From positions 80,221-144,220 of the forward strand of contig JAQGDQ010000553.1 in the NCBI GenBank assembly GCA_030141605.1: DNA of 64,000 bases, written 5' to 3'. Both the position numbers and the translations under genes were made by a program. Under the pieces are notes generated by a model. The model did not search any database and had not been told where the DNA came from. It saw only the letters and a program-made list of their open reading frames with translations. Position 1 is the first letter of the stretch. The number at the start of each line of letters is the position of its first letter. This document shows positions 1 to 64,000 of this stretch, in pieces. This stretch comes from Tubiluchus corallicola (Eukaryota > Priapulida > Priapulimorpha > Priapulimorphida > Tubiluchidae).

Positions 1-1146
1 TATCATTCCAGTCAAATTACTCCCCGTGTTCCTAGCACACCGCAGTCTTATGATTTTGAGTCAAAAGTCCATGAACTTCAAGAAACTGAGAGACATTTTA
101 AAGACGATAACAAGTCTTCAAAAAAGAAGTCTAAACGGTTAGACCTGGAAAGCAGAATTGAATCTTTGTTAAAAACTTCCAAAATGCTTCCAGGCGTGTC
201 AAACTTCAGCAGCCCATCTGGTGACAGTCATTCTGAAGCTGGTAAAACTCCAGTTGAAGAATCTGAGCGTAAGCAACCACATACGCCTCCTCTGCCCGCT
301 CCAGAGATTACGCCACCACCACCGCAACCTAATGACTTGCTAGGGAATCGTGTACACACGTCACAAGATTCGACGCCTTTGCAAGACGATGCAACACCAA
401 CGTATGATGAACTCAATGTCGATATTCCCGCTCCCGCTTATAGTCCGATAGGTAAACTGTCACCTGCAAACTCTACAAAGAATGACACGTCTGCACAGTC
501 AAGCACTGCAATGGAAAAACTGCAGAATGCTGTGGAAATGCTGAAAAAACAAGTAACAGCTCGTGCTGTAAAATCTACAAAAAAATCTGATAGCTCCGGT
601 TCAGACAAGATGAGCGTTTCACCACTAAGCAGCGATGAAACAAAGTTAGAGGTTACCTCCGGTGCACCTACCCTTAACTCATTACCCCAACCACTACCGG
701 GGATGCCATCTGGTTTATACCCCGTTTCGTTTATGCACATGTTTCACAGAACCGGCACTAATACACCCGCCTCAGTTGCTCAGCACAATCATTCGATGAT
801 GCCGGGCGTTGACCCAGTATTCATGCAGAATCAACAGTTTCAGGCTTCACTACCCCACGGTGCGCAGTGGAGACCTGGAATGCAAAATCCCACACAGCCT
901 CCCCTGTACATGTCTCAGTATGGCACAACTCCCTCTAATTACCCGCGATATTCTGCAAGTCATGGCGGACTACTCCCCTCTCCATCTACCTCACGATCTG
1001 GACCTGCATTGGGCACTACCGCTGAACACTTGTCATCATATCAAACGAGAGTGCTCCCAGGACGTGCAGGATTTTCTGGATTTAGACCAATGAACCAACT
1101 GCCATTGGACACCAGCGTTCTACCTGACCATGTCAGTGAACAGGAG
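1..1146 (+). CDS. SETD1: SETD1 exon, disordered Pro/Ser region
   Basis: Open in frame 1 from the first base, so the exon or its upstream part continues outside the window. It encodes [11 protein letters not shown] and [10 protein letters not shown], short motifs typical of metazoan SET1 proteins, then a long Ser/Pro/Met-rich stretch. It ends at CAGGAG/GTAAGC in phase 0. Confidence 0.85.
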
Positions 1147-4100
1147 GTAAGCTTAAAACAGCATTACGCTACTTTGACTTTTCTTTCCTTTAATTTTAAC
1201 GAATTATTCGGCATCTATGACGGATAGTGACATAATAAATTAATCGAATTAATTGCAATTACAACCATGTATAAATCGATTTATTCAACCATTGAACAGT
1301 AATTCAATTAATCAAGGGCAAAATATACGTGTTGATGTACTGAACTTTTGCGTTTTTACTGAACCTTTGCGTTTTTTTTCTTCATTTTTCTTGTCTTCCA
1401 CAATGCACACAATTACAAACCATAGTGTTGCAAACTGTGGGGTCATAGTGTGCAAGATTAATCGCCATGTCGAATTACAAGAACAAAATTATAATCGAAT
1501 TGCAAAATTTCAAAATTGCCCATCACTAATGATGGAGTTGTCAAAAATAACTAATAAAGTTCATGGTAGAGGAACAAGATTCGAGCCAATTCAAAGTTTG
1601 AATGGGGTGCTTTTAAAACATATAAGAGAATTTGCTGAACATTTGAACCATGGTGCTCTATTGGTAAAGAATATATACGTGTGAACGTACATATGACATT
1701 GATTGATAGCGTACTGCTAGGATGAGAATTCGGGTAGACCTGCTGTGTTATGTTGGTTCAGATAGTAGAGCGTACATCGTGAAGTCTCAAAGTTTTGCGT
1801 TCAAGTCCTGGTTAGGCCACAGTTAATTAACGGCTTCTTTGGTTATTAACCATTAGGCTAATTGGTAAAAGCATGATATCCCTTTTTACTCAATTGGCGC
1901 AAAGTTCAGGTTAAAATCCTACACAAGCTGACCATTTTTCAATATTTCTTTCAGTATTCAGAAATGTAAACCTGTAAATAATTGACTTTAGTATTCAAAC
2001 CTTTTTCATCATTTCAGAAATATGTTGCTCAAAATTTTTTTTATAATTGTATTACCTGTACATAACTCAAGTATAACTTTCTAAGACATTAAGGTAATGA
2101 TCGAACTGACTTTGTATATGATATATCATATATAAAGTCAGTTTGATCATTACCTTAATGTCTTAGAAAGTTATATATATATATTATATATAATCATCTT
2201 CATTTGCACGTAAATTTAGAATTATATTTCACACAGATAATGTGTAAAACTCGTAAAACACCTTTTTTCTTATGCCTTTGGCTATTACTTGAATATAACT
2301 TAAATGTGGCAATAAGAATGAAATCTATTCTTCATTTGTAGACCAAAAAAGTGTAATAGTCATAACTGGCAATTTAGCTATCCCACTGTTGGATATACCT
2401 GTAGGTGTTTATTTTTAATTTTGTTAGATATGGCTTATGGTTGGTGCTTTTTCTATAGAATTCTTATTGTAAGGTATTCATTCGCAGGATCCACATGCTA
2501 AATCTGTTGAATGTGTCTTGGAAAAGTTTATCGATGATTTGAAGGAAGTCATGAAACGCGATCTTGGAAAGAGGATGGTAGAGTCATGTGCTTTTAAGGT
2601 TTTGGAGGAATGGTGGGACACGGAAGAGAAAAAGGCAAAAGCTTTCGTGGTAAGAATTGTAAATTAATTCTGCCTCAGTTTGATATTTATACTGGTGTTT
2701 TGCACTTAACAAACACAGTTTTTGCGGTGCATTCTTTTTAACTTTCAAATTTGATTTATGTTTGATTGTGCTGGAATGTCTTCAGGTACTCATCAACTAC
2801 CAAATTCCACAATTCAATCTTTTTTTCAAGTTATAAATATCACATGCCCACTAAGGGCACATAAGTGTATTTTGAAATTAAGGCTGTTAACGATACGCCT
2901 AGGTCACGATACCATATATATTATGATACTAACCTCACGATACACCTTAACGTTTGCAGGTTTTATAAAAAATTAGATGAAGCCGTTGATAATAAATGCC
3001 AAAATAGCTCCACAAACTGTTTGATATTGACTTCTTACTTGTGTAATGTGTAGACTATTGTTTGCATTGTAAGCCACGAGATACCACCAACCACACTGGT
3101 GCACTTTTGCAATAAAATATGTAACTATGCATCCATATTGTCACAGGCCTGTTTGAAATGACCATCAAGATTATGTGTTTAGCAATCAATCATACTTTCG
3201 AAGAATATCATATGACAACATCTACTGACTACAAATTTACTGCATTCTCTGTCTTATTAAACACGCCTAAATTTAATGGTTATAAAAATCTAAAGTACGG
3301 TTTACGTCATTACTGTTTTTACTTCTGCTTGTGCATGTTATAACATTTTGTACTTGAGCTTTGAACTTTTGTTATAGCCTACAAAGTATAAAGAAGAACT
3401 CCAAAAAGATCTAGAAACTGCCGGCATGGAAGAGAAGCAGAAACCTCTTCCTCCTAAAGACACCAGCGCCACTTTGCAGTCGCTGTTCGATGCAGCGCAT
3501 CCATGGCGAGAAGGTGGTTTTGGATTGTCGCAAGATTTTGGACTCGGAGTTGGATTGGGTCTCCGTGCTGCCATGCCAAAGATGCCGTCGTTCAAGGTAT
3601 CAAGTTGAACTTGTGCCTGGCTTGTTTTCTTACTTTTGTAACGCTTGTCTATTCTAAGCAGGTCATCAGTAAACCAAGAAATATTTATTGGATTGTGAAC
3701 TTTACTTAACTACTAGAGTGGTTCCATATGTGCATTGACTGAATTAATTGAATTGACTCAACCGGTTTGTGCGTAATCTTTTTCTGGGGGTACATCAGTG
3801 TGTAATAGTATGGAATTTATTACATCAGAGCATTGCTGAATCATACTGATTTAGTATGGAAGCCTCGCATGACATGAATCATACAGCCTGCAACCTTGAG
3901 AGTAGATCAGAGCAGTGACACGAAAATTCTGGGTTTTTTTTATCGAACTGAATTGCCTGGAAAGTCACTGTGGCTTAACCCCAACGAATACACTGAAACT
4001 ATCCTGAAAGACAGAGGAAAGAGATAAGCTTGTGAAACATCTACGAGACATGTTGGATGACCATGAGTACTTTGGAGTTGGTGCTTATGACATAACTTTT

Positions 4101-7100
4101 TTAAGACTGCAGACAGTGCTGGATGCTTCAAGCTTCCAAACTAAATACTGAGGGCCCAATAGATTCGCTATTGCTTCAGATATACTTTGTTGTAATATAT
4201 TGTTCTGTATTCTTGCTCATTATATCTGAATCCCTTAAAAGGGTTATGTGCCACTCTGTACATGCAGGTTTTACATAAACTTTTCTCTGCTAAGGTTACT
4301 AATTCACAAACCCTGTCATAAATACGTAATCCGCCATGAAACATTTTTGCTTTGCAGAGGCGTAAACCTCCGCCGCCTCTCGAACCCGATGAAGATGGCA
4401 AACAAGAAGAAGCTGAGAGCAGAATCCTAGATGAAGATGAAGAATCTGGTAACTGCATTAAATAATTTATTGACTTAAAAATAAGTAATATGATCTCAGT
4501 ATAGGCTATCAACCATTTGACTGCTGGGTTCGTCTGTGTTTGCTGTCTAATATTTAAGTGCATGCATCGAACATCATGAAGTGTTACAGTTTATTATCTG
4601 GTTTCCATCCAAGAGATACCCGCTCCGCTTTTTCACCAGTCAGTTCAGGCCAGCATGTCAAGAACAAAAATAATAATTGCTGGCGAGGTATTAGCTAGTT
4701 TGTGCAAACCTCGGTATTGTTTTTAAGTTGGTACAACATGCTTGGCAGTTCCTGGAGGCTGTTAATGGAGAAAAATACATGGAGACTATTAATTGTTTCT
4801 CTCTCTTTTTTCTTTTTATCAAATCTTAAATAATTTATACCTTTATATATTAAACTGATGTTTAAACTATTAGTAATTTAAAATTTGGCTAAAGCTTATA
4901 ATTCCCGCTCTAAAAGATTAGTCAGTAAAGTGAATTAGGGTTAGGATTAGGATTAGCATTGGGATTAAGGTTAGGGTTAGTGTTACGGTTAGGGTTAGGG
5001 TATTTAAAGTGTTTGGGGAATTGTAAAGTCCTTCCTAAAATTCTTTTAGTATTAGAAAGCCATTCTCATGTACTGTAGCTTGATAAATCTTGAATTTGCA
5101 TCATTTTCTAATCATTTGCATCTTCTGATAACTGGACAAATAGCATCATTATTTTTATTAAGTAGTAAGCATGAGCAGTACTTAAAAGGCACTCGAGTGT
5201 CTGTACAAATTATTTAATGAGCATGATGCCGGAAAATTCAAATTTTAATGGATGTCATTAGCTTGAAAATAACATGGTGCTCTTCTGTGACTTGCCTTGG
5301 TGATAATTATAAAGAAGTCAAAGTGGCCAATAAGTCGCAGAAAACTTTTTGTTTTCAACAGAAGCTTTCGTCATTCACAGACTTTATCAGATGTAAGGTA
5401 GAGATACAGTATTTTTATCTGCATTTTTATTATTGCATCGCTACTTTACAGCTGATAGAGTCCACGAAAGACGAAAGGTTCTGCGAAAAATAAAAAAAGT
5501 TTATGCATTAATGGAACTTTGACTTCTTTGCGATTTAATGGAAATGTTTACATTTTATTTTCTTCATTACCAAGCTTTTACAGGCATCTATTTATTTTGA
5601 TGTGGGAAGCATCTTAATGCCCAAAATAAGCACCTTTGCCTTATTTTCATTTAATAATTTTCACTAATTATCTTTTTGCTTGTTGAAGACCTAGAAATGG
5701 AAGACCGTGAGTCGACTAGTCAATCGTCAGAAAGTCAACAGCTAAAACGAAAACGACCTGTCATCTATTCCAGTGATTCTGATGCAGAAGAAGAGGAGGA
5801 GGACGAAGCTTCCACCAAAGACGAGGAACAAGGTGTGTAGAACAGCTTCATTGCAAATATGATAGTTTTCATTTACCAGAATGTTTGTGATCAGATGAAC
5901 TAATCCATTCTTTGAAGGTGCTCATTGAATTTATTCATTTGTTTTTGTGTTGAAAACTACTGGAGTTTGAACAAGAACTTTCACTTTACCTAGGATCTTG
6001 ATTTAAAGTTCTAAATTCCACCTTGTAAATTTCAGCTCTTCAAACATTTGTAGAACTAATAGATCGAAAGTATGTTTCACTTGCTATTCATAAAAAGCAT
6101 TTGCTGCCATGTATGAATTGTCCTTGTGTACGTGAAATACTCAAAGATTGTCAATTATCACATTTGCTAACAGTATACAATAAACTTTACCAAATTTGGC
6201 TCGAGAGATTCGAGATTCCTTGACGTTGTTTTGTTTAAGAAAACCTTGAAATTAGACCGGTCTTGTTTCAAAGGAACTTCAGAGTTTCAATTTGAAATTG
6301 AATAAGAAATCCTACAAGTAGTCTTTTTGTTTTTTGTGGGTTCTGTTTATTCACCTCTTTTACCCTTCTCATTCATTCCCAAATCCATGGGCTGAGTTTT
6401 GTATATACCTAATGGCTAACAGGTTTGACAGATATTGCAATCATTTCTATGGTGTCCTAGGCTATTCCTTGACTGTGACTAGTGATTTTATGCTTCTGCA
6501 TTTCTCCTTTGTGTTTTTTCTGCTGTGGTTCTTTGTCTTTCTATGTGCTTGTATCTTTTTACTGTGATATCCTATTATTTGTCAATAATTACTGAAAATA
6601 AATAAATAAATAAATAATGACAAAAGACTTCCCAAAAAATTATTTCAGTAGTTCTAGTAAACACTTATGTTTTTTCTTTCTTGACTTTTTTGACCTCAAG
6701 AATAACTACAGTGATAGTTTGAAATGAAGTGTTCTTTTTTTGTTTTGTCTTTTAATTGTGTAATTTGTTGTTTATTGTCACTACATTCGTCGTTAAGAAT
6801 TATTTTGTATTTTGTTATTAAATTTGCCCTATGTAAATTAAAATGTTAAAAATCATTGAACTTTTACTTTTATAAAATTAATGTAGACTGTGCAGGCTGT
6901 GCAAGTTACTGTTGTTTTGTCTATGTCTTTATCGTTGCCATTGTCATTTCAGCAGAGGTGGTTGCGTCTGCTATTGTTGTTGCTGTTGTTAGATTGTTTA
7001 CTGATACACTGATAGTTTTGAAATGTGTTTGTTTTGCTTAGCGGAAGAAAGCTCGGAAGAGGAATCTTCAGAAAGCAGCGAATATGAGTCGACTTCTAGC

Positions 7101-10100
7101 GAAGAGGAAGAAGAGAGCGAAGCAGAAGAGATGGTATCGGAAGCCGTAGAAAAGGAAGATGAGACCGAAGAGGGGGAGATTAAAGACAGTGAAGAGGAGC
7201 CAACTAAAGTCTGCACGGTGGCAATTGAAAAGCTAGATTCTGGAAAGACAGCTGAGGAACCGGAATCATTTGTGCCGGAACTTAAAGAAAAGGAAAAATT
7301 GCCGGAACGAAAGAATGCTTCTGAAACCGAGTCTGCCGAAGAAGGAATGGAAACAGAGATTGTGGGAGGAAAAGTGTAAGTAGCACAGATTAAATGCTGC
7401 ACATCCACAGTAAGAAATCAAAGGGAGACAAACAATGGGCAGCTTATTGTACAAACAAAAACTGCATTATTAGCCAAACACAGCCCTTGGGCAACACACT
7501 GTTGAAGTACTGATTGTTGTGTAGGCTAGCACTGTTTGTGCACACGTTTGGTATTTAAATCTGTACTAAGATGTACTAATGTGGCTTTGACAAATCTGGA
7601 CTTGTAATTTTACATACTTCTTTACATGCGAATCATTTTTTGCCCTTCTTGAAAATGCCTGTCTTGGTCTTATGGCCTGTCCACACATCGTTTTAACTCG
7701 ATGTTTCTGTGGCTTATATGAATCAACACTAGTGTGTACAGACAAGTGTCCCGACGACATGAAAAGTCAATCGTGAAAACACAATCATGTCAAAATTTAA
7801 AGTTTTGCGATCACAACACGAAATAATGACAGTGTAAAGCGTCGTATTAAATTAAGTTGTTTGCACATTTTTTATGAAATCCTTTTTGAGTGAAAACTGA
7901 AACTACTACTACAGCATATCTTTTGTGGAAAAAATTTGGTGATTTATTAGTTTTACATTGAATAAATATTAGTTTCTAATGTTTATGTTTACTTTATTTG
8001 GATTAATATGCTCTTTTCCGTGCATTTATAATTGCAAGTTTTGAAAGGTGAAAGGTAGTGTGACTTATTCTTAATATTTAAAAATTTTAGACTTATATAA
8101 AGGTAAACACAGTCTAGTCAATGAAAAAGCTTGTTCAGATTCAGATTAAGCTTGTATTCACTCTAAAATTGTGGGATTCATTTTAGTATTTCAAAGTATC
8201 AAAAAAATTGTTTTTGAATATATTATTCAAAATCATTTCTCACAATTTTTGATGTATAAATGGATAATCTACTCATTTCATTCAGTTGAAGGTGGTCTAT
8301 CATCGTAGAAACGATTTTATTGTGGCACCGATATTCGAACTTATTGTTATACGTCTTAGATGTGTTGATTTTTTTCTTATATATTTTTTGTTTTCCTTTC
8401 CTTAGTTTTAAGAAGGAAGCAAAATCAGAGCAGAAGCAACGTGAAGAAAGGTATGCTCGCATTGTGATTAATAACCATTATGTCACATTTTCAAACATTT
8501 ATTTTGCTTTTCCCCCACACCTGTAGATAATATAGATAACAATACATATTTACACATATCTAGATTGTAATATACAGGGCTTCAAAATGTAATGAAGTTT
8601 GTCTTACCTGTGCAGGAAAGTAAAGAAAGACTAAACGAAGCTTTTTTTATAACTATTGTAACTATTATCTCAACAAGCCTTCTGACAGTTAAGGTTGGTG
8701 GCTAAGGTTTAGGGTTTACGTTTACGTTTTGTGACAGAATTGCTAAATTCCACATTGGTACTACAGTACCTATAAAGAATTTATTGATTACTAGAAATGA
8801 AAATATTTTGAAGAAAAATGGTCCAGCTAACAGTGTGATACTATTTTCAGTTCGTTGGTGACTGCTGGTAATGTTAGTGATGTGCAAAAGAAGACTGAAG
8901 AATCTACGGGCATTCTGGAAAGAATTTCAAATCTTTTGGAGGAGCCTGATGTTTCTGCTAAACCAGCTGAACATGAGAGAAAGGCTGAGATAATTTCTGA
9001 TGATCGATTAGATTCACAGCCGTATTCGCCTATGTTCGATCACTGCTACAGTCGCCCCACGGACGATGCTTCCGCCAAACCTCTGTCGAGCATCGAAAAC
9101 ACCTCTCTGCTTGATCACGACTACCAGAAGGTTGACACTGTGGGTTCTGTGATTGATTCGGTGGTGGAAGTGGCCAAACAAAAGCCCGCTGTGAAGCCTA
9201 AGAGAGTGGTGAAACCTCGAAAGCCGAAACAGGTTGTGTCCGTCAGTCGCTTGAAACCAGCTGCTATGTCAAGGTTGGGAAAGAGATTTCCTCCACGTGA
9301 TCAGTTCGGTGAATGGAAAAACCTGTACGAAATCTTCAATCGGGGTTTGGACGTGGAAGACATGCTGTATATGAAGCACAGTTTTGATGCCATGGTTCAA
9401 AATGAAAACTTCAGCGATTGGTTGAGTTACACTGTTTGGGTGCCTCATCCTCAGACTAATATACCTGCTCCACCATTGCCGAAAAGACGACGGAAAGATG
9501 ATACAATACGGCCGCATCTTACTGGGTGTTCGAGAACCGAGGGTTATTACAAATTAACAATGCAAGAAAAGGCTCTCTATTTGCATCAAGCTCGTCAAGC
9601 AATGCTAGCTGAATTGTACAGTGTGGGCGATGACTCGAAGGTTTGATTTAGTAGTAATATTTAGCAACTTGAAAATTGACAATAGTGGTTAACATATTTG
9701 ACTTTGCCGTAGCAATTATTAGTTTTGTACTGGGCTTATTCGGCTACGCACTTTCCAGTCACCTAGCTTAAAATTGTAAAAAAAAATTTAACCTTATGCC
9801 GAATTGATTGCATTGATATAAAGTTCATTGATCTATTGTGCATAGAAGTGTAATTTTATGGTTATTATTGTCAATGAGTAAGATATTGAGAGAGGAATGA
9901 ATTCTCTGTTTTTTCTTTTCTTATATCAAGCTACCAATCCTTACTTCCTTCTCTCATTCACTACTAGACACTGCCTCACAAACATTTGCTTCTGACGAGA
10001 ATTTTATTTTGTTATTGAAAGATATAATTTGTATTAGCTTTCTTGTTGACAGCAGCAATGCCACGGTTAAAAAAATCAATATTTTTTGTTTACAGGATCG

Positions 10101-12465
10101 AGAGGCACTCGCTAAAAAGAAGGCAAAACTATCTAGAGAAGCAAGATCTGACCAACGACGTCTGCTCACTTCATTTGGTGATACAGTTGATTCGGATCTT
10201 CTCAAGTTTAATCAGCTTAAGGTAGAGCCCTGTTTACCATCACTTGTTTTGAATATTTTTATTACAGGCACTTAAAAACATTTATAGTTAAAACACTACA
10301 ACTTTATTAAAACTTAATTTACATAGTCAAAAATCATGTCAAACATTTCGACAGAGCTACTGCTGTCATCATCAGTGGTAAATTTTACAAACATACAACT
10401 AGCTTATATAGGCAGAGCCTATAGTATAGAAGATTATGCACTAATGTTAAATAAATAATTACATGAGAAATACATGCATACTTTTGACATGCTTTTTAAC
10501 TATGTAAATTAAAAGTTTTAATAAAGTTGTGGTGTTTTAACTGTAAATGTTTTGTTTTTAATGTGTTGTGGCTAGTAAGGCTGGGATGTTACAGTATGCA
10601 ATGCATGACTACCTGCTGTTCGGAAAAATTTGCTGTTATTGAACTTGTTAGATGCCGTGGTTACATTGCTGTTGTAGCTCAGATTACTGTGAATGCAAGA
10701 ATTAATAGTTTTAACTTCTGCATTCACCAATTTTTATTTGTCACATAAGCCAGTATTAAAGAAAAGGACAAGTCACTTTAGCATCTTAAGTTTATTTTAG
10801 TGATTTTACTAATTGTAAGAGGTGCTTATAACACCTTTATTTCTAAATCCTTCAAGCATTTTTCACAAACATTGAAATAAGCCTAACTTCCCAGATAGCT
10901 TGGCCTTTCCTTCAAGTTACCTGTATGAAATCTCTGTACCTGAATAATTATAGACATAATGTGTGGATTGTGTGATAGATACTTGGGCAATCACCGTTCA
11001 CTTGCACTCGTCTGTTTTTTCTAGTTTAGCTTAAGGTGACAGGTTAGCGTTATTTAAAGCTATTGGTCAATGGCTATTGACACCCATTTTTGTATTTAAG
11101 AGCAACAAATTTATTAACTAGGTAATGCATTTGTCATCCACATCCATTACAGGTTGTTGTCAACTTACAACATGGATTGCTTACGACTAGCAGCTTAGTG
11201 AATATACAGGGTAATTCACATCCAAATCACCTTGCGGCTGATTTGTCGGAATCAAATGTAACCACAAGTCCACAACTGCTATTTTTTAAAAATTATTCAC
11301 TAACTATACTTGCATGTTGTCCTGCATCATGGTGTGCTGTACAATTTCAAATCTTCTTTGAAATCCTAATCTTTCTTTATAATATTCAGTTCCGAAAGAA
11401 ACATCTGCAGTTTGCGAGAAGTATGATTCACGACTGGGGACTGTTTGCCAAAGAACCCATCTCGGCAGATGAAATGGTGATCGAATACGTCGGAGCAGTG
11501 GTTAGGCAGACTGTAGCTGATGAGCGTGAGAGGAAATATGAGGAAGAGGGAATCGGGAGTAGTTATCTCTTCCGGATTGACCATGATACTGTGATTGATG
11601 CAACAAAGACTGGTAACTTGGCACGTTTCATCAACCACAGTTGCAATGTAAGTGTTAGCTCGTTCTCCTGTGTTATTAGTAAGGTTTTCACGGGCACGGT
11701 TAAATTCTGTAGTCTATTTTGCTTTTCTTTGCTGGGTTGTATAGTTTTATGATACTTGTACTGGAAAATAAATGACTTCCTGTTCTTCTAAGATTAATTC
11801 AATGAGATGGCAGGGCTCTTTAGCTAAGAAAATGAAATGGCAAAGAGAAGGCTTTACAAAGAATTATCACTATCTGCGTCCAAGCCCGAAGGGTCCACAT
11901 CATACATCGCTTAGGTGCTTAGTGGCCTCAGTCTTGCATTCGAATCCCATGGTCTCTAATACGGAAATTCTTGATTACTTCTGACCTTGTCTTACTTGTG
12001 TAAAGTCTTAATAATTTCCAAAAGAAATGAATGGCAGTATGAACACTAGCTCTCAGGCTGCCAGATGTATGTCATCATCTAGCTGTATTCCCAGTGGAAA
12101 CCGTACTGGAATAAATGGAATTGAATCATGGAATAAGGATGTAAACTTGTGCGAATAGTATAAACGTGTCGTTTATGTTGTTAATACTTGTATTTATCAT
12201 TTTCAATATTATGGATGTGATTACCATTATGCTAGATAAAATAGAACACAAAAGATTGCAAATGTCTTTTCAAATCTGATTATTTTTGCAGCCAAATTGC
12301 TATGCAAAAGTGATAAACGTTGAAGGACAGAAGAAAATTGTCATCTACTCCAAGCAGCCAATCAGCATTAACGAAGAGATCACATATGATTACAAGTTCC
12401 CAATTGAAGAGAACAAAATTCCTTGTCTCTGTGGGGCTACAACTTGTCGGGGAGCTCTAAACTAA
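1..12465 (+). CDS. SETD1: SETD1/SET1 histone H3K4 methyltransferase, 3' part (11 exons)
   Basis: Catalytic subunit of the SET1/COMPASS complex, which methylates histone H3 lysine 4 at promoters in the nucleus. Coding exons: 1-1146, 2488-2649, 3378-3596, 4358-4448, 5689-5832, 7042-7375, 8406-8450, 8851-9640, 10096-10221, 11390-11647, 12292-12465. Joined they give 1162 residues with no internal stop and matching phases. In order (numbering from the window edge) the protein has a Pro/Ser/Met-rich disordered part (1-382), a conserved SETD1 block with [12 protein letters not shown], a Lys/Asp/Glu/Ser acidic region (510-700), a WDR5-binding WIN-like motif GCSRTEG (939-945), the N-SET region, the SET domain (about 1020-1143) with NHSCNPNC and ITYDYKF, and a post-[16 protein letters not shown]. 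Closest to vertebrate SETD1A/B. The RRM and the start lie left of the window. Introns 2650-3377, 5833-7041, 7376-8405, 8451-8850 and 9641-10095 are AT-rich with nothing I can name. A 3'UTR intron (donor near 12481, acceptor before 12960) is possible. Confidence 0.95.
1752..1940 (+). repeat. Two adjacent tRNA-like (SINE-type) units
   Basis: Near 1752-1820 an A-box-like segment (TTCAGATAGTAGAGC) is followed by a B-box-like GCGTTCAAGTCC. Near 1850-1930 a second pair appears (TAGGCTAATTGGTAAAAGC and GGTTAAAATCC). Neither folds into an intact tRNA by eye, so they are probably old tRNA-derived SINE heads in a SETD1 intron. Confidence 0.4.
2073..2174. repeat. Near-perfect 102-bp palindrome
   Basis: About 50-base arms meet with almost no loop, with only two mismatches seen. 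The left arm starts ATAACTTTCTAAGAC and the right arm ends GTCTTAGAAAGTTAT. It lies in the SETD1 intron 1147-2487 and is flanked by AT-rich DNA. It could be a tiny foldback MITE or a cruciform-forming site. Confidence 0.85.
2488..2649 (+). CDS. SETD1: SETD1 exon, [10 protein letters not shown] block
   Basis: Acceptor TTCGCAG, donor GTAAGA, 54 codons, phase 0 to 0. It encodes [15 protein letters not shown] and [14 protein letters not shown]. This matches the conserved helical block of SETD1A/B that precedes the acidic region. Confidence 0.9.
3378..3596 (+). CDS. SETD1: SETD1 exon, [14 protein letters not shown] block
   Basis: Acceptor GTTATAG, donor GTATCA, 73 codons, phase 0 to 0. The end of the exon ([14 protein letters not shown]) matches the SETD1 segment that in vertebrates reads LRGALRLPSFK before a basic run. 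The next exon supplies that run ([13 protein letters not shown]). Confidence 0.88.
3912..4150. repeat. Diverged dispersed repeat, copy 1
   Basis: Shares an ordered series of similar blocks with 40600-40870. One pair is CTGGAAAGTCACTGTGGCTT here and CATGGAAATTCACTGTACCT there. Another is ACATCTACGAGACATGTTGG here and ACATCTGCAAGATGTCTTGG there. Both are followed by an ACCATGAGT block. No protein family recognised. Confidence 0.4.
4358..4448 (+). CDS. SETD1: SETD1 exon, [13 protein letters not shown]
   Basis: Acceptor TTTGCAG, donor GTAACT, 91 bases, phase 0 to 1. It encodes a short basic/proline run followed by the start of the acidic region ([14 protein letters not shown]). Confidence 0.85.
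4932..5002 (+). repeat. Interstitial telomere-like TTAGGG repeat
   Basis: A run of degenerate TTAGGG/TTAGGA/TTACGG units in the SETD1 intron 4449-5688. The unit is that of animal telomeres, so this is probably an old repair insertion or a short satellite. Confidence 0.8.
5689..5832 (+). CDS. SETD1: SETD1 exon, acidic/basic linker
   Basis: Acceptor GTTGAAG, donor GTGTGT, 144 bases, phase 1 to 1. It encodes [20 protein letters not shown], a nuclear-localisation-like basic patch beside an acidic run. Confidence 0.82.
7042..7375 (+). CDS. SETD1: SETD1 exon, Ser/Glu-rich region
   Basis: Acceptor TTGCTTAG, donor GTAAGT, 334 bases, phase 1 to 2. Almost all Glu, Ser, Lys and Thr ([19 protein letters not shown]), as in the acidic region of vertebrate SETD1A. 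The Ser/Glu pairs are likely CK2-type sites (inference). Confidence 0.85.
8406..8450 (+). CDS. SETD1: SETD1 small exon, 45 bases
   Basis: Acceptor TTCCTTAG, donor GTATGC, phase 2 to 2. It encodes [15 protein letters not shown]. It is 45 bases, a multiple of three, so skipping it would keep the frame. Support is phase compatibility and composition only. Confidence 0.7.
8851..9640 (+). CDS. SETD1: SETD1 exon with WIN-like motif
   Basis: Acceptor TATTTTCAG, donor GTTTGA, 790 bases, phase 2 to 0. It encodes a Lys/Pro-rich linker, a conserved block ([33 protein letters not shown]) and the WIN-like motif GCSRTEGYY at 9524-9550, which in SETD1/MLL proteins inserts its arginine into WDR5. The vertebrate motif is GSARSEG or GCARSEG. 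Confidence 0.92.
10096..10221 (+). CDS. SETD1: SETD1 exon, N-SET end
   Basis: Acceptor TTTACAG, donor GTAGAG, 42 codons, phase 0. It encodes [15 protein letters not shown] and [10 protein letters not shown], the hallmark sequence just before the SET domain of SETD1. Confidence 0.95.
10279..10549. mobile_element. Foldback element, copy A, in SETD1 intron
   Basis: Terminal inverted repeats of about 50 bases (left begins CATTTATAGTTAAAACAC, right ends GTGTTTTAACTGTAAATG). The centre has TATAGGCAGAGCCTATAGTA. The same ends and centre recur in copy B at 14905-15194. No coding capacity. Holds a hammerhead-like core on the minus strand. Confidence 0.8.
10342..10375 (-). ncRNA. Hammerhead-ribozyme-like core
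   Basis: On the minus strand CTGATGA is followed by a possible GACAG/CTGTC stem and then GAAA, the conserved core order of hammerhead ribozymes (CUGAUGA, stem II, GAAA). One extra base sits between CTGATGA and the stem. A pairing stem I was not found, so activity is doubtful. Confidence 0.35.
11390..11647 (+). CDS. SETD1: SETD1 exon, SET domain N-half
   Basis: Acceptor ATATTCAG, donor GTAAGT, 86 codons, phase 0. It encodes SET-N and [43 protein letters not shown] and [11 protein letters not shown]. The donor splits the NHSC-N/PNC cofactor-binding motif. Confidence 0.96.
11885..12135 (+). repeat. SINE-like unit in SETD1 intron
   Basis: A B-box-like TGCATTCGAATCCC at about 11936 follows a weak A-box-like GCTTAGTGGCC. 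The 3' end has a small hairpin (CCAGTGGAAACCGTACTGG) followed by GAATAAATGGAATTG, a tail typical of tRNA-derived SINEs. Only one copy is seen in the window. Confidence 0.4.
12292..12465 (+). CDS. SETD1: SETD1 last coding exon, SET-C and post-SET
   Basis: Acceptor TTTTTGCAG, ends in TAA. It encodes [20 protein letters not shown], the catalytic Tyr segment EEITYDYKF, and the post-SET zinc-binding cysteines in [13 protein letters not shown]. The protein ends with the usual SET1 C-terminus. Confidence 0.97.
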
Positions 12466-14971
12466 ACTGCTAGTGGCACTGGTATGTGAGACCTTGATAA
12501 TCTTACCAAAAATAGTGTTTAATTCCTATATGATGTTGTAATCGTCCAAAAGGAACATATACAGTCAAACCTCTCTATACCTCCAACTTTGGTACTGTAA
12601 AAACTTTGTTGTTATTGCGAGTTTGGCATTATAACGAGGTGCATTAATACATATGTCTGTGCAAATATAATAGCTAGGTTAGCATTATAAAGGGGGCATT
12701 CTAACAAGTTTTCACTGTAGCAGGAAATGTTATTTCAATATTGAGCTGGATGAGCATTGTTAGTTATCACGAGGAATCTTTGAACTAATATTTATAGCAG
12801 TTTACATAGAGTTATTCACATTTGCATTCCAAAAAAGAAATTAGCTAAGTTTTCTGAGTTTTTTTTCATTTAAATATCATAGTAAATAAAAATTACTTGT
12901 AACTGCAATTAGGTGCTTCTCATACCTAACAAATTATTCTAAACTCCATTTTTTACAGGTTGAGTTATTTGAGTATTTGAAAGAAGAACCATGAGTCAGC
13001 AGTCATCTTTACGAGAGGTGGTTTGACTAGTTTGGATACATTTCGTTTCCTGTATTGCATGGTCATTTGTTTTTATACCAATAGAAAAGTAATGGTGACT
13101 GACATGTTACCATATGCATGTCATCAATTTATATTGTACAGAATCTTATTTTACAGACGTTATTGATTGTAATCTTAAGTGAAGATTCATCGAGTAGAGC
13201 CAGGACTACATGTAGTATGACTGGGGTACATCTGCTAGCTTGTTATGTATATATTTAACGCATTAATGAAATGTTATATTTGCAGCTTTGACTGCAAGTA
13301 AACTGACCTCATGCTAGCTAATGCATGGTTTTTTCTACTTTTGTAACGAGCAAAATGATGACGCATCGTTTATAGTGGAAGTGGCAGTCTGGTCCTGTTC
13401 ACTATAACTTCAACAAACGCGAATGCTATAAATATGAGAACTCTAATAATGCTCAATTTCTCCATTAATAGACATTGATCTACTTACTGGTTTAATGCTT
13501 ATAAATATTAAATAACCATTCGTTCAGACATTAGTGCATTAAAGTCAGATAGTTACTATAACCTGTGTGAAGTAAAATTGCTGTAAAGCTCCTCTTGTGA
13601 TTACTAAGGGAAATTTGAAATTCAAGGATACATTCTGTTTTCATTTTACATGTTCTCGCACGTTTCCCCCTTGCTCTGTGTTTACATTAAGAAAAATGGA
13701 CACATTTATTGGCATATTCCCATTTAAGTGGTTGCTAGTACAATGGGGAAATTAAAGACTACTTAAAATGTGACAATCTGTCCTCTGTTTAGATTATTCT
13801 GCTGATATCTATATCAATTTAATGCAGTTTGATGATTTTTCTGGCATGTGTGCATGCTATATTACTATGTACAGGTAGTGGATTAAATCCACAAAGAAAC
13901 AAGCCTTGAAACTTTGAAACGATAGAACGGTATCTTCAGTAAAGAATTGTATCTTATTATTGTAACAGTTAAGTACAAAATAGCTGAGGTTACATTTTGT
14001 AGTAAGATTTGTTATTTACCAATGTAAACAAGCAAGCATGGAAGTTATTATTCGTTTTATAAACATGCGATGAATTTGGCTGTAAATAAATTAATAGCTC
14101 CTGTGTGGTCAGTAAAAAAAGTTAAATAAATTGAGTTGTGCTGCTATATGTCATTTATTTTGCTGATTAATGAATTTCTATATGGTCTTGTTATCCAGCC
14201 GTCAGACGTATCTTGCTATTAAGAGGTTCTTGAGAATGCCGTGACTTGTGTAACTATTGATTTATAATCAGAAATATGAAAATAATGAATTCGGAAACCA
14301 CCAGATATTACACCCCGTAATTACCTTTTACCACGACAAAGTTTTAAACATAGAGTAAACATAGAGTTTATATTAATTATAGCAACAAATTGATAGATTA
14401 TAAAAGACGACAACTAAACAAACTTCCTGTTTATTATCAACGCCTTTCTGGTATTTAAATTACAGAATTTTAATTTTTTCATCTCTTATTTTGTGCTGGA
14501 AGTTCATATTCCAAAATGTTGCATCAACATGTAAGCTGTCATAGGACGTTATTGAAAATGAAATTTTGGCATTTTAGTACGTTTTGTTACGAGGGTTACC
14601 TTCAAATGTCAGAAACCAAAAACGTCAACTAGGCAGGTAGACAAAACATAAATTTGCACATATGCTACATTGTAAATACAATAGCTCTAACATAATATTA
14701 TTATGCTTTATTGCTACAATTTGATATATTATTAAGTAGGAATTGTTTGTACAGTATGTTGAGAACTTGAATGCATTCATATTTAGATAATACATACAGG
14801 TTTAAAATGACTATAATTTTCATGTCTGTTTATTTTTTTTAATTTTTATTAATGAATCTTCTGTATCTTAACCATGACTTTCAAGTGGCATCATTGATAT
14901 ATCTTTCATTATTAAAACACGACTTCTATTAAAACTTTAATTTACAACTGTTTAAAAACATGTCTCCAAAC

Positions 14972-15001
14972 GTTTCGACTGCCAAATGCAGGCATCATTA
15001 G
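14972..15001 (-). ncRNA. Hammerhead-like core, left arm of copy B
   Basis: Minus strand reads CTAATGA, a TGCCTGC/GGCAGTC stem region, then GAAAC. The core differs from CUGAUGA by one base. After GAAAC comes GTTTGGAGAC, which can close a short stem III. Confidence 0.3.
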
Positions 15002-15093
15002 TGAAAGACTTCTACAAACAAACAACCAGTTTTATAGGAAGAGCCTACAGTAACTGCCTACAAAACTGGTTGTTTGTTTTTATACATCAGTCA

Positions 15094-15123
15094 CTGATGA
15101 TGACTGCAGTTGGCAGTCAAAAC
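15094..15123 (+). ncRNA. Hammerhead-like core, right arm of copy B
   Basis: Plus strand reads CTGATGA, then a perfect 7-bp stem TGACTGC/GCAGTCA, then AAAACGT with a possible ACGT/ACGT stem III. The G of GAAA is lost, so it is probably an inactive relic. Confidence 0.3.
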
Positions 15124-17861
15124 GTTTGGAGACGTTTTTAAACAGTTGTAAATTAAAGTTTTAATAACAGTTGTGTTGTTTCAATAATAAATGCTTAGAA
15201 TGGCCTGTATAAATTGTTTAATAATTTTCATCTTCTTTTTCCTAATCCACACAAAAAGGTCTAATTGACAAAGACAATGCTGGCAATTGCGTGTCGTAAT
15301 TGAACATAATTAGTTTAATTATTACTAATATACAGGTAGACAGATAAAATTCAATCTAAATCATTTAGATACAACACAGAATTAATCATTATATACAAAA
15401 CATACTAAAATGTACATTATATTTTGTAAACATCAAATTTAACCAACGACAATAGTCTTGCAGGTATTATTGTACACAACATCAAAGAAGGTAGGTAAAT
15501 TCTTGTAACGTTCTCTAAACTTTACTGACAACCATTAATTTTTTGTTATTTACGATGATTCAAGTTTAACAACCATAAACGCATACTGTAACGATAACAA
15601 CAAAAAGCATTCACCTATTTACATACATGTAATTCTATACCTGCAACACATACAAAGAAAATACAAGCTCAGCAAAATTTGAACGCAGATAAATTGACTA
15701 AGCAATACAAATAAAGCAGCACAAATAATTTTAATTAACCAACTGCAATTACTTTTAGCATACGCAAATGGGCAGGTGCAAAATACCCTTTTTGTAACTA
15801 CCAAAGATGCTGATATTATTATATATTATCAAACAAGTTTTGGCAGGGTATAACCAAAGTCAAACCAACTGGCGAAATGTAAGTATCTGTCGTAACTTTT
15901 TCCATTAATTGCGAAAAAAACAATTTGAGTTTTAAACTTAGGTATTTTGGTTAAAAAATCAAGCAAAAAAACAGCCTGAGTAAAGATTAAGCTCCCTTTG
16001 CCAAACTGTCTCAATACTCTAAACAGTAAACTCTACAATGTCATTTTGCTAATTGTTTTATTACAAAGTTAAGCAATAACGAGTGACCTTAACGATTTGA
16101 TGTTTTGATTACGATGTTCGTAATTTTGTTGTAATACCTCTGCGGCATAACAGCTATACAGTTACAATAGTATCTAAATAGTAATACGTACAAGACTGGT
16201 GCTATCTTGTAATTCATAACGAAAATCACGATGTCCTTTTATGTACAAGATACTATGCTATAAAGTTGTTATTAAAACTTACAAGATATTATACAGAACA
16301 GACATTCTAACTTTACCATGGGTAGATAAATATTTACAAAACTACATAAACAAAATTTCTAAGTTCATGGCAAAATTACAACCATTAATTCACGTAGTGC
16401 AGATATGATCCTCACAGCACATTTAAAACATTACTAAAAATGCAAGTCAAAGACATTAAACAAAGCATCTTCCAGCAAGAAGACAATAACTAAATATATT
16501 AACTGCAACTGTAATGCCGCAAATAAATTGCGATTAACATTACTGACATAATATAGGTACAGATTAACATTTATATACCGGTCATAAAACAAATATGTTG
16601 TAAGACTTATACAACACAGTCTCATAACTACATTTTTACCTCACCTAAAGGCAACACAACAGCTAAAAATGAGCAAATTTATAAACACATTCTAACATTT
16701 CCACAAATTAGCTGACATATCAACATAAAACACCTGTTATAAATTATAACATCGAATGCACTTACTATAATGCCCGATTCGACAAGATTATTTTTATTCT
16801 TCCAAATGAGAATCAATGCTAGGACGAAAAATGTGCAAAACGACATAATTAAACTACTGTAACTAAAAACGAAAACGTCTTATTGACTAAACAACATAAA
16901 TGCCGCTCTTTGCCACACTCACAAAAGCACTTAAATGTTAACACTCTAGCAAAGCTCTTTGTGCAGTTTCTAACTTCAATATCCCTGCACAGAATGACAA
17001 AGTATTGATAACATTAAGAAATACATAAAATCATTTGACGAACAAAACTAACTGTAAGATCTACTCCCACATATTGATTACTAACATATATATATATATA
17101 TGTAGTGGAAATTAAACATACACAACTCACTTAATGCAAAGATATATAAGATTTGCAAAAAAAGGCTAATTAAGAAGTACTTGATTTCAGCTGCATAAAC
17201 CCAGTTGAAAAACTACAAAATGACGGTTCAACAAGAGTGTGCAAAACACAAACTAAATTTAAACTGCAGCACGTGCAAGTATAGATTTAAAACAACTCTT
17301 TTGCTTTTTGATTTTTTTAAACAAAACAAAATTTCAATGGCTGCAAATCACTTAACAAATAAGCAATTATTATCATTTGACATTGAGCTAACATGCCTGG
17401 CAGTATCTACATTTATTTACATTGTGACTACGTTTAATGTGATTGTGCAAGGTCACTGGGCTCATATTATTACAAAATTTTCATGTTAAGAGACACCAGG
17501 GTTTATGCTACATTATGATTTCTCATTATAAATTTCTTCTGTTTAAATGCAACTGTCAAGAGATTATACATAAATCATCTTTATTTCATACATAAATAAA
17601 CTAGGAATACCTTTGTGAATTAATAATATCTAAAAAACTTCAGTAATGATTGGAGTATTTCACAGTTAACCACAACCAATTTAACATATTAAGCAAATAA
17701 ATGAAATAGTTATGTAATTTATATTGATAAAAAGAATATAAAGAAATACACTTTTTAGAATCATCTAAAACAACTTGAAAAATTGATAAATAACATCATG
17801 ATACAGTACATAACAGGGACCTACCTAACCAGAAGTAAAACTTTGACACAAGAGGGAGCAT

Positions 17862-20800
17862 TTAACTTTGTGTAACTTGTCGCTTCTTCAGTGGTATCTT
17901 AGGTTTCACTGGTACATCCGGTTTAACAGAAAGTTTTGGCTTTGCAGCGACTTTTGGTTTGTAACCACCTTCAACGGGCACACTGACGGGGTTGGAAGAT
18001 TTTGTTGGCGACCTCACCGCCTTCCCCAAGTCCAAATCTTGACCTGGTTTGACACCGATGTTTGATTTTACCGGTTTGCTCCGGCCTGGCGGCCCTTTAT
18101 TTACCATGCTAACTGGTTTAACCGCAGGTTCGTTTACCAACTGAAGCCGTGGTTTGGCCGTTTTTTTTAAGCCAGCGCCGCTCTCTGTAGTAAGGATGGG
18201 TGCTTTGTTTGCTCTGCCAGCAGGTTTCACAGCATTCTCAGTACTTACAACTTTCGCCTTACCACGGACAATGTTAGAACTTTGGGTTGGAATGATAGTT
18301 TCAGATTTAGAGACCCTAGCTGGTTTCGGTGGCACTTTCTTCCTGCCGTCGCTGCTCGACTTTACTGGAGATGTTGCTTCGGGTGAATGCAATGGTGATA
18401 CAACTTTGCCACTTCTAGAAACATTTCTCGAATTCTTTGTACCAACACCAGGTTTGGAACTAGATACATCTCCTACGGCAACAGCTTCAAGTTGATTTTT
18501 TGTAGTAGTGGTTCTTTCCTCTGCTCTAAGGCCACCCACATTCTTCTGAACTCTTTTGTCTTTGCTACTCGAATCTTCCTTATGAATTGGGACATTTACA
18601 TCGTTTTCCATTTTAAAATGCCCCTTACCAGTTAGCGGTATACAATCACTGGTGAAATCAACACTGCCATCATTAAGACGTCTCTCACTTACCAACTTGT
18701 CAACTGAATCTAGTGCTTCCTCGTGAATTACAAGCTTTTCAGCCAGTTTGTCAAGTTCTTTAAAAACATCCACTTCAGGTTCAGCTTGAATGCCATTCTC
18801 TGCATCCACTTGTGCTTTAACAACCCGATGCGCTTCGCCAGATGTTTCACCCATTGATGTTGATGCCATGTTCAAAGAATATGCAGACACGTAGTTGACG
18901 CACTCGGGCGGTACAACTACATCGACGTTATTGCAGGTAGAATCTGTCTGGCTCACATCATCGAATACAGGTTTGCGAGCAACAGGTGCTACAACTTCGT
19001 CGAGATCGACAAAATCGTCATCAGCAAATGGAACATCACTGTCCACTGGAGAAACTTTAACAGGAGCAGTAGCACTTTTCATCACCTTATAATCTAAACT
19101 AGACACATGCGACGGCAGATTTTCCACACTGGCTAAATTGTCCTCTTTACCAACAGATGACTGCTCTTTCTTACTTGACTCTGGGCTTTTTGTACCTGGA
19201 CTGTATGAGATACTAGTTTTCTTCACACTTATGTCTTCATTACGTCCCTTGACATCAGTCAACGGTTCTGTTTTTACCAATGATATGTCGACTACAAACG
19301 AATCTTCGGTAGAAGAAGCACGCTTTTTAGACTCTTTAGATGTAGACTTTGCTATCATTATTGGATCAGAAGTTATACACGTGACTTCGGTTTGTTCAAC
19401 TTTTGCAGATGGTACACTGTCAACTGGGGAATTACTATGCACACTGTCAGGCATGTTCTTTTCAGGATTAACACAAACAGAATCATTATTCTGATCAGAG
19501 TCATCTATTTTTTCCAAAGAAGCAGCAGGAACAAACCGTATTGAACTCGGTGACGAAGAAGAACTAAATGACGAACTTACCGACGACAACGATGAGCTAT
19601 GTTGAGAATTCAATGACCTCACTGGCGATGCTTCTCTATTAGAAGAAAACTTAGTTGTCCAAACTTTAACACCAGTGTTTGTAGGTTGTGTCAATCCCTG
19701 ACCAGGATTAGATGAATTTATAGAAGCAGGCGAATGAAACGTATCCGGCGATGGATATGACTTGACAGATCTATGAGCGATCTCTGCCCGAGATTCTGTA
19801 TTTTTAGTTGAGGTAGATTGTGGGGTTAGGTCGCTGTGTATTTCAGTATGATTAGCACTGGGCACATCATAGACGTCGTGCTGAGACATATCAGGTGGTC
19901 GTGCTGGCAACAATCCCTCACGCGATATGCGAACATTGGAATGTCTAAGTCTGTACGAGTCGCAAGACCTCACCGGAGACGATTCTTGAAAAGGAGAACT
20001 TGAAGCCCTTCTGAGTGGCACCTCTGTGTTCAAAGGATAATTAGAAGCATTTACTGGTGACAAGACTCGATTTGGAGGCGAAACCGAGGAAATTACAGGT
20101 GAAACGCCTCGACAAATGGGAGAACCAGCAGAATTGGCAGGAGAAGCACCACGATTCAATGGAGATTCTCTAGCCGCATATGGAACCGGGTGAGTTGTTC
20201 TTACAATAGTCATGCCTACGCTTTTAGGATACTCTTCATCTGTGCTGCTACTCCCTTCCCTGTTTCTACGAAAGTCGGGTGAACGTTTTGGCGACACTTC
20301 CCGGAAGGGAGAATTTGAAGCTCTCACGATGGAAATGCCAGAATTTTTAGGACGACTGGCAGATCTATCAGGTGAATGATTCTTCCATGACAATGAGGTT
20401 GGATCAAACATCTTGTCGGAGCTTGAACTAGCTGACGATAGTGGTCGTGCACCTGCAACAATATGTGAATGTGATCCTCTATTACTCTGTGCCTTTCCAG
20501 GTGATTTAGTAGATGATGCAGCAGACACAAAACCAGTTGTTACATTTTCTACGGGTGAAAGAGAGCCAGCTGGAGAAATAGCACGAATAGATGCGACCTT
20601 CGTAGGTTTTACTGGTGATATGACTGTATTGAGTGGGGAATGAGAGCCCATGGAACCTATTGAACTTGTCGACTGATGCAGCAATAAATCTGACGAACTT
20701 CCAGTGACACAATGAACAGGAAGATTGGGTGATATCACAGGTGATGTTGTTTGTGCTGTCGGGGAAGTTGTGAGCCGCCTAGGAAATGTTGCCGGACGAA

Positions 20801-21200
20801 ACTCCGAATCTGGACTCGCCGGATTCGAGCCTGAATCGTCTACACTCATCTTCGCTGATTTTACTGGAGACTCGCCCGAATTTGCCGATGATGTGCTGGG
20901 TGATATTGCGGTCGTCGAGCGAGTCGGTGTAGTCCCAAACTTGGTGAGCTTCACCGGAGATGTTTTGCCTTTCAGCGAAGAGAACATCGAAGGTTTCTGA
21001 GGCTTTTTATTTGGGGATTTGTTCAATTTTAGGGGAGATATTGGTGGCTTGCCACGTGGAGCAGACGTAACCGCATTTGGCGCTGAATCAACAGCAGTGG
21101 TGTAGCTTCCCTTTTCACGTTCTTGCATTAACCGACGCTTGGCTACCTGTAACTGATGCTCTTTTTCCATGTCTCGTTCAGTTATCTTCAGCCTTAAGCT
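17862..21200 (-). CDS. TBC1D10: TBC1D10 last exon, long Ser/Pro-rich tail
   Basis: Acceptor TTTTCACAG on the minus strand, 1112 codons plus TAA. It starts with the family coiled segment ([20 protein letters not shown]). It then repeats SPVK/SPVR-type motifs ([43 protein letters not shown]), followed by an acidic part and a Lys/Pro-rich end. SPxK/R is the consensus of cyclin-dependent kinases, so heavy phospho-regulation is an inference. Confidence 0.93.
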   Translation of the reverse strand, partial: SLRLKITERDMEKEHQLQVAKRRLMQEREKGSYTTAVDSAPNAVTSAPRGKPPISPLKLNKSPNKKPQKPSMFSSLKGKTSPVKLTKFGTTPTRSTTAISPSTSSANSGESPVKSAKMSVDDSGSNPASPDSEFRPATFPRRLTTSPTAQTTSPVISPNLPVHCVTGSSSDLLLHQSTSSIGSMGSHSPLNTVISPVKPTKVASIRAISPAGSLSPVENVTTGFVSAASSTKSPGKAQSNRGSHSHIVAGARPLSSASSSSDKMFDPTSLSWKNHSPDRSASRPKNSGISIVRASNSPFREVSPKRSPDFRRNREGSSSTDEEYPKSVGMTIVRTTHPVPYAARESPLNRGASPANSAGSPICRGVSPVISSVSPPNRVLSPVNASNYPLNTEVPLRRASSSPFQESSPVRSCDSYRLRHSNVRISREGLLPARPPDMSQHDVYDVPSANHTEIHSDLTPQSTSTKNTESRAEIAHRSVKSYPSPDTFHSPASINSSNPGQGLTQPTNTGVKVWTTKFSSNREASPVRSLNSQHSSSLSSVSSSFSSSSSPSSIRFVPAASLEKIDDSDQNNDSVCVNPEKNMPDSVHSNSPVDSVPSAKVEQTEVTCITSDPIMIAKSTSKESKKRASSTEDSFVVDISLVKTEPLTDVKGRNEDISVKKTSISYSPGTKSPESSKKEQSSVGKEDNLASVENLPSHVSSLDYKVMKSATAPVKVSPVDSDVPFADDDFVDLDEVVAPVARKPVFDDVSQTDSTCNNVDVVVPPECVNYVSAYSLNMASTSMGETSGEAHRVVKAQVDAENGIQAEPEVDVFKELDKLAEKLVIHEEALDSVDKLVSERRLNDGSVDFTSDCIPLTGKGHFKMENDVNVPIHKEDSSSKDKRVQKNVGGLRAEERTTTTKNQLEAVAVGDVSSSKPGVGTKNSRNVSRSGKVVSPLHSPEATSPVKSSSDGRKKVPPKPARVSKSETIIPTQSSNIVRGKAKVVSTENAVKPAGRANKAPILTTESGAGLKKTAKPRLQLVNEPAVKPVSMVNKGPPGRSKPVKSNIGVKPGQDLDLGKAVRSPTKSSNPVSVPVEGGYKPKVAAKPKLSVKPDVPVKPKIPLKKRQVTQS

Positions 21201-24200
21201 CTGTGAAAATAACGATAACAAAAGTTACGAAATGCATCAATGAGAACAACATGAAGATTTTGACATTTCCGAGACATCAACATGTATGTTTCAAAATGCG
21301 CATGTTTTCACTAATGTGTTGAAGTATACAACATATCGTGCAAGCTATCCTAAGGTTTAATAACTCAACAAAGACAACAGTTGTTAATAACAACATGGTA
21401 CCTGATTGCTTTTATTTAGGTGTAATGTGGCATTATCACCGGAGCAATTACCGAACTGGTAACTTAATTGCACACCTTCAGATGGGACATAACAAAAATT
21501 TATCAGTATGTCTATGTTTATATGTGTATACAGTCTGTAGGTCTTATTTATTAGAGAACCAATGGAAGATATCTTCAAAAATACAATGCTTCTGGAGCAA
21601 TGATCTAAAAGAAACTGCTCAGCAGGGCCTTCAGTTAATAATGATTTATAACTTATATTGTCATGCAAACAGTGCGACACGAAACTTACCGGGTAATTAA
21701 AAAAATTTATGAGCACTAAAGAAATGAAAAACATCATCCATCGTGCTACAAATTAAAAAGTAAATTGACTTATCAAGCCAAAAAACTAATATCATTTAGA
21801 AAATGACACAACCATAGATATTATACAGTAGGCTTTGCTTAATAAATGCATTCTGGGATGGAAGTGTTTTGACCCGAATAAATCGACAGGATCTATTAGC
21901 CAACGGGTGTAGTATATTACTACTATATGAGTCATCACTCATCAATTTTAAAAAACAAATTAATGTCAGAATTCCTATGTGCAATTATTTAAGGATACTA
22001 AATTATATAAGTGAATTGAAAAAACGGATACACAAATGTGATTATTACCATTACAAATTACAAACATTCGCACAAAGTCGGGTGCTTCATCTCTTCAAGA
22101 AGAGGTTGGTTCATGAAAATGTTGAAAATCTGTTGCTACATGCTGCACATATTCACTAGTGCTTGAGCTGCAGTTGGTGATGACCGTGTTTCCGCTGTGA
22201 AAAGCAGTGGGAGCTTCAAAAGCAAATCGCTGGGCAAGTGATCAAATGTTTAGCTTCCAGAAACAACAAGGTTAACTGCAGCAGACAATCTCCGGATGAG
22301 CGAGCATTTCAAAGCGAAACTGCTAAGCCAGCAAATTAGCGCATATTGATAAACGTACCTGCTTACAAACAACTTACTTAACACGACTGTTACTAGGTGT
22401 ATTGTAGTGCACAAAAGCTACGTAAAGAGACATAAAAGCAACAGAAGCTCTTTGGTCGAACACAAGTGTCTTATTTTAAGTACGTGAAGGGAAAATATTG
22501 AGTCAGTTATGCATGGTTATTTGAGTCAACCGCCTAGGTTTTTATACATATTTGAATAGGACATTTTTGAGCCAATTCAGCGATTAATTCTATTAACTGT
22601 AAGTCTAATAAATCGTGCCTACTGTATAAATAAATGATCAAGTTCAGCTTGTAGTTTTACAGTATCATTACCAATTTGCTGTAATTATGCATCTCAATTA
22701 TTTACAAAAAATTTTACCTCGTACACCAGAAAGTCCTCCTGCATTATGTCCAATTCTAAGTTGCGCAACCGCTGTAGCGTTTCATCTATATCCAGACACT
22801 GCCTCAGCTGATCGGGTCGTCCAAGTGTAGATTTTAGCAGCACAAGTCCAACTCGAAACATTACTTTAACACCTGGAAAATATACCAGGCACAAACATGC
22901 GAAACTTGCTGTTATTTAATAAGTTTTTCTGAATGGCAGTCAGAATTAACAAACTCAAAGGGCAAGCAAATTTAACATATTAAAAGAGTGTACAAGTTTG
23001 TGAAGTTGCCACGTAGATTTCGCAATGATTTTAATAATAATAACATAAGTTTTTGTATATTAGGCTGTGTTCATCTAGCGGTAAATTTGATATTTGGAGT
23101 AAATGTAATTCTTTTTATTTTGCTAAAATTAACATGTTTTTCCATCATTGTTATGTTCCATTTTTATCTTACCCCTCACTATAAATTCGTACAAAGGTCA
23201 TATTCACCCAAAATTAAATATCTAGAAAACAACTCAAATAATTTAATCTACAGCCAAGGAAAAAGAGTGAAATTGCACCATATTGAAATACCCGTCGGCT
23301 CTCATCAATCTATCAGCCGACACATGGCAAATTCCTATCCTACTATTAGACTACCGGGCAGTCGCGCTAAAGAGTAACCACAGAATGGAAAACACAGCTT
23401 TGGCAAAAATAGCAATTACACAATGCATAAGGGGTCCTAGGTTGGGTGACCAAGTGGTTTAGATTTCGGACTGCAACCATGCAGTCTTGAGTTCAAGTCT
23501 AGCGGCTGACAGAGTCAGGGCATAGACCTTACATGTTATTCATTGTTTGTGTATTACGTCCTTATCTGTATTGTTGTAAGTGTAAGTCACTAAATAACTG
23601 ATAGTGGATAATGTTGTCTATTAAAGAAATTATATCATATATACAAACAAACAGTATAACTGTGCAATAACACTGACCATTATGTTTCGCAATATTTTTG
23701 TCTTTCGGTTCGCATACATTACGCCACATAAATGAAAGATTGTGCAACCGTCAATATCGCATACAGGCACTCAATACTACTGCGCGAAATTCAGTACCAT
23801 ACAATCAGTTATACTGTGTGTGTATGCTGCTTAGGTTCCAGCTACAAAACTTTTACAATGTGCAATTTGTCCACCATATATAGTGCACTAGTAATGACTG
23901 TCTCCACTATACAAATATGAAAAATCACTTTCTTAATGTAGTACCATTTTTCCCCAGCAGATGTCACACTAGTAGGCACTAAAAATATGTTGGTAAGCAA
24001 GAGTCAGCACACAACAAGAACAGAAACTAATGTTTAATGAAAGTAACAATTCATTAAGCGCACCTTCGCAAAAGAACATGTCCCAAACACGTAACACTGA
24101 TGCCCATGGAAGTGTTCGACTAAATATGCACATGAACCATTCAGTCATGACCAGTATCGGCTCAATTCTCAAATTTTTCTACAAACAAATGTTTGTACAA

Positions 24201-27200
24201 TTACACTTCATAACAAATATTGTACTACATCTATTTGACACATAATGCAGCACCTGCTACAGCTTTGAATATTCGTAGGAACACAGTTATTGTTTGCGAC
24301 TAAAAGCAAATACAGTACATTCTGTTAGATGCGCTGAAAAAAGACTGGAGTGATAATATTAGAAGCCATGACTTATTTCCAACACTACAACACTAAGTTA
24401 AAGCTGAAATTTAAAAATCAAACAAATTGCTTTACATTGTAACTCCATTAAATCAATATTCCTGGCAATAAAGAAGTAGGTTTTGTCTCGCTGATTCGTG
24501 TAAACCTACTAGACAATTAAGAGACAGCACAAATGAAGCGAGCTAACATAATTACTCAACGTGAGTAAGGAAAAATCCTAGTATAAACTACCAGAAATCT
24601 ACAGTTCTGTCTCCATAATGATAAAGCACTCTAAGGTATCTCTTTTAACAAAAATTTGTGAAAAAAGCAGCAGTTGTTACCAAATGTTTTGAAGTCAGTG
24701 GAGCTACAATCTTCAATAGTCCAAACAATATGTCACCATCCACCTGGATTTGTTCCTGTAAAAAGTATTTAATCACATCAAAAAGCTATTAAAACTAATC
24801 AAATAGGAATTAAATATAAGTAAGGATCTATGTAAAAAAACAATATTCTTTGGTGCCAAAAAAAGTCAAGGCTGCTCGGTTACAGCATGCAAACTGTAGC
24901 ATAAATGGCCATTTTTCTGCTTCATAGAAGTTTTAAAAACATCATACTTGTCAAAAAAAAACTTTGTTAAATTTCCGAAAAGAAACTATCTGGCAACCAT
25001 GCTGAGAGATGGTACCATCTGAAAGTTTTACACTTTAATTGAGCCTGGCAGATTTACCAGATTGCAATTTCAAAGATCTCTTCAAAATTCCATTGCAAGT
25101 TTCAAAGCTCTTGACTTGCAGCAAATCTCACTAGAATCTCAGGTTTCTCAAAATGTTACCAACACAATGATATGCTCTAATCATTCTTACAAAGTATGTG
25201 TGAAATTAATTCCAATACTTTGCACACAATCATTTCAATCAATCGATCGAGTTCACTAATATGACATCATTACTGCTCACCAATCCTGTGCTAAAGTAAC
25301 CAGGAACGTATTTATCACAGATAGAAACGAGGCACCAGAATGCCTGCTCGGCGGGCATGTGCATGAGCAGCACTGCAGCTATTGGTGCCATCGCTTGGCA
25401 GTAACCGTCAACTGGATTGTGTATGGAATAAGCTTTCAGAACTCGAAACAAATCCTCTTGCCTAAAAAAACAATTAGTTATCATCATTCTTAAATAACAT
25501 GGCAGTCATCAATTGATAATAACAGTAATAACAATAATTTCTTTTATAACATAGTCCAAGGATAACACCTTAAGTAACTTAAAACTTATTGCCACGGTGG
25601 TCCCGATTATTATTACCCGCATGTTACTTCGATAAACCCACGTGCTTTTTTAAGTCTTCAATATGACTCCGTCAGGAGTTGAGCCACAGACCTCACGGGT
25701 GGGAAGCGAGCACAATACCATTGAGCTATGCCAACTGGTCTGGTAACTACTTACATATAGTTGCTAACTACTTATGTATAGTTGCTTCACGAAAAGCTCA
25801 ATCAGAAATATCGTCTCACACACACCACGTCACATATAGCAATGCGCGTTGAAAATTTAAAGAGTAGCAACAGCTGTTTCTCATAGTGAAAAACATTATT
25901 AGTTTAATATCTAGGCAGCTCATATGGTTTTTTAATAATGGTTAATTGCATATTTTTTACCAGTAGGTTGTGATGATCTATGATCTACCTATCTATGATC
26001 TATGTACAAAATTAATATAGGATTGTAATGGTTAAATTTAAATGTTAAGCAAGATTAAACAACAAAGTAGTTTTGTGAGTTTGTATGCATACCTGTCGGA
26101 GAAAAATATCTAAGTGGGCACAAAAGGACTAATATTGAATCTTTTTCAATTCATTTTTAAGTATTACAAGTTTCAATCTTTATGAGTTACTACAAGTAAC
26201 CTATATGTTATAATGCTGATATAAAAAAACCTTATCCTTACTAAACAGAATATACACTAAATCTTATTCTCTTTTCTAAATGCGAGAGAATTTAATTGAG
26301 TGTTGCAATAGTCATTGTGTATTAGCCAAGTTTAAAAAACGTATAGTGTTACAGTAATTTATGGAAGTTGCAGAACTATGCTGACTCACAACAATGCTTT
26401 ACATCATCTATCCATGAACAACTTGCCAATGAAACTGCCAAATTCAATAATCTGCAGCGTTTAGGTTGTGACATACAATGGATCAGATCACACAAACACT
26501 AACTCTTCTTAATTTGGAAAACACTGAGGACTCTGATGCTACTAATCCGGTTTGCTTAGTGACAATATCGCAAAACACAAATCAAATTCAAACAGTCATA
26601 TAATATAAGGCTACAATAACCCGAGACCAACATATAGCTGAGGTTATAGAAAAGCATTAGTTGCAATAATGATGCCTTAGAGCAAGCAATTCAATTTCTC
26701 TTATCACTTTGAGTAATCTACACAGTAACCAGACAGCTTTGCTAGGCTCCAAACCGAAGCTTCTTGGTACTGGTTTCTCTCAACAAACTGCCAGCATTTC
26801 TCTTACCCATGTCCTCCGCGAGCTGCAAACATTTCATGGAATGGAAACTGTCGATCGAGGTCCTTTTCAATGTCATCCACCCACTTGGGATTCCCAGGCT
26901 GTGAAGCCAGTTTCTGTAAACAAAGAATAAACAAAGTTTAGTGACAAAGTGATGCAGCTGTTAAACAAAACAAAACATGATATATCCGAAATTAAATTAC
27001 TTATATTGGCGATTTTCCCATCAGCTGATGCACAGAAATTTTACAAATAAGCTCTGCAGGGACCATCGCAAAATTGATCAATGAAAATGAAGATGTATGA
27101 AACTACACTTCAGCTGCTAAATAATCAGCTCTTTAACAAGAAAAATATCAAAATAAACTCCACATCTTAAAATTCAGCTTATAAATCTTGTCATAAGGAA

Positions 27201-29346
27201 ATTTCTACACTTCTGAGTGGCTAAAATGCAGGATTAAATTTTGCAGTACAACAGTCATACAAGACTTCTGTTAGACGATTTTTCTAAACTTTGGTGAATT
27301 TTTGATTGGTTAATTGTATAATACATGTGGTTAAATGTGTCTGATGCCATTGATGGGGTATTAACTGTAATCCAAGCTTGCAATTGGTCAAAATGTGAAG
27401 CAACTTAGCAACAGTTACTGTGTGAGTGTATTAGTAAAGTTGCCATGTACACTTCAGACACAAGTTAAAATATTTTTATTCTTCCTGTATTTACAACATA
27501 GACAGTTTATGAGTGATAGTGTTTTCACCTGGAATTTGTTGGGATTCATAGCCATCATGTACTTTGCTCCACATAAATACTGCCACGCTCTCGGTCTTAT
27601 TGAAGCCGGAATACCTTTACGACACCGTTCACGAACCTGGCAAAAAACACAAACCATTTTAATTGTTATAATCTTGGATCAAGATAATTACTAATGACGG
27701 TATAACCCGCGACTAAACTTTGAAAAACAAGAAGTGTTATGACATCTGCCTTGCAGGCAGAAGATTCAAATACAGGGTGCCCCAATTTTTTCATGTTCTC
27801 TGTCTTTCTTTAAGATTTAGTTTCAACATTAAGTTAACTGACGCTTTATAACTACATATCACGAACCATTTAAAAGTAAATCAAATGATTAAAAGAAAAT
27901 CCAGATGGCAAATCAAGCAAGCAAAAAAAATAAATTTTATTGATTACTAAATTAGAACTTGCAATATATTTAACATCTAGGTCCATATTTCTTTGGATAA
28001 GGCATTCTTGCATAAAACTTTAATGAAATTGTAATTTTGCAATAATGATCACATAGTAACAAGTTAAATACAAACGTAAATGCAATACAATACAATATTG
28101 ACAACTTAAACAAATCAATTATTGATTATTTTTGTCAAACATCGTCCTAAACAAGACAGACACCAGTAAGCAACTACAACATGAGGAGAAAAATGTACAT
28201 CTGCAAAAAGAAGTATATCTATCAATAAATGATGATGACTATATGACCTTTAATAAATAAAGGCTACACAGTGTAATGGAATTCATGGATGAATGAGGTT
28301 TTTGTGTGGAAACTACGAAGGTGGTCCTGGTGAAGATACTGCACAGACTGACAAATGACCTCAAGCTATAGTCAAGCATTGGTAGCATATATAATGATGT
28401 TCTGCACTAAATATGCACGTATGATGTTTGTCATGGCATGGAGACGTAAATAAAAATGAGCACATTATCCAAAAGAGATGTGTACATGGTACAAAACCAG
28501 TTACAGTGCAGACACTGCTCAACGAAACAGATTAGTTAAACTTTAAAAATCATTCTCAACACAACTCACTGTAGTCATGCTAGAACCTCTGCACTTTAAA
28601 AATGATAAGAATAGACACTCAAGAAGCAAATATAAAATTCTAAAATGATTCTCGATATATTTTCACAAATCAGAAAGTAAATATTAAATTCTAAAATTAT
28701 TTTCAAAATATTGTTACGAATCAGTATACTTGAGATTTTATACAAGGCGATTTAATATAAATAATAAAATTTATAAAAGTAGTAAAACTTTGTCAAATCA
28801 ACCGATTTCCGACAAACAAAAGTTCTGAACCAGATTGAGCACATACATCAGCATCGCTCTTCTTACGTATTACGCTCTGCGTAGTATTTTTGCTCGATTG
28901 CATAAAACAGATGAAATAAAAACAAACCGTCTGAATGTTTTCACATAGTTGCGCACCTTTTTGTACTTTTTGCACATGTAACCGTCCCAGTTTTCCAGCA
29001 TATGAAGCCATTTCCTCTCTCGTCTGCGTATCACATCAACTGAAACGTTAGCTTCACTGAAAACATACAAAAAATCCAATAAAAGCACACTGACTGGAAG
29101 AGGTGCTTACACAGACGTAAAGCTAATAAATTTGCCCGTTTCAAGATGAAAATTTTGGAAAATTATTAACATGCCAGCGCTAATAAACAGCACATCTGGC
29201 TAACTAATAACAGCTGCTAATTTTCCTTTGTGGGCATTATAACTTAATTTGCATATATAACTATTTATCTACCTTACAAGGTACATAGCGAATTTGTCAC
29301 AAAAAATTACATGAAAAATAAAAAAGAACAATGTTAACAATGTTTA

Positions 29347-29381
<35 letters not shown>

Positions 29382-32300
29382 TATAATTGCTCGTGCTTTA
29401 ATTCATACACGTTGAGTTAGTTTAGTAAGTTGAACAGAAAAAAAAACAACACTATTTACATGTATATACACATATTTGATTTTTACACAATACTTAAATA
29501 GTGGCTAAGTAACTTATGGTTGTTTTCATTTGCTTATTATTTAGGTCTATTTCATTACTCATATATACCTTCGATCCCATATAAACAGCCTTTGATCATA
29601 TTAGCATAAACCATATTCTCTTGCTTAAAATTAGCAATATGATGCTCCATAAAAATATGAAAGTTCAGTTTCTTAAACTGAAAAATATCTGAACTATTCA
29701 CATTTAGCAAAACACTCAAATGGCTTACATTAAATCCAACAATGCTCCTAGCCAACTATACACAGTTTTACATAGATATTGTGCCGTTTGATTTGTGGAT
29801 TCCAAACACCGCTTTGTGAATAACAGATTTCTTACACAAATGTGTCAATTCGGAGGACACAGTCAAATACTAGAATAACTTTAATGGAAGAAACATCCTA
29901 ATCATTCTCATTGAAACAGGCTGTTATTTTGCATGTACAGGACTTAAATATAAATTACTGTTTTTATTACTGTCTTCATTAAATTAATTTGTAATTCGAT
30001 ATTTTACTCAAAATATATGAAGATCGTAAAACAGCAAGCCGCAAAAAGACAGTTTACATGTTACAGCGCTACAACCTGTAAGGCTATATCATTTTCATTG
30101 CATGTTAAAAATTAATGGATTTTAATAAAAGTGAGAAGAAAAAGATTGGCATTTGGCATGGAGAAATAAAAATAGTGAAAACACGGAGAAAAGAAAATGA
30201 AAGAAGAAAGAAGAGAGAGAGGGGGGAAGAGAGGAAGAGCGAGCAAGTGAAGTGAAGAGTGGGGAAGTGAACAATGGCAAAAGAGAAACAGAAAAGAGAG
30301 AGAAAACGGCAAAAAACAGGGATGGGAGAAAGTCAGTAAGAGACAAGAAAGAGAAATAGAGAGACAGAGACAACAGGAATGAGAAAAATGGGATGAGAAA
30401 TGGAAAAGAGAGGGAAGAAACGGAAAACGAAAAAGAAATGAAAAATGCAGACTGACAGAAACAGAGAAGTCTGAGAGATTAAAAAAGCTAACGACAACCA
30501 TGCCTCTTATACTTTAATCCATCTGAGAATAATAAAAACATTTGAAACGCAATACAGCACAACCAACATCGTGAGTGAATCAATCGTTTACTTTTTTCCG
30601 TTTTTTGCCACTTCTCAAGTTTGTTCAGTAATCATAAACATTTTTATGTCAACAAATCTTGCTTGGAACCTCCAACAGAGAAGCGGGTAGCTTCCCTTCC
30701 ACATTCGGCATTCATTAACTTACGGGGAATTTAAACATTGCTGGGGCATAAACAATGGTTTATGCGAACAGTGCTGGCATTCATATGTTTTCTCATTTAT
30801 ATATAAATTAACATTTATTCTATTACGTGAATTAGGTCCAACGTTCATACTTTCTGCAAAAAATGTACACATTTACACATAGATGGCACTAGTGTCAATT
30901 AAGTACTACAGGGATATCTAGATAGGGTGTTACATGTATACAGTGGTATGATGCATTGAACTATTAATTGCAAGAAGTTCGTTTTTGCCATTGTCAACAT
31001 TTCTAGTTTGTCAATACAACTCAACAGACAAGAAAATTAATAAAATTTTCCAGCTTCTCATCACGCGATCCCAAACCTAGGCTTCTCTGTGACGCTTCAT
31101 GTAAATTTAGACTGACAACAAGATGCCTGATTGTTTCTACAAAGCAGTTCATCAGCACTTGATTCTAAATCATGTGCATACTGCACAGCACAGTTTAGTG
31201 TAACACAGTGCAATACAGCACCTCAAAACATAGTGCAACACAGTACAGAACTGCGCAGTTCAGCTCAGCAGAATACAGTGGTACAGTGCAGCACAGAGCA
31301 GCTGCAGTGCAGTGCAGTACAGCATAGACAATGCAGTACAGTCCAGTACATGACATTACAGCTCAGGTCGACACAGCACAGTACTACAGTACAGCACAGA
31401 GCAATACAATACAATACAGTACAGTACAGTACAGTACAGTACAGTACAGTCCAGTACAGTACAGTACAGTACAGTACAGTACAATACAATACAGTACAGC
31501 ACAGTGCAGTACAGTTCAGAACAGCACAGCACAGTACAATATAATACAATACAGTGCATTACAGCACAGCACAGAATAGTACAGTACATTAAAACAAAGC
31601 ACTGAAAGCACACCATAAAGCGGAAAGAAGTGCCGCACACTAAAGCAAAGAGAAGAAAATAAAGCTGACCAAAGCAAATTGAATACTACGATAAAAAAAT
31701 CGAACAAAGAAATGCATTAAAAACTCAGGTCAAAGTTTATTTAACTATTCAATCATGCTGTCCTGCATATATTCGTTTGTGAATTCATCTGTTCAGTCAC
31801 TCATTATCGTAAAACACATCGTTTATTCGTTCTTCTTATATTCGTGAAATCTTTTTTTCGCGCACTCAATGTTCGCTAGTTTATTTAAGAATAATCACTA
31901 ATTTCTTCCCTTCAATTATCAAAACAAAAACGAAACAACAGGAAAGTAAACAAAATGACCACACTAACCCCATTTTAGACGTTTTAGGGTTAATTACAAA
32001 GTTACACCTCTCAAGTTTTCCGTAAAATTAAATTCTAGAAAGTGCAAATTGTTCTGCAGACAGTTCCGCTCTGAAAAAAGTAACAAGAAGACGTGTGTAG
32101 GACTACGCTTTTACAGGTTCACAGTGAGGAGCGTTAGTGAAAGAAGAGAGGTATAAAGGAGTTTTGGTGAAATTAGCAAACACTTTATTAATGTTCCAAC
32201 TAAATCTGCAGTAATTTTGTCACTTAGGGTTCGTCTACACTTGCCACGCACTTTAAGAAGCGTTCACACGAGTCAACATATAGGGCATCAAGCAAAGGAT

Positions 32301-35300
32301 AGAAGCAGGCAAAACAAAGTTTAAACAGAGTACTATATAGCAAAACGTAGCTTACTTATTAGGATGATGACACATTAAGACTGACACATGCAGCTTGAAT
32401 TGACACAACTGCTATTACTGCTATCAGAACTGGCCGGCAAATTTTAGGAAACTTTTAAGCTGGCCTTTACCACTTTTGTCCAATCAGCTGCAGCTCGAAG
32501 AATAAAGCTACTAGTGTTTCCCCGGCCTTTTTAATACATTCGAAAAAATTTTGCTGAAAATGTTTTCAAGATTAAGTACCTGGCATTCTTGAGTAAGTGA
32601 CATTAAGAGAAATGTCAACAAAACCTTGTCTTGATGCACTTATCGGTTGATCTTTTAATTAATTGGCCATTAATCTTAAACAGAGTAAATCTATAAAAAT
32701 CTTAATTCATGATTATCGCGCGCCACATCTTTTAATTACATTTCACTTCCTCAGCTCTCGCCTACAGCATACAGTTTGCATTCGCCAGTCAAGTGCGGTA
32801 CAAACTTAATAAATTCATAAAGCCAAGTGTTGCAATAATGTACAGCCTCGTATACATAACCATTCTTTTTTTCCCGCGCCATTAGTTCGCTTGCACGGCG
32901 AAGAGAAAGGCAACTATGTCGTAAATAATGACGGGAAAAAGCCCGGGAGGTATTTATACGATTACAACTGCACATGTGCTAAATAATAGCTGAGGAAAGA
33001 GTTATTATGTGCGCGCATGCAAGATTCTATTAAATACACATTACACGCTATACGCCTATACGATGTCGAACGTGCAGAATCTGCAAGAAATGAAAAAATA
33101 ATTCATGTTTAGGGTATTGATTATTGTACATTATGTCAGCTATCCGGGTATAGTCGATAAAAGTATACATCTTGTACGCAATGTTAATATAGGCCTATAC
33201 TAGAATAAACGGTATACTAGTACGTGAGAACAGATTTATTTCATTCTTATAAACATTGTACACTATCACAAAGCTTCGCAAATCCGGGACTCAATATGTC
33301 ACGTGGATTTAATACTACGTTTAGACTCAAAATTAATCAAAATAAAAAAATTTATCTTATTAGCTAAAATCACTTTACTATGAAGGAACTAACATTGGAA
33401 ATGCTGAATTTAGTTAGCCAGCCTGCAAGGGATGAACTATGGACTGCTACTGAGGAACTCTGTCCACTGAGGAATGCGTCTGCAATGTTGGCAGAGGGTA
33501 TCTGGTTCAATTCCAGGCTGCATTAAAAGTTTTTGACATTTCAAATTTGGTAACAAAATTAAATTAATTGTTAGTTTATATATATATCACCAATAATAAT
33601 CTTGATGTTAAAATTATACGGATTTGTTCATTTACACTCTCTATATAGCTCTAACTGGCAAAATAAATTACAGTAAGTTAATTCAGACGAGTGGGATCAT
33701 TCTAGACCCTCGAGTCCTAACCTGTCAATTTTAATGGAGTTTAGTTTTTGTTTGTTGTTGAAAATATTTGTAAATGTCATAAGAAAACCGGAAAACCACA
33801 CAACTAGTTTTAAGTAAGGGCCCTTCTTCCGCTCATAATATATATTACTGTATTTTGCTTTTAAAACTGTGATAGAAAGGATGGGGGGGGGGAAGAAGCA
33901 CGGAAATTCGTGTCATCGGGTCCTTGTGCCATAATTCAAGTGTGTGACAGTAAGATGTTTTTAAAGCTCCCTTGCTCCGTTAAAATGCTATGAAACCTTT
34001 TGGGGCTCTTAAATGTTTAAAAGTTTGGTTATGTCCAACTTGTGCGAATATTGCTCTAAACTGAAACACTTTAATTTACTTTTCTCGTTCCACAGTTAGC
34101 AAATTTAGACCTAACTGCTTTAGCTAACGTTATTTTAGAATAAAATGTTTTCTCAAGGATATTTTATCTTTTGTTTAAATGAATCTTGCTCCTAACTGTT
34201 ACTTCACAACAGAAACGAGTGTACTTAAAGAAATTTCGCAGCGGCACACACTTTGAGGTCAGACATTTGGAACCAAACGATTCTTCAAAGAGCGGCAGGT
34301 TGCGGCTGGTTGCCAGGAGTAACTTACAAGTGGGGCTGTTCTATTTTGGCACTCTTCCTTGAACAAAAGCCAAGAATGACACTCTTCACGCAACGCCAGA
34401 AAGTCACGAACAAGGAGGTGAGTACACAACAGCTCAAAGGCAGATAACCCTGCAAAAGCTCAGCCAAATCACGGCACATAAATACACTTAAACACGCTAA
34501 AATTAGGCTTGCAGAAAATTAGTTTTGCCATTTCGATTAATTTGCCAAACATTTTACTTCCAATTCAATGAGTTTAACGTTTATTAACATTGCTAACTCG
34601 TACATCAAGAGCAGATCTAGCAGAGTGGGGTGGGGGAAGTAAATCTAGCAAAAAAAGGTAGGGTGGGGGAAATGGATACCTGTTCAACAATCAACATAAG
34701 CAGACGTACAAAGAAGCATCCTTGTAAATATTGTGCGGTACTTTTGTTGCTTCTGCACATATAATCACAAAAGAGAAACTGCAAAGGCCGCGGACAGTTT
34801 TAGACGCACATTTAAGCATGAAATGCCATAGTTGAGACATGTTGAGAAACTTTGGGCTTTTCAGTAGAGAGTGTACAAACAAGCTAGCCAAGCGTTTTGA
34901 AAACAGGAATTTCACACTGATTCAAAAGAGATCCCCTGGCACACAAGTTTGAGACCTAGTTTCCTGCCTGCGCTAAAACTAATCCCCTTTCTCTGTGCCT
35001 CATTTTACCAACAAGCTTCAAAACAGGCTGACTCTGACTATTGCTTGTAATTTTACGAGCGTCATAAAATGTACCAGGTCATACTCAAATTCGCGCAGGT
35101 TATAGGTCCATCGCCAGATCTTGCATTTTTTACGCAAATCGCCCCACTCCCCCCAATACGGCCAATGGCCACTCAAGGCCAAATCGTACAACTAATTTAT
35201 TGACGATAGAATTATATATCTGTAATGTTCTTTTGAATCGAGTGGATAGTAGCTTTCGGGTACGAAATTTTACAGATAACAGATGAAGGACAAAACTAAA

Positions 35301-38300
35301 TTTATAAGTAGTACGTACTGTCAACGTTTTATTCATCTGGTTATCACATTGGTTTATTTCTATCATGAAAAACTGTGAGTTAACCTGGATTCGAGCCCAG
35401 GACTTTGTGGTTTAACAAAGCCACACGCTCTAGCACTTGAGCAATTAACCAGCTACCTAGGTCTGACGACTCACAATGCTAGCTGTTTCCCGATGCTACT
35501 GTGACACCATTAAAAACGAAACAGTTGAACATCAGTCACATCACGTGACTAATTTTCACAAGTGCTTTTAAATGTTCACCATAACTCTTGATAGAAATCA
35601 CTGGAAAGTGAACTTTCAGGCTAAAGCCCTTTAGCAACAACCTCAGCCATAAAAACACTAAAGCAATGCTAAACAAATTTCACTGTTACTCATCTTTAGA
35701 CCATAGATGCAAGTTAGCAACGCTAGCCATTTCCTACATATAATGCGCGCGTGATCATCATCAATTTTCTCATTTAAACACTTCAAAATAGTTTAGAAAG
35801 TTCAGCCAATTGTTGTAACTATTAAACATAAATGGAGTTAGTTCAGTGCTCCATTCCAAAATGAGTTCACCGGTTTTTGGACAGCTGACTCATGTTTTTA
35901 TCCCTTAATTTATTTCACAAGAACTCATACTAAATTCCATAATTTAGAACATTTATTTACTACACTTTAAAGCATAAAATTTACATTTAAAACATTAAAG
36001 AATTTCAGTCTTACAATAATTTAAAGTCACATTTGCAGTAAAACGTTAGCAGATGAATTTTGCTAAACAACTTAAAGACGTTGGACTCGCGTAACCATAT
36101 TAATGCAATTAGCCACCTCCCCCAACAAATTAGACACCTAATCCATACGCTGCATTTAATAAGACAAATACTTCCTAAAGCTTTGTCACTAATCGCCATA
36201 GAGAAATTACACTAGTTGTTTTGCGTAAAGATCGCATACCCGACTGAACATTGTAAAATGTGGACACAGAATAGTTGGAACCTAAAATATCTCTAATCTG
36301 CTAATAACCAAATAAACACAATAACAGCTAAACACAGTTAAAACGTGTAGCCACTTAACTGTGCAAATCCCTGTTTTAGCAATGAAAACAATCACTACGT
36401 TTACGATGTTGCCAGTACACTGGTGGTCAGTGGTCACTGCCCGGCTTGGATAAGCTCTGCTTACTGTGATTTAAAAAAACAGCAAAACGCAAATTATAGA
36501 AATTCTAAAGAGCAAAAATGTTAATGCGCAATAATTGCAGGTACATTTACCAAATTACCTGCGAATAAAGATCACGAACTCAATCAGAGCTGAATGGGCT
36601 GCCAATGTGTTCTATATAGTACTTAACTGCAGTAATGATACGCTTAAAGCAGACAGTTATGATTGGTTTTAAATCAACTATGACACTGTACATCCGACTC
36701 ATAAAACTGGACAGGCTTTTGCAGTGGGTGGTATTGCTTATACAGTCATAGTATATGCTGTAACAAAATAAATTCACCTGAAACCTCGTGTAAAAAAAAA
36801 CTAAAAATTGACAACAAAAAGACTATCAGATATTTTTCTTAGAAACTATGGTAAACGCACTCATAATGTTAAGTGGAAGTTATAATAGTTGGACTTGCCT
36901 GGATAGCTTTACTTTATGGTAATTGTAAGTCTGGCAAGTTCAATACAAACTGAGCATTTGTTATGGTAATAGGCTAAAATTTCACAAACTGTATCTAGTA
37001 CCATTTACTAATAATTTTGCATTAGCACTACTATCTTATTGCACATCTATAACTGTGGTGTTGTCAATATATTACTAAGTCCCTATCTGAACTGTAACTT
37101 AAACTAATCATTACACACATGAATTGTTTTGTTATGCAAACAAAAGAATTGCCTTCAATCTTCAATTATAAAACTGTAAAAGGGAGGGATAGAAACGCCC
37201 CCGAGAAATGCTGTCACATTGGAACCGTCCCAGTTAAAGTGATCACTTAGAGCAGTAGCTGTCTTCTTAATAGCAAGCTTGGGGGCAAAAGAGTGGAAAG
37301 GAACTTTCTTATATTCACAGCAAGAGCAAAAACTACAGCTTTTTGTACCCTTGTTAACTAACTTGACAAGAAACTAACAGCTCAGTGTGTTTAGTGTAAG
37401 TCCCTTAAAAATGATAATAGACAGGGCAATTAAATTGAACTTGCCTGAATACCCTAAAGAGAACTGGGATCCAATGGTTGATCGCGTTCTCTAAGTTTAA
37501 ACGAAAACAGGATGATTGTTCATATCCTGTTCTATTTTGAAGTACGGTAAAAAATAAACATTTTAAAATCTATAATAATGCCAAAGCGTTTCTGATAATT
37601 AAATAATAGATTACATCACAAATGAACATAATTTTTAACAGCACCAATATTCCACGAGCGTGGTACACGCGTTTACGAAAGAGAAAATTGAAGAATTCAC
37701 GCACGAACTCTCGAATGCGTGCACTACGTCACAAGTGAACACCTTTAAACTGAGAGATACAGTAACCTGTTTTTTGCAAAACATTACTGAGATGTAGACG
37801 TTAGTGCCCATCTAATTAGCGAATGGCGAAATCCATGTAACAGCGAGGAACTAGCTGCGCGAACGTTTCTGTGGTAATAATTCATTTCACAAAAAGCATT
37901 CTTGAAAATGTGACAGCAGATCGGGGAACATAATATCAAATTATGAGTGGTGCTATATTGCATAATGGAGGCACCTAAGATAATTCTAAAAATAGTATGT
38001 TCAACTAGGGCAGATAGTTTTGAGCTACAGTTTAAGATTGAGTCCGGTTTTCCTTTAAATAATATGATATCGAAATTTATTATCTAGGAATTTATTGTAT
38101 ATGTATTTGCTATAGCACTGTTCACCAGCACTTATAGCATTTCATCACTGCATTTCATGCATCTACTTAATTTAGTTTTAAACTGTTGACTCCCTGAACG
38201 TAGCTGAGACTAATGAGCAAATAACATTTAAAGTATAATTATTATTGTAGCTATAAATAATAATCCTCACTGCACGACAGACAATAAATCAGACAACATG

Positions 38301-41300
38301 AAAATTTAGTTTTTCCACTAAATTTACGTAGCAGTAAAATTTTGTTTTGTAACTGTATGTTCTGTAACACTAATACTGTGGGCTAGCAAGTAAAGTGCGT
38401 TATTAATACTAACGAATGGCCAACCACAAAAATGCATCTTTCAATTGCGGCAAATTACTGTATTTATATAAGTTATTAAGCATTTTGCGTAAAATAACGG
38501 GAACTTAATTTTCCAAAATACACGAAAGTTTTAAAATTATCAGTTTTAAAGACTACTTTATAGGCTTTGTTGAAAAGTAACTGTATTCAGTAAAACCTCT
38601 AGTACAGTACCGAACATCAGCAGATTCTGTAAGACTGTATAATAACAGTGTACAGCAACAGCAGCAATAGCAGCAATAGCAACTTTAGTACAGCAATACC
38701 ATAGCTACACGTAGTAAGAACAAATTTACAGACTTGAGGCTATTCCAATAAAAAACGACGGTTGACTCTAAAAACCACGTCTGAGCTTTTTTATTCACCC
38801 CAAATAAAGCCAATGGTCACTTACGTTGAGGCTGATGAGAAAATGAAAATATGAATAATTGTCCATAGAAATAAAATTTGTAAGACTAATTATATAGTAT
38901 CTGTTGATATTCTTCTTGCATTGAGCGAAATTTTGAGGAAAACAATTTTCAGGTACAGAATTTGGGAGACAAACAGCCCGAGGAAAGAAACTAGATTTTG
39001 TTCTACATCCAAAACTCGTTTTGTACCCCAAGATATGGGTTTCGGTAGTTTCTCCAGTTTTCAGAATGAGATGGCTTGTGCACGTGTCTGAGCTTAACCA
39101 ATAAGACGCAAAGTCGTAAAACAGCATCAACTTAGCAAGGAAAAACAGTATAACTGTGACACATCACATTATTCATTACACCTGCTCATGAAAAAATCAA
39201 TCACGAAATGTGTGCCAGCACGAGAATAATGAAAACTCGATCAAAAATGACCCAAGGGGGCCATTAAATGATCACTGTTTGGTGAGTCTGGAAACAGACC
39301 AATCAAAATTCTCATATTTGCATTCGCACAAAACTGACACATGCAAGAGAGAGATAAGTACGCTATATAAAAAAAGATGTAGATAACAGTTTTGCCAAAT
39401 CAACATTTAAGGCCGTTTCCCTATTGAACAGTGAAATTGCACAATTGTAAAGAAAAACAATTTTAATTTTGATGATAGTACATGTATTCCATTCAAATAA
39501 ACAACCTAAAGCTCTATATAACGCATGCACATATATCACTTAGTAATAATAAAAATCTTTATTTGCCATAAAAGAATTGCACAAAAATATAATAATTCTC
39601 AGTGTAGTTGTTTTAAGCACATAATACTGTTGAAGGCAAATGCGTCCAGTGTAAATTAATTAAAAATAACAAATTGCGAGTATCTGAAAAATACATATGC
39701 ACGGGGCCTAAAAAATTTCAAGTTCAGCTAAAATGAAATTTTCTGTATCTTGCGCTGCGGTAATGCCAGATAAACAGGATAACTGCATGGCTATTGCCAC
39801 AATCCAGCTGTTGTGGAAAAAACCGTTTAAAAGCACCTACAATCCTACATGCAGCGTGACCATCGAATGACCAGCACGTAAACTGAAAAGTAGACCATTT
39901 TACCACCTCATAAAAACAACACCAATAATCAAGACCCGTGTAATGATTGGGCTAATGCCGATGTTTGTTTTCCCTGAAACACGATTCCCGGTTCTTTTGG
40001 GAGATCCCGGATTCTTCCCAACGGCAGCAGAGTTTCGAACTTCCTCTGAACTACTTACGCACGGCGAGATAACAAAGATTCGCTTTGTCACTAATGATCA
40101 CCAACCAGCTGCTAGCCGAGTTATATGTTACAGAAAAACTGATATTGACTATGCAGTTTCAGACAGCCTGTGTTTTGAATGAGTACGTAGACTAGCAAAC
40201 ACATGGAAGAAAGAGAAATAAGAAGCAGCAGTAGAATTTCATTACATTTATGAATATAACATTGGCTCATAGATTGATTAAATTCGTACTAGACTCTTAT
40301 AGATAGGTTACTACCGATTACCGAACAGTAGTCATTAAAAGGTGCCATTACACTGATTATATGTAACAGTGATTAAATTGAAAAGTTGTGGCTTTAACAC
40401 TTATAACCTAGATGCAAAAATCATTCTCTATAAGGTGGTACATAACCTTTCGCAAGGGGGTACAAATACAACAGCTAACACTATAGAGCAATTTATTACA
40501 CCAAAATATTGCTGAAACAATTGTGAATCTATTATTCTTTCAATATTTGGTATAAAAGTATCAGGTGTCTTGCACAGTCTGCGATATTGAAGGATATGAT
40601 CGGAGGCCTGAAAACTCTGGGATTAAAATTTTTCGAATGACATGGAAATTCACTGTACCTCAATGTCGCCAAACATTGGAGCTATCTTGAAATCTTGAGG
40701 ACACAGTGGTTACTTAGATGGTCCAAGAACTAATCAGTATTCGACAAGTTTGACAAACTACAAGATGTGAGACATCTGCAAGATGTCTTGGAGTACCATG
40801 AGTTTTGCAAGTCGCTGCTCCAAAATTTCAGGCCGAACCAGACACCCAACACTTACACACTAAATTCTAGGTAAATTCGCAACTGTTTCAGCAATAATTT
40901 TAACTATTAAAAAGTGTACATTTGTTTAACGAATTGTACGAAAAAAAGATAATATAATACATACACACACACGAGCGCGCGCACACACATACGCACACAC
41001 ACATGTAATGTTTTGATGTAATAAATTGTTCTGTAATATTGCTCGTTGTTTCTGCATTCCACTTGACAAAGGCTACGTACCGTCCTGTATTATCAAAAAA
41101 CTTTTCATTGCAATTATGATTGAGCACTGAATTTACGAAGAAGTGGCTTTTGGCAAATGCACTGTAGCTACCTCCTTGCGCCTGTAGCGTGCATAAGAAG
41201 ACGAATAAAAAGTTGTCAGATGCCTGTTGGTAAGCCTATTTTAAGAGAGTTTGAAACATACCATCACCTCACAACTGAAACAGTAATTCTAAGGGATTGT

Positions 41301-44300
41301 CTATTGTTTACTTTGTTGAAAGTTTGTTGAAAAAAATTTAATTAATAAAAACTCCCACAATTAAAACAATTATTTCCCACCTTGTTTCAATCATGAAATT
41401 TTTGTTGTCTTAATGACAAGTTCTCGTTATTAAATTTGCGTCATTGTTGAACACAATTTCGTTAATTTCGATACATTGTTTCTGTGAGACTAATGGTGAA
41501 CTAACTACCAATTCAGTGTCACAATTCAGACTCCAGAGGTCAAAATCAATATGAGTTAGCAGATACGCTAACAATGGCTTCCAATTTTAGAATGGCCTAA
41601 ATCAATCATTTTCCACGTGTATTGACCATTGACCAGTCTCTTGAATCCTCACCACTCTGACCAGTTGCCATTGTACATACCTGCCTCACCTGCACAACGA
41701 TTGATTATCAGTAGGACGTATAGCCTCCATAGGTAATACCCTATAATCTAGAACAAATGGAGCTCTAGGGAAATCAGGAGCTGTCTACTTTTACTTGATA
41801 ATCCGAGACGACATACACTAAAAAACTAAAAGTGCAGTAGCTACTCTTGGTTCAGTAATAATTATGTAGATGGCAATACCGGCACTGTAAACCGTGTTCA
41901 TAACTACGCATTATGCATAATGTGTTATGCATAGACATCTACTCATGAAGCCCCTTTAATTAATGTAGGCGGAACAAGTTATTAATGATACGTTATCAAG
42001 AAGGAGATAACAACTCTTGTAATTGCCGTGGAAAGAAAAACACTTCATGTCTTTCAAGAAAGATTTGAATCAGAGTCTTTCTGTTTGCACAACAGGAAAT
42101 CATTTGTCCAAGTGAAGCCAAAAAGGGATTATACAGGCAATTAATGTCCTAGCACGTTCTGAACATTTTTAGGCATTGGGAATACACAAAATGATAAGAT
42201 TCCCAGACCAGACAGCAAAAATCAGATAAAAAATATACAACAATGACAAATAAGTACAAATCCAGACAAGCAGGTATGTTAAAATTCAAACTAAATTTAG
42301 GAAACTTTCTGCGACATTAATTAACTTAACTGAAGTCCAGATTAACACTAAACTTGATATTATACAGAAATGATGGATGATGACAGAATATAGGAATGGT
42401 AACTACGTACAATCGTGCATAATAATCTAGTGAATATGATTTCATTGAACATAATCTTCAGTCTTTTTTTTCAAATGAAACCACTAAAGCCTCTAATTAC
42501 ACACTTTTATATTAACTCAGAAGAGACTTATAGATCCCACCTCCTAGAAAGGAGGTCAGAGGAGGTGAAAGGGTCAACAGTCAAAAAAAGGAAAGTGGCA
42601 TTCAATCTGAAGGCAGCAATGCAACAGTACAAAAGACACCAACACCATCAAACTCACTTAAATTATATAACTAAATATATGTAGTGACTGCTTAAACAAA
42701 TGCCCTTCATAATTTATGAGAGTTTAGTTGCCCTTCATTCTGTTAAACTTCTGAACTTAATTAATTGCAAGCTACTGCGCAGGAGAGATTTTAAAGAACA
42801 TAGGCTGCAAGAACATGAACGTTTTCTGAGCACTGGCAGATCTTTTTGAAATAGACCATCTGCCCACAACATTGGACTTAAGAAATTCCACCACTGGCTG
42901 CTTAGCCAACACAGATAATTCTCAGACAACTCTGGTCCGTCCAAAATGAACGAATAAGTGACATTCAACACCGTACCATGTGCAGTGGGTTGTCTCAAAT
43001 ACTTCCTGAAGATTGTTTTTTTTCAAGCAGAAGTTATGTAGTCCACTAACTCTCCTTAGACTAGAAAGGCCACTAACATTATGCATTTGTAAACTTCCTA
43101 AAATTGATCGTAATCAACTTTTGTTGTGCCAGTGATTTTTCTAGTCAATGCTTTATTAGGATCTTTACTCTTACTAGTTATATGTTAAACTATTATGATA
43201 CTGTTATCATGTAATTGTACAACTGCTGTATCCTTGTAATCTTGTTATCATCACCCATCATTTGCATCTGCACTGTATTATATGTTGTTTTCTACGTGTA
43301 CATTGTACCTGTCTACAAATATGTATTGCACCATTCGGTTATGTAATAAATAATACATAAGCATTATTTTTATTACGTCGTCCGCATTCTTATTTCTAAT
43401 TTTATTCACATATCATTCAAGTCGCCTGACAAATTAACAAAACAGGAGAAAAGATATTTTAATTTTTAAACGACGCAGATTGTGAGTATAAAATACTGGT
43501 ACAATGTCTACTTACTCTTGGGAATGTATGTAATAGATCGATTATGTTTCACTTCCCTTTAAAAAGTAAAAAGATGCATCTTTTAAAATGATGCAGAAAT
43601 GATACAAGGCCCAACATCCAAATGTTCTGATGTCCAAGCAGGGTGAGTTCAATGCCAATTATAGACAAACCTGATGCTTGAGAAACATCAGGATAAAACA
43701 TGCTGTGAGAGTCAGACAGAGCTTTCAGCCTTTTAAAATCACAAGCCATGCACCAGCTAGAAGCAAAACTCACACCAGGACAAGGACTGTATTTCAGTAA
43801 TTTTTTTTATGAATCTTAAAACTGGTATATAAAACTAGTTGCACCACATTCTACATACCTATTCTGCTAAACACTAAAATATGCAATAACTCAATAGTTT
43901 TCGCTCTATTAGCTCTTCCACTGAACCCTAAATAATTTTTCATTCTGCAGGCTCACATTTTAACCAAGTGGGGCTTATGGAGCCTGCCTGAAGAGCAGCT
44001 CAATTGCCAGCAAGTTTATTAGTTTATGAATGCAGATTTTGTTGATAAAATGTGAAAATGTCCTTGATAAACAGGTAGCAAAAAGACTTGAACTTCTTTT
44101 AACACAATATTTTGTTACTACTTCAACAAGCTGAAACTTAACAAATAAAATTAGGCATTTAACCACACAGGAATTTATTCAAAATCATGCAATTAATTTC
44201 CGGTACAATTCGATCTCTCGTACATCATCGTTATCTGTGACAAAATTTAATCTAAAATACAAATGTAAAATGTTCAATTTACATTTCATTATAAATAGTT

Positions 44301-44842
44301 TTACATTTATAGTTTAGATTTATGTTATCACAGCTGATGATGATCTGTGACGATCGCTAATTAGATTATGACTGTGAATGCCTGTATGTTCACAATTTGG
44401 CATTCATGGTCATTATTTAATTAATGGCATCTTTAATTGTCAGCTAAATTGAAATGAAATTGATCTATGAAGACCTTTTAAAACTTTTAATTTATTGAAA
44501 CAAGTGAATCTAACAAAATTTCAAAGCCTTTTAGTATTAATAATATGCTAAAAGTGTCAACAATCTGATTATAACAAAAAACTAAATGCTACAAAAAAAA
44601 TACTAAAGTGTTTACTATGACGGATTAAAAAGATTTAGCACAAAAAGTGAATGTAACCAGATTCTTCTTTACCTGTTCGCATCATACTGCTTGCCGCCCA
44701 TGAATCCATAGCGGTCAACTTTTTGCTCAGAAGCTGTTGAGAGAGAGGAAACATCAAATGTTTCTCCATTAATTCCATCACTATCAAGGCTCTCTAATGA
44801 TTCATCCATCTCTCTCATCACACTAGAGTTATTTACAGCCAT
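17862..44842 (-). CDS. TBC1D10: TBC1D10-like Rab GTPase-activating protein, complete (9 exons)
   Basis: TBC-domain GAP that speeds GTP hydrolysis by Rab proteins (Rab27A/Rab35 for vertebrate TBC1D10A-C) at membranes. Coding exons, in transcript order: 44842-44673, 29056-28957, 27636-27529, 26913-26807, 25461-25281, 24755-24681, 24178-24064, 22872-22718, 21200-17862. They join in phase to 1449 residues. The N-terminus carries the family block [11 protein letters not shown]. The TBC domain (about 94-305) has the arginine finger in IEKDLDR (Arg147) and the glutamine finger in GYCQ (Gln184), plus [14 protein letters not shown] and [20 protein letters not shown], nearly identical to vertebrate TBC1D10. 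Residues 338-1449 are a Ser/Pro/Lys-rich disordered tail with over thirty SP dipeptides, ending in [14 protein letters not shown]. The vertebrate proteins are about 450-800 residues, so the tail is unusual. An in-frame TGA lies 12 bases before the chosen ATG. Introns 21201-22717, 24179-24680, 24756-25280, 26914-27528 and 27637-28956 show nothing I can name. Confidence 0.96.
22718..22872 (-). CDS. TBC1D10: TBC1D10 exon, TBC C-terminal helices
   Basis: 155 bases, phase 1 to 0. It encodes [17 protein letters not shown] and MQEDFLVYE, matching the end of the vertebrate TBC1D10 TBC domain. Confidence 0.95.
23434..23645 (+). repeat. tRNA-derived SINE
   Basis: A clear tRNA-like head: A-box-like TGACCAAGTGGTTTAG at about 23447, a paired anticodon-like arm (ACTGCAACCATGCAGT), and B-box GAGTTCAAGTC at about 23489. 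The remainder is an unrelated body ending in an AT-rich tail (TTAAAGAAATTATATC). It lies in a TBC1D10 intron, antisense to the gene. Confidence 0.7.
24064..24178 (-). CDS. TBC1D10: TBC1D10 exon, EWFMCIF segment
   Basis: 115 bases, phase 0 to 1. It encodes [20 protein letters not shown] and [12 protein letters not shown], among the most conserved TBC motifs. The acceptor is TTTGTAG on the minus strand. Confidence 0.96.
24681..24755 (-). CDS. TBC1D10: TBC1D10 exon, 25 codons
   Basis: Phase 0 to 0. It encodes [20 protein letters not shown] and TSKHL, aligning with EAIQLDGEIFFALL of the vertebrate proteins. Acceptor TTTTTACAG, donor GTAACA. Confidence 0.93.
25281..25461 (-). CDS. TBC1D10: TBC1D10 exon with glutamine finger
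   Basis: 181 bases, phase 2 to 0. It encodes [20 protein letters not shown], then the CQ of the YxQ glutamine finger, then [20 protein letters not shown]. The donor is GTGAGC. Confidence 0.96.
25513..25745 (-). repeat. tRNA-derived SINE, minus orientation
   Basis: On the minus strand the head reads TAGCTCAATGGTATTGTGC (A-box-like) and then GTGGCTCAACTCC (B-box-like). The body is CGGGACCACCGTGGCAATAA and GGACTATGTTATAAAAG, with a TTATTGTTATTAC tail. The body recurs at 57857-57955, which proves a dispersed family. Confidence 0.75.
26807..26913 (-). CDS. TBC1D10: TBC1D10 exon with arginine finger
   Basis: 107 bases, phase 0 to 2. It encodes [20 protein letters not shown] and [16 protein letters not shown] fits the IxxDxxR consensus that supplies the catalytic arginine. 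Confidence 0.96.
27529..27636 (-). CDS. TBC1D10: TBC1D10 exon, start of TBC domain
   Basis: 36 codons, phase 0. It encodes [20 protein letters not shown] and [12 protein letters not shown]. The RKGIP...AWQ block is the usual TBC domain start. Confidence 0.95.
28957..29056 (-). CDS. TBC1D10: TBC1D10 exon, pre-TBC helix
   Basis: 100 bases, phase 2 to 0. It encodes [20 protein letters not shown], matching the RELKWLDMFSNWDKW segment before the TBC domain of vertebrate TBC1D10. Acceptor GTTTTCAG, donor GTGCGC. Confidence 0.93.
29349..29378. repeat. AT dinucleotide microsatellite
   Basis: An uninterrupted AT run of about 30 bases in the TBC1D10 first coding intron. Confidence 0.9.
30125..30480 (+). 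repeat. Long purine-rich tract
   Basis: About 350 bases in which the plus strand is mostly A and G (GAAAGAAGAAAGAAGAGAGA and similar), with few pyrimidines. Such tracts can form triplex (H-DNA). The open minus-strand reading frame here is a product of composition (Phe/Ser/Leu only). Confidence 0.85.
31185..31600 (+). repeat. (ACAGT)n satellite
   Basis: Tandem 5-base unit ACAGT. It is almost pure at about 31408-31490 and degenerate on both sides (ACAGC, ACAAT, GCAGT). Several frames on both strands stay open for up to about 135 codons because the repeat has few stop codons. They are not genes. Confidence 0.92.
33425..33530 (+). repeat. tRNA-like relic
   Basis: B-box-like TCTGGTTCAATTCCAGG at about 33500, with a T-arm-like stem (CTGG/CCAG) and a weak upstream A-box. 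Probably an old SINE head. Confidence 0.35.
35374..35459 (-). repeat. tRNA-like sequence
   Basis: On the minus strand: A-box-like TTGCTCAAGTGCTAGAGC, an arm TGTGG/CCACA, then a T-arm CCTGG-GCTCGAAT-CCAGG. The ends (GGTAGCTGG and GGTTAACTCAC) do not form an acceptor stem. This is a tRNA pseudogene or SINE head rather than a working tRNA. Confidence 0.45.
38650..38700 (+). repeat. CAGCAA-type microsatellite
   Basis: Short run of AGCAACAGCAGCAATAGCAG units. Confidence 0.7.
38795..39130 (-). pseudogene. Decayed LINE ORF2 C-terminus, copy 1
   Basis: The minus-strand translation contains [18 protein letters not shown] followed by [14 protein letters not shown]. This resembles the SFFPRTIRLWNSLP...FKxxL block at the end of reverse transcriptase ORFs of CR1/Jockey-like non-LTR elements. 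The DNA block TATCTGTTGATATTCTTCTT is shared with 56998-57017, a second relic. Confidence 0.6.
40600..40870. repeat. Diverged dispersed repeat, copy 2
   Basis: Counterpart of 3912-4150 in the same orientation. Shared blocks in the same order include CATGGAAATTCACTGTACCT, GCTATCTTGA and ACATCTGCAAGATGTCTTGG followed by ACCATGAGT. Confidence 0.4.
40960..41006 (+). repeat. CA/CG dinucleotide repeat
   Basis: ACACACACACGAGCGCGCGC followed by ACACACATACGCACACACAC. Alternating purine-pyrimidine sequence of this kind can adopt Z-DNA. Confidence 0.85.
44673..44842 (-). CDS. TBC1D10: TBC1D10 first coding exon
   Basis: 170 bases from ATG to donor GTAAAG, phase 2. It encodes an acidic Ser-rich start and [17 protein letters not shown], the family signature. 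A likely 5'UTR acceptor (TTTTTAG) sits at 44894-44896 on the minus strand, so the first exon is probably non-coding and further right. Confidence 0.92.
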
Positions 44843-45769
44843 TTCAATGTTTCACTCCAATAAAAATATCCGCTTGTAATTAATAGACATTTCCTAAAAA
44901 CAAAAAAGAACTGATACATAAAATGAATAAATATAAGAAGTGAAGAAATAAATTTGTTTTGTAAATCTTTTGAAGCTGGTGACTTCTTACTTCCACAATC
45001 TAACTACGAGAAATGAAAAATTCCATACAGCAAAGCTAAATAGAATCTAGAGTCTTCTATTTTCAAGACAACTTTCCTAGTTATTTTTAAATTTGACATT
45101 ATAAATATATATTCCGTTATTATAATTATTACAATTTTATATAAATTATTATGCTTTCACGCTATTCTAATTTAAACAGTAGACTCCTAAGTTTAAAATT
45201 CAATGTCATTAAAATTTGTACGGATATAGTACGGTATACCAGAACCTGAAAATAAAGAGCTGGTCAAAATAATCAATATACCTGCAATCAAAACAAAAAG
45301 ATAATGCAATGTCTCAATTCAGCAGGTAGACAAAAAATGAAAATCACTAAAACTAATTTCACTAATAATATGAAAAATTTGGACTAGTTATGTCGTGATT
45401 CTGAGACACAGACAACATGTTACTGCAGATAGTGAAGTACAGTAATATGCAAAAAAGCTCAAAATCTACTATACTTTTATTTTTGCCTTTATTAATAATA
45501 TTATTGCAGTTACAATGTTTAGCGAATATTTCTGAAATACTTGCTTGCAACTAACTTTAGCCTTTAAAACAACAATTACAGTGATCAGATTAGTGTAATA
45601 CTACAAACTTACTCAAAACAGATTACAAGATCTCACAATTTATCCAAAATGCAAATTTACAACACAAGAAAATCAACACTCCTCTCACTTGCTCAAAACG
45701 GTGACCGTCTACGCTTATGCTGTACGTTATGTGGCTCCGCCTGGTGGAGACTAAGTAACACGAAAAAGC
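44843..45769. promoter_or_regulatory. Head-to-head promoter interval
   Basis: 927 bases separate the divergent start codons of TBC1D10 (minus) and the MBD/F-box gene (plus). The right part (45690-45790) is richer in CG dinucleotides (CGGTGACCGTC, GGCTCCGCC, ATGGCGCCG) than its surroundings. The plus-strand start lies in ATGGCGCC, a YY1-like context. A TATA box is not evident. Confidence 0.5.
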
Positions 45770-45963
45770 ATGGCGCCGATTATGGAAAAACAAGAAAGTG
45801 GAAACGAAGAGGCAAATGGCAAAAAATGTGTAGTACACGGATCAGTATGCAATTCCACAGACGAAGATCACGATTACATTGAAACCGATGCTGTTAACGT
45901 TCTATGTGGTGCACCTTGTCTGTTATTTGCAACAGGAGAACGATGTAAATTTTCATCATGCAG
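45770..45963 (+). CDS. MBD/F-box gene, exon 1
   Basis: 194 bases, donor GTAGTT, phase 2. It encodes an acidic start and VLCGAPCLLFATGERCKFSS followed by C, a cysteine-rich segment that may bind zinc together with the start of exon 2. Confidence 0.85.
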
Positions 45964-48900
45964 GTAGTTTCACATATACGATTGTACTGGATAGTTTAAT
46001 AGCCATTTTCATGAATATGACAGTTGCTATACATATATTTATAGTATTTTAATTCTAGACTGTAAACAACAATTTTATTACTACATGTAAGAAGTATAGT
46101 TGATTTTGCTAATACATTTTACTAGTTCTATTAGTTAATATGTGATTGTATGCTAATTGTTATTTTTTTACATTTTTGCCTTTCAGCCACCATGTCACTA
46201 ATTAAATATCGTAAATAGTTGTTAACTAAATAAAGGTGGCTTGACTTGATAAGCGTGTGGTTTTTCACCTCCCTGTTTCTGTACAGGTTCTTTGAAATAT
46301 TGTTTGCATATATTCCCTTTTTTATGTGCAAGAGAAAAATAAATTATTTGAATTTGGGTAGAGCATCAGCTATTTGACAGACGATTTCAGAAATCCAATG
46401 AGATCATTCTTTTTCTGACTGGCCAGGAATACCATCAACTATTCATATAAAACTAATGACGTACCAAAGTTATACGCGAGTAACCACACCAAACGAGTAG
46501 ATTTACCATTCGGTAGACTGAAGGATACTATAGAATTGCAAATGCGAAGTTGCTTATTTAGAAAAGTCGCTTAGCTGATTAAGTGTAGGATTGTGCTTGG
46601 TTCGTTCACACTGCCAAGAAACCATCAGCGAACTGCCAGTGCTGAAAAAATGGCATCTCTTTCAGAAGACAAGCTGCAGAGATTATTTTACTGTCATGTC
46701 TCTTATCTTCTTTGTATTTCATGTTTGATTTACCAGCCTACAATGTTACAGCTCTTACTTAATTAAATGTTGCTATATATTGCTGGTATACTTCTTTTGA
46801 GCTCGGCTACTGTTTATTTAAATCTATAGCGTTGACATAACAAAATAATACTGAACAATTAAATATTGGTTTATTGTAGTGTTAGTACTGGTGCTAAGTA
46901 CAAGTGAAAAAACAGGTGCATAGTTATGAGCGAGGAAGCATATGCAGCCTCAAATAACTATATGGCAAAGTAAGTTAATCTGCCATGATGTCATTATTTT
47001 TCTCTTGATAATCTGTAACTAAATAGCAACGCTATTAATAGGCATTAGTAGCTTTGTTTGTTACAGCTTAATCTTTATTCTAATTTGACCCAAATGAATT
47101 TAAGCTGCATTCCAAATACAATCCAAAAAATTTCTGAATCTAATTTGAATATTGTATCATGTATGTAATGCAGGCATATGCTCTTGGTTATCGCTAATAC
47201 TGACCATTATACCAAAAAGTACCTTATGCGTTATCACGAAATTTTCCTGTTTGAAACTTGAGAAACTTGATTAATGTAACTCTATGGACATAAATGATAT
47301 ATAGCATATACATGCAGATGTTGTGATCATGTTCATACGCTGTGTGTATAATACAGTAACGCAACTTGTAATTTATTTATTATTCTTTTCAGCATTACAT
47401 AATTTTACAATTGATGTTGTTGTTCTAGAACTAATATTTGCTATAATTAGAAATAAACTTGCAAATATAGTTACAGTAATTGAAATAGACCTACATAAAT
47501 GCCACATGGTGGTTAAGCAGCAAAGCTTGTGAAATCGCCATGAGAAGCGGAAAAAACTTGGTAACTTATCAAAGATAAAATTTGTAGAAAAAATAAAATA
47601 GAGAACAACAAAGAAAGAGTAATAGAGAAAAGACAGAGAAACAGAGGGAGAGAAGCGAAATAGAAAGGACTTCAGCAAAGATGTGATGCAAAAGTATGGA
47701 AATGTGGACAGCAAAGCGACAAGTCTAGTTAGTACAGCAACAGCTCCCCCGAACACATTTGTTCAAAATTGGCACCTTTTCAATAATTTACACACTGCTG
47801 CATTTTGTTTTCATTTTTTGTTTAAAATTAAAATAATTACATAACCTGCTTTTATTATATAACTTTTTATTGTGTTTTAATTTTAAATGCAAAATAACAA
47901 TTATGTTCTTCCTTTAAAATGATATCTTCACCGTGTTTTGATTTGAACAGAAAATTAAAATGCATAATCAATGCATTAAACATTGTTTGATATGTGTCAC
48001 ACTGCCTTTTTTATGTGTTTGCTCCTCCTAACTTTAGAATCTGGCCACTTCCCTGAAGCAGTCACGGGATGCACTATAACTATACGCAGTTCACAGTCAA
48101 ACCTAAAAATGCATTTCTTTTATAAATAGGATTTTAATAGAAGAGATTTCATACTTCTTTTAAAGTCATCTAATGTTCGATGTCTTGTAACATATACTGA
48201 CATTTTATCCCATCTATTTGAAACTGTAAATCTTAGAAAGTGCTTGAGGTTTTGCAAAATGGTTTTTAACTTCCAAAGATTGGCACTCGTTACATTTACT
48301 CCTTGTATTTTTCTTAAAAATACTAAATTTTTTGCAGCACACCTTTTTGTTTAATCTTACTTTTTTGGCTTGGCATTTTACAAACACAGTTGTTGTTTAG
48401 TTAGTTAAGAGTATATTTGTTAGCAATTTTAAATTAAAAATATAATCTCAATTCACTTTCCTTTTATTTCAGATACCGAGACAGAGCTTTACCACACTAT
48501 CACTGTATGGATTGTGACTCACCATTCTTCTTCAAGGAAGACCTTTTGGAGCACTATGTCAGCTGTGAGGAAAAGACTAGTCATGCAAACTCTGCAAAAT
48601 TTACAAATGATAATATTCCAGAACAAGGAACAGAGACTAGAAAACCATGTCAAAGCAATGCAGAAGATGCTAAATCGAGTAAGAAAACCAGAAAAACCAC
48701 TGATAGTCATTTGAAATTAAATGCAGAGAAAACTGGACGAGAGAAGCGTTCTAAGGCAGCATTTATCCCACCAAAACAAAGCAGTTTTGGTAGGCTGCGT
48801 AAGCCCAGTGCTAAAGTGGCATCCTATCAGCCTGACATGACAGCGAATAATACTGAAAGTGGCACTGCAGCACGTGCTGGGAATAAAAGAGCTGCAGCTG

Positions 48901-51900
48901 AAGCCAGCGAATCAGACATTAAGAAGCAAAAATGTTTAAAGACTGAGACTAAAACATCCCCTAAAAAAAGTTCGCAATCAACATGGCTAAGTACACAGAA
49001 AAAGAAAGAACTTTTAAAGCCTTTACTAGCAGGTTGGCAAAGGGAAGTAGTTTTCAGAAGAGATGACAAAGACTACAAGACAAAAAAGGCAGATGTTTAT
49101 TATACCAGTCCGTCCGGTTCACGGTTTCGATCTGGTGCCAAGGTGCTTCAATACCTAGCGTCACACGACACAGATTTTACAATTGAAAACTTTTGTTTCA
49201 ATAGTGTTGTCATCGGTGCTCCAAATGAAACTAGTAGACATACTTATGAACTGCAAAAAAGACCGCATAAAGTTCTAAAGGTGCAGGGTAACACTGGGGG
49301 TGTAATTGAAGCAGACAGTAAGTGCTTCAAGCCAGAGGTCGGCGAAGTCCCCACTGCTGCTGGAGATGAGTTTATGGCAAAACTGGAATTAAAAGCTGCC
49401 ATAAAAGCGGCAAGTAAATCGAGTAGCAACGGCAATGACTCGCAGCCAGTTGGTGCTGTTGATTCATTCTCATTGGATAAATCAGTAAAGCAAAGTACTG
49501 CATCAACAGACGATAGTAAAGTGGTGCTCCAAAAATCTAGCAAACCACATATAATTTCAAAGGCCAAAAATCCAAAACAGAAAAGTGGATTCCTGCGGCC
49601 AAAGTTGTTAATTAGAGATAAAGCACATTATGAAGCAGTTAAAGCTTCACACGTGTCAACCAAAACTGTTAAGAAGAGTAAAAGTAAATCTCAAAATAAA
49701 GAAGTATCATTTTGCGAGTCAGGTAAAGCTTCACGGCGTTCGCAAAAAAGAACAGATGCTAGCAGCTCACACGGCTTCAGTAGCCAGCATGAAAGTGGTC
49801 TTGTGTTTACCTACCCGAAAGAAGTATTATGCTCACTCAGCTGTCCTGGACAGGAGGGTGTGGCTCCCACACTCCAGTGTGTCGTCTGCCTGTGCCTATT
49901 TCATCCCCAATGTGTGAACTTTCAAGGGATGTGTGCAACTACATTCATGTGCATGAAATGTGTCGGAGAGGTTGCTAAAGGAAGTGTTCTCTCATCTGAA
50001 ATGGAATCACGAATCAGTGTTAGTAATGCCACTTCATCTTTTGGTCATGTTTTTTCTCCTGGCTACCAGCAGGTACTCCCTCCACCGCCGCCACTGAAGC
50101 TTGCTCCGCATTTAGCTTCTAAACACAGAACAATGTCTCAAGGTACTTACTCAGCACATGAGCAGCACGTTGTTCAACCACAGTCCGGATTTTTTATGGA
50201 AAATCAGTCTATACCATATTCACATGGCTTTCAGACTGCAAATTACAGTTTTTCTTCAACATTTAATTTACCGTCGAAAAATTTGGAAGGTAATAAAAAA
50301 GTGCTTGTGGTGGACCAGCATGGCCATTCACTAGGTCACACGATAACAACGGCAGACGGAAGGCTGTTAATACCCACAAAAAAGGGAATGAAGCCACTTC
50401 ATGTTCATAGAATACATAGTGTCACTAGTACATCAGAAAAAGTATATTCGTCAACGGCTCCTGTCAAAATTGCTAAGCAAAAGAAGGAAGGTATTAATCC
50501 CGGTGAATGCTTGTTTCAAAGATTTCATGCTGGCTTTGCTGCTTTACCATTAATATTCAGCTATCTCCCTTATTCAGATTTGGTAAATGCCAGCAGAGTT
50601 TGCCGATTATGGAAATCGGTGATAGATAATCCTTCTGTTTGGAAAACGGGAGTATTTCGCGACTGCGGGTTTGACAACTGGGATCTTGCAGCTCGAAATT
50701 TCATTACATATGGGACACAAAAGTTGGATATGCGAGGACTGAAACTAGACTATAAAAGTGTAAATGAAACATGTACATATTGGGAAACCTTCTTGGACAC
50801 TCTGAGTTCCATGCATTCTTTAGAGTACTTGCATTTTGGCCAAGTGCCTGGTTACGTGATAGAGAAGCTATGCGATGTGAAAGAACTAGCTGCACATCTT
50901 CAAGTCTTAATCGCAGAGTGGATTCAAGATTCTTCTATTAATGAATCTATTTGGAAACGACCGGCCGTTTTTGATATCGGAAAACTTGGAAATCTGACCG
51001 AGTTACGAGAGTTGAAACTACGAGCTGTAGTGGGCATCGTGCTTCCAGATGCCCCTGAAAGTGGTGGGTTTAAAAGACTTTCTGGTTTAAAAAAGTTGCA
51101 AATGCTTTCCATCTCAACGCTTCAGAACATTCCAGAATCTGAATTGGCTTACTTAGCTGACTTGGCACAAGTGAAATCTCTTGAAATCGGAGACTGCCGA
51201 GGGTGGCATAAACAGGCGTATGAATACCTTGGAAAGATGCAGAGTCTCCGCCATCTAAAATTGGAAAAGGGAGGAGGAATACCTGATCCCGGACTGGCTG
51301 ATGCTTTGTCCAATATGTCTTTGCTGGAGCATTTGGAATTGGTTATGTTCACAGTTTCTGATACGCTTGCAGGAGCACTGCACCATCTCAGCCGTTTGCG
51401 GGCACTGACAATATGGCCTGCTGCTGACCAGCTTGAGGTAGTCAATACAAACGTTTTCAATATTGTGTCTTGTTTACCCAAACTTGGAAGGCTAGACTGG
51501 GGTATTTTATCTACTGATAGCAGTCCATGTCAAGTGGATGTTGAAGCAAAGGACAGCACACATGAAGTGGACGGTGAGGCAGAAAAACCCACCAAAACCG
51601 AGGACAGTTCTGTTTCAGGTTTTACTAAAGTGGACAAAATTAGTGATAAGACTTTAAATGGAAACAATGTGAACAAGGATAGCCAGGAAGTCACATTGGG
51701 AAAATCTAGTAATGCCAATGATGGTAATCTACAGAAATCAAGTATTTCTGATGATATTATGGTAGATGGTGTATCTGTTCTTGAACTTGATACAAATGAC
51801 CAAAGCCAACCTAATAATAAAGTGAAAGTTGAGAATGATGGTAAAGAAATCAATGATCTTTCTAAGGATATAGTTGGCACTGATAATATGTGCAATAATG

Positions 51901-52313
51901 TTGCAGACAATACGAATGAATTTGTTGATCAGAAGACACAGAAAGAAACTGTAGCTTCTTTCCAAATTGCTGAAAACCACCTCCAAGACATAACAAACAT
52001 AAACAGTTCCACTCTAACTAAACTCAGAAGCACTCCAAATAAGCGAAAGGCTAAACTTGAAGTGCTACTGGATGAAGAAGAGCAGTTACAGCAACGAATC
52101 ACGGCTGGAGAATTCATCCCCTTTCTTCCAGGCTCACTCTACGTAGATGGAATGAAGGAAGTAACCAAGCGTAGTCTTGAACAAACCAAGTATATGACCA
52201 TAAATCAATTAATGGACAGCCTGTGCATCATTCTGCCTGATACAAAAATACGCATTATACAGGTTCCTAAACTTGATAGCGTTCCACCATCATTGAGTGA
52301 ACGAGTAGATTAA
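45770..52313 (+). CDS. MBD / PHD-like / F-box / LRR protein (2 exons), unnamed family
   Basis: Exons 45770-45963 and 48473-52313 join in phase to 1344 residues. An in-frame TAA at 45752-45754 fixes the start region. Order: a Cys-rich start (CKFSSC) with a C2H2-like finger across the junction (YHCMDCDSPFFFKEDLLEHY then VSC); a basic linker; an MBD-type domain (about 245-315) with GWQREVVFRR, ADVYYTSPSGSRFRS and ENFCFN; a PHD-like finger (about 518-562) with spacing Cx3C, CxxC, x4H, xxC, CxxC; a PPPPP linker; an F-box (about 752-795, LIFSYLPYSDLVNASRVCRL, W); leucine-rich repeats (about 826-1078); an acidic linker; a conserved-looking end (GEFIPFLPGSLYVDGMKEV). F-box proteins recruit substrates to SCF ubiquitin ligases and MBDs bind methylated CpG, so a chromatin-bound ubiquitin ligase subunit is the inference. 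KDM2/FBXL19 have CXXC-PHD-F-box-LRR, a similar plan with a different DNA reader. No JmjC domain is present. Confidence 0.9.
45964..48472. other. Intron of the MBD/F-box gene
   Basis: 2.5 kb, AT-rich. Contains a mostly purine stretch at about 47575-47660. No exon-like block keeps the phase better than direct joining of the two exons, and I see no named repeat. Confidence 0.6.
48473..52313 (+). CDS. MBD/F-box gene, exon 2 (3.8 kb)
   Basis: Acceptor TTTATTTCAG. A single open exon of 1279 codons after the split codon, holding the MBD, PHD-like, F-box and LRR parts, ending in TAA at 52311-52313. In the MBD, the residues equivalent to MeCP2 Arg111, Asp121, Tyr123 and Arg133 all look present (second R of REVVFR, D and first Y of DVYY, R of FRS). 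Confidence 0.95.
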
Positions 52314-55239
52314 ATTAAAACTGATATAAATAGAGCCATTTTCCATTTTGCTTATGCTTACTCTTTAGCCTTTTGTTACCATCCACATATAATGATATCA
52401 AGTTTTCGGCCGATTTCGAGGATCTACCTGCCGTGCATTATAATGGCATTATCACGTGCCCCACCATCTACTTACCTCTTCTATTAATATCAGTCTCACA
52501 CGGACATACATTTTGTAGCTTTTTGTACATTTTATTCTTCCTCCTCCCAAGAACAGGCAACAACATCACTTTCGTTAATTAACGGCAAACCATCAGTGGA
52601 TGCTACTGTCATCTGAGGGAAGGCAATGGCAGCCCCAGTTCACTGAACTCATTCTCACCCACCCATTGTGCAGATTATTCCTCCTCATGGCCGATTACGA
52701 CCAGCCATTCCTTGTTCCGCATTACTGCCAGACGTGCTGGACAAATTGGTTGTTCGTTTAAATTCAACGCTGCCAGAGGAGGAATCTGCTGCTTTTTGAT
52801 GTTGACGACAACACTTTAGGTTTGTCTTTATGGATTTCTGAGATGCATGCTAAACGTATGTTAAAAGCATGAAGTCAGATAACGATATCATGACTGAATC
52901 ACCCATCTACCTTGCATTATAATGGCGTTATAAAGTTCTCTTGCCACTTACGTACCCTAAATTTGTTATTGTCATATGTGAATGGCCACATATCCTTATG
53001 AGAATATTATTTTTATAAGTTGAGCTTTTTTAACATCCGTTGGTCATCATTTGATTCAAACATGGCCACACTATAGAGATTATTTCCCATTTTAATTTTT
53101 AATTTCTTTTTTGGCATTAGTGATAAATTATTTTTATACCAACATAGAACTAGATTATGTGTTAACTTAGATAAAACTGTTCACAAAGTACACTGAGCAC
53201 TTGTCTGTGAACTTGTAGTGATGGTAGAATCCTATAAAATTTCAGTAAACAAACGATTTTAAAAATTCTGTGATGAAACGAAGGGTCAATTACAATGACT
53301 TGAGTTTTTTAAGGCTGCTGCGTTTTCTTTCTTTACAGTATGTCATAGTTTTGAAAGTAAGAGCTTTTCATTTGTATATGTGGTAGTTAAAGGTACATGT
53401 GTTGTAATGTTGTTAAGTGAAAAATATATTGAAAATTGTAAAGTTATATGAAGTTTGACTGAGTGAGTCTGTTTTTAAAGAGTAGAGTAATAGAATTGGA
53501 CCATTATTGTCCTTTTACTGTATTTTAGAAGTGCTTTTGTGTGAAAAAGTCTCAAATGCCACTTATGTAATTATTATAATTACACATAAATGTTTTTCAT
53601 TCACAAATTGTGAAAAGTATCTTAGAAATCATCAAACTGCTTGAGAACCAAAGAGCCATTGAACTCAACTGTTGAACAGTTTATTTGATTAACAAAATTA
53701 CATAATTTACAAACTAACTTTTATTTCAATGAAAGTTTACAGAATTTTTGATGTTTTTTTAATTTAAAGAATTGTCAGTTAAAGAAACTAAAACGGTGGT
53801 TTAAATAAGTGCAAATGCAGCTCGTTAACCTGTATAAGTCGTTTTTGCTCAGTAATACTAATAATGAAATATTTTTATATTACAGCACTAGTACATATTT
53901 TCCAACAAATGTTTGTAACGTTATCATGGCAATAAATGCTTGTAAATACATTGTATAATTATTGTTCTTGGCAAACTGCTTGGTAACTTATTTTAACACT
54001 TTATTTAAAATCGAAGTAGTGTCATGGTGGTGTAATAATTATAACAGCAATATGTCAGTCCTGCTTCGTGGTAAAACCGGCACTAACTCACTAACCTGTT
54101 TAGGTGTAGAGAGAATAGAGAGAAGCCAGCCGTGACGTCACATTCATACTTTTTAAGTTTAAACTACTGGCCTAGTACAGTACATTTTTTTAACAATTAT
54201 AATTATTATTCAGGTGGTGCTTTTAACTTTTGATGATACTGCTATTGGTTCGCGTTGTTGGGTTTTGAAAACGTTAAAAACAAGGTCTTTGGAAAACATT
54301 CCACAGACTTTCGATACCTGTTTTTAAAATAAAAAATTTTCGATGTTTTTATGTATTTCACGAATAATAAAAGGTTATTGTACAGAATTAAGAATACAGG
54401 CTTACAAAATTAAGTTTCATTTGATCAATTCAAACGTTCTAATGCATTGTTTTGAACGTGTTTACTGTCTTGGAAATGTTAAATTGTGTTGACAAGTAAA
54501 GTTAATACTCCAAATAATAGTAATTGTATTTCTAAGGCTTATTAAATTTCTAAGATTAAAATAGCCTGAGATCGACAGCAAACCTACTTAAAAAGCTGTT
54601 TCATCAAATGATATTCTGCGAATAAATATTTAATCAACCGACTAGTTTTAAAAACATTTCGAACCATAAGGGGTGCAGAACAGGGCACTTTACCCCAGAT
54701 ATTAAGTTGACAACGTGAACATCAGTGTGACTGTTACTGAAAAATAAAGTGCGAATATGTAGGTCTAACTCTTCTATGATCTCAGAATAATTGAAAACGC
54801 CAAGTCTAGTTTAACAATCCGTTGCACCAAGTAGGTCGTCGACAAATTTTTTGCTGGTTTTGTTTCTGCATTTTTTAGCAATTCTGATGATATGATCTAC
54901 ACGTAGCTGCACTGACAACCCGGTGTGCAGTTTATAGGCTTCTTATATACATGTATTACATCTTTTACTAATGACGTGCGTTACAGACTTTTTTTATTTA
55001 GATGTGCCACAAAGGTCAACTGTAGTGGTTTCGCTAACCCATTCTGCACAGAAGCAGCGCACGTGAACACATTCGGTGTTGTCAGACATTCTATTACATC
55101 CGGTTAAAAATTTGTAAGCCATTTGTTAAATCATAACAGTCGTGGATTAAGCCGTCAAATTTAAACACATTTTTCCAGCAGCCTGCCAACCAGACTGGTA
55201 CGATCTCGCCGAACAACATCTATTTTGTGGTGCTAACTA
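52314..55239. other. Convergent intergenic region, MBD/F-box gene to ZIP gene
   Basis: Holds both 3'UTRs. The block GCATTATAATGGC occurs twice (52434-52446 and 52914-52926), with similar CTACCT upstream, so a small local duplication is likely. No other exon, RNA or repeat is recognised. Confidence 0.5.
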
Positions 55240-55392
55240 CTAAGTCACTAAAGATTTTATATCGTCCTCGAACAAAGCAATGATGAGCATGATGAGAACT
55301 CCTAATCCGATTCCGCCCAGTTGACATAGGAGCTGGAAGCATCGATCTCCTACTCGACCAGCTGCTAAATGACCCGTCCGAAGTTCAGGTAA
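55240..55392 (-). CDS. SLC39A: ZIP last exon
   Basis: 51 codons including [19 protein letters not shown], then the last membrane helix ([20 protein letters not shown]). Completes VDM/LPEL across the junction. Acceptor TTTTTTCAG on the minus strand. Confidence 0.93.
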   Translation of the reverse strand, partial: LPELRTGHLAAGRVGDRCFQLLCQLGGIGLGVLIMLIIALFEDDIKSLVT

Positions 55393-58300
55393 CTGAAAAA
55401 ACAACAAAAAGTTTCAGCTGCAGAAGTGCGTTCACCGTTTGTGCAAAACAACCGGTTATGCGATTATTCAGTTCACCCAGTGAGTTGGTCACATGTACAT
55501 AACTACGAATCAGAAGGTCCTGAATCCCATTTAAATACATAAAATCGATAACTTGGTGATGTATACAGACAAATTGGACAACTGCATGTGCTCCCAATCC
55601 AGTAAACCACTGCTAGTATTGATTTAATTGATATGCATGTAAATGTAAACGCTTTGGCAGCAGAATCACCATTAACTCATCGACTGTATGGCTGTACTAA
55701 ACCAAATTTTTACACAAAATCTGCTACTAAAAGTGATTATTAAAAGTCTTGTCTGATGTTTTGTTTGGAGCACGTAACAAATGTAAAAATCAACTCTTAC
55801 CATATCCACAAAAGAGATATATATGAAAGATCCTGAGGTAACTGCAAAAATCCACATATCTATTGAGCCAATGTTGCCCAGAATAATGCCTATCAGCATC
55901 CCAAAAAAGGAGAGGAACGAAGAGACAACATTGTAAAAGAGAGCTGTCTTGATCGTCATTCCCGTCTTCAACAACATTGCAAAGTCGCCTGTAAAACATT
56001 TCCACGGTTGCTACATGATTTAGTGAGCTAAGGAACTGCTTCTATTTCATCTTTAGGCTTAGGTACCTAGGCCCTAGGGTATACATAGTGCTATACTACA
56101 ATGCAGGTAGTCATTTGTACAAAACGTTTCCAATAATCGAAGATTACTAAAAGGTGAACACGTTGAATTTATAAAGCAAGTTGCGACTTGAACTTGAACT
56201 CAAACCCTCTGAAATAGCGTAGGTCTATCAATAACGTAAAGTGGCGTTTACTTGGCATCGGAATAGCTGCGTATAAAAATCAATAGGAAATAACTGCAGA
56301 AAAGAATAACGCATAACGCAGGTCTGACAAACGGCTGCATTGAAAACAATATAAACCGATTTGATCTATTCCGCATCCACATATCGCATACGCGTTCCGG
56401 ATGTCAGGTAAACGCCAGTTAACACAGTTATTATTATTTTGAACCTAAGGGTCAAGCAACGCCCGCTCTGCAGTATTTAATTATGATTATCTGTAATACT
56501 AGTTTTTACTAATAATTATTTCGTTGAACACAGTATATTAGCTTAAATATAACCATTGTGATTTTCTAAATTAGTATGCAACTTGACAAAGATCTAAACG
56601 TACCTAACTCATGCGGAAGTTCATGACAAAATACGGCAATAGCAGTGCTTATCCCAGCTGCAATATTACTAGTAAAGGCAGCACCTGTTACACAGAAATA
56701 GCCAATTAATAAGAAAATAAAACACTCATGTTAATTACTAATTGTAAGCTTCCAAGCAATTGTAAGCTTCCTAAATTCAGGGACGTAAGGGTGTTCACAT
56801 ACAGGTACTGCGGCGTAGGCGATGATGGTAGGCGCGGTCCGTAGGAAAGCTGAAGCGACTTACAAAATGTTTCCATTGATTATTGTTTTTTGTGCATAAA
56901 GCTAAAGTTGGTGGCCATTCATAATAAGGGTGAAGATACGAATAAGTGTTCACTGCCCAATAAACACAATAAACACTGATAGATCTGATAGAAGGTATCT
57001 GTTGATATTCTTCTTGGACAAAGTGAGATTGTAGTTCAATGGTGGACCAGGCTTCCAAGTACGATGGTAGAGAATTGCATAGGTAGGAAGCCCGAAAAAA
57101 TACTGGATATAGAAACAGCTCTTCTATATCTAGTCATACCCAATAAACTGGATGTTTATATAACATAACAAATTAACAGAATATAACTTATTTTACATCA
57201 TTAATTTTTAGCATAACATTTATTGGTAAAAATAAGAAATAAATCTTTATTCGAACCTAAAATTGCGGATTCGAATAATTCAGCAGTCACTGCATGCGTT
57301 CGTTGTCATTAAAACGTTTGAAACAGCACGTTTGAAGCTGTGATTTCTGTGTACAAGTTTAAAAGAAATTATTTGTGTTTTTACTGCAAAATAAAATTAA
57401 ATAATATGCATGACCTTTGTAAGACCGCTTTTTATTATGATCAGAAAATTTACTCCCAAGTCTTTACAACAGAATCCGAATTTTCGAAATTCGGTTTGAT
57501 TTTAGTTCGAAAGTCTCAAATACGACTCGATTCGAATTCGCTTTCTGGTAGAGAACGCTCACCCCCAAAAATACACAAGTGAAAGTTTAACCAAAATTAA
57601 TTTAGTATCATATTAGTTTAATTTTATTAAATGTTTTACAAAAATGAGGGAAAGCATGTCAATAGTATAAAAACATACAGTTTTGTATACGCCTACCTAT
57701 TGCCAATCCATCACTGAAATTATGCAAACCATCGCCCATGATTACCATTGTAGCCACTGCACTCATTGTTTTTGGAATTCCCTTTTTAAAGCTATGACTG
57801 TGTCCGTGTTGTTCTAGTAAAACAGGTAAAACATACATCAACATGCAGCCTGTGATAACAATAATTATAATAATAATTTCGTTTAGGACATAGTCCGGGA
57901 TAACACATTAAGTAACTCAATACTTATTTTCCAAGGTGGTCCCGATTATTATTAAGCGGCGTTTATGTAACTTGCGAAAGCGGATGCGTTTTCCTTTTTC
58001 TGCAGCTATTTCCTATTGATTTTTTCCGCAGCCTATTCCGTGATATTCCGCGGTGGAAAACGCATCCGCAGTTACATAAACACCATTTAACCCGCATGTA
58101 GCCATGTTACGTGACTTACGTCCATTTGTAAACCAGCGTGCTTGGTAGTGTAGGTTCTACCACTAGGCGAACTATGCAGCTGCCTAACGCGGCAGATTTT
58201 CGGAGGTGCCAATTTCTGAAAGTAACTGGTTGCGTTATTTTCCTGTCAGCGCTAGCAAGTGTTTTCCTTCAGCAAAATACTTTCTATTTTTGCTTTATCT

Positions 58301-61300
58301 GATTTCTTAAGATTACGACAATTCACTTAAAACACTACTGACTGCTAATACTAATTATCATTCCGTTAATAAATAAGTTTCTTACAATAGTGTTTATCTA
58401 ATAATGACTGATAAACCTATCAGAATAGCAGTTTTCAAAAGTGGAATACAGGAAACGAAAAGAAAACAGATGATAATTTTGTTTGCTAAAACGAGCGACG
58501 GTAAATAAATGTTGTGCTTGTCTTTTTCTGCGGAAGGTGTGGTGGAGACCGTGGAGAACGAGACCGTGGGTTGATCGTTCAGCAGGGGGCGCTAAAAATA
58601 TTTCTGCCTAGGACGTCAAACTACCTAAAACCGTCCACTATGTTTGTTCGAAGAACCAGCGGTACTACCATTTTTTAAGTCTTTGGTATTACTTGGCCGA
58701 GAGTTGAACTTGGCTTACAGGAGCTAGGCTCTACATACTTTACTGATCTACGAGCAAAAAATAACTAGAAGATAGCCAATCTTCTGAAGCAAATTGCAAT
58801 GAATTTTCAGGTCTTCCCCGACCTACTTCCTTTTCAAAGTTTGGTGTTTATAGCTTCATTCATTTTGATTTTATAGGCATCTTTTTATCTTCTGACCTTG
58901 ACATTTGATTTTTTTACTCAAAAGCAGTGGGTTTTCAGATCTTTTTCAGACCTATCACTGTGCCGAGCTTGATGACTAGAGATCGATCTATCCGTTTTGA
59001 TTTTATCATGTAGACAAACGCACGCAAGCGCACTAAATGCCCTATCCAACCACACCCCCCGCACTGACTATCATCGGTGATTTTTTTCTTTTATTTTATT
59101 TAAGAACATTTATTTTATAAAAATGCATTTTTACAAAAGAAGATAGCAGCAGGCATGTAGGACTTATGATGGCCATATAAAATAATTTACGATTTACAAT
59201 TTGCTATAATTGTAATATAATTTTTTAGTATTTTATCTAAATATTTTTAATTATACAACGTCTTTGAACATTTTTATTGAAAGAGCTCTTTATAATACAT
59301 TGTTATTACATTATTAAAATCACGGTTATGATTCAAATACATTGTGCGGTAAAATTTTTATCATTAAGCGAAAAAACTTAAGAAACTTATAGGACAAGAA
59401 AAGGAGTACCCGAAGTAGGTTTCAGAAAAATCGCTATGAAAAATTATATTACTTTATAGCAATTTTATGCGTATGTCGTACTCGCGTTGAAAGAATTTTT
59501 TGTTTGTTTTCATTTTCAATCTCCCGCAATACTGTTCCAACCGCCTCACTACCTGACGCACAACGTAAATCAGGGGAAGAAACTGAAATGTTAACCTATG
59601 TCCCAAAAAAACTTTCTAGGCAAAGTTATATTACTTAGGGATTTCGCTTACCTGCTTGAAAAATACTTATGTAACTATTAATGAAAATTATTAATTATTT
59701 AAAATGTTTTCATCAATTGGTAATGTCGTTCACTCGCCTCAAAGGTGCACCACTCACTAACCAAAAAACGTATTTTTAATCTTATTGACAAGATACAGTA
59801 ATTTAAAATTTTACTTAGTTAGTAACGTGCGCGTTACGAATGCTCTGATTAAGTTTTCAAACTTTACTCAGTGATATCTAAACTTGTTTCAAATGACTCA
59901 TCGTCAAAATGGCTGCGTCTAACAGTCATTGCGGGAGTTTAAATTCACATGTTCTATACAGCGTTCCTGCCGACGCAAGCTCTGTATGCAAATGTCAGTA
60001 CGTAAGTAGCATAAAATTTCAAGACGAATTTTTAAGCTTTATGTCAGTGGAGGGATTTCTTGTGCTTTGAATGGACCGAAACTACAGTAAAGAAAAAAAT
60101 AGCTTACATAGAACAATTTTAAAAAATGGCAGTAGCTTAAAAAGTAGCGTGATAATTAACTTCCTTAGAAATAACATAACCTAGATTCGTTGCAGAATGA
60201 AAAGCTGGAAGCTTAATTTTTATTTTAAAAACTTTTTAAAACTGCGTTTACCAGACATCCGGAATGCGTTATGTGCTATTGTGTATCCAACCGTATATAA
60301 ACAACACAGCAGGAATAGCTGCGCAAAAAATAACGCAATAACACAGGTCTCATAAACGTGTGCATTGAAAACAACATAAAGTGATGTTCACGCAGTAACG
60401 TAAACGCATTCCGCATTCCTAGCAAACGCCGCTTAAAGTGGCGTTTATGTAGCATCCGGAATGCGTATGCGTGGTGCGTTATCCACCTGCGCAATAAAAA
60501 AATCAATGGTAAATAGCTGTAGAAAAAAATAACGCATAACGCAGGTCTGATAAACGGGTGCATTGAAAACAATATAAACCGATTTTATCTATTCCTCACC
60601 ATCCAAAACACATGCGCATTTCGGATGCTACATAAACGCCACTTAAGACGTAGAAAAAGATAACTGATAACTAAAAGATAAATATTTATCGTGTTATATT
60701 TACCTTTGGAATTTTGCTTCAAGTTACTACCATTTTGATCAATCATTTCACTCTCTATAACTTGCACTGGCGTATCAGTAACAGCAGTATTTGCAGTGCA
60801 GTTGTCGCTAGTCTTTAATCTAACCATCTCATGGACTTTTTCTTCATGGTCCTTGCAATACTGTAAAAAAGTTCAAAAAATTAAAAAAATGAATTAAATA
60901 AGAAATATTATAATATTCAAAATATTAAAAAATGTAATTACGCGCAATTGTGATTACTTGTGACTATAACCGGGTCATCATTTCTTGACACTTTGTGCAT
61001 TTAAGTAGTATAACTAATTTGTCTTTTCCGTCACATTGTGCATCAAATCTGGCACAGGAAGTGGGCCCAGAATGGCCAGAAATGTAAGGACCCAGAAGTT
61101 CGCCCAGATGAAGAGAGAAAAATTAACAATGCTGTCATAGTTATCTAGCATCATCATTTGGCTATGCAGTTTGCAATTAAATCCGTGATTGCCTGTAACA
61201 CCAAAATTTTAAACAGTTGTTCTTGCACAATGATATATATAATATATGACATACAATTATGATATATATATATATATATATGTGTGTGTAATTAAAGTTT

Positions 61301-61708
61301 TTATGCTGTTATATATGTATATAATTATATATATATATATATATATATGTAATTAAAGTTTTTAAGCTGTTACAAGAGATTGCCAAATGATATTATTGTA
61401 TTATTCTTTATATCTGACAATTTTTAATTACAGTGTTCCCTGGAACGGAACACCCGCGATACGTGAATATATGTGCATTCATTTCACTCTGCATCTTTTT
61501 GCTGTCTTACCCTTATCTTCTTTTCTGAGGGTATCTTTAACTCTCTTCTCTTTGTTCTCCAAAGTCCGCCGAGCTGTATGAATTGCTCTATCAGAAAGAA
61601 ACCAAATATTCCACACAGTGCCACCAAACCTTTCCACACTGCATCGTATTTTGTACGATAGACGCCGTGTTCATCAATACCAGATTCTTGTGCATGAATG
61701 CCAAGAGC
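55240..61708 (-). CDS. SLC39A: ZIP zinc transporter, LIV-1 subfamily, 3' part (6 exons)
   Basis: ZIP proteins move Zn2+ (some also Fe2+ or Mn2+) into the cytosol. Exons in transcript order: 61708-61511, 60860-60704, 57813-57697, 56684-56604, 55988-55801, 55392-55240. They join in phase to 297 residues and end in TAG. Membrane segments by eye: [18 protein letters not shown]; then after a loop with [26 protein letters not shown] with the metal site HNFSDG; then [17 protein letters not shown] with the LIV-1 motif HExPHExGD; then three more, ending [12 protein letters not shown]. The H at the first position of HELPHE argues against ZIP8/14, which have E. Member (4/5/6/10/12) not resolved. The TM3-TM4 loop is short and nearly free of His. 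N-terminal exons (ectodomain, TM1-2) are not found up to the window end. Confidence 0.95.
55801..55988 (-). CDS. SLC39A: ZIP exon, TM6-TM7
   Basis: 188 bases, phase 1 to 0. It encodes [20 protein letters not shown] and [20 protein letters not shown], highly similar to the same segment of vertebrate ZIP6/ZIP10. Confidence 0.96.
56240..56418. mobile_element. TTAA-type MITE, copy 1
   Basis: Ends GTGGCGTTTACTTGGCATC and, inverted, TGGCGTTTACCTGACATCC. The interior ACGCATAACGCAGGTCTGAC is shared with copies 3 and 4. TTAA follows the right end at 56419-56422. The left flank is GTAA. Confidence 0.75.
56604..56684 (-). CDS. SLC39A: ZIP exon with HELPHE motif
   Basis: 81 bases, phase 1 to 1. It encodes [19 protein letters not shown] and HELPHEL, the second metal-binding helix. 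Confidence 0.96.
56990..57130 (-). pseudogene. Decayed LINE ORF2 C-terminus, copy 2
   Basis: The minus strand reads [20 protein letters not shown] then [14 protein letters not shown]. This fits the end of a non-LTR reverse transcriptase (FFxRxxxxWNxLP). It shares the block TATCTGTTGATATTCTTCTT with the relic at 38795-39130. Confidence 0.55.
57697..57813 (-). CDS. SLC39A: ZIP exon with HNFSDG motif
   Basis: 117 bases, phase 1 to 1. It encodes [20 protein letters not shown] and [16 protein letters not shown]. Acceptor TTTTACTAG, donor GTAGGC. Confidence 0.96.
57857..58190 (-). repeat. SINE copy split by a MITE
   Basis: 57857-57955 matches the body of the SINE at 25513-25745 (GTCCGGGATAACAC, CAAGGTGGTCCCGATTATTA). 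The match resumes after the inserted element with CCCGCATGT and a diverged head containing a plausible A-box (minus strand, GTTCGCCTAGTGGTAGAAC). Confidence 0.65.
57956..58086. mobile_element. TTAA-flanked MITE, copy 2, inside a SINE
   Basis: 131 bases between TTAA (57952-57955) and TTAA (58087-58090). Terminal repeats are GCGGCGTTTATGTAACTTGC and, inverted, ATGGTGTTTATGTAACTGCG. The element interrupts the SINE body at a point where the other copy reads ATTATTACCCGCATG. TTAA duplication is the signature of piggyBac-type transposition. Confidence 0.85.
58579..58593 (+). promoter_or_regulatory. CTCF-like motif
   Basis: TCAGCAGGGGGCGCT matches the vertebrate CTCF core (CCASYAGRKGGCRS) at nearly every position. 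It lies in a ZIP intron in otherwise low-GC DNA. Whether this organism has a CTCF with this specificity is unknown. Confidence 0.4.
60242..60432. mobile_element. TTAA-type MITE, copy 3
   Basis: Left end CTGCGTTTACCAGACATCCG, right end GCAAACGCCGC followed by TTAA (60433-60436). The interior matches copies 1 and 4 (GAATAGCTGCG, AATAACGCAATAACACAGG). Confidence 0.75.
60437..60642. mobile_element. TTAA-type MITE, copy 4, abutting copy 3
   Basis: AGTGGCGTTTATGTAGCATC on the left and, inverted, AGTGGCGTTTATGTAGCATC on the right. Flanked by TTAA at 60433-60436 (shared with copy 3) and 60643-60646. The best preserved ends of the four copies. Confidence 0.88.
60704..60860 (-). CDS. SLC39A: ZIP exon, cytosolic loop
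   Basis: 157 bases, phase 0 to 1. It encodes [19 protein letters not shown] and a variable polar stretch. Little similarity is expected here, so support is phase and clean splice sites. Confidence 0.78.
61220..61375 (+). repeat. AT microsatellite with duplicated flank
   Basis: Two AT runs, each followed by a GTAATTAAAGTTTTTA-type sequence and GCTGTTA, so the unit of about 80 bases has been duplicated in tandem. Confidence 0.8.
61511..61708 (-). CDS. SLC39A: ZIP exon, TM3
   Basis: 66 codons, phase 0. It encodes [20 protein letters not shown], then [20 protein letters not shown], matching the H-x-E and KGLVALGGIY-type TM3 block of LIV-1 ZIPs. Donor GTAAGA, acceptor TTTAG. Confidence 0.9.
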
Positions 61709-62315
61709 CTAAACGTAAAGTTATTACAAATTTAACTTAAGAAAATCCGAAAATTATATATTGAAGAATTTGACCACATTTATGCCACATTTCATCTGTA
61801 AATGAATGAGTTTTTTCAACGCTGATTTAAATTATTTTTGCTGTTCTCTTCTTACTTTGCTTTTGCTTTCAGGCATGTCATGATCACGTGCAAATATGGA
61901 GTTCAGATAAAAACTTTGACCGAACAGTTTATTTATGGTGTATTTCTGCTTAGCAATCATATTAACGCCTTTAGGTGCGTTGTTGAAAGTTAGGCAACAC
62001 TGTACCTTTATCTGTATATAGGTGGCCAACCACTTGAATATTTTAATAGTGCTTTAATAATACTTAAAAGTGCCCGACTTTGTTCAATTTTTGTTACACA
62101 TGTTTAACTGTTATGTATGGAATTGAAATTACAATTGAACTTGGCATTGAACCCCAGTCTCCAAACGTTTTAAATCGACAGCATTTGAGCATCATTGGAT
62201 AAGCTTTACAAGAATGCGTCTTCAGACACATCGGTTGCGAATAGAAATAAGTAGATGGGCGCGACAGCCAAGAGAAAATAGGTTATGTCCTTGCTGGGAC
62301 ATTCAAACTGAGAAC
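61709..62315. other. Sequence upstream of the ZIP TM3 exon
   Basis: Intron or 5' flank of the ZIP gene. A B-box-like GGGGTTCAATGCC on the minus strand at about 62145-62157 suggests a tRNA-derived relic. I could not find an exon for TM1-TM2. Confidence 0.4.
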
Positions 62316-62901
62316 ATCTAATATTAGAAACCGCTACGATAATGTAACCTTTGCTGATTTAACTCACTTCTCTGAGCACCCTAATTCGTACATAATATGT
62401 CATGAAATTTTTCATATTTTATGCTGACTTGTTAATTAGTATGAAATGAATTATATATATGGTGTAATTTCAGTTCTGCATATAGGCGTTTCGCTATAGA
62501 TTTACCACCGTGTTCTTTAAAAAATTTAAATAGTACCTTGTAGGCATAACGCTGTGTTAAATGTTGTAACATTGAGTAGAAAATGTGCGCAAAGTGACAT
62601 TTAGACAAAAATCACTAATGTACAGATTGTGGCATTTACCTCGTTGTTCATGTATAGATATAATTTGATTTCATCGATAAATTACATGCATATATATACG
62701 TACATATGTTATTTGTTTGTATTCTAAAAAATTCACCTGTTGCTTGATACTATATCTTCTTCGTCACTGACTAATAATACTGTGCAACCAAAGAACTTTG
62801 TTAATTGTTTTCTTTTCATGAGTTTATGTACACACATCAAGTAGCTTATTTCAAAAATGCTGTGTGACGTACGTGACGTCAGTCTGGAATATAAGAACTA
62901 C
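62316..62901 (+). repeat. Large inverted repeat, left arm
   Basis: 586 bases, nearly identical to the reverse complement of 63413-64000. It begins ATCTAATATTAGAAACC, and its inner end has TGACGTCA (CRE-like) about 15 bases before an ATATAAGAAC TATA-like element. Confidence 0.93.
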
Positions 62902-63412
62902 TGTACCCTTTGGTGTGTCAGTACCCTTTAATCACTTTCTGTCGTCACAGTAATTAAGTCTTGACTTCGACTGCTAATAAATGTTCGTCGGAAGCCATAT
63001 TCGACGACTTCACTGGCTTAGCACGTTCGAAACTCTGTGTTGAACCAGGTTTCAATTTCTAGAACAGGTAAAACTGGATGACCTTGTCCTTTAACAAGAC
63101 GATTTATTGGCTAGATAGCCTATTCAGTTGAGCGTATGACCAATCACTTTTTTTCTTGTAAAGGAGATCTAGGGACAGGTATGAGGTGGGACCCTTCTCA
63201 GAGCTAGCTAGGTGCATGCTCATATAAGTACAGTCACAACTTGCTTTATTGTAGTAGATAAATTCGCTTAATGAGCAATTAACTAATGACTCATTCAATT
63301 AACATAAGCAGTTAGCTAAATTAAGCTATTAATGCAGCCTAAGTATGGGACATACACAAAATGATACTAGAATACCGTTCAACTATATTGAAAGGGGTTG
63401 CAATGCTCTTCG
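62902..63412. other. 511-bp spacer of the inverted repeat
   Basis: Not repeated. The left part (CTAATAAATGTTCG, about 62974, with AATAAA downstream of the TATA-like element) looks like the R/U5 part of an LTR. The right part has no recognisable feature and no gene is visible. Confidence 0.5.
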
Positions 63413-64000
63413 GTAGTTCTTATATTCCAGACTGACGTCACGTACGTCACACAGCATTTTTGAAATAAGCTACTTGATGTGTGTACATAAACTCATGAAA
63501 AGAAAACAATTAACAAAGTTCTTTGGTTGCACAGTATTATTAGTCAGTGACGAAGAAGATATAGTATCAAGCAACAGGTGAATTTTTTAGAATACAAACA
63601 AATAACATATGTACGTATATATATATGCATGTAATTTATCGATGAAATCAAATTATATCTATACATGAACAACGAGGTAAATGCCACAATCTGTACATTA
63701 GTGATTTTTGTCTAAATGTCACTTTGCGCACATTTTCTACTCAATGTTACAACATTTAACACAGCGTTATGCCTACAAGGTACTATTTAAATTTTTTAAA
63801 GAACACGGTGGTAAATCTATAGCGAAACGCCTATATGCAGAACTGAAATTACACCATATATATAATTCATTTCATACTAATTAACAAGTCAGCATAAAAT
63901 ATGAAAAATTTCATGACATATTATGTACGAATTAGGGTGCTCAGAGAAGTGAGTTAAATCAGCAAAGGTTACATTATCGTAGCGGTTTCTAATATTAGAT
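63413..64000 (-). repeat. Large inverted repeat, right arm (reaches window edge)
   Basis: Reverse complement of 62316-62901 with a net 2-base length difference. The last bases TCTAATATTAGAT pair with the first bases of the left arm, so the true outer end may lie outside the window. Confidence 0.93.

Follow-up and report, generated by a model that had tools for sequence, protein, structure and literature searches.

A Tubiluchus corallicola protein combining an MBD, a PHD-like finger, an F-box and leucine-rich repeats: a candidate F-box protein directed to methylated DNA

In the priapulid Tubiluchus corallicola, an MBD, a PHD-like Cys/His finger, an F-box and leucine-rich repeats (LRRs) are encoded in one chain. 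Two genes of this family were found in the genome: an intron-poor one in the window, the whole 64-kb stretch of DNA that was analysed, and a second on contig C418. Domains, domain order, the second gene, residue conservation and the frame logic of two alternative MBD exons were read directly. The architecture resembles that of the KDM2/FBXL19 proteins. No MBD/F-box family was named among the matches listed in the literature searched; unnamed orthologs may well exist in public databases.

Structure and domains of the window gene

The window gene is encoded on the forward strand by two coding exons, whose joined frame gives 1344 amino acids with one terminal stop. Coding exon 1 (45770..45963) begins with an ATG, keeps an open frame up to a GT donor and encodes residues 1-64 and part of residue 65, including the start of a Cys/His-rich N-terminal segment. 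Intron 1 (45964..48472) is of the GT-AG type and was placed from the sequence and the joined frame, and coding exon 2 (48473..52313, stop codon included) has a frame open for 1291 codons. The initial annotation had described one open exon; all named domains are indeed within exon 2, but the protein is built from two exons. The 45963/48473 junction is predicted from the splice consensus, from the open frame and from the way in which a Cys/His cluster continues across it, the second half of the Cys/His-rich segment lying at 48473..48566. This segment was recognised in the sequence without a Pfam match; none was found in the N-terminal 108 residues, and a genome search with the N-terminus returned nothing convincing elsewhere (best other match E 1.01). 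A chance origin of the gene is excluded because of the Pfam scores and the 1291-codon open frame.

The MBD (48996..49208) matches Pfam PF01429 at E 1.8e-15, with 56.7 bits against a cut-off of 21, and a genome-wide profile match covers the same bases. An alignment of the window MBD with the exon A and exon B versions of the C418 gene showed R14, D26, Y28 and R38 (alignment positions) to be invariant in all three; these two Arg, Asp and Tyr residues we take to be methyl-CpG contacts as in MeCP2 and MBD2. The earlier statement that the DNA-contact residues are in place is thereby upheld. Furthermore, the MBD family profile matched the structures of MBD4 (E 1.7e-8), BAZ2B (2.3e-8) and MBD2 (6.1e-8). 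A single-sequence structure model of the domain was poor (mean pLDDT 53), and among the structural matches of this weak model the first 27 of 50 rows were MBD or TAM domains, with Z up to 3.8. Genome-wide, the Pfam MBD search found at least four places, namely the window gene, SETDB1 and two exons that, by eye, we presume to be BAZ2-like and MBD2/3-like. The MBD search counts are lower bounds, since the MBD of the C418 gene is split over exons and was missed.

In the PHD-like Cys/His finger (49818..49970) the paired Cys and His residues follow one another in the proper order, and 26 of 53 residues are shared with the counterpart in the C418 gene. Against PF00628 the finger scored E 0.91 in the window gene and E 0.02 unspliced or 0.18 joined in the C418 gene, all under the 24-bit cut-off, and the best match in the PDB was E 0.12, obtained with a pair alignment whose second row is without one Ala of the C418 model and whose numbers are slightly off for that reason. 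The finger named in the initial annotation is retained in its Cys/His order and its conservation, but the Pfam cut-off is missed in both genes; as a PHD finger it is only suggestive, and the name PHD-like fits it best. Downstream, inside a diverged linker, comparison with the C418 gene revealed a proline motif common to both genes, LPPPPPLK(L/V) (50076..50102), which may bind a proline-recognising domain.

The F-box (50544..50651) is above the cut-offs of both Pfam models, with E 2.6e-11 and 43.5 bits for F-box-like (cut-off 24.3) and E 3.3e-9 and 36.7 bits for F-box (cut-off 20.5). It is followed by the LRRs (50796..51521), for which LRR_14 gave E 6.8e-9 at 35.4 bits, below its cut-off of 40, as LRR_14 also is in the C418 gene. 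A two-sequence F-box/LRR profile found FBXL3 (E 3.6e-5), SKP2 (E 6.6e-5) and KDM2B (E 5.9e-3), the last in the PRC1.1 core structure 5jh5 over profile positions 23-282. Like that of the MBD, the F-box/LRR model is a weak single-sequence prediction: ten-residue pLDDT means of 57-88 were reached only over model residues 221-350 and were below 50 before them, the F-box part included, so that the model gives no test of the F-box fold. The repeat fold as modelled aligns with many LRR proteins, among them FBXL17 (Z 15.8, rmsd 3.1, 169 aligned), FBXL2 (Z 15.4, rmsd 5.7, 188 aligned), ribonuclease inhibitor (Z 15.2, rmsd 5.3, 201 aligned), a second FBXL17 entry (Z 15.0) and KDM2B (Z 12.2, rmsd 4.3, 201 aligned). 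Because the top four tie within 1 Z, the comparison supports an LRR fold but points to no particular relative. The F-box and LRRs of the initial annotation stand, the repeats with a bit score under the threshold.

Behind the repeats a long polar/acidic insert (51522..52073) is largely missing in the C418 gene, with 43 of its 185 residues aligned and 6 identical. The C-terminal segment (52074..52310) closes with a conserved end, QLM..LC..LP.TKIR...VP, with 14 of 29 aligned residues identical; in the C418 gene this end comes soon after the LRRs. Apart from MBD, F-box and LRR, Pfam gave the exon-2 protein no match that exceeded a cut-off, and NCBIfam gave a single weak match in the LRR region, far below its cut-off.

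Several other features of the window were recorded. N-SET and SET open frames at 8831-11752 on the forward strand mark a SET1/COMPASS-type histone methyltransferase gene about 34 kb upstream of the gene described here, and a Ser/Pro/Lys-rich frame of 1120 codons lies at 17862-21224 on the reverse strand, with no Pfam match to E 0.1. Neither Rfam, applied to the 64-kb window with its gathering thresholds, nor a scan for tRNAs found anything there; in the genome, let-7 scored above its cut-off and a full-length bantam match below its cut-off, and the distribution of these microRNAs suggests a protostome. A COX1 search aimed at the mitochondrion gave no match.

A second gene and its two MBD exons

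When the genome (343.5 Mb, 2344 contigs) was searched with the exon-2 protein, eight places had E up to 0.01: the window gene, six pieces on C418 and, on C769, a single FBXL-like locus. From 30 kb of C418 a gene model of 16 coding exons was built, all bounded by GT-AG introns, with a joined frame open to one terminal stop and a protein of 1078 residues with MBD exon A or 1088 with exon B. On its own, this joined protein matches MBD (E 5.1e-10, 39.3 bits), F-box-like (2.2e-10) and LRR_14 (1.1e-7, below cut-off). No convincing counterpart of the window N-terminus was found for it in the 30 kb (best E 0.49) or in the genome.

The two genes have the same domain order despite different exon structures. 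Identity between them is 38% in the MBD (33/88), 49% in the PHD-like finger (26/53), 40% in the F-box region (30/75), 43% in the LRRs (114/263) and, over the 29 residues aligned at the C-terminus, 48%, compared with 23% and 26% in the linkers and 6/43 in the polar insert. The kept order, together with domains at 38-49% versus linkers at 23-26%, points to selection on the combination. A one-off fusion was considered and rejected, since the same domain order recurs on C418 in a different exon structure, and judged from the two sequences a fusion artefact is very unlikely as the source of the combination. The second gene likewise bears out the original reading of an MBD, a PHD-like finger, an F-box and LRRs in one protein.

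In the C418 gene two exons in tandem and of equal phase, A (92 nt, at L014:6267-6358) and B (122 nt, at L014:6512-6633), each encode the core of the MBD, which starts at GW and stops just short of the second Arg; the following 28-nt exon supplies that Arg. Spliced singly, each version matches Pfam MBD (E 2.2e-9 for A and 7.3e-9 for B), and in a motif scan of 20 kb in three forward frames only A and B carried both the GW and the DVYY parts. Both exon lengths are 2 modulo 3. In the joined model the frame is intact with A alone or with B alone, while inclusion of both leads to a stop at codon 109 and of neither to a stop at codon 96. Because either exon alone keeps the frame and both or neither breaks it, A and B apparently are mutually exclusive in splicing; actual alternative splicing is what this exon logic would predict. 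The choice of A or B would change the loop from the first Arg to the DVYY motif and might in this way tune DNA reading.

Relation to known CpG readers and F-box proteins

The closest working analogues are KDM2A, KDM2B and FBXL19, whose order we take to be CXXC-PHD-F-box-LRR. The window protein resembles them in carrying a putative CpG-directed reader, a PHD-like finger, an F-box and LRRs in one chain, and would work like them if its MBD binds DNA. Unlike in these proteins, an MBD is found in place of CXXC, its end lies about 200 residues ahead of the finger, and there is no JmjC match. As the MBD stands where a CXXC would be, the opposite CpG preference is expected. No Pfam match to zf-CXXC was found to E 10 in the exon-2 frame, nor any in the N-terminal 108 residues, and JmjC, a domain of KDM2A/B only, had no match in either. 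In the genome, zf-CXXC was found at three places, none of them on the window contig; a CXXC on C1154, read as a 97-residue frame only, has KDM2B (2.8e-22) and FBXL19 (7.5e-22) as its best matches. Membership in the KDM2/FBXL19 family was rejected, there being neither a CXXC nor a JmjC match in the window protein. The protein is not a KDM2 or FBXL19 under another name, because the CXXC of that type sits at a separate locus, which also sustains the contrast with CXXC-type F-box proteins drawn at the outset.

With MBD4/MeCP2 and MBD1/2/3 the protein has in common an MBD with the same contact residues, and we know of none among those proteins with an F-box or LRRs. With the FBXL class (FBXL3, SKP2, FBXL17) it shares an F-box followed by LRRs; to our knowledge, these three are without a DNA reader. 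UHRF1 joins a methyl-DNA reader and ubiquitin machinery in one chain by means of SRA and RING; the window protein differs in using an MBD and an F-box, and SRA genes are present here at other loci. Animal Mbd proteins have been grouped as Mbd1/2/3 and Mbd4 in a paper in whose text the term 'f-box' occurs 0 times (PMC8330077). In the literature searched, as represented by titles and the starts of abstracts, no family combining MBD and F-box was named among the matches listed.

Methylation setting, proposed function and rival readings

Components on which such a function would draw were found in the genome: DNMT1, SRA-domain genes matching at two loci and SKP1-family matches at two loci. The window as a whole has a CpG observed/expected ratio of 0.71 and exon 2 one of 0.54, and TG/CA are in excess. 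Across window segments the ratio ranges from 0.53 to 1.1, the last 8 kb scoring 1.1 and 0.96, and it is 1.03 at another animal locus (L016). Such regional depletion of CpG agrees with the expectation for mosaic methylation but does not prove it. Contigs that appear phage- or bacteria-like by eye have ratios of 1.0-1.36, and those in the assembly that carry cytosine methylases (L017, L020; C1479, C2335) show no CpG depletion. Intron-poor frames were also seen for DNMT1 (1449 codons), SETDB1 (1028 codons) and an SRA domain (702 codons) on contigs C2195 (L018), C877 (L002) and C1866 (L025); on C1359 another SRA locus is divided among exons. The window gene fits this pattern of an intron-poor copy plus a multi-exon copy.

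DNA binding, SKP1 binding and ligase output of the window protein are predictions from its domains. In the proposed mechanism, the MBD would anchor the protein at methylated CpG, SKP1 would be bound by the F-box and a chromatin partner presented by the LRRs; the PHD-like finger may provide a further contact, to a histone or another protein. An SCF complex (SKP1-CUL1-RBX1) would in this manner be assembled at methylated CpG and ubiquitylate a chromatin protein. We give about an even chance to this reading, an F-box/LRR protein tethered to methylated DNA whose output is an SCF ligase, and favour it over pure recruitment.

Pure recruitment, in which F-box and SKP1 dock a chromatin complex at methylated CpG without degradation and without ligase activity, is a serious though less probable reading. 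The KDM2B F-box/LRR structure (5jh5, E 0.0059) is among the profile matches, but it is outscored by FBXL3 and SKP2, which we take to be SCF receptors. According to one study, FBXL19 requires its F-box to recruit CDK-Mediator and binds SKP1, CUL1 and RBX1/2 were undetected in its purifications, and there was no evidence for degradation of CDK-Mediator; its authors state that KDM2B likewise recruits PRC1 (PMC5997449). The term 'ubiquitin ligase' is weakened because this analogue recruits without detected CUL1 or RBX (PMC5997449). The analogy with the recruiters is one of function, not of demonstrated descent.

It is unlikely that the MBD has lost methylation reading and serves a protein or RNA contact. 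Precedents are reported in two papers: methylated DNA is not bound by MBD5 and MBD6 (PMC2917364), and the TAM domain of BAZ2A binds noncoding RNA (PMC4446428). Consistent with such a role, the loop that leads from the first Arg to DVYY differs in length among the MBD versions, and BAZ2B is among the profile matches (E 2.3e-8). Nevertheless, all three versions retain both Arg residues, the Asp and the Tyr, and the top matches are MBD2 in one search and MBD4 in the profile search; in the MBD of this genome's SETDB1, by contrast, the DVYY motif is missing. That the window copy is a functionless retrocopy, with the C418 gene alone at work, is highly improbable: exon 2 lacks all 15 introns that separate the 16 exons of the C418 model, but 1344 codons are open, domain identity exceeds linker identity, the gene has its own 5' exon, no poly-A tract was seen by eye in 787 bases past the stop, and the copy is diverged yet intact.

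Returning to the favoured SCF reading, it is tentatively proposed, at well below even confidence, that these genes represent an unnamed animal family of methyl-CpG-reading SCF receptors in which one gene would switch its DNA reader by mutually exclusive MBD exons, splicing thereby deciding which methylated sites get ubiquitin. The known CpG-reading F-box proteins act on unmethylated CpG, and a methyl-CpG reader in such a chain would link DNA methylation directly to SKP1-based complexes. With the exon pair A/B, if so used, splicing would exchange one DNA reader for another. In conclusion, the role of methylation in invertebrates is poorly understood, and the window gene is a target whose removal would probe one output of invertebrate methylation.
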